Shown here: piece after piece, positions 1-64,000 of the stretch | Position numbering within the stretch: position 1 is the first letter of the stretch | How the letters are laid out: each line of letters starts with the position of its first letter | DNA from: Thuidium tamariscinum | Lineage: Eukaryota; Streptophyta; Bryopsida; Hypnales; Thuidiaceae | Direction: 5' to 3' | Assembly: GCA_947034885.2 (NCBI GenBank) | Contig: OX344752.2 | Span: 18,910,001-18,974,000 of the forward strand | DNA: 64,000 nucleotides | The notes under the pieces: model-generated | The model's database searches: none | Seen by the model: the letters and a program-made list of their open reading frames with translations, nothing else | Told to the model about the DNA's origin: nothing | Program-made: the position numbers and the translations under genes

Positions 1-265
1 TAAAGAATACTACTTCTTGAGAAGAAACAAGTTGGCAAAATATGTGAGTATTCAAGCCATGTCTCCATCTTTATCAATTATCTTTTATATCATATTGACA
101 TGAATTCTATTGGAATTTGGAACTCTAAAGCCAGAAGAAGAGTGACTTGTATGTGACCCATGAATAATAAACCAATATATATTTTGTTTCAAGTACAAAT
201 TCTTATTTTGTTTCTTATATTCATAAGTGTGTTTCAATTTTGAAGCAACAAAGAGGACAAACAAT
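1..265. other. 5' flank of the TNL gene
   Basis: AT-rich sequence upstream of the proposed TNL start. It should hold the promoter and 5' UTR of the gene beginning at 266. I see no clear TATA box and no conserved coding frame here. Confidence 0.4.
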
Positions 266-3200
266 ATGGAGAGTGATGCAAATGACACTAGTGACACCAA
301 TGATGCAATTGACTCAAAGAGATCATATGAAAGTGAGGCAAGGCTTGGCAAGAAATTGTGTGCAATTGAAGGTGTGGTTAGTTTTATCCTTGGTTCCATT
401 AGAAACTTGTTCTTTTTGTATTCCATCTTTATTTATCATCATTTGCAATTTAAAAATGCTTACCTTTGGATACATTTGCAAACATGACTTATTTGATGCA
501 ATTTGGACATGTTGATTTTTGAAGTAGATTGATAATTGGTTGTTGTACAGATGAATTTGGAAGCTATGACGTTTTCATAAGCCATAGAGGCCCTGACACC
601 AAGACAGGTTTTGTGGGCTATTTATATGAAGCTTTGAAAAGAGTTGGATTGCATCCATTTCTAGATTGCATATCTATTGGGAAAGGCCAAGATTCTTGGG
701 CATGCATTGACCACGCTATCAAGACAACACCCCTAGCTCTAGTCATCTTTTCCCAAAGTTTTATACAATCTGAGTGGTGTTTGAAAGAATTGCATGCAAT
801 GTTGGATTCTCCTTCAATGAAGGTGCTACCCATCTTCTACAATGTTCAACCTTGGGAAGTGAATTTTCCAGAAAAAGGACAATTATCTGTTGGTTTCTTG
901 AAGTTGACAGAGAGGCATGATACAAGTGTCTCGGAAGAATGGAGGGCTGATTTGAAAAGAGCTTCCAAGCTTACTGGTTGGGAGTACAAAGTGGGAGATA
1001 AGAGGTAAATATGTAGGTATGCACTATTTGTTATGAAGAATTTGTAGTAGAACTTGACATTGACATTGTATTTGGTGATATTGAAATTTGTTACAAATTG
1101 TTGCAGGTCGGAAAAGGACTTGGCATTAGAGGTTGTAGCAAAGATTTGCAAATTGGCAAATAAACCCCTTCCCTTGGATGAGGTGAAGCAAGTTGCTGAG
1201 TACCTCATTAATACCATTGATGAGAAGAAAGTATCGGTGTTGGGATTGGTGGGAATGGGTGGAATTGGAAAGTCCACTTTGGCAAAAGAGGTATACAACC
1301 AATTGGGGCAAAGATTTGATGCAATGTGTTATGTGGAAGATGTAGTGGAGAAGGTGAATCAAGGTGGTGTGATGACTATCCAAAATTATATTTTGAAGGC
1401 CTTGTGTGTGGATGAATCAATGTTAAGTATTGTTGATAAATCAAAGAATAAGGCTATTCTTGAAGAGAGATTATCAAAGAAATCCATTCTTTTGGTTTTG
1501 GATAATATTCATGACCATGATCAATTGGATTATCTATTATCACATAAAATGTTGAAGGAAGGTAGCATATGCATTGTCACTTCTCGAAACTACCACACCT
1601 TTGAGAAATCAACTTCCTTTCATGTCAATCATGATATTTACATTCATGATGTTCAATTGATGAGACAAGAAGATTCTCAAAGTTTGTTTGCATATTATGC
1701 ATTTGGAGATGAATGGGAAGTTCCTCAAAGATTTGAAAGTCTTGTTGGAGGCCTTCAACATTTGAAAAGCTTGGATCTCATAAGAAGTGGGATCCAAAGA
1801 TTACCCGAATCTCTTGGATTGTTGAGCGATTTGAAAGAGTGGAGTTTAAAGGATCGTGTAGTGCTATCAGATTCACTTGAAGGCCTTCAACATTTGAAAA
1901 GCTTGGATCTCGAAAGAAGTGGGATCCAAACTCGGATCCAAAGTTTACCCGAATCTTTTGGATTGTTTAGCAACTTGGTGGTGTTGAGTTTTAAGAACTG
2001 TAGTGAGTTTGTGGAGCTACCAGATTCATTTGGAGGCCTTCAACATTTGAAAAGCTTGGATCTCGAAAGAAGTAGGATCCAAAGATTACCCGAATCTCTT
2101 GGATTGTTGAGCAATTTGGAAGAGTTGAGTTTAAAGGATTGTGGTGAGCTCATGGAGCTACCAGATTCACTTGAAGGCCTTCAAAATTTGAAAAGCTTGG
2201 ATCTCGAAAGAAGTGGGATCCAAAGATTACCCAAATCTCTTGGAACGTTGAGCAACTTGGAAGTGTTGAGTTTAAAGGATTGTGGTGAGCTTGTGGAACT
2301 ACCAGATTCACTTGAAGGCCTTCAAAATTTGAAAAGCTTGGATCTCGAAAGAAGTGGGATCCAAAGATTACCCAAATCTCTTGGAACGTTGAGCAACTTG
2401 GAAGTGTTGAGTTTAAAGGATTGTGGTGAGCTTGTGGAACTACCAGATTCACTTGAAGGCCTTCAACATTTGAAAAGCTTGGATCTCGAAAGAAGTGGGA
2501 TCCAAAGATTACCCAAATCTCTTGGAACGTTGAGCAACTTGGAAGTATTGAGTTTAAAAGATTGTGGTGAGCTCATGGAGCTACCAGATTCACTTGAAGG
2601 CCTTCAACATTTGAAAAGCTTGGATCTCGAAAGAAGTGGGATCCAAAGATTACCCAAATCTCTTGGAACGTTGGGCAACTTGGAAGTGTTGAGTTTAAAG
2701 GACTGTGGTGAGCTCGTGGAGCTACCAGATTCACTTGAAGGCCTTCAACATTTGAAAAGCTTGGATCTCGAAAGAAGTGGGATCCAAAGATTATCCGAAT
2801 CTCTTGGAATGTTGGGCAACTTGGAAGTGTTGAATTTAAAGGACTGTGGTGAGCTCGTGGAGCTACCAGATTCACTTGAAGGCCTTCAACATTTGAAAAG
2901 CTTCGATCTCGAAAGAAGTGGGATCCAAAGATTATCCAAATCTCTTGGAACGTTGGGCAACTTGGAAGAGTTGAGTTTAAAGGATTGTGGTGTGGAAGTA
3001 CAAGACAATTCCAAAACCTCATCTCCCGGAGTTTCAATTGAAGATGATGATTGTCTAAGCAAGAATTTTAAGGGGGCTTGGTACACCACCAAGTGGATCA
3101 TTCATGGAGATCTACTAGAAAGAACTTTGCTTTGCTTCTTCAATGTAGAAGAAATGCAATATGAGTTCTATTTTGAAGATCATGAAAGTATGGCAACTAT

Positions 3201-4890
3201 TATTGGACTTGGGGTGCCTTATTCAAAGGTCATTTTGAAATGTGGGAATCTTTATGTAATAGTTGTTGAAATTTTAAAAGAAGATTGGAATGCCATGTGG
3301 GCCCTTCCAAATATTATTTCATATTCAATCCCAGAAGGCTATGTTTTGAAGCAAAAGCAATTTCCTGACATCCTCCATTGCATTGCAAACATTATTAACA
3401 TCAACAACATTGCAAGTAAGGCAAATAATAATGGTGTTGGAGGTAATAGTGGAAAAGACAAAGCTCAAGATAATGCTGATGTCAATAAGGGCAAGGGCAA
3501 GGCTCATGACCATAGTGATCATGAAAATGGACATTCAAATAGAGGTTCTAATGGAGCTCGTGATGATAATGACAAGAAGGATAGGAAAGGGAAAGATAGA
3601 GATAGTGCTGAAAAAAACAATGATGATGAAGATGATGGGAAGATTTCAAATGATTGTAAGGAAGTCCAAGCTATAGTTCATCTCCGCTTATTGCCAGGGG
3701 GAAATCTTATAGAAAAGAAAAAAGAAGGGGAAGTTCATGATATAGAAGTAGAAGAAATGAAAAAAGAAGGGGAATGTAGCAAGGGAGTGGAAAAGAAAAA
3801 GAAACCTAAACAATTGTGGCATTTCCATAAGCTAGATGATAATGGCAATGTTGTTGGAAACCATCAAAAGCAGACAAATATTGAGGAAGTTCAAAATGGA
3901 GATGTTGATGAAAATTTGCAAAAACAATTAGAAAAACAAATCCATTCATACATGGTGTTTACTTTTACAATCAAAGATGAGGCTGGAGGACAATTGAAAA
4001 CTATCCAAGCAACCATTGATCCTATAACTTTCCAACTTCCCTCCAACAATGAGGAGAATTATTTGCAAAGGAGGCGATTTGGTTGGTTTCACAAAAAATT
4101 GCAAGTTGCTTTCGGAGTAGTCAATGCACAAGTTGCAGATTTGGATGCAAAGTCCTGCAAAATCATTGATTCTTCTGAGGTCAAGGAAGTAAACTTACAA
4201 GGTAATTTAGAGGGAAATGCAAGAACATGTACAAATGCCATCAAAGGGGAATTGGGAATAAAGCATGGTGTCATTGCAAGTGCTAGAATGGGTAGAATAG
4301 GTGGAACAGGATCCCACACTGCTAGAGAGGTTCAGAATTCTTGGGAAACCAACAAACCACTTACAAAAGCTGGCTTTTCCATTTTAGAACATACAAACTT
4401 AAATGTTCAGCAACTTAAGTATTCATATCATCCTCACCTTCCATTCAAAGAGAAAGAGTTTGATGTAATAGATGAAGATGATCGCTTGAAGATGTATGAA
4501 CATCCTATTTGCCAACTACAACGAGTGAGTTGTGAAGGCACATGGTATCCAGACCATTCAGAATATTTGGAAAAATATAAACTTGAAGCAAGTAGAGAAC
4601 TTGGAATGACTAGAATCTACAATTTGGAACCGGAGAGTAGAATGGAGAAGATGCGAAAGGGGGTATCAAAAATTGAAAAAAGTTCGCCTCTTTGCTTCAT
4701 TCAAAAGCTAGAAAAGGTATTGTATTTAAACCATTCTTTATCACACTTGACTTCTTCAACAACTGAAGTGTATCGCGTGAAAGAACGACAAGATTCAAGC
4801 AATACATCAATATCCATTCTCACTCAAGCACAAAATAAAAGAGAACCTATATGGCCCGATAATGATCGTCTTGTAGATGTGAAGGAATGA
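266..4890 (+). CDS. TIR-NB-LRR receptor, NB-ARC apparently lacking its second half, with long novel C-terminus
   Basis: Intracellular immune receptor type. Exons are 266-371, 551-1004 and 1107-4890, with GT-AG introns in matching phases 1 and 2; product 1447 aa. Exon 1 encodes an acidic leader. The TIR domain (about residues 40-180) opens with YDVFISHRGPD and has WCLKEL, which carries the Glu needed for TIR NADase activity. The NB part has a P-loop GMGGIGKST (about 235), RNBS-A, kinase 2 LLVLDNI (canonical LLVLDDV) and RNBS-B. It then passes from the LFAYYAF segment straight into LRRs near residue 398, with no GLPLAL or MHD motif. LRRs span about 400-816, followed by 630 residues of unrecognised sequence. 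The ATG at 266 is the first in frame with exon 1. The frame is open throughout, so it may be expressed, but ATP-switch function is doubtful without ARC2. Confidence 0.85.
1749..2995 (+). repeat. 141-bp tandem LRR array inside the TNL
   Basis: The motif GGCCTTCAA recurs at 1749, 1882, 2035, 2176, 2317, 2458, 2599, 2740 and 2881. The last seven starts are spaced exactly 141 bp (47 aa, two leucine-rich repeats per unit). Units at 2161-2301 and 2302-2442 look identical base for base, which indicates recent unequal exchange. The first two units are 133 and 153 bp. Each unit keeps the LxxLxLxxC pattern of plant LRRs. Confidence 0.95.
3000..4887 (+). other. Unrecognised C-terminal extension of the TNL (about 630 aa)
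   Basis: After the last LRR the same frame continues with a globular stretch (3060-3400) rich in aromatic residues. A low-complexity Asn/Asp/Lys/Gly linker follows (3420-3660), then a Lys/Glu segment (3700-3820), then a second globular region (3940-4800) with FGWFHKKLQVAFG, GWFH-type aromatics and conserved-looking Trp/Pro positions. I recognise no known integrated decoy, WRKY, BED, kinase or C-JID domain. It may be an integrated domain or a lineage-specific post-LRR domain. Confidence 0.6.
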
Positions 4891-5717
4891 AGGAATATTT
4901 GAGTATTTCTAGTTAGCAATCAAGGCTCTTGAACTTTCTTTATTCCTATTTTTGACAATGAAGCAAATTGTCATTGCTTCCATTACAATATACTTTATGA
5001 CCAATATAGCATTTAACTAGTCATCTAGGAGTTAATTAGTGCCTTAGTGGGCATCCAATTTACTATCATCACTATCTTAGAATATTTGTAGAGTTGTAAA
5101 CTAAGTAGGATTGGTTACCCCAAGAGTAAAAAGACCTCTACTATAGCATTGACACTTCACAAGGGAGGGACATCCAATTCTCATACTTGAATTCTTCTTC
5201 CTATTGTCATTTGCTTCATCTTATTGAAATTTTGCATCAACATTGCAAGTTGTAGCTTCTCTTATTCAAGGGTGGTTAAATGCTATTGACACTATTCTAG
5301 TTGCCCTAAGAGTTGCTTCATGATGTAGTATGTCTTTTTTTCTTTTTTAAAAAATTTCCACTTTTGCTGCCCATTGGCATTGATTTTGCACTTTGATTTG
5401 ATTTCATTGTCATTGTCATAGAATTGCCAAAAGATTAGTCTATAAGTGTAAATTTTATTTCCAATTATGGATGTTTGATCTATGCTAGATAATCTTTTCT
5501 TGCTGTGATTGCCTTTGCCTAGTCATACGAGAATTACTTTAATTCAATTTATAAATATTTTGGGGCTTTCATATGTGGTGTTCTTTCAAAATGAAGTGAT
5601 ACCAAGTTTGGCCTTGTTTGAACCATGTTTTTTAGAATATGGTTGACATAATTTGTATTATGCAATCTTGATCCTATAGGGATTAATCTAACTTTTGGTT
5701 ATGTAGAAATGAGGGTT
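4891..5717. other. 3' flank of the TNL; no gene seen
   Basis: AT-rich sequence with no ORF of interest. It probably includes the TNL 3' UTR. No repeat with a partner elsewhere in the window was noticed. Confidence 0.4.
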
Positions 5718-5772
5718 GCTATTATGTGAGCATAGAAGTATGAGCCTAGAAGACTAGAAGACTATACACCTA

Positions 5773-7488
5773 CACTACAAGAATATGAGCATTTTATGAC
5801 TGCCAAAATATGACTGGAGATGATTAGCGACTGCTCGCAGTCATATTCTAGGAGTCCTAAACTTTGCGGAAAAATATGACTACAAAATATGACTGCCAGT
5901 CATATTTTGCTTTTCTACACTTTGGATGTATAGTATACAGTCATTGAGAACAACTAACATTTTATAGGGAACGATATGGAACGTATGATGGGAACACTAC
6001 TTACACTAGTCATATTTGTCAATCATATTTTTGCATATATGACTACATGTAGTCATATTCTACAATCACATTTTTGTAGGTTCACATTTTCTTAAGATTT
6101 TTTTTCGGGCACCCTCCTAAAAATTTGGGCAATAAAAAAATATAAATAAAAATTATTGCTACAAATTAATAAAATCCTAGCCATTGTTTTGGGGAAATCT
6201 TGAAATCCTAGCTAGCCGTCATTTTTAGGGTTTAAAAACCCTAGCCGTCATATTTAGGGTTCCAAAATCCTAATCGCCACTTCATTTGCTTCATCTTCTT
6301 TGTGTTGTTGCTTTAAGACTCTTATTCCTTCTTCCTCTTTAGTTTTTTGAAGTTCTACTTATTGTAGTGTTGTGTTTTAGTTGTTGTTGTTTAATTGTTG
6401 TCTTCTAACTCTTGTTTCTTCTTGCTTCTTTTGTTTTTTGAAGTTCTACTTGTTGTAGTGTTGTTGCTTAGTTGTGGAGGTTTTAGTTGTTGCTTCTTAG
6501 TTGTTACCAATTTGTTGTTGCTTCTTATCTCTTAGTTATTGTTAGTTAGTTGTTGCTTCTTAGTTGTTATTAATTAGTTATTGCTAGTTTGTTGTTGCTA
6601 GTTTGTTATTGCTTTTTAGTTATTGTCTCTTAATTGTTGCTTCCAAATTGTTGTTTCAAGATTGTTGCTTCAAATTGAATCTTAACTCTTGCTTAATTGT
6701 TGTTTTTCAGACCTTTTCTTTTATTGTTTATTATTTTTTGCCTCTTATTACCTCTTATTACATCTTAACTTGTCTTATTTTTGCTTATTATTAGTTTTTA
6801 GTTTTAGTTTTTGTTGCCCCTTATTATATCTTGGCTTTTATTTCTTACTTTCTTTTAGTACTAACTTGAACACAAATATGACTCACTACAGTCATATTCT
6901 ATATTATCCAAAATATGACTCACCATAGTCATATTCTATATTACTCAAAATATGACTCACCATAGTCATATTCTATATCACTCAAAATACGACTCTCTAC
7001 AGTCATATTCTATATCACTCAAAATACGACTCTCTACAGTCATATTCTATATCACTCAAAGTATGACTCATCATAGTCATATTCCACATCACTCAAAATA
7101 TGACTCATCATAGTCATATTTCATATTATGAATCACCTCCTGAAGTCATATTCTATGTCAACAAAAATATGACTAGATGCAGTCACATTCCACATAGGAT
7201 TTTTTTATTTTGCCCGGGCAGCTCATGAAAAAGTCAAGCCTCCAAGTATGGTCAATATATACGCCATGTTGGCAAAATACATCTAAAAAAGGTTTATTAT
7301 ACTACCAAATCCATATGACTGCAAATATAACTCACCAGTCATATGACTGAAAGTGAATGACTCGACCATGACTCATCTCAGTCACATTCCGCTCATCTAC
7401 AGTGATTTTTGCTTGAATCACATTCTTGAATTTTGTAACTCACTGTAGTCATATTTTGCAGTCACAAAACACTCATTTTCTTATAGTG
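5773..7488. mobile_element. Non-autonomous CACTA (En/Spm-type) transposon, 1716 bp
   Basis: It begins CACTACAAGAA and ends TTCTTATAGTG, the diagnostic CACTA terminal inverted repeat. Both ends are flanked by the 3-bp duplication CTA (5770-5772 and 7489-7491). Similarity between the ends continues into subterminal TATGACT/AGTCATA motifs repeated dozens of times, as expected for transposase-binding subterminal repeats. No transposase ORF is present, so it must be mobilised in trans. The interior (6100-6850) has Leu-rich TTGTTG low-complexity sequence and 'aaaccctagccgtcat' stretches that resemble a captured plant 5' UTR. Confidence 0.88.
6876..7134. repeat. 37-bp subterminal tandem repeat of the CACTA element
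   Basis: Seven units start at 6876, 6913, 6950, 6987, 7024, 7061 and 7098, exactly 37 bp apart. Each contains the inverted pair ATATGACT...AGTCATAT. Two units carry TACGACT instead of TATGACT. These are probable transposase-binding arrays of the CACTA element. Confidence 0.9.
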
Positions 7489-7660
7489 CTACAATATAAG
7501 TGTCTCTATTATAGTAACCTTCTATTTTAATAATGTATATATGCTATAAGTACCTATATTATAAGTGTTTATGTTATAAACACCTTCAATGGTTGCATGA
7601 TACATACTTATGTATATACTTAAGGCTCACATCCTCATACTTTCATGCTCATATACTAGC

Positions 7661-8005
7661 ACCGTTGATCCTAAATTGTATATGTTTCTAGAGATTATTT
7701 TTGACATAATTTACTTGCTTGATGATGCAAAGGTCATTTGTGACTACTACCTATTCTTTCTAAAGTTGTTGGAGACCTCATTGTCTTATTGTTGGGGGAA
7801 TTTTATTTGGAATCTATAAAAGACTCGACTTATACTAAGTACATTGAGCCATAACAAAATTGTTAGCTATTGGAATCAATGTTGTAGATATGTATGTGAT
7901 TTTCAATCCTTTCATTTATATTCATAAGTTTTCCTTCACAAGATTTTTTATTAGCAATGAATGTTTTCTATGATCTATAGGGATCCAAGATTTCATCTTA
8001 TGTAA
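7661..8005. other. Spacer; nothing seen
   Basis: AT-rich spacer between two transposable elements with no supported gene or repeat. Confidence 0.4.
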
Positions 8006-8715
8006 GGGTGATTGCAAGAAACACTTGTCTTATTTGTTGCGTTTGGCTGATTTTTTCGGGAGTACTTTAAAATCAGAAAATTAATTTGAAATTTTAAAAA
8101 AAAAATATGAATAGTGTATATACCTCTAAGATGAAGGTTTTCACCAAAGGAAATGGATAGAAAAATTCTTGAAAAGTGCCAAACCTCCAAAAAATACATA
8201 CCTTCATGTTTTAATTAGGAAAAAATAGTAAAAATAGATATTTTCAAAAAATAAAAAGTTTCTATTTGCAACAACTTTATGGAGATGGTCATTCACAAAA
8301 AAACCCACCAAAATAATATTTTATATGTTTCAAAATACAAGCAGAAGGGAGCTCACTTTGTAGACCTCCACACCTCACAAAATTAACTTTTTTTTTAAAT
8401 CCTTCCCTGGAAAGCTAGAAGTCTAATAGAAGACCATCTCATCCAAATTTCATGTTAAAATCATTAAAAAAAAGGTATAGCTCAGGTACTAAAAACCCCT
8501 AAACTACCAAGTGTGACATCCAATTGGGGTCTATTTTTGGATAGTAAAATATTTTTGAAAATTATGAAAAAATTATGAAAGGTTTATGATAGTTACAAGT
8601 ACCTTCCCTACAAATCTTGAGTTAATCGAAACTAAAACACAAAAGTTATGGCCAAAAAACAAATCAGAATGCAACGTGTGACACAAAATAGGACAAGTGT
8701 TTCTTGCAATCACCC
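8006..8715. mobile_element. TIR element (family E), 710 bp, with GTAA duplication
   Basis: It starts GGGTGATTGCAAGAAACACT and ends with the reverse complement (AGTGTTTCTTGCAATCACCC). GTAA flanks both sides (8002-8005 and 8716-8719). No coding capacity. Related truncated copies lie at about 18155-18384 (opposite strand) and about 31130-31615. Superfamily not assigned. Confidence 0.8.
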
Positions 8716-10826
8716 GTAATGATTATTGTGAATGTTCATACCATGAAATTTTTTATTCAAATGTGGCCAAATTCTCTACAACTAGTATTATTGAATATAT
8801 TGGTTAGGAAATAAATAAAATTGAGCAAAAGAAAGTTTCCTTAGGACTGTATTTAAAGTACTAAAACGAATAAAAGGATTAATTTTGACATCTTCACTGT
8901 GAATTGACTGTGGTTTTTTTTCTTTCATTAGAATTCAAATGTTAGACTCACATCCTCTAAATGATATGTTTCAAAAGCTTATGTTTAGCACAATGATTTC
9001 TAATCTCACTTGCTTCCTGGGGAGATCACTCCTTGTAATTTTAAGTATACACATGCGTGAATAGGGTATTTAACATGGGGCTATTTACCTTCATTATAGT
9101 AATTAAGTTGATCATATTTTTATATATAAAGATATCAAAGGCATATTTTTAATATCCTATAATCTTTTTATAAATTCATTCATATGCTTTTTAAAAATTC
9201 ATTTATATGGTTTTTATAGTTGAGATATCTTATATACAAAACTTATATGTCTAATTTTTTTATACCTATATACAATACATGATAAACAAAAATAAGTGTG
9301 CAAATATGAGGAAATGCAAAATAAATCACTTTGCTTGGGCTTAAGGTAGAACCACCCATTCTCCATAGCCAACTTGTAGACAAACTTATTTCTAACCATA
9401 GCTAGAATGAGTTTTTTTATCTTTTCAAAGTTGGAACTAAAAGTTTATGACACACATTCCAAAGTAGTGAATAAGAAAGTAGGAAGTAGCAACAACACTA
9501 GTTTGTGAACCTAAAAGCATGAGCTTGAGAGCTGTGAGTGTAAGTTTTGTGAGCCTAGAGAATTAACCAAAAAGAACTTTGAATATTTTAGGCCAAAAGA
9601 AAAAAAAGTCATTTAAAAAAATCTATTTATAGTAAAATTTTCAGCCCCATGACCATGGACCTATGACCGTGGAAGTGTGGTTAACATATTTTAAAATTTC
9701 AAATCCTACTATCTCCAAAGAGCCTCTCAATACCTTCCAAAAAAAAATTGAAATTTTGAATTTTTTTGTAGGTCCAAAATCTAGAATCCAACAAGGGTTT
9801 TTCTGAAGTGATGGAGTCGCAAAAAAAAATTTGTTATTATTATTGTTATTATTTTATGACTTTATCACCCTCAAATTGATCTCTCAGTACCAAGAGAAGG
9901 GTTTGAAGGGTGAAAAGTTGCAAAAAAAGTGAACTAGTGCCATAGTTGCCAAAAAAACAAAAAAAATTGAAAAAATGAAAAAAAAAATTTGAAAAGCTCC
10001 AAAAGCCCTCTACTTTTAAAACCCCTCTTGATATCAAGAGGGTTTTTGGAGAGTGATGGAGTTGGAAAAAGAAATTGAAAAATAGAAAAAGGATTGAAAA
10101 AAAAATTGAAAAAAATTGAAATTTTTTTTTTGAAAAAAAGAATTTTGAAAGTCACGAATTTCAAATTCCACAAGGGGGTTGTTAGCTATAAAAACCCTAA
10201 ATTCTTAAAGCACAATAATAGGTCCACATTCTAAAAATCACTAAAAATTTCACCAAAAATTCTATGCTCACAAGCTCATAGGCTCATAGGCTTAGAAAAT
10301 AGCATGCCTGTAGAAAGTAGTGCTTGAAAAAGTAGTTTTTTTAATGATCAAAATTTGAAAAGCTTAGAGAGGCTATGGATCTTGTTTACTTTTTGCCTTT
10401 GAAAATTCATAGTAATTTCAATTCATGCAATAAAATTACCAAAGTTTTTGCAATCACCTTCATTTCTATTATTGCAACTCTAAAAATATTTTTTTTGTCT
10501 TGCACTTCACCAAATCATGTCAAGAATACCTTAAATGATTAGTTATGGGTGGTTCTATTTTAAGTTAGTCTACTTACGATGCAAAACAAGCCTTTCCTTC
10601 CTTACACTTCTTTATCAACAACCACACTTTGGTTGATAAAGAATAAAAGATCAAAAAATTGTTTTTGACCCATTCCAATGCATTTCGAATATGAGATTGC
10701 TTGTTGTATATGGAACTAAGAGTTGAATAGATATAATTTAAGGTATGATGTAAAATCATTGAGGGTTAAAATGGTTAAAATGTGCCTAATATGATCATTT
10801 CTAGCCATAAATGCATGTCTATAGTA
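8716..10826. other. AT-rich spacer with A-rich low complexity
   Basis: No gene seen. From about 9590 to 10180 it is dominated by A-runs and degenerate 'gaaaaaattgaaaa' units with 'gagtgatggagt' motifs (9810, 10060). Sequences near 9493 (ACTAGTTTGTGAAC) and 10262 (ATGCTCACAAGCTCATAGGC) resemble ends of family D MITEs, so this may be a very diverged, expanded copy. Confidence 0.4.
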
Positions 10827-11799
10827 CAGTGGGCTACCAATCAAAATGTCGTTTTTGAATTCGCAGTGAGAAAATTTTCAATATTGCCAACTTTGAAAGC
10901 CTCCCAAGAGCTCAAAAATTGGTATTTTACCACGAAATTTTTACCACAGCATCATCTTTAAGTTAATTATATGTATGACAAATTTCAAGGCCAAAATATT
11001 CATCAAAAAAAAGTTATTCAAAATCTACCAACATGGGTTGCGGTGAGAGACATTTCACTACTTTCAACTTTGACACCTTCCTAAGGATTGAGTTTTTTTT
11101 CTTTTGCCATGAAATTTTTGTCATGAAACAATTTCTATGTTTTTAAAATTTATGAAAAATTTCAATATTAAGAAAATTGTTTTTAAGAAGATATTTGAAA
11201 TCTCCCAACAAGTGTAGTTTTGAGAAAAAAATTTCAATTGCCAACTTTGACACCCTCCCAAGGATTGAAAAATTGGTTTCTTACCATGAATTTTTTTTTT
11301 GAAGTCATATATATGTTGATAATATGTGCTAAAAGTTTCAAATTCAAATGAATTACCAAAATAAAGATACACAAAATTTCCCCAACATGTGTAGTTGTGA
11401 GAAAATTTTCACTATTGCTGACTTTGACACCCTCCCAAGGGCTGAAAATTTGTCTATTTAACATGAATTTTTTTGAATAAGATCAACTTTATGTTGATAA
11501 TATATGTTCCAAATTTCAAGTTCAAAACACTTACCCAAGAAAAGATATTCAAAATCTCTCAACATGTGTAGTTGTGAGGTTGAGTTTTTACATTTGTGTC
11601 AAACTTTGCTCCACAAAATAACACTATACTAAGGGCTCAAAAACTCCTCTTCACAACTACACATGTTGAGAGATTTTACATATCGTTTTTTTGGTAATTC
11701 ATTTGAATTTGAAATTTGGAGAACATATTATCAACATAGAGATGACTTCACAAAAACAAATTCATGGTAAGAAACGACATTTTGATTGGTACCCCACTG
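10827..11799. mobile_element. Fold-back TA-flanked element (family A), copy 1
   Basis: It begins CAGTGGGCTACCAATCAAAA and ends with the reverse complement of CAGTGGGGTACCAATC. TA dinucleotides stand at both borders (10825-10826 and 11800-11801), as in Tc1/mariner-type insertion. The left arm holds four ~177-bp units, with 'tgagaaaatttt' near 10866, 11043, 11219 and 11396. The right arm (about 11650-11799) is a shortened inverted copy, so the hairpin is asymmetric. It has no ORF that could be a transposase. Confidence 0.8.
10866..11580. repeat. ~177-bp tandem units in fold-back copy 1
   Basis: Four successive units of 176-177 bp. Each runs through gagaaa-cattttcact, a 'tttgacaccctccc' box, a 'ttaccatgaa' box, a 'gttgataatatgt' box and an 'acatgtgtagttgtg' box. 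The units are diverged from one another but the order of boxes is constant. The same unit builds the element at 15148-16539. Confidence 0.8.
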
Positions 11800-13620
11800 T
11801 ACATACCTTAAGCCACATTTCAGAAAAAGGTAAATTTATACTATGAATATGCCTATTTACATCCTTAAGTGATCATCATGGGCACATTCAAATGATTTAC
11901 GAACCTTAATTGTTTTCCAACCCTCTACCTTACACTATTTCCACAAACTTATTAGGGAAGAGAACTTTTTCTAATTTTTTTCTATTCCTTTGGAAAAAAT
12001 GAAAAAAATGAAACCTCAATTTGGGGTTTGTTAATTTTATATTTTTTCACTTTTTCTAATTGATTTAGGATTTGAGACTCCAAAAATATACAATTTTTCC
12101 AAATTTGATAATTTGTTTCAACTTTGAAGCAATTTAATAAAATATTTGGAACCTTTGTAACTTCAAAGTTTTAACATTCTCTTGAAAATTAGAGTTGAGA
12201 ATTTTTGAAAAAATACTCTAACAAAAGAAATCTTGATTTTTATCATTTCATTGATTGTAGTTAAACTTCAATTCCAAATTGAAAAACCAAGCAAAGAGTA
12301 AAAAGTTCATTTTGGGGAGGCTAATTAAATAGGGATGCTCAAATTAATTCTACTAGGTGATTGCAACCAAATAATTTGAAGAAAGTGATCCTTAACCACA
12401 TACAATTTGTTCTTTGTCACCTGATATTCTAATTGCTAAATTTTGTCTCTCCCCTCTTAAAAGTCACAAGGGTTGAAGAAAACATCTCAAATTATAATTT
12501 CTTTTAACTTTAATCTTTACAATTATTTAACTTAACTTCAATCTTTCCAAATTGGACTTGTCCTTGGCATAATTCTTTAATTCTTGAGTTTCCTATTTGG
12601 GTTGAAGATTTACAAGTTGCTTTATCTGCAATTTGGAAACCACAGGATCTTTTAGCACTAATTTGATTCATAACTTCTTTTACTTCATAGATTACTTTAA
12701 TGTAATATTGACAAAACCAAAATTGACACTTTTTACACTCCACAGTGGAATCAATCTTTCTAATTTTGGTACCACTCATGGTTAATATAAACATCTCTCA
12801 TTCATATTTTAAATAACTACCTACATGATTTTATAAAATTTCACTCTTAATACACATCAAACATTCTCAACTCCATATCCATTTTTCTAAAGTGAAAATA
12901 ATCATGGCTAGTCAAACATGCAAATACAAGAAGATTTAACTAAGCATCCTCTCTTAAATTCACAACTTTCCTTATAAGCTTCATTGCAATTGGAAATTCA
13001 TCAAAATATCTTAATCATACTCACCCTTTATCTCATTCAAAATCTTATAACATGCAACTCTCTTCAAATTGAAATTTAAAATTGAATACTTTGACAAGCC
13101 AACTTGGACTCACACTATGCAAACATATGCTTATATCATAATTTCCAATTAGGCTCATAAATCAATTCAACCATATAGCATAACATAAACAACCATCTCA
13201 ATAAATCTTCAATTAATTCAAAAATACACACACAACAACCACCCACTTTGACTAGAAATTATATCATATTAACCAAATTTGTAAATATATCACCGTTACA
13301 AGTCTACAGTTCAAGTGTTGAGATAATCATCTCATATTCTTTCTATACAACATCTCAATTTTTTTCTTTCAATTCATATTATTTTCCAAACTCAACCACA
13401 TACTCCAACTAGGTCTCACATTAAGATTCTAATTACATTAAACTAACCAATTGGTATAGCTACAATTTCCTTAAAGCATCCCCATACCTCCACTTCAAAG
13501 CAACACTTTAAACATTTTGAACCATGGATCTTCCTTGTCAAAAGAAGATCAATGATCCAGAATGTCTAAGGTGTAGCATTTGAAGAGTAGGCATGGGGAT
13601 GCTCTTATAGCAATATCACT
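11800..13620. other. AT-rich spacer; no gene seen
   Basis: Roughly 1.8 kb of AT-rich DNA with only short stop-ridden frames. No terminal repeats or partners elsewhere in the window were recognised. Confidence 0.4.
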
Positions 13621-13895
13621 ACAATGGAAGAGGATTTTTCAGGGCTCTAGGAGATTGTTTTAAGCCTGTTCCCTAGTTTGTGAACCAGTCAGATTAAAAA
13701 ATAACTAAAAAATAATTATGAAAAATAATAATATATATATTTTTTGAAAACTTATTAAAATATTAATTAAATAATTATTCCTGATGTGGCGGTCTCTTGG
13801 CCACATCAAATCGCCTATGTGGCAACTTTCAACGAGTTCCCACAATCCAGGAACTTGCGGTCTTCTACACCAGCTTGAAATCCTCTTATGGACAA
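13621..13895. mobile_element. MITE-like repeat (family F), copy 1
   Basis: The ends AGAGGATTTTTCAGGG and the reverse complement of AGAGGATTTCAAGCTG form an imperfect inverted repeat. An AT-rich core is followed by a conserved TGATGTGGC...GGTCTTC block that is also seen in the element at 40066-40362. Diverged, non-coding. Confidence 0.45.
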
Positions 13896-13919
13896 CATTC
13901 ATTCTCAAATCTCACACTA

Positions 13920-14191
13920 AGGTAGGTACACCCAAAATGGCACCTGACCTTAAAGCGCTCTGTACAACGTGCATAGATTTTCAAAATCAGTCATGTACCC
14001 AGACTGTAGATGGCGCTTTCAGAAACACACTTTGACTGTTAATAACTTTTGCATACGGTATCCAAATCCACTGTTCTTTGGTGCGTTGGAACATGCTTTC
14101 ACTCACCAACAAGACTGTAGAAAAATTTGAACAACATAATAACAGGAACTAGGCACAGTAGAGAAACTGGCGCTTTTGGGTGTACCTACCT
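13920..14191 (-). mobile_element. 272-bp MITE (family C), copy 1
   Basis: Termini AGGTAGGTACACCCAAAA and GCGCTTTTGGGTGTACCT, with TA at both borders (13918-13919 and 14192-14193). The interior motif for 'aataacttttgcata' lies in the opposite orientation to the copies at 39503-39775 and 63568-63840. Non-coding, little diverged from copy 3. Confidence 0.85.
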
Positions 14192-14492
14192 TACTTGACT
14201 AGATACATAAGAGAAAAGAAAAAGCACAAAGCCTCTGGCTAGGACATGCATTGAGAAACTCTCCAAGTGGATTAAGAAAAATTTGAAACTCAAAACCTAA
14301 TAGGCAACTAAGAAGACGATGGCCACCAATTGAACCAACTGGATCAACTAAAAAATTCTTCCTAATTGGCCTGACTCAACATCCAAGTAGAACAACTTAA
14401 CCACCAAACTGCCACCTCCATTCACTACCAAATTGGACAAAAAAAAAGCCAAATAGCCTTAAAGAATTTAGAATAACATCACAAAATATATT
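14192..14492. other. Spacer; nothing seen
   Basis: About 300 bp between two elements, with no supported feature. Confidence 0.35.
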
Positions 14493-15147
14493 TTAACTCC
14501 TAAAGGTTTTTGACTATGTTTTCACCAAAAACGTTCCAAAACTGCCCTTTCTAATACAAGTACCAATTTTTTTTTTCAAAACATTTTTAGACACATGTGA
14601 GCGTAGGATCTTGTAGTATTTTAGTTTGGGAAGATATGGGAAAAACTTCAGAAATTTTCACTATGTAGATTGCAAGATATTGGCATTTGAATTGACAATT
14701 ATTCTTTTTTTAACACTGTGAAAAAACGGGTAGGTGCACTTCACAAGCTCATATTTGTATGAAAAAATGTCTAAAATGGTGGTGTATCTTTGGATTCATT
14801 CTTCAAATCAAGTTGGCTACATGCTTGAAATTTTTTAGATCATTTGGAGTAGTGAAACATATAGGAAAAAATTAGTAAGTTGAAAGAAGTAAAGAATGAT
14901 TTAAAATGCTAAATTGTTCAGAATTTATTTATAGAATTGAAAAATGTCAATTCCAATGGTTGTAATGTTGTAATAAGCAATACACACCCAATTTTGTTAT
15001 TTTTCTTCAAAAATATTGAAAATTGAGTATAATAATGGACTTCAAAGTTTATTTTAGGGTAGAGATTCCATAAGTGCCCACAAACTAAATCTCCTCATAA
15101 CTTTTGACTCATTCATCAAAATAGAGTGATTCAAAGCTTTCAATGTA

Positions 15148-16539
15148 CAGTGGGGTACCAATCAAAATGTCGTTTTCGAATCCGCAGTGAGAAAAATTTC
15201 AGTATTGCCAACTTTGAAAGCCTCCTGAGAGCTCAAAAATTGATATTTTACCACAAAATTTTTACTACAGCATCATCTCTAAGTTAATTATATGTGTGCC
15301 AAATTTCAAGGCCAAAAGATTCACCGAAAAAAAGTTACTCAAAATCTACCAACATGGGTAGTGGTGAGAAACATTTCACTACTTTCAACTTTGACACCTT
15401 CCTAAGGATTCAGTTTTTTTTCTTTTGCTATGAAATTTTTGTCATGAAACAATCTCTATGTTTTTAATATGTATAAAAAATTTCAAGGTAAAAATAGTTT
15501 TATTTAAGAAGACATTTGAAATCTCCCAATAGGTGTAGTTTTGAGAAAATTTTCACAATTTCCAACTTTGACACCCTCCTAGGGGCTGAAAAATTGTTTT
15601 CTTACCATGAATTTTTTTTTTGAAGTCATCTCTATGTTGATAATATGTGCTAAAAGTTTCAAATTCAAATGAATTACCAAGAAAAGATATACAAAATCTA
15701 CCAACATGTGTAGTTGTGAGAAAATTTTCACTATTGCCGACTTTGACACCCTCCCAAAGGTTGAAAATTTGTCTATTTAACATGAATTTTTTTGAATAAG
15801 ATCAACTTTATGTTGATAATATATGTTCCAAATTTCAAGTTCAAAAAACTTACCCCAAAAGAGATATTCAAAATCTCTCAACATGTGTAGTTGTGAGGTT
15901 GAGTTTTTACATTTGTGTCAAACTTTGCTCCACAAAATAACACTATACTAAGGGCTCAAAAACTCCTCCTCTCAACTACACATGTTGGTAGATTTTGTAT
16001 ATCTTTTTTTGGTAATTCATTTGAATTTGAAATTTGTAGCACATATTATCAACATAGTGATGACTTCAAAAAAAAAATTCATGGTAAGAAAACAATTTTT
16101 CAGCCCCTAGGAGGGTGTCAAAGTTGGAAATTGTGAAAATTTTCTCAAAACTACACCTATTGGGAGATTTCAAATGTCTTCTTAAATAAAATTGTTTTTA
16201 CCTTGAAATTTTTTATACATATTAAAAACATAGAGATTGTTTCATGACAAATTTCATGGCAAAAGAAAAAAAACTGAATCCTTAGGAAGGTGTCAAAGTT
16301 GAAAGTAGTGAAATGTTTCTCACCACTACCCATGTTGGTAGATTTTGAGTAACTTTTTTTTGGTGAATATTTTGGCCTTGAAATTTGGCACACATATAAT
16401 TAACTTAGAGGTGATGCTGTGGTTAAAATTTCGTGGTAAAATACCAATTTTTGAGCTCTCGGGAGGCTTTCAAAGTTGGTAGTACTGAAATTTTTCTCAT
16501 TGCGGATTCAAAAACGACATTTTGATTGGTACCCCACTG
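15148..16539. mobile_element. Fold-back TA-flanked element (family A), copy 2, about 1.39 kb
   Basis: Termini CAGTGGGGTACCAATCAAAA and its reverse complement, with TA borders at 15146-15147 and 16540-16541. The left arm (about 15148-15720) and right arm (about 15970-16539) are nearly identical inverted copies, each of more than three ~177-bp units, around a loop of about 250 bp. It sits inside a TTAA MITE whose uninterrupted counterpart (24367-25290) shows the empty site near 25018. The transcript would form a hairpin of more than 550 bp. Confidence 0.88.
15183..15895. repeat. ~177-bp tandem units in fold-back copy 2 (left arm)
   Basis: Unit starts, judged by the 'gagaaa-attt' box, lie near 15187, 15364, 15541, 15717 and 15894, giving 177-bp spacing. 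The right arm repeats them in inverted order. Confidence 0.8.
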
Positions 16540-16819
16540 TACATATAAATCTAGAGAACCAATATCAAATTTTTATTTCTTCAAAAAGTGATTTTTTCTA
16601 ATATGCCGGAGCTGCATGCTCTCGTAAATAAAATACATATTATACAATAACTTTTTAACCATTGTATTAAAAGTTATGAAAATTGTTTTGCTTTGAAGGT
16701 ATTCCATGACCACATGTTGAATGAAAAATTCAGAGAAAAAATATGAAAATTACACTTGTGGTGAGCTGCCCAAAAAATCTACAATTCCAAAAAATATGCT
16801 TTGGTACTTTAGGGGTTAA

Positions 16820-18154
16820 AAAATTCAAAATATCACTCCAACTAGACTATCTACAATAATCATTACATAAAATGATATTATAGATTATGAAATTACAAAT
16901 TTGTTGATCACTCTATCATGGAATAAAAATGTGTCAATTCAAATGGCTAAAACTAGAATGGTGGGAATTTTTAGTTAGCACTAGAAAAAAATGGTGCATT
17001 TTTTTGACAATAGCAACCAATAAGCATGTTTTTCAGAACATGAGTACAAAGATGGGATTATGGCTATAGGAGGCAAAATTGAGTTAGACGTTCCAGAAAA
17101 TGCTTGGATGTCATTGGCAAAATGAATTGATCTCCTATACAACGGTGATGTTTTGGGAGAGGTTGAAAAAAACATAGTCAAGTTATGTACAACATTCAAG
17201 AAAACATGGAACTACCATATTAGTGAAGGGCTTATGTTCCCGTTTATGTTTGACTATAGGTAAATCAATAGAATCTACTATATATGATTGAGGGTAAAAC
17301 ATTAATTGGATGTGAAAAGTATAGGAGAAGGGCATATATATGTGACATACTTTGTAAACAAAGGGAAATGGATGGATGTACACCATCCATGAAAAGAAGA
17401 ATTCTTTATACAAGTGGGGTAGTAGGAAGCAAGACAACCTATATATGGATATGCAAAGCATGAATTGTGTTCAAAATAGAAGGTTTAAAAAATGTGTACA
17501 TATCTAAAACAACATCTTTATGTATAAAATAACATCTAGTTGTCTAGCAAACAAGTTTCCCTCTTCAAATTATCCCACAACTTTTATTTGACCATAAATG
17601 GATAATGGCAATATATATATATTACTCCTCTACCCTGCATTTCATTAAATGTCAATGAAGTAATTACTTGATTTTGCCATCAATAATCCTCTTGATAGTA
17701 GATGGTAAATTCTTGTTGAATTTGACAATTTCACTTGTAAATTTTTCATATTAGTTTATAAATAATCATTTTGCATTGACCTTGTGATGTAGGTACGGTA
17801 TTACATCAATTGATGTAATATATAAAATATAAAACATCTAGACATCTAAATTGAAGTTGCTATAAACAATATTGAAATCCTCAAATGGCATTAAAGTGTG
17901 CCACAACTTTGTTGGATCGGATGAAATCTTTTTGTTGCGGTGCTTGCTAGAATAGCATTTACATACAAGTGATGTGGCACACTTAGGGCACCTTGTCTTT
18001 ATTGATGTTACACTAAAAACATAGTGTGTTTTTCAAATTTTCCCATATTCTTGCCTTATTAGTCATGATGAATTTTATTCAACATCCATGGAGACATTCT
18101 TGATGTTAGAAAAAACGTATTCTCATGTTAATGAACTTGTCAAAAAACTCATGA
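16820..18154. other. AT-rich spacer with a possible coding relic
   Basis: No intact gene. From about 17285 to 17465 on the plus strand a short open stretch (reading ...RRILYTSGVVGS...) resembles a stretch at about 26455-26500 (TLYTSGVVVG). This suggests a shared, decayed dispersed sequence of unknown origin. Confidence 0.3.
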
Positions 18155-18384
18155 TTTTTACTAATATAAAAGATGAGTTTGGCACTTTTCAAGTTCTCCT
18201 ATTTAGAGAATTTTTCTATACAATTCCTTCCGTAGGTACCTTCGTCTTAAAGGTATATACATAAGTCATTTTTTTTTAAAATTAAAAAACTAATTTTCTA
18301 ATTTTATAGTACTCCAAAAAAATCATAAGTACTATTGCAAAACGCAACAAATGGTACAAGTGTTTTGTGCAATCATCCAAATTC
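18155..18384 (-). mobile_element. Truncated family E element
   Basis: Reverse-orientation match to 8010-8200: 'ttttgcaacgcaacaa', 'tatatacctttaagacgaagg' and 'cacttttcaag' appear in the same order. The terminal ATGATTGCACAAAACACTTG (reverse strand) is a diverged GGGTGATTGCAAGAAACACT. The other end is missing. Confidence 0.6.
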
Positions 18385-18955
18385 TTGTATTTGATCTCGT
18401 ACATCTTTGAATTAAAAAATTTCACAACTTCCCTTTGTAAATCTTCTAAGGTTAACCAACCAATATGACAAACACCTAAGAAAGGACCCATTATTATAGT
18501 CTTGTATCAATCTATAATAGATTTTTTCAATAAGATTAATGAGATTTGGGTTACATTAGATTGAATTAATAGTCACACTCAATGTCTTGGATGATGGTGA
18601 TAGAAGGGTTACTAGTTGCAATAGGAACTTCCAGCTTTTAAGTGTAATTTAACTACAAAAAGTTTTTGTTTTAGGCCTTTCTTGTAGCCATATTAGGATA
18701 TATCATGACTTCTTTAGAAATTATTGTAATTTCTATAAGTAAATAAGATGACCATAATAGATACACTTTTTATTCACCTTAGAAATCTTTGTCTAAAGAT
18801 TCTTTAGGGCTAATTGGGTACTACACTTCAACAATTTCATACTTTGTCAAAAAAAATGATATTTCTATCGCTCTAGCTCTCCATTTTTTAGATTTGTCTT
18901 TATATGGATAAAAAAAATGAGCAATACTAATTGGACAAAGCAATTGTTCTACATG
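18385..18955 (-). repeat. ~570-bp dispersed repeat, copy 1
   Basis: The reverse complement matches 32020-32590 over its whole length by eye, including 'gacattgaactaattcaacc'-like, 'gattgatgcaagactataat' and 'gacaaagt-tgaaattgtt' blocks. Termini were not identified. On the minus strand a frame at 18282-18491 (MGPFLGVCHIGWLTLEDL...) is partly kept in the other copy, so it may derive from a coding element. Confidence 0.7.
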
Positions 18956-20970
18956 TCATAGTTTGGCTTACCCTATAGTTCAAAAGGTATAAATGTGTTA
19001 GATTTCAATTTTGTTTTTTTGAATTCAATATATGACCCTTCAAAAACAACTCCAATTCCCTTGGTTCAATGTACTATTTTCATTTCAATGGAAATTGTCC
19101 ATTTCTTTAAAAATTAATAAAATAATAAAATCTAATAAAAAATATTTTAAATTTCTAAAAATTAGAGCTTACTATTTTGACCTTAATAAAAAATAGTGTA
19201 ATTGGAGTACTTTGAATTAATATTAGGAAAAATAAATACAAAAAGTCAAATGCACAACAAGATCATTGCATATCATACACCATTTTTAAATAATGATGAC
19301 AAGATGCTTTTGTTACAATAGTTGTCTTAAAAAATCCAAGACCAACTCTTCTCTTGCATATTGAATTCAAAATCCTTCAATAAATCTATAGTTACTATCT
19401 TTCTCATATTATTCCATACATAATACCATTGTAGGCTAACATTCAATCTACTATATACTTCAAATTTATTCAAGCATTGGTTTTGTTGATTGAATACTTG
19501 AGGGTTTTTTTTCAAATATGATTATATGATGTCAACAATGAATGTTTAATCACTAGTAGAAACATAGTCTACTTAGACTAAGCTTTAAAACTCATGCTTG
19601 GTCTAATTTGTCATAAAATAAAAATAACTAGGCACATAATACAAATCTGATAAATATTACAACCTTCTCATTTTCACATGAAAAAATTGATTGTGTTAGA
19701 TTAACTTGACAAGCCATTACTAAACAAATAGTAAATTTCATTGAAATGGTAGTATTCCAAACACCATTTTTTCATTTGTTTCCTTCTCTATCTCTAAAGT
19801 TTAGGATTGGTATAGATTTTAGGATGCATAGTCTAAACTTGAAAGTGCCAAGCTTTGAAAATACCACCATTTAAAATGAAATTTTGCTAACAAGAAAAGT
19901 GTTTCAATATGTACTTGAAAGAAAGTGCTAGTTGGCAATTTTGATTGCATATAAAAGAAGGCTCAAAAATAATTTGGGCATTAAGATTCACCTCTACAAA
20001 TGCATTTAAAATCGTGCACATTGTTCTTAATATAGAGCAATCTCTAAGTGGTGGTAAATGAGGCTTTATGTGCATGGTTCAAGAATACCAAGGAAGTGAG
20101 ATATGAGACTATAACATTCCATCTTATATCTTAAATAATTTTGAGTTATTATAAGGCATAATGAATGCGCTAAAAGCCTAAGAACAATGCATCAAAGTTT
20201 TATTAGGAGTAGTCAATGAAAGCAAGGGAAAGTGGCGTTCTTTATTGGCCATGTGCATGTGTCAATTTTTAATTCACACAAATGCTCATACACCATAACT
20301 TCCACCATTTCCCACATGTTTGTTAAACAAGTCTTGGACTGATTTGGTTAGTTCATAGCCTCATCATGTGCCATTATTGATGCATGATTTGAACAACTAC
20401 TGTACCTTCACTTCAAAATATCATAAGAAATTGAAACTAGGGTACAAAATTCTAGAAAAACAAGGTCTCCTACAGTCCGTAATTTGCCTTAAAAAATTAT
20501 TCCCATATTTTTCCACTCCTTACATTTGTGTACAGACCTTCATTTCTTGTTAAACGCTCCATTGCTGAGCCTCTTACCTTTGTGTTTCAAGCATTCTGAC
20601 GTCCTTGCAAGTCGCGGCTAAGAAAAACATGCAGTTTTCTTTGGAAACGAATGTAACCAACAGAAGATATAAAACCTTAATTTGATCAAAAGAAATGAAT
20701 AATTATCAACAAAGAATCCCCAGGAGCACAAGTACTAATCTACAGCAGTCAATTTACTACTCTCTGCAGGCATGCTCAAAAGAATGACTATCGTCTAATC
20801 AAAAGAATGCGCTTGAAACAATCCTCAAGCAATATGAATAAAAGTCTGCATCTCATCTACAAAGAATAACGATTCAACAGGATCGACTGAAAGTCCAAAC
20901 CAAACACGAGGTTAGCTAATCAAAAACCACTGATTGCGTGCAAAATTGGTCAGCTACGAAACTTCCGAAC
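18956..20970. other. AT-rich spacer and peroxidase 3' region
   Basis: No supported gene up to the peroxidase stop. The last 400 bp (from about 20560) become GC-richer and probably include the peroxidase 3' UTR (minus strand). Confidence 0.4.
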
Positions 20971-23269
<2,299 letters not shown>

Positions 23270-23525
23270 TAGGGGTGCTAATACATGAGCTTAGGATGAT
23301 ATGCTCATGAAACCTTTTGATAATTGCATGCTATCTATAATATAGATAACTATAGTCAATATTACAAAAACCTTTAATGATTATACTGTACCTATATTAT
23401 AAATTGTGATATTACAGGTTTCAAAGTTACTAGTATCTTCAATTGTTGTAAGATGTCTATTTACATTCAAGGCTCACTTGCTTGCATTTCTATACTCACA
23501 TGTTAGCATATTCATAATATATTGG
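23270..23525. mobile_element. Diverged family D MITE
   Basis: Left TGCTAATACATGAGCTTAGG and right GGCTCAC...ACTCACATGTTAGCA resemble the termini of the elements at 5718 and 31777. The interior has the same 'cctatattataa' palindromic style. Heavily diverged. Confidence 0.4.
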
Positions 23526-24349
23526 TATTAATAGTACATTCATATATATTTTAAGAAAACTATCAATTTTCTTTATAAAACTTATAAACATCAATTGAAA
23601 ATGTATTAAAAATAATCTTATGTGCTGAATTGTTGATTCCATTCAAAGTATGCAAAATTACTTTTAATCGTCTATAAAAGTTGGTACTTTATATATGGAT
23701 AGTGTACATTTTTAAACTTTCAAATGCACCTTGATTTCTAGTACAAGGTGCCACAAATAGGAGCTCTTTTTTTCTAAAAAGTCTACCAAAATACTAATAA
23801 GATAAAATCTAGTACAAAACAAGTGTACAAATTACCATTTGCTTGGACATCATAGAGGCAATTTGAATTAGGAAATAGTAAATCGATCACAAGAGTGAAT
23901 TGTGTAGTTTTCAAAGTCACTTTAACAAAAGAACTCAACAACAAGTTTTCTTCTTGGGTGAATTTTTGCTAGAAAGCGATGCAAAATTTTAATTTAAGTA
24001 ATATTGGGTGAAACATTTTTTGCTTTTCAATGAAAGAAATTGCACATGCTATCAAATTTTGGGACAATATTGCTCTATTTGGGATAATTGTACACTTTGT
24101 TGGATGCGTTCAAAAATTCTCATTCATTTAGTACTGCAAGTTTCATCTATTTTGTGGATGTAAAGCTCCAGTATTGGAGTGGCTTTCTGCATTGCCTGAA
24201 ATAAATGAAAATGAAAAATGCTCAGAAGTCAGCTACATTTCTTTCTCTCAGGTAAGTTAATGTGATTTTGGTAATTGAAGAGACTGGATGTTTGCAAATA
24301 AAAGGCTTTGACTTGTCAAGCTTTGGCTTTTTAGTCTTTTCAGAAATTG

Positions 24350-25596
24350 AGGTAGGAGGTCCTTAACCCCTAAAGGACCGCAACTATGTTTCCACCAAAA
24401 TTGCTCCAAAACTGTCATTTCTAGGAGAGTTACCAAATTTCAGAAAAAAACACATTTTTTGACACATGTAACCGTAAGATCTTTTAGTGCACTAGTTTGG
24501 GAAGATGTAGAAAAAATTTCAGAAATTTCCGCCATGTAGATTGCAAGATATTAGTGTTTGAAGTTACAAAAATCATTTTTTTTCCACTGCGAAAATCTGG
24601 GCAGCTGCCTTTCAGAAGGCCACATTTGTATGCAAAAATATCCAAAATGGTTGCAACTCTTTGGATTCATTCTCCAATTAAAGTTGGATACATGCTTGAA
24701 AATTTTCATATCATTTGAAATTGTACAACATGTACAAAAAAAATAGTAAGAAGAAAGAAGTAGAGAATGATTCAAAATACAAAAATGGTAACAATTTATT
24801 TATTGAATTGAAAATGCCAATCCCAATGGTTCAAATGTTGTAATAAACAATCTACATCCAATGTTTTTATTTTTTTTCAAAAATATTGAAAATTGAGTAA
24901 AATAAAGGACTTCAAAGTTTATTTTAGAGAAGAGAATCCTTAACTACCCGCAAACTAAAATCCTTCATAACTTTTGACTCATTAATCCAAATGGAATGAT
25001 TAAAAGCTTTACATGTATATATAAATCTATAAAACCAATTTCAAATTTTTATTTCCAAAAAAAGTGATTTTTTTTATCTGCCCAAATTGCCCGAGTTGAG
25101 AAACAAACAATGTTTTATGTGATAACTTTTCAACCATGTAGTCAAAAGTCACGAAAATTGTTGGGCTTTGAAGATACTCCTCGTCCACACCTTCTATTAA
25201 AGTTTGGTTCCAAAATATGGAAATTTGTAGCCACACGTACCTGCCCAAAATCGCTATGTTGCCAAAAAAGGCATGTTGGTCCTTTAGGGGTTAAATAGAG
25301 GAATTAATCAAGTTTTGGGGAACTGAAACATCTTGAAATACTTTTCAATAAAAATTTCCTTAAAAGACAAGTGGAATTGACATCTAACCTAAGTCATTTC
25401 ATATTTTTTGGAGTTTGGTAGAATCAGTTATAAAATTTTGAATTTAAAACAGTATAAGACTCTCAAATAGAGCACCTCCTTAAATATAAACAACTTTTAC
25501 ATTACTAAGGACTATGAAAAAGCAACATATACAAACAAGGTACATTTAAAGACGTGCTCCATTTTAGAGCCTACTCTATTTTAGAACCTCCTACCT
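24350..25596. mobile_element. MITE (family G), copy 1, interrupted by a TTAA element
   Basis: Ends AGGTAGGAGG and CCTCCTACCT. The interior after 25295 (acttttcaataaaaatttcc, gacaagtggaattgacat) matches the intact copy at 50448-51128. A TTAA element occupies 24367-25290, right behind the left terminus. Without it about 320 bp remain, so the copy also carries deletions. Confidence 0.6.
24367..25290. mobile_element. TTAA-flanked (piggyBac-type) MITE (family B), copy 2, 924 bp
   Basis: CCCCTAAAGGACC at the left and GGTCCTTTAGGGG at the right form a perfect 13-bp inverted repeat flanked by TTAA (24363-24366 and 25291-25294). Non-coding. The interior aligns with 14497-15147 plus 16540-16815. It lies inside a family G element. 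Confidence 0.85.
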
Positions 25597-27345
25597 TCAT
25601 TACATTCAGTAGCCTATAGAAGGATTGCCTTTCCCTTTGTGAAGTCCCCATCACCTAATTTCATTTGACATTTCTTGAAGTTTGCAACTTTAGTTACTAA
25701 ATGGTGTGGAATATTCCACACCATTTCATCTACTGGGAGGCAGTATGACAGGCTGCTACTGAATGTTATGTTATTGTACATTACAATACTATACTAGGCT
25801 GACCTTTGTTTTTAAGATTGGTATAAGCTTAACCCAAAAAGGACATCGTACACATTAAATGTCCGATGAATGACGAAACATTATCCAGTGTAGGCCATAA
25901 ATGCAACTATTCATCCTTGAAATTAGGGGTGGAAAGTAGAGATCTTCTATATTACTTTGACTTCAAATGAGTTTTTTTGTTTTCTTTAATACCAATGATT
26001 TTCATGATTTTAGAAAGGATGGTTTTCACAGGGACCCTCATCCTTCTATGGTAAAATGATGTTTGAAGACGTGCTTATTAATTTGAAAACTCCAGGAATT
26101 TGTGATTCAGACGGATCTGGAGTCTTACAAATAATTTTACCAATATGAAATAAGGGTATGTTCCCACCTGCTGTTAGTAAAGTTTTAGGTGCATTTACAA
26201 GGGGCGTGGTTAGACAGAATGTCCCTATTGAGCCTCTTTCGGGGGCAAGGGCAAATCAAGGGGCTGCTCTTCACCCTTCTGAGGACCCATCAATCTACTT
26301 CCAATTTCTGTTTAAATTTGATTTTTCCAACAAAGTAGATGAGAATGCCATAGAACACAAGACTTTCAAGAAGAGAACTGAAGTTATGATGTGGGTTTTG
26401 TGCCACATGTTCACTTAAGCCTCACAAACAATCTTGGATTGAGGTGGGAGAGGAGAGAAACTCTTTATACTAGTGGAGTAGTGGTGGGTGAAACAAACCA
26501 TGTGGGATATGTGATTTAGGAGAAAAAAGAGCTTCTCTATTCATGGTTGTGGAAATGCAGGAATTGTGATAAAAGTCAAATTTCAGACCTCATTTAAACA
26601 TAGTAGATTGTATTTTTTCAAAAAACTTCAAACTAAGAAAAGTTGGAGAATCAAGTGAAATTTTACCTCCAAAAATCCGTTTGAGATTTCAATACTCCAC
26701 CTAAAATTTATGGACAAATTTCAGAGGAGGTGTTCAAAAATGTCCCCAAAATGTCCTTTCCACACACACTTCTAGAATTTGTCCAAAACTCTTATATGCG
26801 GCTTCAAAATCTCAAGTGGATTTTTAGAGATAAATGTTAGCTTGTTTCTCCCACTTCTTTTAGTTCTATTTTTTTTTAAAGAAGCTATAATGCAATGCCC
26901 AAATGAAGTCTAAAATTCAACTTCAAGCACAATTCTTGCATTTCTACTTAACCATTAGCAGCTTCATTTTTTATGAACAAAATTGAAAAGTGTTGAGTGT
27001 TGTATAATCTTAGAGGTGTAGAATTTTCTATTTGAGTAAGTGAATCCAAGTGTGATCCTTTTCTTAAGGTGATAATCTTTACAAATTTCTATCTAATTTG
27101 TACGATATTGTTGTAAGAACACTAGTTTTTTAGTATTGTGAAAATTCATAATTTATTCATGAGTAAAAAGATGCATTTTGGAGATTTTAGAGTATTCTAC
27201 TAACTTCCATTAAAATCCTAGAAGAGTTTGGTAGTTTCTTTATACAAACAATGTGTAATTGCATATTCAATCATATATATGTATAGTTACTTTATGAGAA
27301 TCTAAGTAGTGATGTTTTTATTTTCAACTCTTCATTGTAAATATT

Positions 27346-27350
<5 letters not shown>

Positions 27351-27380
<30 letters not shown>
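27351..27380. repeat. (TA)15 microsatellite
   Basis: Uninterrupted run of TA dinucleotides, likely polymorphic in length. Confidence 0.95.
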
Positions 27381-27383
<3 letters not shown>

Positions 27384-27697
27384 ATGTGTATGTAATGCAT
27401 AAGTTTTGTCAATCATAACAAACTTTCATTCAAGCAATGAAATAAAAATTGTACTTTTCAAGTACTTGAAAGTTATGTGTTTTTTAATTGATTTGACAAA
27501 TACTAATCATTAAAGATATTAAAAGCTTGATATGAATATTTTCTAATCATAAATTTGAACATCAAACAAAGTGAGAATGTCAAAAAAGTTGTACAATGCT
27601 ACATATTATTAATAGCAGATGTAGGTGTGGTCTACATTGATAATACTCCACCACTAACATTATACCATATTCAACACTTTTCAATTTTGTTTATAGA

Positions 27698-27746
27698 AAA
27701 TGAAGCCATTCATGGTTACACCTCAAATGAAGCCATTCATGGTTAC
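27698..27746. repeat. Direct duplication of a 22-bp segment
   Basis: AAATGAAGCCATTCATGGTT is present at 27698 and again 27 bp later, each followed by AC. Simple tandem duplication. Confidence 0.85.
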
Positions 27747-28126
27747 GTATTTTGTATTTAAATTAGATTTTAGAATTCAAGTTCTAGAATCTATATTTAG
27801 ATTTGAAGTTCAACATTAAAATGCTGAACTCGAGGGTTTTTATGAAGTCATGAGATTTAGAGTCCTAGGATTCTTGTTTGACTTTAGTTTTTACCTCCAT
27901 TTAGTTTAGTTGAAGTTTAATATCTAATTTTAATCTTATATTTTATCTATATGTTTAGAAGATAAGATTATGAGTTAGAATTAGTTTATTTTTTAGTTTG
28001 ACCTTTAAGTTTCATTGGCTTTGGAGAGTAAACTTGAACTTATATTCTTGTTTTTTTCCTTTGGCCAAAAGTTGTTTGGAGATCCATTTGGGCATCTCCC
28101 ACTTAACTTAGGGTCTAGTAAGATTG

Positions 28127-29044
28127 GTGAGTGATCTTCTTCTTCTTCTTAGGGGGGTTTAGAGAGTTTTTTGGGGGAGTTTTTTCCTTAAAGTGTGTGG
28201 AGACGGAGTTTTGTGTGTGAGTGTTAATGGGGTTTTGAAGCTGAATTTTGGGTTGATGTAGCTCATTGAGCATTGAATATTTGGAATTGAAACTTTGGCA
28301 TCTAATTCCTTGTGATTAGAATTTTTCAAAATTGTGCTTGCAAGTTGAATTTGGACTTGTGAATCAAAAGATATAGAATTTTGAAGTTAAGAGAACCTAA
28401 GGCCTTCTATTGAGAAGAGCAAAGGCTTCTTTAAACCATAACTTTTGGAATTTTTTCATCTTGTTTTGAGATTTAGAGGGATTGTATATCATTATAGTAG
28501 CTTTTCAAAAAGTCATCACTCATCTGGTTTGGAGTTTGGAAGAGAAAGTTATGAGGAGTTGAAAGTCTAGTGAAAAATTGGAGTTTGGAAGGAGAAAGAC
28601 CGTGACTTGAAACGACCACAACTTTGGTTGTGTTTTTCACATGTCTTTGAAAATTCTTGTGGAGTTAGTTTGTAGAATTTCCTATCCATAATGAGTTCAT
28701 TCACTTCATTTGAACTCTTATTGAAGAAATTATAGAGTGTAGAAGATAGGAAGAAGTGTTGCTTTTATAGTTTAGAAACCCGAGACTTTGTTCCTTAATA
28801 ACTTTTGGACAGAGTCTTAGTTTCTCATGAAACTTTTTGAGATTGTGGATATTAGTTTGAGGACTTTAAATTGCTATCACACTTGCAATTTAGATTTTTA
28901 GTTCAAAAGTTGTAGAATTTAAATATAGATGCAGTAGTTGGTTGCCAAGGAATTTGAGGAACCTCTACTTTGCACTCTAATAACTTTTGGACAGTAGTTT
29001 AGATAGAGTTGAGATTTGGAGAGTGTTTTCCTTATAAAGTTATC
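28127..29044 (+). repeat. Left arm of a 918-bp inverted repeat
   Basis: Runs from GTGAGTGATCTTCTTC to AAAGTTATC. Its reverse complement is at 29692-30609, equal in length and nearly identical in the blocks compared (for example one T/C difference in the CTT run). The arm contains several 'aacttttgga' modules. No coding frame. Confidence 0.9.
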
Positions 29045-29691
29045 CATGTGTGTTCTCTAAGTGCACTCCTCTCTACTCAATAACGTTGATGAGTGAAGTT
29101 GGGTAAGTCTTCAAAACTTGAATATTCTCTTGATCTTCACTCGAATCTTTGCTTGAATCTTCACTTGTTCTTTCATTGGCTTATCCTGTGGCTGACTCTA
29201 TAGGGCTAAGAGTGAAGGTGTGTAATAAGAAACAAGGCTTCGGACGTGTAAAACGGAACGGCCAACACGAGTGCCTGTCTGGATGATGGGCCTCTAAACT
29301 TCAAACCCACGATGACCAGGAAGCGCCTTTCATCAATCTGAACAACATAAAAGATCAACCATGTGGGCTATTAACCCCACTTCGTCGCCACAAACACAAA
29401 ATGAAGCGCTTACTGAATAACCACGGCTCGCAACAGTTTTACAATGCAAAAATTGAATTTTCAACTAGCCTCCAAAACTGGCTGGGAATAACAGAAATGA
29501 AAACAAATCACAAGCTACAACACAAGGCTAGGTCCTCGGCATGTACGGCCTTCAAATCTTCAAGTCTTCAAAAGAACCCAAAGAACCCCAAAGAACAATA
29601 GAAAACTTCTCCTCTCACTAGCTCCGACCTTCTTTCTACAACTACAGATGGCTTAAGTCTCCAAATACTTAATGTAATAGCATTTTGAAAA
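29045..29691. other. Spacer (loop) of the large inverted repeat
   Basis: 647 bp, GC-richer than the arms and with no recognisable gene. The first 45 bp (CCATGTGTGTTCTCTAAG...) recur in diverged form at about 30918-30962 in the same orientation. The largest frame, 29401-29601, gives a 66-aa unmatched peptide. Confidence 0.5.
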
Positions 29692-30609
29692 GATAACTTT
29701 ACAAAGAAAACACTCTCCAAATCTCAACTCTATCTAAACTACTGTCCAAAAGTTATTAGAGTGCAAAGTAGAGGTTCCTCAAATTCCTTGGCAACCAACT
29801 ACTGCATCTATATTTAAATTCTACAACTTTTGAACTACAAATCTAAATTGCAAGTGTGATAGCAATTTAAAGTCCTCAAACTAATATCCACAATCTCAAA
29901 AAGTTTCATGAGAAACTAAGACTCTGTCCAAAAGTTATTAAGGAACAAAGTCTCGGGTTTCTAAACTATAAAAGCAACACTTCTTCCTATCTTCTACACT
30001 CTATAATTTCTTCAATAAGAGTTCAAATGAAGTGAATGAACTCATTATGGATAGGAAATTCTACAAACTAACTCCACAAGAATTTTCAAAGACATGTGAA
30101 AAACACAACCAAAGTTGTGGTCGTTTCAAGTCACGGTCTTTCTCCTTCCAAACTCCAATTTTTCACTAGACTTTCAACTCCTCATAACTTTCTCTTCCAA
30201 ACTCCAAACCAGATGAGTGATGACTTTTTGAAAAGCTACTATAATGATATACAATCCCTCTAAATCTCAAAACAAGATGAAAAAATTCCAAAAGTTATGG
30301 TTTAAAGAAGCCTTTGCTCTTCTCAATAGAAGGCCTTAGGTTCTCTTAACTTCAAAATTCTATATCTTTTGATTCACAAGTCCAAATTCAACTTGCAAGC
30401 ACAATTTTGAAAAATTCTAATCACAAGGAATTAGATGCCAAAGTTTCAATTCCAAATATTCAATGCTCAATGAGCTACATCAACCCAAAATTCAGCTTCA
30501 AAACCCCATTAACACTCACACACAAAACTCCGTCTCCACACACTTTAAGGAAAAAACTCCCCCAAAAAACTCTCTAAACCCCCCTAAGAGGAAGAAGAAG
30601 ATCACTCAC
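29692..30609 (-). repeat. Right arm of the 918-bp inverted repeat
   Basis: Inverted copy of 28127-29044. No target duplication was found outside the arms, so the structure could be a long-TIR (fold-back) transposon, or an inverted duplication of some other repeat. Confidence 0.9.
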
Positions 30610-31129
30610 TGCCACTTCACATCATCTTTTTTACTTTTTAAGAAAGTAAGAGAAGTTAACTCCTAGGAGAGTAATAAAGACTATAACTTTATTAAAAGTC
30701 TTATCTTATCATCCTATCCTATCTCCTATGTGGCTTTTTAATCTTTTACAAATAAAATAAATAAACGAAAGTCAAATAATTGTTTAATAGAGGTAAAAAA
30801 AAGTAGAGTTAATTCTATAAAATTAGAATAAACTCACAAAAAAACCCTCTACTTTAACCATAAACATAAATTTGTATATACTAAACATAATTACAACACG
30901 ACAATGTGCAGCGAGACACCATGTGTGTTCTCTAAGCGCGCTCCTCTTTACCCGACAGCGCGCCTGCAAATTTCAACCATCGATTTTGGGCACTTGCAAA
31001 TCTGGGCTGTCAGTGTAGTACTATGCAGTATTATGCAATACTATGGACTACTACAAGTACTTCACAAGCCACAGAGAGCAAAAAATAGCAGAAAAAGGGT
31101 CTGTGGACCTTTTTATTTTTAATAATTAA
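30610..31129. other. Spacer with a fragment matching the inverted-repeat loop
   Basis: 30918-30962 is similar to the start of the loop at 29045. The remainder is AT-rich, with no gene seen. Confidence 0.35.
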
Positions 31130-31615
31130 AAAAAAAAAAAAATTTTTTTTTAAAGAATCCCATTTTTTTAAACAAAATTGTACACACATTTCAAGAAAAA
31201 ATTCCTCTAAAAAAGTTTTTCCCTCTTCGTAGAGTTTGTGCAAAGGAAGGTCACTTTGACCCCATGTGGACAATAGACATTTTACTATTTTTATAAAAAC
31301 TCACCATCAATCCTTGAAATGTTAGTAGAACTCCAAATTGTCCAATTTGTGGCTTCAAATTCGGATTTTTGAGTCAAAAATAGGACTAAAACCCCCAAAA
31401 ATGGCCAAGGTAGACAGCCAATCAGGGGAAATTTTAAAATATTAAACTAATTTTTAAAAAAATTTAAAAATTACACAACATATAAAACTTTTGTGTCCAC
31501 CTTCATTCCAAATTTCAAGTTGATAGGGAAAACGATGCAAAAGTTATGAGCAAAAAACTACATGTTGGAGGTCAAGGGGACAAAAAATAGGACAAGTGTT
31601 TCTTACAATCACCCC
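31130..31615 (+). mobile_element. Family E element, left end missing
   Basis: The right end GACAAGTGTTTCTTACAATC-ACCCC matches the terminus at 8715, and the interior ('aagttatgagcaaaaaact', 'ccaaatttcaagttgat') matches 8440-8690. The left terminus was not found. Confidence 0.6.
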
Positions 31616-31776
31616 AAAATACAAATCTAGTATTGTTTCAAACTCCAATTTATAGAGTGTTTTTATGGTACTAAATCAATGGGTGATTGATTTAATGTTC
31701 ATTCCATTGTCGATTGAGTGCTATTTCAATGCTTTTTTGGATACTATTGAATTGATATTGAATTAGCACCAATGAC

Positions 31777-32004
31777 ACTAGTATGTGAGCATAGAAGTGT
31801 GAGTCTATGAGCCTTGAGCCTAAATATAAGTAAATATTATACACTCATTGAAGGTGTTTATAACCGATAAACACCTATAATATAGGTGTTTAGAATATGG
31901 ATACACTATAACCATTGAGGTGTCTATAATATAGACATCTATACTATAGGTGTATAGAATTCTAAACTCATAGGCTCATACTTTCTATGCTCACATACTA
32001 GCAA
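31777..32004. mobile_element. Palindromic MITE (family D), intact copy
   Basis: Ends ACTAGTATGTGAGCATAGAA and TTCTATGCTCACATACTAGC are near-perfect inverted repeats. The interior is a chain of short palindromes (cctataatatagg, aggtgtctataatatagac). Non-coding, about 228 bp. Confidence 0.75.
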
Positions 32005-32019
32005 CTGTGCATATAGAAT

Positions 32020-32590
32020 GATTGGTTTGTCCTATTAGCATTGTTCATTTTTTTAATCCATATTAAGAAAAATGTGAAAAATGGAGAGCAATACAAATTT
32101 CTTTTTTTTTGACAAAGTGTGAAATTGTTATGAATTTTTGAAGTGCACTATCTAATTAGTCCAAAATAGTCTCTAGACTAATTCTAGGTGAACAAAAAGT
32201 GTATCCATAATAGTCATTTTATTTACTTAAAACAATTACAATAATTTCTACAACAATCCCAATATATTCTAATATGGTCATTATATGAAGGCTTAAAAAA
32301 ATCACTTTTAAATTTGAATTTTCACTAAAAAGGTAGAAATTCCTATTGCAATTAGTAATTCTTCCATCACCATCATCCAAGACATTGAACTAATTCAACC
32401 TAATGTAATCCAAATCTCATTAATCTTATTGAAAAATTCTATTATAGATTGATGCAAGACTATAATAATGGGTCATTTCCTATATGTTTCACATAGTGGT
32501 ATGCTTGTCATAGGCTGGTTAACCTTAGAAGATTTATAGAGGGAAGTTGTGAAAATCTTTAATTCAAAGGTGTAAGAGATCTAATAGAAG
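32020..32590 (+). repeat. ~570-bp dispersed repeat, copy 2
   Basis: Matches 18385-18955 in inverted orientation, and lies directly beside a family D MITE. No termini found. The frame related to MGPFLGVCHIGWL is only partly open here. Confidence 0.7.
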
Positions 32591-32768
32591 AAACTACAAA
32601 AATATAGATGGATGAAAAAAAAAGATTGTATGTACTTGTCACATATTTGCATTTATCCATTGTTCAAAATTTGAACTTACTATATTGTAGGGATTAAACA
32701 TCATAGTCAATAAAAACCTATTGAAATGGTAGCCTAAAAATTTCTAAAAGGTTCACAATGTTGTTTAA

Positions 32769-33972
32769 CTCTTAAGAGTCCTAGCATAAAATAACTTTTA
32801 CCATGCATATTGCAAGATATTTGCATTTAAAATAATCAAAACAAGTTTTTTAAACACATTTCACAACTAAATTATTTGACTTTGAATCTTCTTGACTTAC
32901 AATTTTTATGCTATAGATTTTGAAATAATTTCTTTTATAGTGAAGGTTTTAGTTGAAAGTCTAGTATTAAAAAGTCTAAAAAAATACAAGATTTTCATTC
33001 TTTAAGTAATTTTAAGTTGACGTAGGTATGACATTGAAGGAAAAATTAAACTACCAATAGCTTTAAAATGGAATTGAAACACACCAATGCAAATGACAAG
33101 ATTGTTTTAGCAAGAATAACTAATCTTGTCAAACTTCCTTTTCTTAAAATTGTGACAACTAAATTCAAGAGTGAATCCTATATATTAATTTTTTTAAAGT
33201 TTTTAATGATTGCCTGCAAAAGAAGAAGCTCTAGACCTAAATTTCACATCACTAATGCAATAGAACTAAGGTAGAGGTACCCATAGTTGATCACTTAAGC
33301 AATTTTCAAGCAAATTGTAAACACTATGAGGCAAGTGAAAATTTTGCCAAGTAGAAAGATAGGAAATAGAGAGACTGCAAATTTTTCAAATTTTTATTCC
33401 CACAATTGAAATTATTGTGATTTTTGAACTTTAGCCAAATTTTTTTTGGATTAATAGCCAATATCTAGATTCTTTCAATTCCTATAATAGACTTAGTACT
33501 TTTTTCTCTCACTACTTCCTACTTTCTTGCTCAATAATTTGGAACATGTGTCATGATGATTTTATTGGGCCCAATCTTGAAATAGAAGAAAAAATGCATT
33601 CCAAGCTTTGGTTGGAAATATGTTCTAACTTTGGTTGGAAATAGCTGCAATCTACAAGTTGGGTATGGGTCCCTAGTTGAGAATGGATACTTCTACCTTA
33701 ATTAAAGTATTTTGTGTAGAATAAATAAAAATAAATTGCAAGTTAATGTGGATTTTTTTTTTATGTTTGGTCTTTTGTTTTGAGCTTATTGTCAAATAAT
33801 TTTTGCTTCTAGACATTGATTGAAATAAAATAAATAAATTTTCTTGCAACTAATGTGTTCTTTCTATCAAAAACAAATTCAAAAAATTACCTCAAAATTT
33901 GAGGTTGTAGAAGCCTACTTGAAATCCATTTTGTATGTGTACCTTGAGGAGACAATTATAGGACTTTAGGGG
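32769..33972. mobile_element. Possible diverged TTAA element
   Basis: TTAA then CTCTTAAGAGTCCTA at the left; TATAGGACTTTAGGGG then CTAA at the right. The block 'attgcaagatatttgcattt' resembles 24540-24560 of family B in the same position. Longer (1.2 kb) and much diverged. Confidence 0.4.
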
Positions 33973-35170
33973 CTAAGATGTTTGGAGTGGTTGATGGTAC
34001 ACTAACTTATTTGCAGAAAAAAAAATACAATTATCTTTAGGGTGACATCATTGCATTTGGATGCATGCACGTAAATTTTGATGAATAAGTGGATTTTAAT
34101 ACTAAAAGGTTTGTATATATATAATATGACCAAAATATAGCATAATTTGTTCCATTGAATTGATGATTCATTACTCGATTGTTTTCAATCTTCTCAAATA
34201 TGTATGAAATGCAATAATAATGGATGGTAGGCTCAATGTCTTTTTAGAGTTTATTCTTTAGTGCTGTGATGTTCCAAATTTAAACACTAGGTTCAAAGGG
34301 ATTTTTTGATCATAGAACATCTCATTTATTCCAACCAATGTTTGGCTTTTAACCTTGAAGCACACCAACCTCCAATTTGCAGACAATGAATAGATTGACA
34401 ATCACTATCATTTCTTGATATTGCTTAAATACAAGTCATCCTAATTTATAGAGATACTATAAGTTGTCCCATCTAAAGGTTGGGATTTGGTTTTATTAGA
34501 ATCCTTATTTTTCTAAAATTACAAATATAGAAGTATGTGAAGTCGTTGACTAGGCCAAAATTGCATTGGTTCTAATTCAAAACTAGATTTGCAAAATGAG
34601 GTCATAGAATTAAAGAACACAAAAATTTCAAAAAATCACTATGTCAAGAGAATCTCATTTCTAACCCACTCCAAAAGATTTCACTCAAATAATTATTGAT
34701 GAAAGCATTGGTGAATCTAACCATACAAATGGAATTTAATAATCAAAAGTCTACAACTTAGTTTGCTTTGTATCTCAATTCCAAAATTTCTTCCAAATAG
34801 TAATTTGAGATGATTTTTCCCAAATGGCCAATTTTGGAGAAGACTCTAGGCACTTAGAGGTTAAACATCTGTGTTTTATGCTATTGTATGATGAAATTAA
34901 GGTATGCGGTATAACATAGTTATAAAGATATAAGGTGCAATATTTAACCCTTGAAGGACAAACTGGTAGCCATGAAAATCATGTATTTTAATTTCGTGTG
35001 ATATCATCTACTTAGAAAAAGCCTAATATATTCATTGGAAGTCAAAGAACTTTCCTTTCCACTCCTAATACCAAGGATGAAAAGTTGCACTTCTATCATG
35101 CATAGAAAGATTCTTTGTCATTCAAAGATGCAGATCGCGTTTAAGGGTTAAGAATTCAAGAAAGGATTCA
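33973..35170. other. AT-rich spacer with further TTAA-bounded relics
   Basis: Candidate short elements are 34353-34860 (CCTTGAAGCAC and reverse complement of CCTCTAAGTGC, TTAA on both sides) and 34948-35147 (CCCTTGAAGG and reverse complement of CCCTTAAACG, TTAA on both sides). No gene seen. Confidence 0.35.
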
Positions 35171-36640
35171 TCCCTAGATTGCTAAATTTTGGATGGAAAT
35201 CGTCGAGTCATGATTGCGAGTTACACAGTAATGGAAACTTGAATGTAAAATCCCAGACTGAAATTTATGCCGCACCTGTGATCTCCGAGGCGGCCAACAA
35301 CGGCGATCACAAGTTCACGAGTTCGTGCAAACGATCGAGTCTATGCAATGTGATCTCCTCTGCAATTCCGCCTTGCAGCAGGGTAGTATTGGTAGCCGGG
35401 CTACTGGCCGCAAACACCACAGCGCGAAAACCCTCTGTCATTCTACGCCATGAAGACGGAAACCGAAACCCAATTGAGTTGAAGCTCGAATTCTCTCGGA
35501 TTTCAGAGCTCAATCGCCATTAGTGTCGGGCCTGGGCAATTTAATTTAGGGCCTGATGCGCGCATCTGAGTTGTTCTCGACCTTCAATTGAGTCGACGTT
35601 CGTTGCATCCGAGGTGCGTGCGTGAGAACCGCAGTAATATATATTCTCGTCCTGTTCAATTAATTTGCTGTTGTGACTTCGGAAATCCTTGGATGCGTGG
35701 GGGCAAGTTTCTTTGTGCTTCATGGTGCATTGATATATTATGATTAGGTAGATTTCTCTATCAAATTTTGACTTCTTGAATTGAAGAGTTGAACGCTCAT
35801 GGGTACCGGTGATGGATTGAACGAGTGGTTAGTTTCAGAGAATAGCTTCAATTCAGTTGGACGTGCTTCGATCTGCGTCGTCGTGGGGTTGATCTCGACC
35901 GCGCAAGAACAATTTGGGGGTGGGTCGAACAGGTACATTGATCTTTCTTAATTACTCGACGGATGTCCAAGTGCGTCGACGTGGCTTCCGAGGCGAGTGT
36001 CGATCGCGTCTGGACTCATTTGACTGTGCCATTGAAGAATTGAGTGCCATTGATTTACGTCGTTGCTTCGTTTTCCGTTGTCGATTCGGGATACATGAGG
36101 ATCACTTTAGTTTTGGGTTCACGCTGATTTGCCTCAAGCAGTTTTTTTGTTTTGTTTTGTTTTCAAATTTTAGCTCAGCGGCGTTTAATTTCTGACCTTA
36201 AATGTCTTGTAATTATTACGTGCAAATGCATTTGGTAGATTTATTTTAAAACATACAGATGGAGAGGAGTCCTAATGTATTGAAATCGTCTGTTCTCTAC
36301 TCCACAAAACTTAGTATATATCACTTGTGGAATAATCTTTTCTTATGTTCAGAATATCGTTGGAATAGGGCAAAGCAAAATTGCCAAGTGGGCGCGACTG
36401 ACTGTACCGAGAGTGTGAATCTTCCTGTTACTAGAAGTGGGAGGCGTGCAACCAGGCATCCACATCAGTAGTCCCGGTGAGTTAATATTTTTCTTAATAT
36501 TTGCAGCTCCCTCTCAAGACACACTGATGATTACATGCGATCATAATTGGGGACTAAGCTGTAAATTCCCACACAGACAAGGAGTTCTGTCCATTCTCAT
36601 CTCTAGAATCTGGATTTCAATTTCGCAGTAAGCCGTCAAC
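35171..36640. promoter_or_regulatory. GC-richer island upstream of a possible gene
   Basis: Composition shifts abruptly from AT-rich at about 35170. Frames of up to 114 aa exist on both strands but none resembles a known protein. It probably contains a promoter and non-coding 5' exons: GT donor at 36477 (CCG|GTGAGT) and AG acceptor just before 36629 (TTTCGCAG). Confidence 0.35.
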
Positions 36641-37036
36641 ATGGGAATCGGTTTGGTTCCTAAGGAGTTCAGCACGCCGAAAATGGCTTCCCTCGTGGAG
36701 CAAGCGTGGCGGGCGAAGAGAAATAAGAACAGCAAGGGGCCAGAAGCGATTTCGCCAGAGAAGAAGCTGCAGGCAGTGCCCAACGCCAAGGAGAAGCCGA
36801 CGTACTCTCCTCTGCTGTCGAGGAGGCTTCACAAGATAGTGTCGTTGACGATTGAAATTCCGCCGCGAAAGCCCTTTCCTCCTCCTCTCGTGTGGAATCC
36901 ATCTCCACGTCCGCCTCCTCGCTCGCCAGGTCGACTTCATGCTCGGCGGCCATATGCTCGCCCACCTGCTCGTCCTCACCCTTACAAACGTCTCCAAAGC
37001 AGCCCAAGCAAGCGAATTCCATTGACAGGTCACTAG
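36641..37036 (+). CDS. Hypothetical protein, possibly only its first exon
   Basis: 131-aa frame starting MGIGLVPKEFSTPKMASL in a good start context (GTCAACATGGG), just after a possible 3' splice site at 36628. The first 65 residues have GC-rich third positions like the real genes here and read as a basic, globular-looking sequence. The rest is Pro/Arg-rich and may be read-through of an intron or of the tandem repeat that begins near 36945. No family recognised. The opposite strand (37076-36669, with MEFACLGCFGDVCKG) is also open, so the strand is uncertain. Confidence 0.35.
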   Translation: MGIGLVPKEFSTPKMASLVEQAWRAKRNKNSKGPEAISPEKKLQAVPNAKEKPTYSPLLSRRLHKIVSLTIEIPPRKPFPPPLVWNPSPRPPPRSPGRLHARRPYARPPARPHPYKRLQSSPSKRIPLTGH

Positions 37037-37960
37037 ACATGTAAATGATCATGCAACCGTGGTCAGTAGTCTCCATTCACAATCCTTGTTGCAAGGATGT
37101 ACCATCGTGAGCCTTTTTCGTTCAACACTTCAATCTGGGTTTTGTTCCACTTAACGCTCTGCATGTCATGCAGTAAATCTTTTCACTGCCCAGCTTGAAC
37201 TTGAAAATAGGGGTTACAAATTCTTTCTTTCAGATTGGCATAGCATTTCGTACACCTTTGTAAGTCTGCTCTCCTCTACACTGAAGCAGCATGGGCCAGC
37301 CATAGGGTCATTAAATATGTAAACGATCATGGTCAGTCTATATATATACAATCATTTCTGGATGTGCCATTAATTGTGAACATTTTTTGTTCATGACTTC
37401 TGGATTTGTTCGATATAGCGCTCGTTCAGTAAATCTTTTCACTGTACGTCTTCCACTGGTGATCGAATTGGTTTTACAGATTAATGTCCGTATTTCAAGT
37501 TTCCCGTCTTTGAGGTTTGCATAACAACATCGTCTAATCTTGAGTAAGTCTACGCCACGTTGCATTGTGAATGTACCTGTTTGCTCACCCACCTGCTCGC
37601 CCCCACGCACCCTCGCAAACGTTCTCAAAGTAGCATGAGCCAGCAGTAAGCATGTGCAGGCCGTTAGGCAGTGTAACTTACATATGTGTGCTCTTGGTCA
37701 CTGTGCGTGTAAGTTACAGGCAGTTGGTTGTGCACTTGTGAGCAATTTTTTGTTCAATACATATAGATTTCAGGTTCAGGCTCATTCAGAAAATCTTTTC
37801 GCAGTAGTCTACTTAAAAATTGATTTTACATGTATGTGTTCCAACTGTGAAATTCACGTAACATCATTAAATAGCTCTTGCAAGCTTTGCATTGAGAAAG
37901 GAAGAATTTGTTTGCCTCATCTCCTCGCTCCCAGCTAGCAATGCGTCCTGAAGTATGAAT
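36945..37960. repeat. Degenerate tandem repeat, units of about 260-355 bp
   Basis: CAGTAAATCTTTTCACTG or close variants occur at 37169, 37428 and 37786. Unit starts resemble 'atgtaaatgatcatg' (37039, 37315). The unit ends carry 'gctcgcccacctgctcg' (36958, 37582) and 'agcatgagccagc' (37288, 37633). Not AT-rich like the transposon DNA. It may be the 3' part or a non-coding exon series of the gene at 36.6 kb. Confidence 0.6.
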
Positions 37961-39502
37961 TTACAGGCCTGAGAGACTGAATTATATTAGTTGCGTTGAA
38001 ATGATCAGTCTCGCAAGCTACATGTACTGTACAGTCATTGTTGGATTGGCCATCGTGAACATTTAACTTACTTTTTCTTTCAATCCGGGGAGGCAACTTC
38101 TGTATACTGAATATGGAGGGGGGACCGTTTTAAGAAGAGCCAAAAATGGATTGATTCAAATTTGATAACTTATTATAAAGTTTAAAGAGCCTTCCTTAAA
38201 GTTCATACAATGAAGAGCTAGGAGCTAGGATTGAGATTTCTAATACATTTTAAAGCCTTGCCTAGGAATGCACAATTTTGGATTTTTGATAAATTCCAAT
38301 GCCTTGTCTATGAATGCACAATTCTAGTACATGTAGAACTCATCTTAATGCACAGTGTTAGAATTGTCTATTATTAAGAGGTTTTTTATGCATTTAAAGA
38401 GGTGTAATACTATCCAATAATTAAACAAGACATCAAAGTCTTCACAACATTTGCATCTCAATCCAAAAGAGGTGTAATACTATCCACTACTAGTTTGTCA
38501 TGCATTGTACGAGGCTTATTAGAGGATTAGTGTTATGTTTAAAAATTGTTTTGGAATTGTAAGCCATTATAAAGAAAGGAGCTTCAAACTTGTACTAGGT
38601 GTAAATTGTGAACATTTCATTAACTAAAAAAACATGTTGAACTATAAAGTGAAGATGTTAGTCATGTGTTGATGGATGAAATAAAATAAAGTAGAAATAT
38701 TTAGAGTTTTCATCCTTATTCTCCTAATGATGTGGTGTTACTTTGTTAGACCAAGATTAATAATAAAATTATATATATTTTAGGTGTATAAAACATTATA
38801 AAGTCTATAATAGTACATACACTTAATTTTTTAATTTAAATGCTCTAATTACCATTGTAGTGCTAGTGATTGCTACTTTTGGGTGCGTTGTGTGTAAATG
38901 TGTGTTACAATGCACCCCAATTTTTTTTAAGAAAAATAATAAATCCTTCTTCACCCTCTAAGCTTAAAAAAATTAATTCCCTCTCTTCCTTCTCCTTTTC
39001 TGCCCTACTTGTATTTTTAAGAACCCAATTAACTTGACAATGAATATGGGACAATTCAAAATCTTGTATCCCATATTTTATATCTGTATCTACTTCCATA
39101 TCCATATTCGCATCCATATTCACAATTCAATATTCATATCATATCAAATATCTATATCCGTATTTGGTACTATATTTATACTTTATATTCATATAGTATC
39201 TATATCCGTATTGTAAATTTGTGTTTGGATGACTTAAATTAAATCTCATAAAGATCAATGGCTTGGGATTTTTGAAAGAAGGGGAACTAATGGCAAACCA
39301 AGAGGTCACTACCACTTTTGGATGCATTGTTAATATCCTATGCACACCCAAATAGTTTTCAAATTTTTTAGCTTAATTTTTATTATGGATCCTATTTTTA
39401 CACTCTTTTTATTTTCTAAGACCATTGCTAGAAATATTTGCAAAGGTTGAAGTCATGCCTTTGAAGTTAAACGAGCTTGTGGGAGAGACTTGTGGACTAG
39501 TA
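37961..39502. other. AT-rich spacer; no gene seen
   Basis: Holds a degenerate 'atatcc' simple repeat at 39065-39215 (TATCCATATTC-like), which produces a spurious Ile/His-rich frame. Nothing else supported. Confidence 0.4.
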
Positions 39503-39775
39503 AGGTGGGTACACCTAAAAGCGCCACTTTTTGGTATTGCACTTAGTAACTATTATTAGGCTGATCAAATTTTCATATAGTCTTCTTGGCAAGTGAAAGC
39601 ACGTTCCAATGCACCAAAAAAATGCAGCATTTGGATACGATATGCAAAAGTTATTAAGGTTCAAAGTTTGTTTCCAAAAGTGCTTCAGCCAAATAGGTAC
39701 ATAATGGAATTAAAAAATGTACAGCAACTATAGATGGCACTTTTACGTGAGGTGCAATTTTAGGTGTACCTACCT
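39503..39775 (+). mobile_element. 273-bp MITE (family C), copy 2
   Basis: AGGTGGGTACACCTAAAAGC at the left and TAGGTGTACCTACCT at the right, with TA at both borders (39501-39502 and 39776-39777). More diverged than copies 1 and 3. Confidence 0.85.
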
Positions 39776-42045
39776 TAGAAGTAAGTGACTTGTATTTAAA
39801 GTTTTATGATAAATTTTAAGTTCTTACAAAAAATTTAGAAGTTTGATTCATTCATAGAAAATATGTAATTTCATCTTTGAAAATAATAAATTAATAAAAT
39901 TTCTTGCATATAGAGTTGGAAAATGGGAGCTTGTAGACTAAATATGACTTTTGAAGTTTGTAAGTTCATGTAGCGAGGTTAAACCCTCAATGCCCAAGGC
40001 GATAAAATTTAGTATTTGCAAAACTTTGAAGTTAAATAAAACTCAGCCAAGTTTCTATTATTTAGTCATTAGAGGGGATTTGAGGCCTCCAAAGGGTAGT
40101 TTCAAGATTGTTCCCCGAAATTGTTCCCGTAACTGCTGGCCGCTGTCAGGCCAACATTTATCCAAAAATAAAATTAAAAAAAATAAAATTTGGGGGGGGG
40201 GCCTGAAATATGAAAAAAGCCCCCCAATTTTATTTTTTTCAATTTTTTTTAATGATGTGGCACTCTCTCGACCATGTAGGATTCCTATTTACGCAATAGA
40301 AACTGCGTTCCGACAGTCTGAGAACCTATAGTCTTCCAGTGGCCTCAAAAATTCCCTAATGAATTTCTATTTTTGGAATTTTTTTTTTGAAGTCTAGTTT
40401 TAGCATCAAAACCTGATCTAGATAATGATTGACTATAGTTTTTCTATTCAAGATTTTGTACAAGAGTGTCCATTGCAATCTTGATTTTTTGTAGTGTGAA
40501 GCAATGTTTTTTTTTAAAAATTTTAAGAGATTCTGGATTTGGGCTCCAGGTGAAAAGTAAGTAGTTGAGGTTAGGCCACACTCAAATTTACTTTTGGTGC
40601 AAAATTTGGCTCCAAAGTTAGAAATTAGTGTAAGCTATATGGCTTCAGAACAAAAAAACAAAAAAACATCTTCACCAACTAGAGCTCTTAGATTGGTGCA
40701 AAATAAGGCAACCATGAATGTTTCAAAGAGTGGTGCAAAATGGGATGCTCATGAATTATGAAAACTACGACTCACAAGTTCAAGTACATAAACTATAACT
40801 CATTCATATACTTAGGCTTCAAAGTTCAATACCTTCCTAATTCATGTGCATGAAGTTTTAAATGGTTTCTACAACAAAAATGCAACTTCAAAGATTGCAA
40901 TTGGGAAGAAAAGCCAAGTAAAATTGAGAGCAAGAAAATTGTAGCCTCAAAGGAAGTGATAGAATCTAGTGATAGGATGAAGGTCTCCTTTATATGTGGC
41001 TACAATCTATACCTATATGTGCAACTTTGGTATATTTTAGGCGACTAAAGATGAAAAGTTGTTGAATCAACATTTGGATAGGTGGTGACAGGGTGGAAAA
41101 TCCTAGTAGTCATTATCAAGGTAGTAGCTAATAGGTGTGATTGAAAATTTATATTTGGCTTTTTAAATTTTTTTTCTTCCAAATTTTTCTAAAGGCTTGG
41201 TGTGGAAGATAATTCTTGGGTGCTTTTAGTCTTTTTATGACCTAGAAAAAAAACCCTAATGTGGAGGGTTCTTGGAAATGAGCCTCAAAAATACTAAATC
41301 TTGGAAAAAAAATCACATTAGATATTCATTTAAAAAAATTATAGATTAGATTTTGAGAAGCTATAAATTGATTGAGGCTATGCATATTAGGCCCTTTAAC
41401 CTTATATTTTTTAGGTGACCAACTTTTTAAATTTGACATGTGAAAAGAGGATCAAAAGACTTCAAGTTATTTTTGTAGTTTTAACACCCTCATGATCAAA
41501 CATTATAATCTTTCAATCCATAGGTGATGTTGTTGTATTTTATTTTCCTAAGTGATCTCTAACATGTCTAGTTTAAATTTGTACAGTTACATTTCAAAAA
41601 TAATTAATAAAGTTTATCAAAATGTTGGCTTTTTTTTGGTTCAATTTAGAGTAAATTCCTAGAAACTCATAATAGCCCTTTAGGGGTTAAGCCCTTGCGC
41701 CATCGAAGTTGCACGTTTGTCCTCCTCGTGCGCAACTTTCATTGCCGTCCTTGGTTCAGACTCCCCTTGAAATCAGAATTTTTCCTTTTCCGCGCTTCAT
41801 GTGCTGCAATTTTGGGAAAGTTCTGTCGGGAACCAGAATCGAGAGCTCGAAATCGGAAGTTTAGCAGAGCGTTCGGGGGTCGTATGCAGTGTTTTCTGGA
41901 ATCGTCGCGTGCCCTTAGTTAGGGCTCGTTTTGGTATTTGCAGAGTTATAGGATGGTCGATTTGAGCTCGGAATTAGCACTCGAAATAGTATTTGGAACT
42001 GCTGTTGTTTGTAATAATTAGCGACCAATTAGCTAGGGCTTTTGA
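39776..42045. other. Spacer and ALG2 promoter region
   Basis: AT-rich to about 41690, where GC rises abruptly at the ALG2 5' UTR and promoter. A family B-like terminus (CCCTTTAGGGG then TTAA) lies at 41672-41686 without a convincing left partner. No gene in 40370-41690. Confidence 0.4.
40066..40362. mobile_element. MITE-like repeat (family F), copy 2
   Basis: TCATTAGAGGGGATTTGAGG and the reverse complement of TTCATTAGGGAATTTTTGAGG bound it. The interior shares TGATGTGGC...GTCTTC with 13621-13895. The core (40150-40250) is a hairpin joining a run of ten G with a run of C, flanked by A/T-rich complementary stretches. Confidence 0.5.
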
Positions 42046-45000
42046 ATGGCGGATCGCAAGCTGCGTATTGCGTTGTGCCACCCCGACCTTGGCATTGGTA
42101 AGCTGCGATCGAATCCTGCGGCGTCTTCTTGTTTTCGCATTATCGTCTTCTTGTTTTGTTGCGGCTTCGTACGAATTCCTGGATTTGTAATAATGATGTA
42201 GTGTCTTAGGTTTCATTGTGAAGTTTCGGACACTCCACGGTGATTGTTCCTTGCGCGTGTCTTCTTGAGTTGTTTAATCCTGTCGATGTGAATTAATAAT
42301 CAAAGCAAAAATGTTCGCTAACGGTAGTCTGTCCGCATTGCATTGCTCAGGTGGTGCAGAAAGGCTGGCCGTGGACGCTGCTGTGGAATTGACAGCACTA
42401 GGACATCATGTGCACATTTTCACGGCGCATCATGACAAGAAGCGATGCTTCGAGGAGACGATCGATGGTGCTTTTCCTCTTTTGTTATCTTGATGATGCT
42501 AAGACTATTTGAAATTGAGTCTTGCAAGTACTTCTGAGAGTGCCGGCTAGAGAAATGGCGTGAGAAACGGGTTAATCTTAGTTGTTACCTTGTCTGCAGG
42601 GAGCTTCCCTGTAACAGTTTACGGTGACTTTCTACCTCGACATGTTTTTAATCGATTACATGCTGTCTGCGCGTATGTTCGTTGCGTTTACGTGGCAATT
42701 TGCATGGTTCTCTTGTGGCCGAAGTTTGATGTTGTTTTCGCGGATCAAGTTTCAGCCGTCATACCCGTTCTTAAATTGAAGAGAGGATGCAAGGTAATTT
42801 CTCTAGAAATGCCTCATATTTGAATTCTAGTGCAGCGCTCTATTAATGTCTCTGCACATGCACTTGCCTGAATTGTTGCGTCACAGGACATTTATACATT
42901 AGATGGTGGAGCACAATGCACTCGTCCTCAGTTTGTTGCTCCATGACATTTTTGCCCTTAATGCCTCACCTACAGTGATGAGATTTTCTAGCATCGCATT
43001 GAAAGTTTCTTAGTTTCAGCAAGTTTCCTGTTCATTGTGTCGGATTGTATTCATTTTTAAGTTCGTTTATGCCATATCTGTCCAATCTTATGATTTTCAT
43101 ATCACACATTAATGCTACATTGAATGCTCTGCAATTATATAGCAATACCACAGTAAAACTCGGCAATCGTGGTATTGACTTCCTTAAATATGTGCTTAGC
43201 ATTTTCTAAAAGATTTGAGTCTGTGTTTTGGTCTTCGGTAGGTCTTGTTCTACTGCCATTTTCCAGACATGCTACTTGCTCAGCGCACAACTCGGCTTCG
43301 CAGACTTTATCGAGCACCTCTGAATTGGATTGAGGAAACCACCACTGGTTTGTGACCTTCCAAAATTTTCAGTGCCTCTCAAGTTCTCTGACTCTGGGAG
43401 TTTCATAATGGGCTTATTGCAGATATCCATTGTTTTAGTTTACTGTTCTTACATTCTTCATTGCATAACCTTATATGTTGGAGCCACCGAATTGGTTATA
43501 TTTATTTCATCTTTTATTGGTTATTGGTTCGACTGGTCATTGAATTTGATAAAACCACCCTTGCTGATCTTAGAGTCTCTTGTTAGCGACCAGATTAGGT
43601 TATGGCTGTGGCCATGACAGAGGCGGAATCTTTCATCTTGGCGGGTGGTTGTCTTACATTGCTGGTAGAGGGTGCTCATGGGCCTTTGACCCCAATGCAG
43701 GTATGGCGGACTGCGTTTTGGTGAACAGTGAATTCACAGCATCCACATTTGGCTCCACGTTTACTCGACTTGAGGCGAGAGGCCTGCATCCAGCAGTACT
43801 TTATCCTGCTGTTGATGTCCATCAATTTGATACTTACCTAAACAATCCTCCTGATGTCAAGTTCATGCCTGGACATTCAGCTGATGGGTTAGTACGACTC
43901 CGTATGGTGTGTAATGAGTTCGAAATTAGATCGTCGTTATATGCTGGTTTGCTTGGGTCTTCTCGATTCTTGCTTTATTTTTGTACTGGCCTGTCTTTGT
44001 TTGCTTGAAAACAAGAAATATTTACCGTCACATGTATGTATCTTGAACTTTGCAGGGCGTATGGGAATTTAAACCTATTTGCGCCGCGGTTAATTGGATG
44101 AAATATTGGGATAGTAGTATTAATAAACTCGTATGATTAATTAAATTAAGACCATTTGCGGTCTTCTGTTTTTTTAGAACTGGGATTAAACTTGTGTCTC
44201 GCGTTCCTCGGTGTACCTACAGGCACACCTTTCTGTCTATTAACAGGTTTGAGAAGAAGAAGAACATAGCTCTCGCCATATCCGCATTTGCGACCCTTGT
44301 GAGGCAACAAGAGAACACGCAGCTAACCAGTGTGCCGCGACAACTTGTTCGCTTAGTTGTTGCAGGTGGGCTGCCTGCTTCATTTATTAAAAAAAACAAA
44401 AAACTGTCGTGGATTTTCATTCGTGGAACTCTCAAAGATCCTTTCATGAACAAATTTACCCGAAAGAGATTGTACCATTGTGGTATTGTCCTGCTATGAT
44501 GTTTATTATTATAACTCTAGGAGTCGTCAGGTGGCTATGATAAGCGACTGGCAGAGAATCGGGAATATTTACAAGAGCTTAAAACCTTGGCTACTGACGA
44601 GGGAGTGGTGGAGCAAGTGATCTTCGTACCATCTTGTTCAACTCTACAGAGAAACGCTTTGCTGGCGGCATGCATCTGCGTTCTTTACACTCCAATGGTA
44701 TCCATTATCTAACCCTTGCCACCAAGTATTTCCTCTGAGTTGCTAGGCTTGTTTGTCCACCGAGGTAAATCATAGAGAATTTTTATTCGTTACGCTTGCT
44801 GGTAAAATTGAAATTACTCGAGAATATTTAATTGCCAACAAATCCCAGAACCAGAGCAGTGTGTATTGCTTTGTGTTTTTGTGCTGCTGCTAAAGGCATT
44901 CGCATTTTTGGCGCAGAATGAGCACTTCGGCATTGTTCCCCTTGAAGCAATGGCTGCTCAAAGGCCAGTTGTGGCTTGTAATAGTGGGGGGCCGAAGGAA

Positions 45001-45207
45001 AGCATACAGCATGCTAAAACAGGTTACTTATGCGAATCTACCCCAGAGAGCTTTGCTTCTGCGATGGCTCTGATCCTTCAAGATTCCTCCAGGGCAGAAG
45101 TCATGGGCAAAAATGCGAGAAAGCATGTGGAGGAATACTTTTCAAGGCAAGTGTTTGGTGAACGACTGAATTCTATAATTTACAACCTTTTGAAGGTCAG
45201 TTCTTAG
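42046..45207 (+). CDS. ALG2: ALG2 alpha-1,3/1,6-mannosyltransferase
   Basis: Adds the second and third mannose (from GDP-Man) to the dolichol-linked N-glycan precursor on the cytosolic face of the ER. Eight exons: 42046-42097, 42351-42467, 42600-42793, 43242-43347, 43701-43887, 44223-44365, 44531-44697 and 44917-45207. All introns are GT-AG with consistent phases. The product is 418 aa, the usual size. It starts [22 protein letters not shown] (split by intron 1), with the N-terminal GGAER motif of GT4 enzymes. It then shows [39 protein letters not shown] and, in the last exon, [11 protein letters not shown] (E-x7-E, Glu324 and Glu332), the nucleotide-sugar site. Single-copy housekeeping gene that appears fully intact. 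Confidence 0.96.
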
Positions 45208-46669
45208 CCCTAGGAGTGGCAATCTACGTAGTTTGAAAGCCTTAAAACAGTTGATGTAGGAACAATCAGAGTTGGAGAAAATTTCCAAAGACTTTGCTCC
45301 AGCTGGTTATTAGGTTAGAAAGACAGCTAAATGTATGGTTGCCATTGATTGTAGCGCTCACATCCTGTTTTAGGATCGTCAGTCAATATATCAAACGTCT
45401 GGGTTTGGACTTGCAATCGACGTAATCAACATTGAACCCTGTAAGACACGAATGAGCTCACAGGCGCTGTTGCTGTATCTTTAGACTAATCAATTGTTAA
45501 CTTTGCTCAATTCTTGGAAACTGGATTTCTTTTATGTATTGTATGCCAGTCCCCGTTATCTGCTGTAACTGTACCGTGTCCTCTACCTTGTTTAAGGTGT
45601 CAATTGATGCTGCTACCGTTTAATAATCTGACAATTGACAAACGCAGATAATTATGTTCACCTCGATTACTCAACATTGATGTGTGACTGCAGCCTTGTA
45701 GTAGCTGATGAATTTGTCATCATAAATGTTTCTCGTTACATGATTGTGTGGTAATTCAAGAAGCAGCTTACACCAAGTTGTACTTGACATTTTCCGTTAC
45801 CTGACTGTATCTTTTAACGAATTCGTTGTCATATTACATTAACAGTCGAGGATGAGGTAGTGAGCTGCAATACAGAGGATTCAAATACGCTTACGAAGTA
45901 ATTTGCAATTACAAGGTAAATATTGAAATTTATTTCAGGCGGTACTTTACATGACCAAGTGCTGCCAGATGTAATGCCACGACACTCGATCACCTAGCAC
46001 GGTAGTGGTTATTCGTTCCCTTTCTAAGAGCACCCAAGTGACTCACTCGTTTGTGTCCTTTGACCATCTTTGATGTCGCTTGTGGTGATGAAGGGGTGCA
46101 GTCAGGTTCCGCCCTCACCCTTCTCAGACCTGCTCTCCTTTTTTTCTTCTCTTTGAGACTTGCAACTGTGGATTGGCAATTTTGCACTTCGATGGTCGGT
46201 GATTTTGTTGATTTCACTTACGATCTGAAGAACGTGTTGGTAGTGGAGTCTCTTCCCTTGCCGCTCTCTGATGCATATTGGTTGCGCGAGAGAGGATGTT
46301 TTTTTCAGCGCACAGCATGCATCACTCGTCAAATATGAATGGAGCTACTTGATGCTAAGAGAGGTGAGTCATTAACGAAGTGTCAGTGCAATTGAGTGCC
46401 TATGAAGATCCCTCAATGACTAAATTGTGTTTTGTAGCTGACCATTCATCATTGTTACAGAAAGGTAGTCAAGGGGAGTTGACCTCCGTCATCCAACGAC
46501 CATGAATTTTGAGAAATGCCGACCATTCAGGATTTGATATGCAAGGCCTTATGACCCGCGATTTCAGTAATAGTGATAATCGGTCGATAGTAGATGGTTT
46601 CCTCATGCTGCTCTGGCCCTGCAGATATAAGATGTGGACCTGAGTTAGGAAGCTAGTCTGCGTTCAAAA
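45208..46669. other. ALG2 3' UTR and intergenic region before the hydrolase
   Basis: Moderate GC, with no supported gene. Frames near 46051-46338 on both strands are short and unmatched. It should contain the promoter of the gene at 46670. Confidence 0.45.
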
Positions 46670-49007
46670 ATGGCATCAACTTCAGTGCGAAAGCTACGTC
46701 TCTTGTGTCTGCACGGTTTCCGAACTAGCGGAAAGATCATGAAGAAGCAAATGGAGAAAGCCAAGTGGATTGAAGCAATTGGCGATCTTGTTGAGTTCGT
46801 AAGTCATCTTCCATTATTCTGTCATGAGTTATTTCTGCCAGTGTCCACTGGCTTGCATTCTTTGAAAATTGTTTGTAGAATTAAACTTTGTTTACTCCAA
46901 TGAAGCGTGGATTTCTATCTCGAGGTATGCGGGTGCATTTTATCAATTGCCATGATTTCGTCCTTAATTTTTGTCCATCGAAGCCTCAACGACCCTCAAT
47001 AGAAAACACACAGCAGATCTCACTATCTACATTTATATAAAAACTTATCGCCTTGTAATTTTTGTAACAAATGGAGGGTGATGATGGTGACAGATCTTTA
47101 TTGACGCAGTTTGGTTCGCTACAGGGCCGTCAAATGTGGGGAAAATGTTTGATCCTCCATACTTTGAGTGGTACCAAGCTAATAAGGTGCTTTGAAGTTG
47201 CTACTCAGTTCCCCTCATGCAACGTGAAATTTCCCGTCCCGTACAGATTTGAATATGGCTTGTGCCGCAAATCCTGAAATCGATCTGTGATCTTGTGTTT
47301 GATCCTTTTCTACTATATTTAGTAGCCGGATAGTTCATCGTGAGGCTTTCTGGTGGAGATTAGGTTTCATCTGTCGACAGATATTCCCATGCTCATATGA
47401 GGGTTTTAACCGTTCTACATCGCTTGAATCCCTCTGATTGGTGTTTAGAACAGCTGTCTGCCTTGTATGGAGCTACTTGAAGAAAGTTAACTTGAACTCA
47501 GATATGCCAAACCCAAGTATATTGAGGGTGGTTTCCCATTGATGTTTCTAACCTGTGTAGGGACTGAACTCCTCACTTAACAGATTCTCTGCAGGACTTT
47601 TCAGAAGTGCAAGGAGTGAATGAAACAGTGGATCACATAGAGAAGGCTATTGAAGACAACGATCCTATTGACGGATTTGTGGCATTCTCTCAGGTATTGG
47701 AATCAATATGTACACCATAAGTGCACCCAGAAGTTTGCTTCGTTAGATCATTTTAATTGACCCCTTTGTTTTCCAAGATTTTTTTGAAATGGCCATACCT
47801 GAGGAGTCCTTTCCTGTTAAGGTTGAACATCCAGAGGCAGGCGGGGCAGAATCCGTTTGTGCAGATGTTCCTGCTTTCAAACGCAGGAACACCTTTCACT
47901 CTTGGACTCATTACCTAATATCTTTATATTGGAGTGCAGGGAGCAATTTTAGGTTGCGCACTGATCGGGCTTCAAGAAAAGGTACTATGCTTCAATGTAG
48001 TTGCAATGATTATTAATGCAATGTCCTTCACTTTATTCAAATGCATTTTTATCCCAGTTTTGTATTAATTCATATTTCACTATCCTACTTTTCTGTTGTT
48101 TAGATATTTAACTGAGGTTCCTATGCTCATAATAGATGTAATAGGACTAGGCTCCATTTCATTTATGGTGTTTCTCAGCGGTAGTAGTGGTCATGGCAAT
48201 GGATGCATTTTCTTGCCCGGATTATGTGGTTGTTATGCATAGGTACTTGTTTGATTTGAAGTCGGTGTTGAACAGGACTTGCGTTTATTTGACACACCAA
48301 GCATACGCATGGTTGTGGTGTTGGGCGGAGCATGCAGCCAAATCCTGAGATTGAAACCAGCGTATTACGACCTCATAACATGCCCCTCTTTACACATCAT
48401 AGGTAATGTCCAGTCGTTCAAAGTACAGTTCCACATGCGCCTTGAGATGTCGAATCTGTTGTTAATCAATGTATACGAGCTGTTGACCAACTCTTTTAAG
48501 AAGGAAACAATTGTTTGCCGAAAAACCTTGCGATTTAGCAAGAGAGTTTAACAATCATTAAACTTAGGTCATGTCCAGGTTTGTAATCGAATTCTACATT
48601 GTGACAACTGGATAGACCTGACTGTTAATCGAATGCTGCAGTGTAGGTGGTCAGATTTGAGTTGTGCATGAGTTTTAGAAATTTAATGATTTTTCTCATC
48701 GTTCACATCTGGAGTTGTCTCTGTCTTCCAACAGGCGAAGCAGATAAAACTAAAAAGAAGGCTGAAACACTGGCAAGGCACTTCAAGGAACCAATTCTCA
48801 TCAGGCATGTTGGGGGTCGGATTGTTCCAGTTCTAGGTACGAATTACGCCTACTGAAAGACTTGTGTCATCGATTCTGTAGCATGATTTCTCCTGCCATC
48901 TTTCACAAAACTTAGATGATATTCGACCCCTGGAACCACTTGAAGAATACTTAGAGTTTCTGAATCGTCACTTTGGAAATATAAATCGATCAGTCATCAA
49001 GAGCTGA
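46670..49007 (+). CDS. FSH1/OVCA2-family serine hydrolase, catalytic His replaced
   Basis: Alpha/beta-hydrolase of the FSH family (yeast FSH1, human OVCA2). The natural ester substrate in plants is not known to me. Exons: 46670-46798, 47094-47186, 47595-47693, 47940-47981, 48276-48402, 48735-48836 and 48916-49007; 227 aa, all GT-AG and in phase. Family features: LRLLCLHGFRTSG at the N-terminus, FDPPYFEWYQANK, a nucleophile elbow AFSQGA with Ser106, and the acid Asp167 in IIGEAD. The last motif reads HVGGRIVP, whereas the family usually has GGHxxP with His as the third triad member; here it is Arg192. Either the adjacent His188 substitutes or the protein is a pseudo-hydrolase. The frame is intact, so the change is not part of general decay. 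Confidence 0.9.
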
Positions 49008-50445
49008 AATAACCCTAGTTTTCTTCCAGTCAGCCTAGTGTTTTCCTGAATGGCATTTCACAATTTTAGGCTAACTAGAAGCGATGGAGCGTAGGATTAA
49101 ATTGATTCCATTACAGGACTGATCTTCCGGGGCTGAAATGCAGATTCGGTTGCAGTGCAGACTTTGAGAAGCTTTTTGACTACCCAGTTGAACAAACGCG
49201 GTGTGAGACAATAAACTAGCCTTGTTATCCACGGTTTACCAGTCAAATGTTATAAGTATTCCAAAATACAGTATTGACAACTTAATCATTCAGTATATAG
49301 ATTTAGCCAACCTTAGTGGACCACCATTCGTCCATATCCTGAATAGTGCAAGGTCAATCAAGTGAAAATGTCATGTAAATTCGGATATCATCACATCTCA
49401 GATTATATTTGTACCTTGCGCTCAACGTTTAGTTCAAGAAGAATCAAGGTATCTAAGTTGCTCCAGCGTTTTACTCTAGCATAGATCCCCCCAGGCCCCC
49501 ACCCATCTTCAGGTCAAGAAAGAAAATGTTTGAACAATGGCCCGTGTGGTTGCTCTCAACCACTGCGCACAGTCCAGCGATAGTGAACTGGGTGGATGGT
49601 CAATAGTACTCGTGAATGTTATTCAGCGCAGGTAACTGAAACTCGCAATCAGCCCGAACTCGAAATCTACTCATCAATTTCCAACAGCATTGAAGTGGAG
49701 CGAGGACCACCGAATGTGGGTGACGATTTCAGTGAGATTTTGCAAAGACTCCGGCATGGTCAATGATTAAAGGTGTGAACGCAACTTGGATCTGTTTACA
49801 TTCGTAACTGATATCCACTTGATCAATCGTTGCTCCAAACCTTTTAGACGCCACCATTGACTTCACCAAATCTTGCACTTGAATTGGAAAAAGTAGTGTC
49901 ATTTTGCATCATCAGGTCAGGAGCGGTGGACGATTCGAAAATAAAATCGTTATGGACCTGATGCAGTATGCTTCACTGATATGGCACCAACAGTAACTCA
50001 TCTACTCATTCTAGTGACTTGGTTGACCTTCAGTTTGAACGTGGTTTGGACTAAATGTTTGGCAACATGTCTATGTGGTCCCCAGTGGTCTAAAACCTCT
50101 TATACTTTCAAATAAATCCATGTATAGTGAAAAAATCAGTTTGAAATTGCATCTCAGAAAAGAAGTGGAGACTCCATCCATGCCACTTCACTTGAATATT
50201 CCCAATGTCGTGAATACTGTAGAAAAAAAAAACTACCTTGCAAATAACAGTAGCATCACCATTCAAGGTTTACCCATCTGGTTTGCAGACAATCTTCACT
50301 AGCAGCTCGTTTGGTGCAATGCTAGTTTCACGGCGTAAAGGATGTAATAGGTAAGGATGAGAGCTAAAGAGGAGGTAATTGCAGCAACCATAATGCTTGT
50401 CATGTTTGTCACATTAGCGAAATCCCACAAAACTGGCGCCAGTGG
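49008..50445. other. Intergenic; no gene seen
   Basis: Moderate-GC sequence with the 3' UTR of the hydrolase at its start. No frame resembles a known protein. Confidence 0.4.
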
Positions 50446-50447
50446 TA

Positions 50448-51128
50448 AGGTAGGGTGCTCTAAAACCAACCTAGCTCTAAAAGCAACTTACCTATAACAC
50501 AGAGGTACATTTTGTTTTCTTCAATGTACAAATAGTGTACATTTTAGCAGGGGGTGCTTTTAGAAACCACTACATTCCAACTTCAAACATTTGTGACTAA
50601 TTCCACAAAGGTTGAGAAAATATGAAATGACTTGGGTTGAATGCCAATTCCATTTCTCTTCCCACAAATTTACTGAGAATTGTTTCAAGGAGTTTAGCTT
50701 CTTCCAAATTGCAACCAGCTCTTAAAAGGTTGCTTTATAAGTACACTACTTTAGAGGCTTATGACAAAGAATTAGTGCAGTTTTGAGTCACCCAAATGAA
50801 ACTAAAGGGAGAGGTCCACCAAGGGCTTGTCTAAGAGCTGAAACTAAATTTTAGGGAGGTGAAATTTCTTCAATTATTTTTCAATAAATTTTCCTTGAAA
50901 GACAAGTGGAATTGGCATCTAACCTAAGTTGTTTCATATTTTTTGGAGCTCCCCAGAATTAGTTGTAAAATTTTGAAGTCAACATGACATAGGGCTCTAA
51001 AACCGCCCACTCCCTCAAATGTACACTATTTGTACATTCCTGTAAAGATGAAAAAACAGCATGTAAGAAAAAAATGTACATTTGAGTGGGCGGTTTTAAA
51101 GCCTGAGCGGTTTTAAAGCCTCCTGCCT
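50448..51128. mobile_element. MITE (family G), copy 2, 681 bp
   Basis: AGGTAGGGTGCTCTAAAACC at the left and GGCTTTAAAACC...AGCCTCCTGCCT at the right, with TA at both borders (50446-50447 and 51129-51130). Palindromic subterminal segments contain 'tgtacatttgagtgggcgg'. The interior (50860-50970) matches 25330-25440. Confidence 0.7.
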
Positions 51129-53225
51129 TAGATTGTCCTGAGTTGCCCAACTGGAACCTTACATTGTCGACCTGAACTTGTAAATCAATTGTTGAGGCTC
51201 TGGGCACTTGATTATCACAATTTTGACGCTTTGAAATTTCCGAAGTTAACAAACATGGCCATCCTACCTTCAATATTAGACTCCCACACAAAACGTTTAG
51301 CACCCAAAACTTGTAACAAACAAGAAATTCAGACCAAGGTACTGAACCTTTGACTGACATACTTGGCAAAGTGAAGAATTCAAGTGCAAGAGGAAAGTAA
51401 CGAGGCATAGCACTAGAGCTAAGACCATGAACAACACTTCCAACAATGAAAAATGAAGTTCGGAAACTTAGGTGCGTGAATTCTTGAGTGTTGGCAAATC
51501 TGAAGTCGAAGTGAGACCTTCGTTTGAGGATACACTAGACTCCTTTTTAGCTCATTCAACAGCAACTGATGGGTAAATTTGTTCCACTGGCATACTCAGG
51601 TACAACGGAGCCATCTTAAGTCGAAAGTGTTTTCCTGGTTGGAATTGAAAATGAAAGATAGTACTGGGCAATGATTAAACATTTTGCAATGATTTTGCAA
51701 TGGTTCCATACTTTGCCTTGAACTCATGGTCTGTTATGCATCATTACAACAGAGCTGTTAACTTGTTGCAAAAGTCTTGGGCACAGAAGCAATGCCTATC
51801 TATGCCGAAACTGTTGCGAAAACTATTGCACCTCATAATTGCAAATACATTGCATTGTTAATTGCGTGGTTGCAAATACATTGCATTATGTTGGACTAAA
51901 CCATGGCAAACTTGTTGGTAGGCAGTTTAATGGAGTTCTGGTAGTCCTTGCAAAACCACCCCTTCTTGTCTGCCCAAATGTCTGGGAGGGGATGCATAAC
52001 AACACTTCACAAGGTACAGCTCTAGAAGCGCTTGGTTTTGAGATATTGGGCCGGCATTGAATTTCATAGTAAGGTATGGCAGATTGCGATATTACTGTTT
52101 TTGACTAACCTGCAAAAAATAAAGTTTTGCAGTGACCATATTTTGTAACTGGTGCTTATTTGGAATCCTCAATAGTAGAGCAAATGAGTGTAGTATAGTA
52201 CATCTACGGTGAGCAAGCACCATATCGATAGAATATTTGTCGACCCTTCTTTTCCAGTGAAAATGAAATGTTCAATAGAGAAATGCCGAAGCTGCTACCC
52301 AAGAACAAATTTTCAAGAGTGTTGGGGTGTGGAATATACAATTATAATACGGAGTCTGCGTATTCTTGAATTACTCAATCTATGGTTGAAGTATATGGAT
52401 ACCACCGTTGATGGAGATGGGTCAATGATTCATAAAGCATGTAAAGATGCACAGATGATGTAACTTCCCAAAAAAGAACGCAATTTTTTTTTATTACTTC
52501 TGCTCTACAACAATGAGTTCATTTTTTGTTACTTCTGCTGTACAATCGCGAGTGTCTAGTCAGGGACTTCGAAGATCATTTACTTCCAAATTGTGATTGC
52601 ACAGTGGTTCAAGTTTTCATACGATTGCACAATGGATCGAACTGTACACTACGACTTTAGGGATTGCATTCTTTCATTCAGCTGTGCTCAAGGCAAAACT
52701 TTTATGAGAAATAATGTTACAAACTCAAACTCGGTTCTGACAAGTCAGCATAAATCATTCACTGAAAAGTTTTCAAGAAATGTTAGAGTTGGCCAATTCT
52801 TCGTTGCTCTCAGGACGATGCTCCTGACATCCTGTTGACATGGGAACAATCCCCTGAGTTTGGGGGATATGGAACTTCCAAGAGACATAAATAGCAAACA
52901 TTAACCCACTTGAATGTATACCATATAGCGACCCAAAACCCTGAATATATTACCAATGGAAATACTGATGATCATCCATTCCAAACATACTATCCCTTGA
53001 TTTCTCGAGATCTACACCTGCCTAATCATTATACAAACATTACAAACTATTAACCTGCCTACCACGCAAGAAATACGTGGCTTTATTTCGCAGTCCTTAA
53101 CAACTGCCCTGTCACTCCAGACACATCCACAAAATCTCTCCAGCCGGTGCGATTCAGCTTCCTATTTTACAGTCTTCAAAGAGGTTGCAGTTACCAAAAT
53201 TTCTGTGACCCACTCATCTCAGTCT
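51129..53225. other. Intergenic and 3' UTR of the VWA-alpha-kinase gene
   Basis: No supported gene. The minus-strand frame 51408-50959 (149 aa) overlaps the family G MITE and has no recognisable family. The last few hundred bases probably belong to the kinase transcript. Confidence 0.4.
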
Positions 53226-56200
53226 TCACCAGTATTTTCCGACATGGGTACCTGATATTGTACGCCCAGCAGTACCGACTGCTAGTCCTAGATGCTTACA
53301 AACATCGTTGCACTTGTGGGTGTCGAAGAAGAGCTTGAAGCCTTCCGTACCGAGGTTGGTACGCGTGAAGCGCATGACATCTGTACAATGAATGGCAGGA
53401 TCGCAAAGACGGAAAACACTTTCTCCGTGCTCATTTTTCTGGCGAACTCCTTGGAGGTCGTTCACCATCAAGAGACCCCGAGATCGCTCGTGAGTCCAAT
53501 GCGTGAAGGCTTGCAAAACAGCAGCGTAGTCCAGTGTGTTGACATAGCCACCGTTGTTGGAATACCGGATCCAGTTGCCTTCGAGAACCTCTTCCATGTT
53601 GTAGAACTTTCGGGTGGGTCCAGAATCCACTTCCAGCGTGGTGACTTGGGTGAACTCCACCTTCTTTACATTCTTGAAGTTTGATGTCCTGTGAATCAAA
53701 TTACCGAGAAAATTAGGCATGATCTCAGTATTCTCTTACAAAGATCAGAATACAGCTGTTCTAGAAGAGGCATTCTAGAAAACTTAACCACACTCCAATT
53801 TGTTTATTTTCTTGCAGGAGGAGGGGGCTGTTCACTAGTGAAACGTGAAAAAAGAATGAGAAAGATCCTCACTTAGTGATAATTACAGGGTAACAATCTG
53901 ATCACCAAGTAAGTCTTTTGACAGGCATGTCCTAAGGAAAGTACCAAAATTAGAATCCTTGCGTACTTAAAGCTGGGAGCACTGCACAAAAGACTTAATT
54001 GCTCGAAAGAAAACCTATCTCACATGCGAGAGCTGAATTTTACCTATTATTGAATTCTTCGGCCATTTGAGCGGCCACAGACTGGACCTCCATCTGAGCT
54101 AAATAACGGTCTCTCTTATGCACTTCTCGAACGTCTTTGTTGAGTGCGGTCTTGAATCTCTTGACAACCATGAACCTGTCAAAATCAATAGTGAATCGCA
54201 ACACGTGAGAATGCATTACTCGTTGGTAGCTAATGCGAGCCCATCATCGCACAGACTCTTCAGGACAGACGCAATGCGGGATAATTCAAAGATCAAGGAA
54301 AAGAGTGCTCTACTCACCGCGGAGCTTCACTGGGGCGAGTTATCTTCGCATAGTAAGGCCATCTAACCGCCCCCTCGGAGCTGAATGGGTGTTTCGCAAT
54401 CTGCACTTGTACGTGATCTACTACTTCCTCATCAATCGCCATTTTCCTATTGATCTTACTTAATAGATCATCCAATGCCCGATACCACCTGCATTTTGCA
54501 AGTCACCCATCAATCAAAGGTCTGACGGAGAAATCTGTAAATTCAAAGTCCAATCCTCTTTGCAAATGTATACAAAAAGTCGTGTTTTTCGAACAAACAG
54601 ACCCAATACTAGTCATGAGCAACGAGCACCCCAACTCCAACAGAATTGCAGAGGAAACTTACTTATGTTTGAAGTGAGAACCAGTCTGGATTGAAATGTC
54701 AGCCCAGGAGGGTACGGCTGTCACAACCACTTCATTCACGAACTTTACATCTCCTGGAGGGTGCGCCACACCGACCACACTCAATGTTTTTTGAATGGTG
54801 CCTCGACACAACGTTACCACCTTCTCTGGGATATTGGAGATGTTGGAAAACTGCTCCTCTGTGATCGTAATTGCCCCTCCTGAGGCCTTTCTAAACTCCT
54901 GCAGCATTTTTCTCGTACTTGTATTCAGATGGCAAAAGAAATACGTTGACACTTTGCAGCGCTCATGAAGAAGTTGCAGCTGAGTCTCAATTTTGCGGCC
55001 ATACTTGTCCCCCGCTGGGTAATGATCACCCACACCGTCATGGAATTGAATACCATGGCATGGAGCATCAGCGATGTGAATTAGCAGCCTGTTCGAGGCA
55101 TTCCAGTTGAAGCCTGCTACTCGAGCAATGCCAGTGAAGACGTCTTCAGCATCATCTCCTCCGCCAGAAGCACGCACCCGTGACAAAGCCCTTACAAAAG
55201 TACTATCTGCTCCCGTAAAGCTGCTCGTGAAATCACAGGCCTCGTCGTCATCCTTGACAGTATCCTCGTAATCTCTATAAGGTGCAAACGCTACACGCAA
55301 CTTGCATTCTGGATACTGTACCTTAATCCCAGCAGCCATGTTGGCCACAGTATCTTTAATCAAATTGATGCACGTCTGCAAAACAAGATCAATAAAAATC
55401 GTGATTAAGCGAGTCGGTGGAACTTAATGAAGAAAGAAAAGGTTAGAAGAAATTGCTGATGAAAAAGAAAGGAAGATGACCAGCAGGAATATTAGAACAA
55501 TAGAAAAACTAACTACCGGCAGCGCAACGAATAGAACGAGGCACTTGCATAATCTCCTAATGTAAAATTCCATAAACCTCAATAGGCATCTCTTTCAAAA
55601 AACAGGGAGTACCTGCATGCTGCCTGTGGCATCCACCAAAAATGCAAGATCTAATTCCTGACCCGTCAGGATCATCTTCTTGATTTCGTCCGCGCGAGCC
55701 TTCGACGCAATAGCATGATTCTGCTCCAAATAGGCTAAACGTCTCTGCTGTGTTGCAGATGCATCCACTTTGGTCGCCATAAGCGCAGCATTCTCTCGCT
55801 TCACCTTTTCCAGCTGATCCATGACTTGACGAGTCCGGTCAGACATCCCAGCTGGAACATTTACTTTGCTGGCTTTGAGTAATTCATTCTCTTTCTTCAT
55901 CTTCTCCAATTCGTCTAAAACTTGCATTGTCCGACCAGACGCCGCGGCTTCAGATGGAGGTGGCGGAGCTGCCGGAGCTGTTCTGGTCTTAACTTCCACC
56001 AATGCAGGATCGTTCCTGATTTGCGCAATAGTGCGTGAAGACATGACCGGTAGAGGCGAAACCACTTCAGTTGCTTTCGGCTTTTCAGCTTCAGGGCTCT
56101 TAATCGTATCAATTTTGAAGGAAAAACTCCCCTGGGCGTCTAGATTTGGTGTAGCCTCCTCAGCCACAGCCGTCTTCTCTTTTCCAAGATCCTTCGGTCC

Positions 56201-57487
56201 ACTTGCAGCCTCCTCCGCTGATTTAGTGGCTGGTGAGAGCGAAGCCGGTGATAGCGAAGCCGGCGCGACCACTTTCGTAGGCACTTTGCTTGCCGCCAGC
56301 CTCTCATTTTCTTCCTTCAGTGCATTCATCTCCCCAAGTGCCTGCACTGTCCGAGGAGAAACACGGGAGCTTTGATCATTAACAGCTGTCCGTGCCAATT
56401 TACTCTCTGCAAGCTTCTCATTCTCTTTCTTGAGCACGTTCAATTCCTCCAGAGCTTGAACAGTCCTAGGAGACACCCGAGACGTTTGGTCTGCAGCAAC
56501 TCGAGACGGTGGAGGTGGTCCAGCCAATTTGCTAGCTGCGAGTTTCTCATTCTCTTTCTTGAGCACGTTCAATTCCTCCAGAGCTTGAACAGTCCTAGGA
56601 GACACCCGAGAAGTTTGGTCTGCAGCAACTCGAGACGGTGGAGGTGGTCCAGCCAATTTGCTAGCTGCGAGTTTCTCATTCTCTTTCTTGAGAACGTTCA
56701 ATTCCTCAAGAGCTTGCACAGTTCTAGGAGATACCCTGGAAGTTTGGTCTCCACCTACTCGGGAGGATGGTGGAGGTGGTCCAGCCAGTTTACTAGCAGT
56801 AAGCTTCTCATTCTCCAGCTTCAGATTATTGAGCTCTTCGAGGGCCTGGACAGTCCGTGGCGACACATGAGATTGTTGATCCCCAGGAGCTTGAACGGTT
56901 CGAGGAGGAGGAGCCTGCTGCACACTCTTGGGAGACAATTTACTGGACGCAAGCTTCGCATTCTCTTGCTTCAAAGCATTCAGCTCCTCCATGGCCTGCA
57001 TGGTTCGAGGAGACATTCCAACCGGAGGTAAATTGGGTGCGGTCTTGGAATTCATCCATGCTGGTGAGTGTGTCTCCGGTCCATCCGTTCGGGTTGATGG
57101 ACCATCGACATGAGGAGGTGATCCCTCCTTAGGATATCCAACAATGCTCGGATAACTAATTTTTCCAGAATCAGCTGCCACGACGCTTTGATTCAAATTC
57201 TGGTACGTGCGGGAAGACATGGGCGGAGCTGATGGTGCGAGTCGGCTTGCCATCAGCCTCTCATTCTCGAGTCTCAACTGCTCGAGCTGCTCCCGAGCCT
57301 GCAAAGTGCGTGGTGACTCGTCTGGAATAGGAGCTAAATTGGTCTTCGTTTTCGTCGCCTTCAAGCGCTCATTTTCCCGCTTCAGCTGCTCTAACTGCGC
57401 GTTGGCCTCAACTTCGCGAGTCGACAATTTACGGCTGCTCGTAGACATGCCTTCGTGAGACCCCTCGGCAATCGGATCCATACTCAT
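53226..57487 (-). CDS. VWA-domain alpha-kinase with N-terminal coiled-coil repeats
   Basis: Atypical Ser/Thr kinase of the alpha-kinase family, joined to a von Willebrand A domain as in Dictyostelium vwkA. Minus-strand coding exons: 57487-55613, 55375-54663, 54488-54318, 54175-54044 and 53688-53226; all GT-AG and in phase; 1117 aa. Residues 1-600 are an array of SPRTxQxLEEL-LKxENxxLxASK repeats (predicted coiled coil, Pro-rich linkers). The VWA domain (about 612-850) has an intact MIDAS start DATGSM, split exactly at the exon 1/2 border. The kinase domain (about 865-1115) has Lys925 in FMVVKRFK, Asp1041 in NDLQG, a glycine-rich NLGTEG, and the zinc ligands His1064, His1088, Cys1090 and Cys1094 (HxCxxxC). 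No inactivating change is visible. Substrate and role unknown. The start was chosen as the first Met after a likely 5' UTR splice acceptor (TTTCAG near 57542). Confidence 0.92.
55800..57460 (-). repeat. Tandem ~43-aa repeats of the VWA-alpha-kinase
   Basis: About ten copies of a motif (S-x-R-T-x-Q-x-L-E-E-L-x-x-L-K-x-E-N-x-x-L-x-A-S-K) are separated by Pro-rich linkers. The three central copies (about 56390-56780) are near-identical with a 129-bp period, which indicates recent internal duplication. The heptad-like Leu spacing suggests oligomerisation. Confidence 0.85.
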
Positions 57488-58930
57488 CTTCGTTAGCTGT
57501 CTCAAACCTCTGCTTGAATATTTCGTACACCCGCACACCCTGAAACATATCAAAGAATCAAAAACATCTACTTAGAAATGAAAAGGTACCAAAAGAACAC
57601 TAATTGTACGAAATACCGACACCATTCCCGCGTGTTCAGATCATTTTTTCGAAAACTCAGGTGATGTTCAAGATATTGAGGTCTACAATGACGGTCGATC
57701 CATCTTTAAAAAAACACGAAATGCTTCTGAATCTGCAAACTAGGGTTCACTTCTACCAAACAGGGGAAACATATGATTCATTGAACTCGGAGTATTCACC
57801 TCTAACCAACTAAAACCTAAAGTACAAAAATTCCTCAGAACTTGAAATGAAAACTGCCACTTAGCGGACCTCAAGACAACAAAAAGCGACCCGCAAACGG
57901 ATAAGTTTTCAACAAAACCGATAACCCAGAAAATATCTAACCTTCAATATCCTGTCGACTTGAAATTAGATTCAGCAGCTTCCTCCAGCGATTCTCCTCC
58001 TCTCACTCCTCCTCCTCGTCCTCCTCTCTCAGCAATCTCCTCTGATTCACAAACCTTCACGCACAAACTCCACCAAAACCACCTCAGAACAAATACCACC
58101 AGCACTTAAAGCATCACTATCAAGATTTTGTATGAATAGCGTCCACCGTCTAAATTCTAGATTTATGAAAGTAAGTAACAAAAGCACTCCTTCCGATCCG
58201 TTGCATCGTCTAGCTCACCAAGACCAAAACCCTCGCAAATTTTTCAAAGAAACTCCGACTCAATCTAATTCCTACACCTTACTACTAATCACCAACAGCA
58301 AATTCAAACAAAACAATCTCAACCGCATCCCTCTTAGAAAAAAAATAACAAGAGTTCTACCCACAAAATTCAAGCTCCAGAAATCAATCAAATCAGTACC
58401 TAAGTTAATTGCGTCCAAATTTCGACTCACAGCACCAAATTCGACACCGAAAAGCTTGAATCGTTCCTCTAATGGATCATCACAGCCTACGGATCGGAGG
58501 TTTCTTCTTGAGATATTCGAAAGACAGGGATGATATATGATTGCAGTCATGGAGGAAGACGGTGGGCCGGTACAAGGGAGTAGGCGCGGGTTCGGAGAAG
58601 GCTGTGCTCAGTAGGGTGAGTCGTTGTCGCCGTGCCAGGTGGCGTCCTCGGAGGAAGGGTTGGGGGTGGCAAATGGTGAAATGGATTTTTAAGGGGTCGG
58701 AGCCAGTGGCGGCTGGGTGGTGATGACGCGTGGTCGGAGAGCGGGTGCTGACCGGGAGTTTCCTGGAAGTGGTCGTTGAGGGAGGGGGGAAACGACCGAC
58801 ACAAGGCGGTCACTGAAATTGTTCACAGGAATGTTCATCACCGACTGTAGAAGAACACAGTTTGCTATACTAAATGAAGAGATCACACTAATTGCAATCA
58901 GTGGCATGTTCATCACTCCAGCTAAGGTTA
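57488..58930. promoter_or_regulatory. 5' UTR and promoter region of the VWA-alpha-kinase gene
   Basis: On the minus strand the stretch 58040-57960 is GA-rich, like a plant 5' UTR. A likely UTR intron runs from GAAG|GTTAGAT (near 57943) to TTTCAG (near 57542). Further upstream, 58540-58820 is GC-rich. No separate gene is supported. Confidence 0.45.
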
Positions 58931-58936
58931 AGCTTA

Positions 58937-59032
58937 CTTGGGTTGCGTTGAGTTTTCAAACTTGGGTTGCGTTGAGTTTTCAAACTTGGGTTGAGTTGAG
59001 TTTTCAAACTTGGGTTGTGTTGAGATTTGATT
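58937..59032. repeat. 24-bp minisatellite, four units
   Basis: CTTGGGTTGCGTTGAGTTTT plus CAAA repeats at 58937, 58961, 58985 and 59009 with few changes. Degenerate remnants (GGGTTGAATTGAGTTGAG) continue to about 59305. Confidence 0.92.
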
Positions 59033-62000
59033 GAGGTGTAAGTTAAAACCATTTAGGGTTAATTTTTTCCAACCAAACCTTGTGCTCATAGAGATTTGGA
59101 ATTGAGTTGCGTTTTGATTGAGGCTTAGAACGAAGGTCAAGTTTTTCCAAAGAAACCTTGCGCACATACACATAGAGCTGAGATTTGGGTTGAATTGAGT
59201 TGAGTTTCCAACCCCTGCTGAAAAATTTGAACGGCATAGGTTCTTTTCTTTTTTTCTTTTCAGATCAGAACTCTGTCAGGATTGGGTTGAGTTGAGCTTT
59301 CAACCCCAGATGAAAAACATGAGAGGCATAGATTCTTTCTTTTTTGTTTTAAGAATTTTAAGAATTCCTTTTCAATATCACTTCCAAACTCTCCCATTCC
59401 ATTACAACTTCGTTCTATTCTCTCACCCAAACCCTCGAGAAGGGTTTGTAAATAGCTTCATCATATCTTTCCAGTCAAGATTGCACAATCTTACACTGCC
59501 TTCAGAATTTGAAAACAGAATCCCTGCTGGTTGCATCTGGAGTGCATCGAGTAACTATTGAGTGCGCATCTCTGTTTATGTCGGTGTTTCAGCAAGTAAT
59601 CTTGTGTTGAGGTTCCATGTGCATGCATCAGGGCCAGCCCTGCCCCGGTCAGTTACGGAGGGGCATAATCATGTCGATCACTGGCCGGCCACATCAATTC
59701 ACCGTCTTCGCTTTCGTTGGCCAGGTGCTCATGAGAATCACTGAACCAATTTCTGAGTGATCCATTACCTTAATTGATGCACAATTAATCAAACAAACAG
59801 AAGCAATCAAATAAGTTAGAAGCACTCAAACAGAAGCATTCCTGGATTCCTGCCACTTCCTGCAACTACACTGGCACACATGATGCAAAGCTGCTCGATC
59901 GCAGCAGCTTGCATTAATTGATGGGCTGTTCTCATGAAATTCTCCAGAGATTTTTCAGTTGTACAGTACTGGGCATCATGCTAACTATGCACCACTTTAG
60001 ATTGCAGAAGTGTACAATAGGATAAGCTTCTACAAACAACCTCAAGATTTTAAAACAACATCGTGCGCAAGTAGAGGAGAGATAACGAGCTTAATCCTGG
60101 AAGAACGAAAGTTAGCCAAAAATTATCAGATTCCAGGATGAATAGGTGCATTGTTTGTTTCTACAATTTCTGAGAAAATCATAGATTTAGACCTTTTTAG
60201 TTCAGCAAGAACGAGCATATCAACATTGAACTAAATAAGGTAAAGCAGAAGAAAATGGAATTCTTTCATAAATAATTTCAAGTTGTTGAAAATTTGCTGC
60301 GTCAAGCTGTGCAATCTGAAGTGGCCGACAGCCATTCGATGGACCCTGGAAAGAGAAGGAAATGTCATTTTCACTCTTCTTGTTGAACAGGGCATCAGCT
60401 TTTTCCCTGCCTGCTGTGCGTCGTGCTCATTGCTTATGAAATGCCAACAGTGAGTGACACGGCTTTTTGATTGGAAAAAATATTCCAGTCGTCATTTGGC
60501 CTCTTTCTTTCTGGAGGCTTTGAATTCTTGTGCAGTCTTTGCTACTACAAAGTTGATGAATCATACATGAAGTGATATGCAAACACATCATAGCTCTGGA
60601 CAAAATAAAAACCAGTAAGCTGATGGAGAATTCGTGATACTGCATTGCTGTTGCCCAAGAACCGAGGACTTGGTATTTGTAAGTCCATCCCATGTTTAGT
60701 ATTCGTGAGGCGTGTCCTCATTTCCTTTCCCGCTTCCACTTCATTTTCTGGGTAATGTCCTTTGGAAATTTGCCAGTTTACTTCGAATGGGGTTTACCAG
60801 CCATAAATTCGCTTTAGAGTAAGCCACTGCATGCAACGGAAATCAGTGCAACCCAAGCCCGGCCTTGAACACTTAGTGCTACAATTTCCCCCCGACGGAA
60901 GGCAACTGAATCTCGGATTTATGCCTTCGTATACAGTCACCTTACGATGGTGAAGCAGCTACACCACACTTTAGCAAAGCAAGCAAACAGTGAAACAGAT
61001 GCGTTAACTAATCAACCAAACAGAACAGTTTGATTCTTTCGCTAACAACCAAACTGGTTTCTGTTTGCAAATTGATTGTTTACATGCTTACCAGTCTGTC
61101 GTTTGTTCCGCCAGCAGACAAGATGTGTGCCGGTGGTAGCAATTTCAGTAGCTCTAATCAGCCTCTGCGACTGTTAAAACGGTCATGCGTCCCATTTATT
61201 ATCGCCTTCAAGTGAAGCCATTACTGCTTCCAGGATACATCCATTCCATCATTCCGTCCATTAAAGCTGAACTACTAGACGAGCATTTGGAGTTTAGGGT
61301 TTGAGCACAGAGGAAGCCGATGACATTCCGATTCTGTAGCATGGAGATAAGCTTAGCTTGAATCAATTCCTAACATTGGTAGCCAGCACCAACAAAGAAG
61401 ATCTCAATCATACTCACAACGAATCCTAAACCGCTAACAAATAAGTATTGGCAGACATTCCAGCTAAAGCTTCGTCACAACGCACATACGAAATTACGAA
61501 TCTCTTTCAGCTAAAGCATAGCTTAAAACAGGTAGAGCGATTTTTTTCGCACTGCTTCATCCCAGATCCAGCAATGCCTTCATAAATCCATGCGAAAAAA
61601 ATTAAGGTCTTGGAGAATCTCTCAATTACTGGTTACTTCGAGCAACCCATGAAAAGAAATGCTCAGACGTAACATAAAGCTGCTGCGAAATTTCCTCCAA
61701 ACTCACGAAACTCGCATTGCATTTGTCGACAGGAGAAACTGAGAAGGTCGAAGAGGAAGAGCGGTCTCTGTTTCAAACCCTAAACCTCCAAATTCCAATT
61801 TCTAAACCCCTAACGACTAGTTACAGAATAACTCGGAGCGAAGCAGCATTGCAGTAGCCGACGACCAAGCACTCGCTTCCACCGAATATCAAACCCTAAA
61901 CCAATAATTGCAGCAGTGGTAAACTTACAGTTGCAATCGTGTCGCCCATCACTTATTCAACAGTGGGCTTCAGAGAAAGCTTAGGAAGGGCAAATAGTAT

Positions 62001-63567
62001 TCAAAGTTGAGTACTTCCGATAGTTTCTTCCTTCCATTCGATAGTCAATTCAGTGCCCACGGGAAAATTAGTCACTGGGTCTTTGAAACTCATCTTCTTT
62101 CAACTCGGAAGATGAGATTGTAGTATCGTAGGAAGCAAGAAAATTAGTCTCCAACATGAAGATGAGTTTTCAACATTAAAACAGAATGGCTGGCAACTTC
62201 AAATGTTGGAAGAGAATAACAACATGGGTAATTTCTGTTCAACAAATGAGACCCGCAGGCAAAGATGAAAGCAAACCCACTTCTGAGGTAAGTTCAGTTC
62301 CAAGTCTTTCAACCCAATCTGCCTCCCATGCCATTCTCCTGTCACCAATTAGGAGCACGAAGTGTTTCGAAAGTTGCTTACTTCAAACCTCCAATCCTTT
62401 TGGTGCAGAGACTTTCAAATCATTTCATCAAGGCTCCTGACATCCGTCCTGCCTACTGCAGAAGCATACACAGCGCCATCATTCACTCAACTTTTTAGGG
62501 TTTTTTCTATTTTTAGGAAGCGTGATCCACGAAGCAGAAAACTCAGCAGTACAGTTCATTCAAGTTGAAGGTGCATGCTCTCTCATTCATCTGTTCGATG
62601 GTAACGTCCATTGGTGTCTGTGAGAATGCTGGACTGATGAGCAGCGGCGGCAACTCGAACTTCTTCGCCGAGGCTTGCCTGTGTTCGACCAATGTGAAGC
62701 TAGGTTGACCTTGTCTAGCTCCTCGAATTTCAAACATTTCTATTTCTCTCTCAAGAAAAAACAAAACACATTGCTATTCTGGAGCACCTCTCCACCGAAT
62801 TCAACGTAACTGGTTCAGTGCATCACAGGCGCAGAATAGTATTTTAACCAACTCCGTTTGAAGTGTTCAGTCTTCCCTATTTTTATGATCGATCGAGTTA
62901 CAATTGCTTGATGCTGCTCCCCACAAACTGAAATTAAACTAAAGCGTCCTCCGCTGTCTCTTGAATAATTTGATTTGCAATGGGTTTCCATTTGATTCGA
63001 AAAAAATAAAATAATAATAATTTGATTTGAATGTGTCAATTCATGCCAAGTCCTGGAGTTTGGACAGCATAGAGAGACGGAGAGAGAGAGCTTGGTTGTG
63101 GTAAGTTCTTTGAAAAGGGCAAATTGTTTCATTGTTTTAGCCCAGCTATGTTGCACACAATTGACATGGGAAATACTGGAATGTTCACAAAATTACAGGC
63201 TTCACTCCAACCAAAACATTCTTCAGTTGCAGGAGATGGTACTTGATTCAAGAGATTCTTGTTGATCGAGTTCTTCTCGCGGCCGGCTCCAAGAGGACGT
63301 ACATTGAACAATTCAAAGATGGGATTCCTTTGGTGCCCTCCACGAAGCAAGCCAGCTCATGCATGTCGAAGGATTCATGCAATGTGGAAGGGACACACAC
63401 AATGTCCAACACAAATGCCCTTTGGACACGATTGCCGGCCGTTGAGAAAGGCACTAGAGGTGGCATGAAGACTAAGATAAATACACCCAATTTTGACTCC
63501 GCTTTCTAAAGCCAACTAATGTAGATTATTGCTTAAATTCTATTCCCACTATTCATGAGAGTCTATA
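59033..63567. other. Gene-free or unrecognised region
   Basis: 4.5 kb of moderate GC with many short frames on both strands, none matching a family I know. Candidates looked at include 62186-62440 and 63243-63509 on plus, and 60739-60545 on minus. The island at 61280-61960 looks like the 5' region of a transcript. Confidence 0.4.
61280..61960 (-). promoter_or_regulatory. AAACCCTA-rich promoter-like segment
   Basis: Telo-box-like AAACCCTA or TAGGGTTT motifs occur near 61296, 61775, 61794 and 61891, a pattern frequent at plant 5' ends. On the minus strand an ATG at 61950 is followed after seven codons by GTAAGT (donor at 61929), which could be a short first coding exon. No downstream exon could be identified. 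Confidence 0.3.
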
Positions 63568-63840
63568 AGGTAGGTACACCCAAAAGCGCCACTTATTCAT
63601 ACTGAGCCTATTTCTTGCTATTAATTAGTTCAAATTTTTATGTAGTCTTGTTGGCAAGTGAAAGCATGTTCCAACGCACCAAAGAATGTAGGATTTGGAT
63701 ACCGTATGCAAAAGTTATTAACAGTCAAAGTTTGTTTCTGAAAGCGCCATCTACAGTCTGTGAACATGACTGATTTCGGAAATATATGTGCACTGTAGAT
63801 GGCACTTTTAGGAACAGGGCGCTTTTGGGTGTACCTACTT
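63568..63840 (+). mobile_element. 273-bp MITE (family C), copy 3
   Basis: AGGTAGGTACACCCAAAAGC at the left and GCTTTTGGGTGTACCTACTT at the right, TA at both borders (63566-63567 and 63841-63842). Interior (ttggataccgtatgcaaaag) very close to copy 1, so the family was active recently. Confidence 0.87.
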
Positions 63841-64000
63841 TAGTCAATCTTTAACCTTGAAGCGCTTCGACGCCCATATTCTGAACGATGAACAGAGGGC
63901 TTCGAGGCATTGTTTTCATCCAATTAACTTCGCATTTATCAAATGTAACACTTGAATCTAGAAAAGACAACCTTCCTTAATGACCAAATTCTTTAAATTC

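Follow-up and report, generated by a model that had tools for sequence, protein, structure and literature searches.

A VWA-alpha-kinase gene with a helical repeat array in the moss Thuidium tamariscinum

Which role could an alpha-kinase play in a moss, and is the gene encoding it intact and maintained? The excerpted literature documents the alpha-kinase family in animals, protists and fungi, and narrow literature searches found no description of a plant alpha-kinase. The gene that raises this question lies in a window of 64,000 nucleotides, the whole stretch of DNA analysed here (assembly GCA_947034885.2, contig OX344752.2, positions 18,910,001 to 18,974,000). We observed how the gene is built, which domains and repeat units it encodes, a family of five members, purifying selection and the residues of the active site. 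With moderate confidence we read it as an intact, selectively maintained VWA-alpha-kinase of the VwkA kind, which would work through its repeat array, its VWA domain, autophosphorylation and docking of its tail.

Gene structure and domains

The coding region, its exons and two short features are located as follows.

53226..57487, minus strand: whole coding region of the VWA-alpha-kinase, 5 exons, 1117 aa, spliced frame open from ATG to TGA
55613..57487, minus strand: exon 1, aa 1-625, N-terminal region, repeat array and start of the VWA domain with DATGSM
55616..55633, minus strand: DATGSM, MIDAS-type motif, aa 619-624, all six residues invariant in 5/5 paralogues
54663..55375, minus strand: exon 2, aa 626-863, remainder of the VWA domain (PF25106) with IADAPCHG at aa 726-733
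54318..54488, minus strand: exon 3, containing a linker and the beginning of the kinase N-lobe; its EGAVR includes Arg905, equivalent of MHCK-A Arg592
54044..54175, minus strand: exon 4, kinase N-lobe with Lys925, Phe927 and Gln947
53226..53688, minus strand: exon 5, kinase C-lobe and tail with DLQG, DPAIH and the zinc motif HKCNDVC (PF02816, aa 901-1094)
53247..53249, minus strand: Thr1111 in the tail, followed by a hydrophobic residue at +2; by analogy with MHCK-A and eEF2K a candidate phosphothreonine ligand of the kinase's own phosphate pocket

The first-pass annotation had proposed an intact, phase-consistent gene for a 1117-aa VWA-alpha-kinase, and coordinates, length and splice sites all agree with this. 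The coding sequence comprises 3354 nt including the stop, the frame is maintained across all five exons, all four introns are of the GT-AG type, and neither a stop nor a frameshift was found in the 1117 spliced codons. The coding strand (57487-53226) is the minus strand, a detail absent from the earlier description of the gene.

The presence of a strong alpha-kinase domain is beyond chance, since Pfam matched PF02816 in the whole protein with E 5.2e-47 (aa 901-1094, profile positions 2-185 of 185), a PDB sequence search with the whole protein ranked the human eEF2K chain first (E 9.8e-23) and the genome contains four further alpha-kinase loci. A genome search thus gave five alpha-kinase genes, all of them VWA-type and all matching PF02816. 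Compared with the PDB, the kinase profile of the family found ALPK1 (E 3.5e-17) and the TRP-channel kinase chain 1ia9 (E 1.8e-14); the profile of the N-lobe alone gave weak matches (best E 0.18). The P-loop Arg (Arg905), the catalytic Lys (Lys925), the DxQG Asp (Asp1041, in DLQG) and the DP Asp (Asp1060, in DPAIH together with His1064) of the alpha-kinase family are all present, and the HxCxxxC motif corresponds to His1088, Cys1090 and Cys1094. These eight residues are invariant in all five paralogues, and the Lys, DLQG and HxCxxxC residues lie where they had been located before. We take His1064, His1088, Cys1090 and Cys1094 to be the C-lobe zinc ligands of alpha-kinases.

The HMM results bear out the two domains named earlier, the C-terminus being assigned to PF02816 and the VWA region to PF25106. 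PF25106 scored 28.9 bits on the VWA region alone (cut-off 27) and 21.9 bits, below the cut-off, on the whole protein; all five paralogues matched it with E values of no more than 0.01, the lowest being 9.3e-10. DATGSM was found in this domain as previously claimed, and Asp619, Thr621, Ser623 and Asp728, presumably the VWA metal ligands, are invariant in the whole family. A search of the PDB with the VWA profile yielded nothing convincing (integrin beta-1, E 0.45, ranked under a de novo bundle, E 0.025), and nor did a search of NCBIfam, in which one member matched a cobaltochelatase subunit model (E 0.0051). AlphaFold modelled exon 2 alone, that is with the first strand omitted, at a mean pLDDT of 34.5. 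At E 0.001, Pfam detected no domain in the window protein besides Alpha_kinase and VWA_4, and in particular no WD40.

The helical repeat array

The region upstream of the VWA domain is dominated by repeats, part of which multiplied recently.

55769..57421, minus strand: repeat array within aa 23-573, ten units, each about 25 aa long and separated by linkers that differ in length, consensus SPRTxQALxELxxLKxENExLxASK
56394..56815, minus strand: 129-bp tandem repeat in 3.2 copies with 91% matches (Tandem Repeats Finder), the segment of the array that multiplied recently

About ten coiled-coil repeats had been described here. We counted ten units, whose first residues are aa 23, 58, 159, 209, 253, 296, 339, 377, 517 and 549. 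Each 25-residue unit is probably a single helix, as AlphaFold, run from a single sequence, predicted five separate helices of 23-31 residues for the five central units, with most linkers at low confidence. The helical part of the coiled-coil description is consistent with this model, but a heptad pattern beyond chance was not found: in the best register Leu, Ile, Val or Met occupied 46% of the a/d positions and 14% of the others, and 443 of 2000 column shuffles did equally well. Such a weak heptad signal does not support the proposal that the array assembles the kinase into filaments or clusters.

In our preferred reading, the ten short helices strung along the N-terminal region would hold several copies of the protein together or dock them on a partner. 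Alternatively, the repeats might be multivalent docking motifs, with each SPRT-helix binding the same partner and Ser-Pro phosphorylation by another kinase tuning the avidity. The weak heptad signal and the modelling of the units as separate helices would fit such motifs, as would the identity of Arg3, Glu17, Asn18 and Leu21 in all ten units and the fact that the window gene has the longest array among the paralogues. However, the spacing of Leu, Asn and Leu at unit positions 14, 18 and 21 recalls a leucine zipper, and there is no known partner, so that we regard docking motifs of this kind as possible but somewhat unlikely.

The active site and a proposed mechanism

The earlier description implied a canonical active site. 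This holds for the Lys, DLQG and zinc residues but not for the Tyr/Asp pair of MHCK-A, which is replaced in all five paralogues: Tyr647 corresponds to Phe927 and Asp663 to Gln947, both invariant in the family. According to the excerpted PMC4876393, Tyr647 and Asp663 control phosphotransfer in MHCK-A, and the kinase kcat falls from 5.8 to 0.027 (Y647F) or about 0.06 (D663A/S) per minute (Table 2). From the values in this table we calculated that the four mutants tested at these positions retain 15-53% of the ATPase kcat and 0.5-4% of the kinase kcat; the text of the same paper gives about 0.05% and 25%, apparently for Y647F. Since Phe927 and Gln947 match positions that are critical in MHCK-A, strong kinase activity cannot be assumed for the moss protein.

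The protein could therefore be an ATPase-like or very weak kinase that acts chiefly as a scaffold, with fold, zinc and ATP sites kept and the peptide-side pair changed; it would then bind or hydrolyse ATP and chiefly recruit partners. The conservation of both replacements in 5/5 paralogues, at positions where MHCK-A mutants retain ATPase far better than kinase activity, points in this direction, and eEF2K appears to retain Tyr and Asp at both positions (VAKRY and FEDVRLQ, read by eye; the HMMER alignment of the Lys region differed from this reading of VAKRY). Against it stands the fact that the remaining catalytic residues we examined, among them Lys925, Asp1041 and Asp1060, are invariant. Furthermore, TRPM7 is an active kinase. 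It likewise does not have the Asp, with Glu1672 at this position (PMC4876393), and thus the pair is not a defining trait of the whole alpha-kinase family. In VwkA the published peptide VVLKQSKY has a Ser two residues past its Lys; if this Lys is the catalytic one, the VwkA-type branch may not require the Tyr, since VwkA autophosphorylates. Altogether we consider a scaffold with little or no kinase activity rather unlikely.

As to location, activity and partners of a moss kinase that is active in the manner of VwkA, we infer the following. By analogy with VwkA and with VWA domains generally, the VWA, via a metal in its DxTxS site, would bring the kinase to a cytosolic or membrane partner. The kinase domains, once crowded, would autophosphorylate, and phospho-Thr1111 would dock in the phosphate pocket and switch the enzyme on. 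Thr1111 is a candidate ligand for the kinase's own pocket because docking of a phosphothreonine is reported to activate MHCK-A and eEF2K (excerpted PMC4876393); the tail Gly-Thr is invariant in the five paralogues and the residue at +2 is Val or Ile in all of them. The activated kinase might then phosphorylate Ser or Thr in proteins of the cytoskeleton or of membrane traffic. Plants are reported to lack myosin II, on which VwkA acts (excerpted PMC4083560), and since myosin II is the classical substrate, the moss substrate must differ from that of the related kinases.

A bolder version, which we consider improbable, is a distinct moss branch of alpha-kinases with a rewritten Tyr to Phe and Asp to Gln pair, whose activity would be set by a variable-length string of SPRT-helices counting or clustering partners; the copy number of the 129-bp repeat might tune the switch within and between strains.

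Relatives, origin and meaning

The combination of VWA and alpha-kinase in one protein was already known. In Dictyostelium VwkA the VWA also lies N-terminal to the kinase in one polypeptide, and VwkA is apparently orthologous to two Neurospora crassa proteins, which are likened to the moss protein through this stated orthology and by description only (excerpted PMC1420674). VwkA binds calmodulin (PMC1420674), which increases its autophosphorylation (PMC7079120), and it is located at contractile vacuoles (PMC4083560), as far as excerpts of these papers state. Its published peptide shares a VVxK-type lysine motif with the moss protein. The N-terminus of VwkA should be short, judging from published peptides that place its kinase near residues 420-556, and the excerpts on VwkA mention no repeat array, whereas in the moss protein about 600 residues, ten helical units among them, come before the VWA. 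New are thus the repeat array and the Tyr647 to Phe and Asp663 to Gln replacement in all five paralogues.

More distant alpha-kinases share less with the moss protein. MHCK-A has the same fold, with equivalents of its Arg592, Lys645 and Asp766 kept in the moss but its Tyr647/Asp663 pair replaced. The zinc and DxQG motifs are common to eEF2K and the moss protein, whereas eEF2K apparently keeps the Tyr/Asp pair in place of Phe/Gln and the moss protein consists of kinase and VWA as its only Pfam domains (E 0.001). WD40 repeats, a trait of the MHCK type, are reported for four of the six Dictyostelium alpha-kinases (excerpted PMC1420674); Pfam found none in the moss protein. TRPM6/7 and ALPK1 also have the alpha-kinase domain, but Pfam found neither a channel nor any known domain except the VWA beside the moss kinase. 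The idea that the gene encodes CLoG1, a microtubule protein of mosses, was considered and rejected.

The five moss genes are diverged, spread over three contigs and have several introns each; they form two subtypes, between which VWA and kinase share only 44-48% identity. The paralogues P6 and P8 lie on other contigs than the window gene, and in exon models built by hand from splice sites the three genes agree in the lengths (713, 171, 132 and 463) and phases of exons 2-5. Selection ratios were computed for all 30 region-pairs with a custom script. Between the window gene and P6, pN/pS was 0.18 (kinase), 0.23 (VWA) and 0.47 (N-terminus), with synonymous sites near saturation; between P6 and P8, dN/dS was about 0.08 (kinase) and about 0.09 (VWA). 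The kinase and VWA are thus under purifying selection, which together with the identical exon lengths identifies a maintained family and not a contamination.

Instead of descending vertically from green algae, the family could have been acquired horizontally from a fungus or another eukaryote. Fungi are common associates of mosses. Some fungi have numerous alpha-kinases: the family is called "highly expanded" in the rusts, and two columns of a table give 79 and 39 genes with PF02816 (excerpted PMC4469406). However, the diverged multi-intron copies on three contigs and in two subtypes imply that any transfer was old, and the contig scans revealed no prokaryotic or viral source. These scans, two of bacterial and archaeal contigs and two of viral ones, used short peptide patterns, by which the absence of relatives is not proven; they gave no confirmed relative among viral contigs and no true relative among bacterial and archaeal contigs, where the single match, in a bacterium, was due to chance (19 codons outside any ORF of at least 80 aa, in a genome without a PF02816 match). 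Among 296 genomes from a single bacterial phylum none matched PF02816, nor did the control genomes there, with the moss genome as positive control for the model. We consider a transfer to be improbable. An artefact, either a pseudogene or a contaminating contig, is effectively refuted because paralogues exist, and the uninterrupted 1117 codons, the purifying selection, the location inside a 32.5-Mb contig and the plant-type neighbours (TIR, NB-ARC, LRR and peroxidase genes) likewise speak against it. Matches to plastid psaB and to PF00504 mark the genome as that of a plant, and the solved PsaB chains nearest to its own come from a moss.

Protein databases contain predictions of alpha-type kinases for mosses and for other seedless plants, and therefore the moss genes are probably not new to such databases. 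Their biology appears to be unstudied, as far as narrow literature searches reach. The five-gene family opens a way to test the function of this kinase class in plants, and a moss with strong genetics offers the chance to learn what alpha-kinases do where myosin II is absent. In addition, such a natural branch would test whether the Tyr-Asp pair that is critical in MHCK-A is dispensable.

The VWA-alpha-kinase gene and its domains

When 53226-57487 and its flanks were inspected in all six reading frames, a gene of five exons was found on the minus strand, whose spliced frame is uninterrupted over 1117 codons and ends in a TGA stop. Both the coordinates and the protein length put forward by the first-pass annotation agree with this model.

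Exons of the window gene (spliced reading frame)
57487-55613 (-), exon 1
55375-54663 (-), exon 2
54488-54318 (-), exon 3
54175-54044 (-), exon 4
53688-53226 (-), exon 5

All four introns (237, 174, 142 and 355 bases) have GT-AG borders. Position 57487 is the first Met in the open frame; a plausible acceptor at 57540 points to an intron in the 5´ untranslated region. Upstream of the gene, at 58936-59028, lies a 24-bp tandem repeat (3.9 copies, 95% matches).

Pfam identified an Alpha_kinase domain at aa 901-1094 (E 5.2e-47), and the nearest solved structure by sequence in the PDB was human eEF2K (E 9.8e-23); other near matches were the putative kinase 4kuj, MHCK-A, a TRP-channel kinase and ALPK1. 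VWA_4 scored 21.9 bits in the whole protein, below the cut-off of 27, and 28.9 bits, above it, when the VWA region was scanned by itself. The VWA profile matched nothing convincing in the PDB, and exon 2 modelled by itself in AlphaFold gave a failed prediction (mean pLDDT 34.5), thus the VWA assignment relies on Pfam and the motif. The locus is almost certainly an intact VWA-alpha-kinase gene.

Five paralogues and their genomic setting

A profile search of the whole genome (363 Mb, 19 contigs, the window being C4:18910001-18974000) found PF02816 matches at five loci. Gene models for the four other loci were built by hand from splice sites.

Paralogues of the window gene (hand-built models)
P6, contig C1, 914 aa
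P8, contig C2, 845 aa
P10, contig C1 (L010), 627 aa, start uncertain
P12, contig C1 (L012), 680 aa, start uncertain

All five proteins match Alpha_kinase in Pfam and, at E <=0.01, VWA_4. The window VWA as genome query retrieved only the same five genes (11 matching pieces), a search that distant VWA proteins could escape. Exons 2-5 have the same lengths (713, 171, 132 and 463) and phases in the window gene, P6 and P8, and these two paralogues are 70-72% identical to the window protein in the VWA and 77% in the kinase. P10 and P12 have seven exons each and 44-48% identity to the window protein in these domains; they form a divergently oriented pair at C1:28.774-28.787 Mb, in which about 12 kb separate the kinase exons and about 6 kb the starts of the two models. 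The P10 VWA reads GGGYPLADVF in place of GGGDDAEDVF.

Between the window gene and P6, pS is 0.77 in VWA and kinase, synonymous sites being nearly saturated, and pN/pS rises from 0.18 (kinase) through 0.23 (VWA) to 0.47 (N-terminus). For P6 and P8, dN/dS is 0.08, 0.09 and 0.37 in the same regions. Constraint is lower between P10 and P12 (kinase 0.36, VWA 0.62), which are a recent pair, perhaps under relaxed selection. Biopython estimates gave the same picture for P6-P8 and no value for 24 of 30 region-pairs; a ratio >1 by one method for the N-termini of P8 and P12 is unreliable, the region being poorly aligned.

Other genes in the window
523-4890 (+), disease-resistance type gene with TIR, NB-ARC and LRR
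21255-23019 (-), haem peroxidase gene in two pieces, Pfam peroxidase in both; class III is a guess, though a probable one
43574-45207 (+), group 1 glycosyltransferase gene in pieces, presumably ALG2-like; Pfam match in 44812-45204, one of two pieces scanned

The LRR region of the first gene contains a 141-bp tandem repeat (8.8 copies, 91% matches), therefore its LRR number probably changes fast. A 37-bp tandem repeat (6.7 copies, 91% matches) is located at 6874-7120. Elsewhere in the genome, contig C19 carries intact plastid psaA and psaB, and in the PDB the PsaB most resembles chains 8htu, 6l35 and 7ksq, which we take to come from photosystem I of Physcomitrium patens. Partial psaA/psaB-like copies with stops, at C1:38344367, C2:5226827 and C6:6427592, are probably plastid DNA insertions. 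PF00504, the chlorophyll a/b-binding family, has 49 matches. This count, with the C19 genes and the PsaB matches, marks the genome as that of a plant and very probably of a moss.

The N-terminal repeat array

Inside aa 23-573, the window protein carries ten repeat units, each some 25 residues long. Their consensus, SPRTxQALxELxxLKxENExLxASK, was derived from nine distinct window units and four P6 units; every one of the ten window units has Arg3, Glu17, Asn18 and Leu21. The central copies form a 129-bp tandem repeat with 91% matches, so the array expanded recently; fewer units can be recognised in P6 and P8. A genome search with four units found the window gene at four places and P8 weakly at one; it was insensitive, since known P6 units escaped.

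About ten coiled-coil repeats had been proposed here at first. From one sequence of five central units, AlphaFold predicted five helices of 23-31 residues (mean pLDDT 69.1, pTM 0.20, most linkers of low confidence). The heptad pattern did not reach significance, as 443 of 2000 shuffles equalled it. Thus, the data support short helices in a string, and a coiled coil is a possibility.

Active site and proposed mechanism

Arg905, Lys925, Asp1041 and Asp1060 are invariant in all five paralogues, as are the zinc residues His1064, His1088, Cys1090 and Cys1094. In contrast, all five have Phe (Phe927) at the place of MHCK-A Tyr647 and Gln (Gln947) at that of Asp663, the latter column being anchored on chain 5dyj, a D663A mutant whose Ala aligns there.

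MHCK-A kcat, kinase and ATPase (PMC4876393)
Wild type: 5.8, 1.9
Y647F: 0.027, 0.38
Y647A: 0.22, 0.29
D663A: 0.063, 1.0
D663S: 0.062, 0.44

Since these substitutions lower kinase kcat in MHCK-A, the Phe/Gln changes in the moss branch would either be compensated for or make a poor kinase. TRPM7 has Glu where MHCK-A has Asp663 (PMC4876393), and VwkA of Dictyostelium has Ser at the Tyr647 place if Lys432 of the peptide in PMC7072818 is the catalytic Lys. According to PMC4876393, a hydrophobic residue at +2 aids phosphothreonine binding to the MHCK-A phosphate pocket. A Gly-Thr near the C-terminus, with Val or Ile at +2, is present in all five proteins and would fit a candidate phosphothreonine ligand of such a pocket.

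Predicted moss alpha-type kinases are present in protein databases. Narrow literature searches on plant alpha-kinases, largely outside subscription journals, turned up no description of a plant VWA-alpha-kinase family, the helix array or the Phe/Gln pair. A VWA joined to an alpha-kinase has been described before in Dictyostelium, and Neurospora has apparent orthologues (PMC1420674).

VwkA reportedly autophosphorylates, more so with calmodulin (PMC7079120); it is also described as located on contractile vacuoles and influencing myosin II, yet the heavy chain is not its in vitro substrate (PMC4083560). Because class II myosins are stated to be absent from plants (same paper), the moss kinase would need another substrate. 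The mechanism we favour, while giving it an even chance, is a VwkA-like kinase that the VWA domain would carry to its site, whose local concentration the helix string would raise and which autophosphorylation would turn on.
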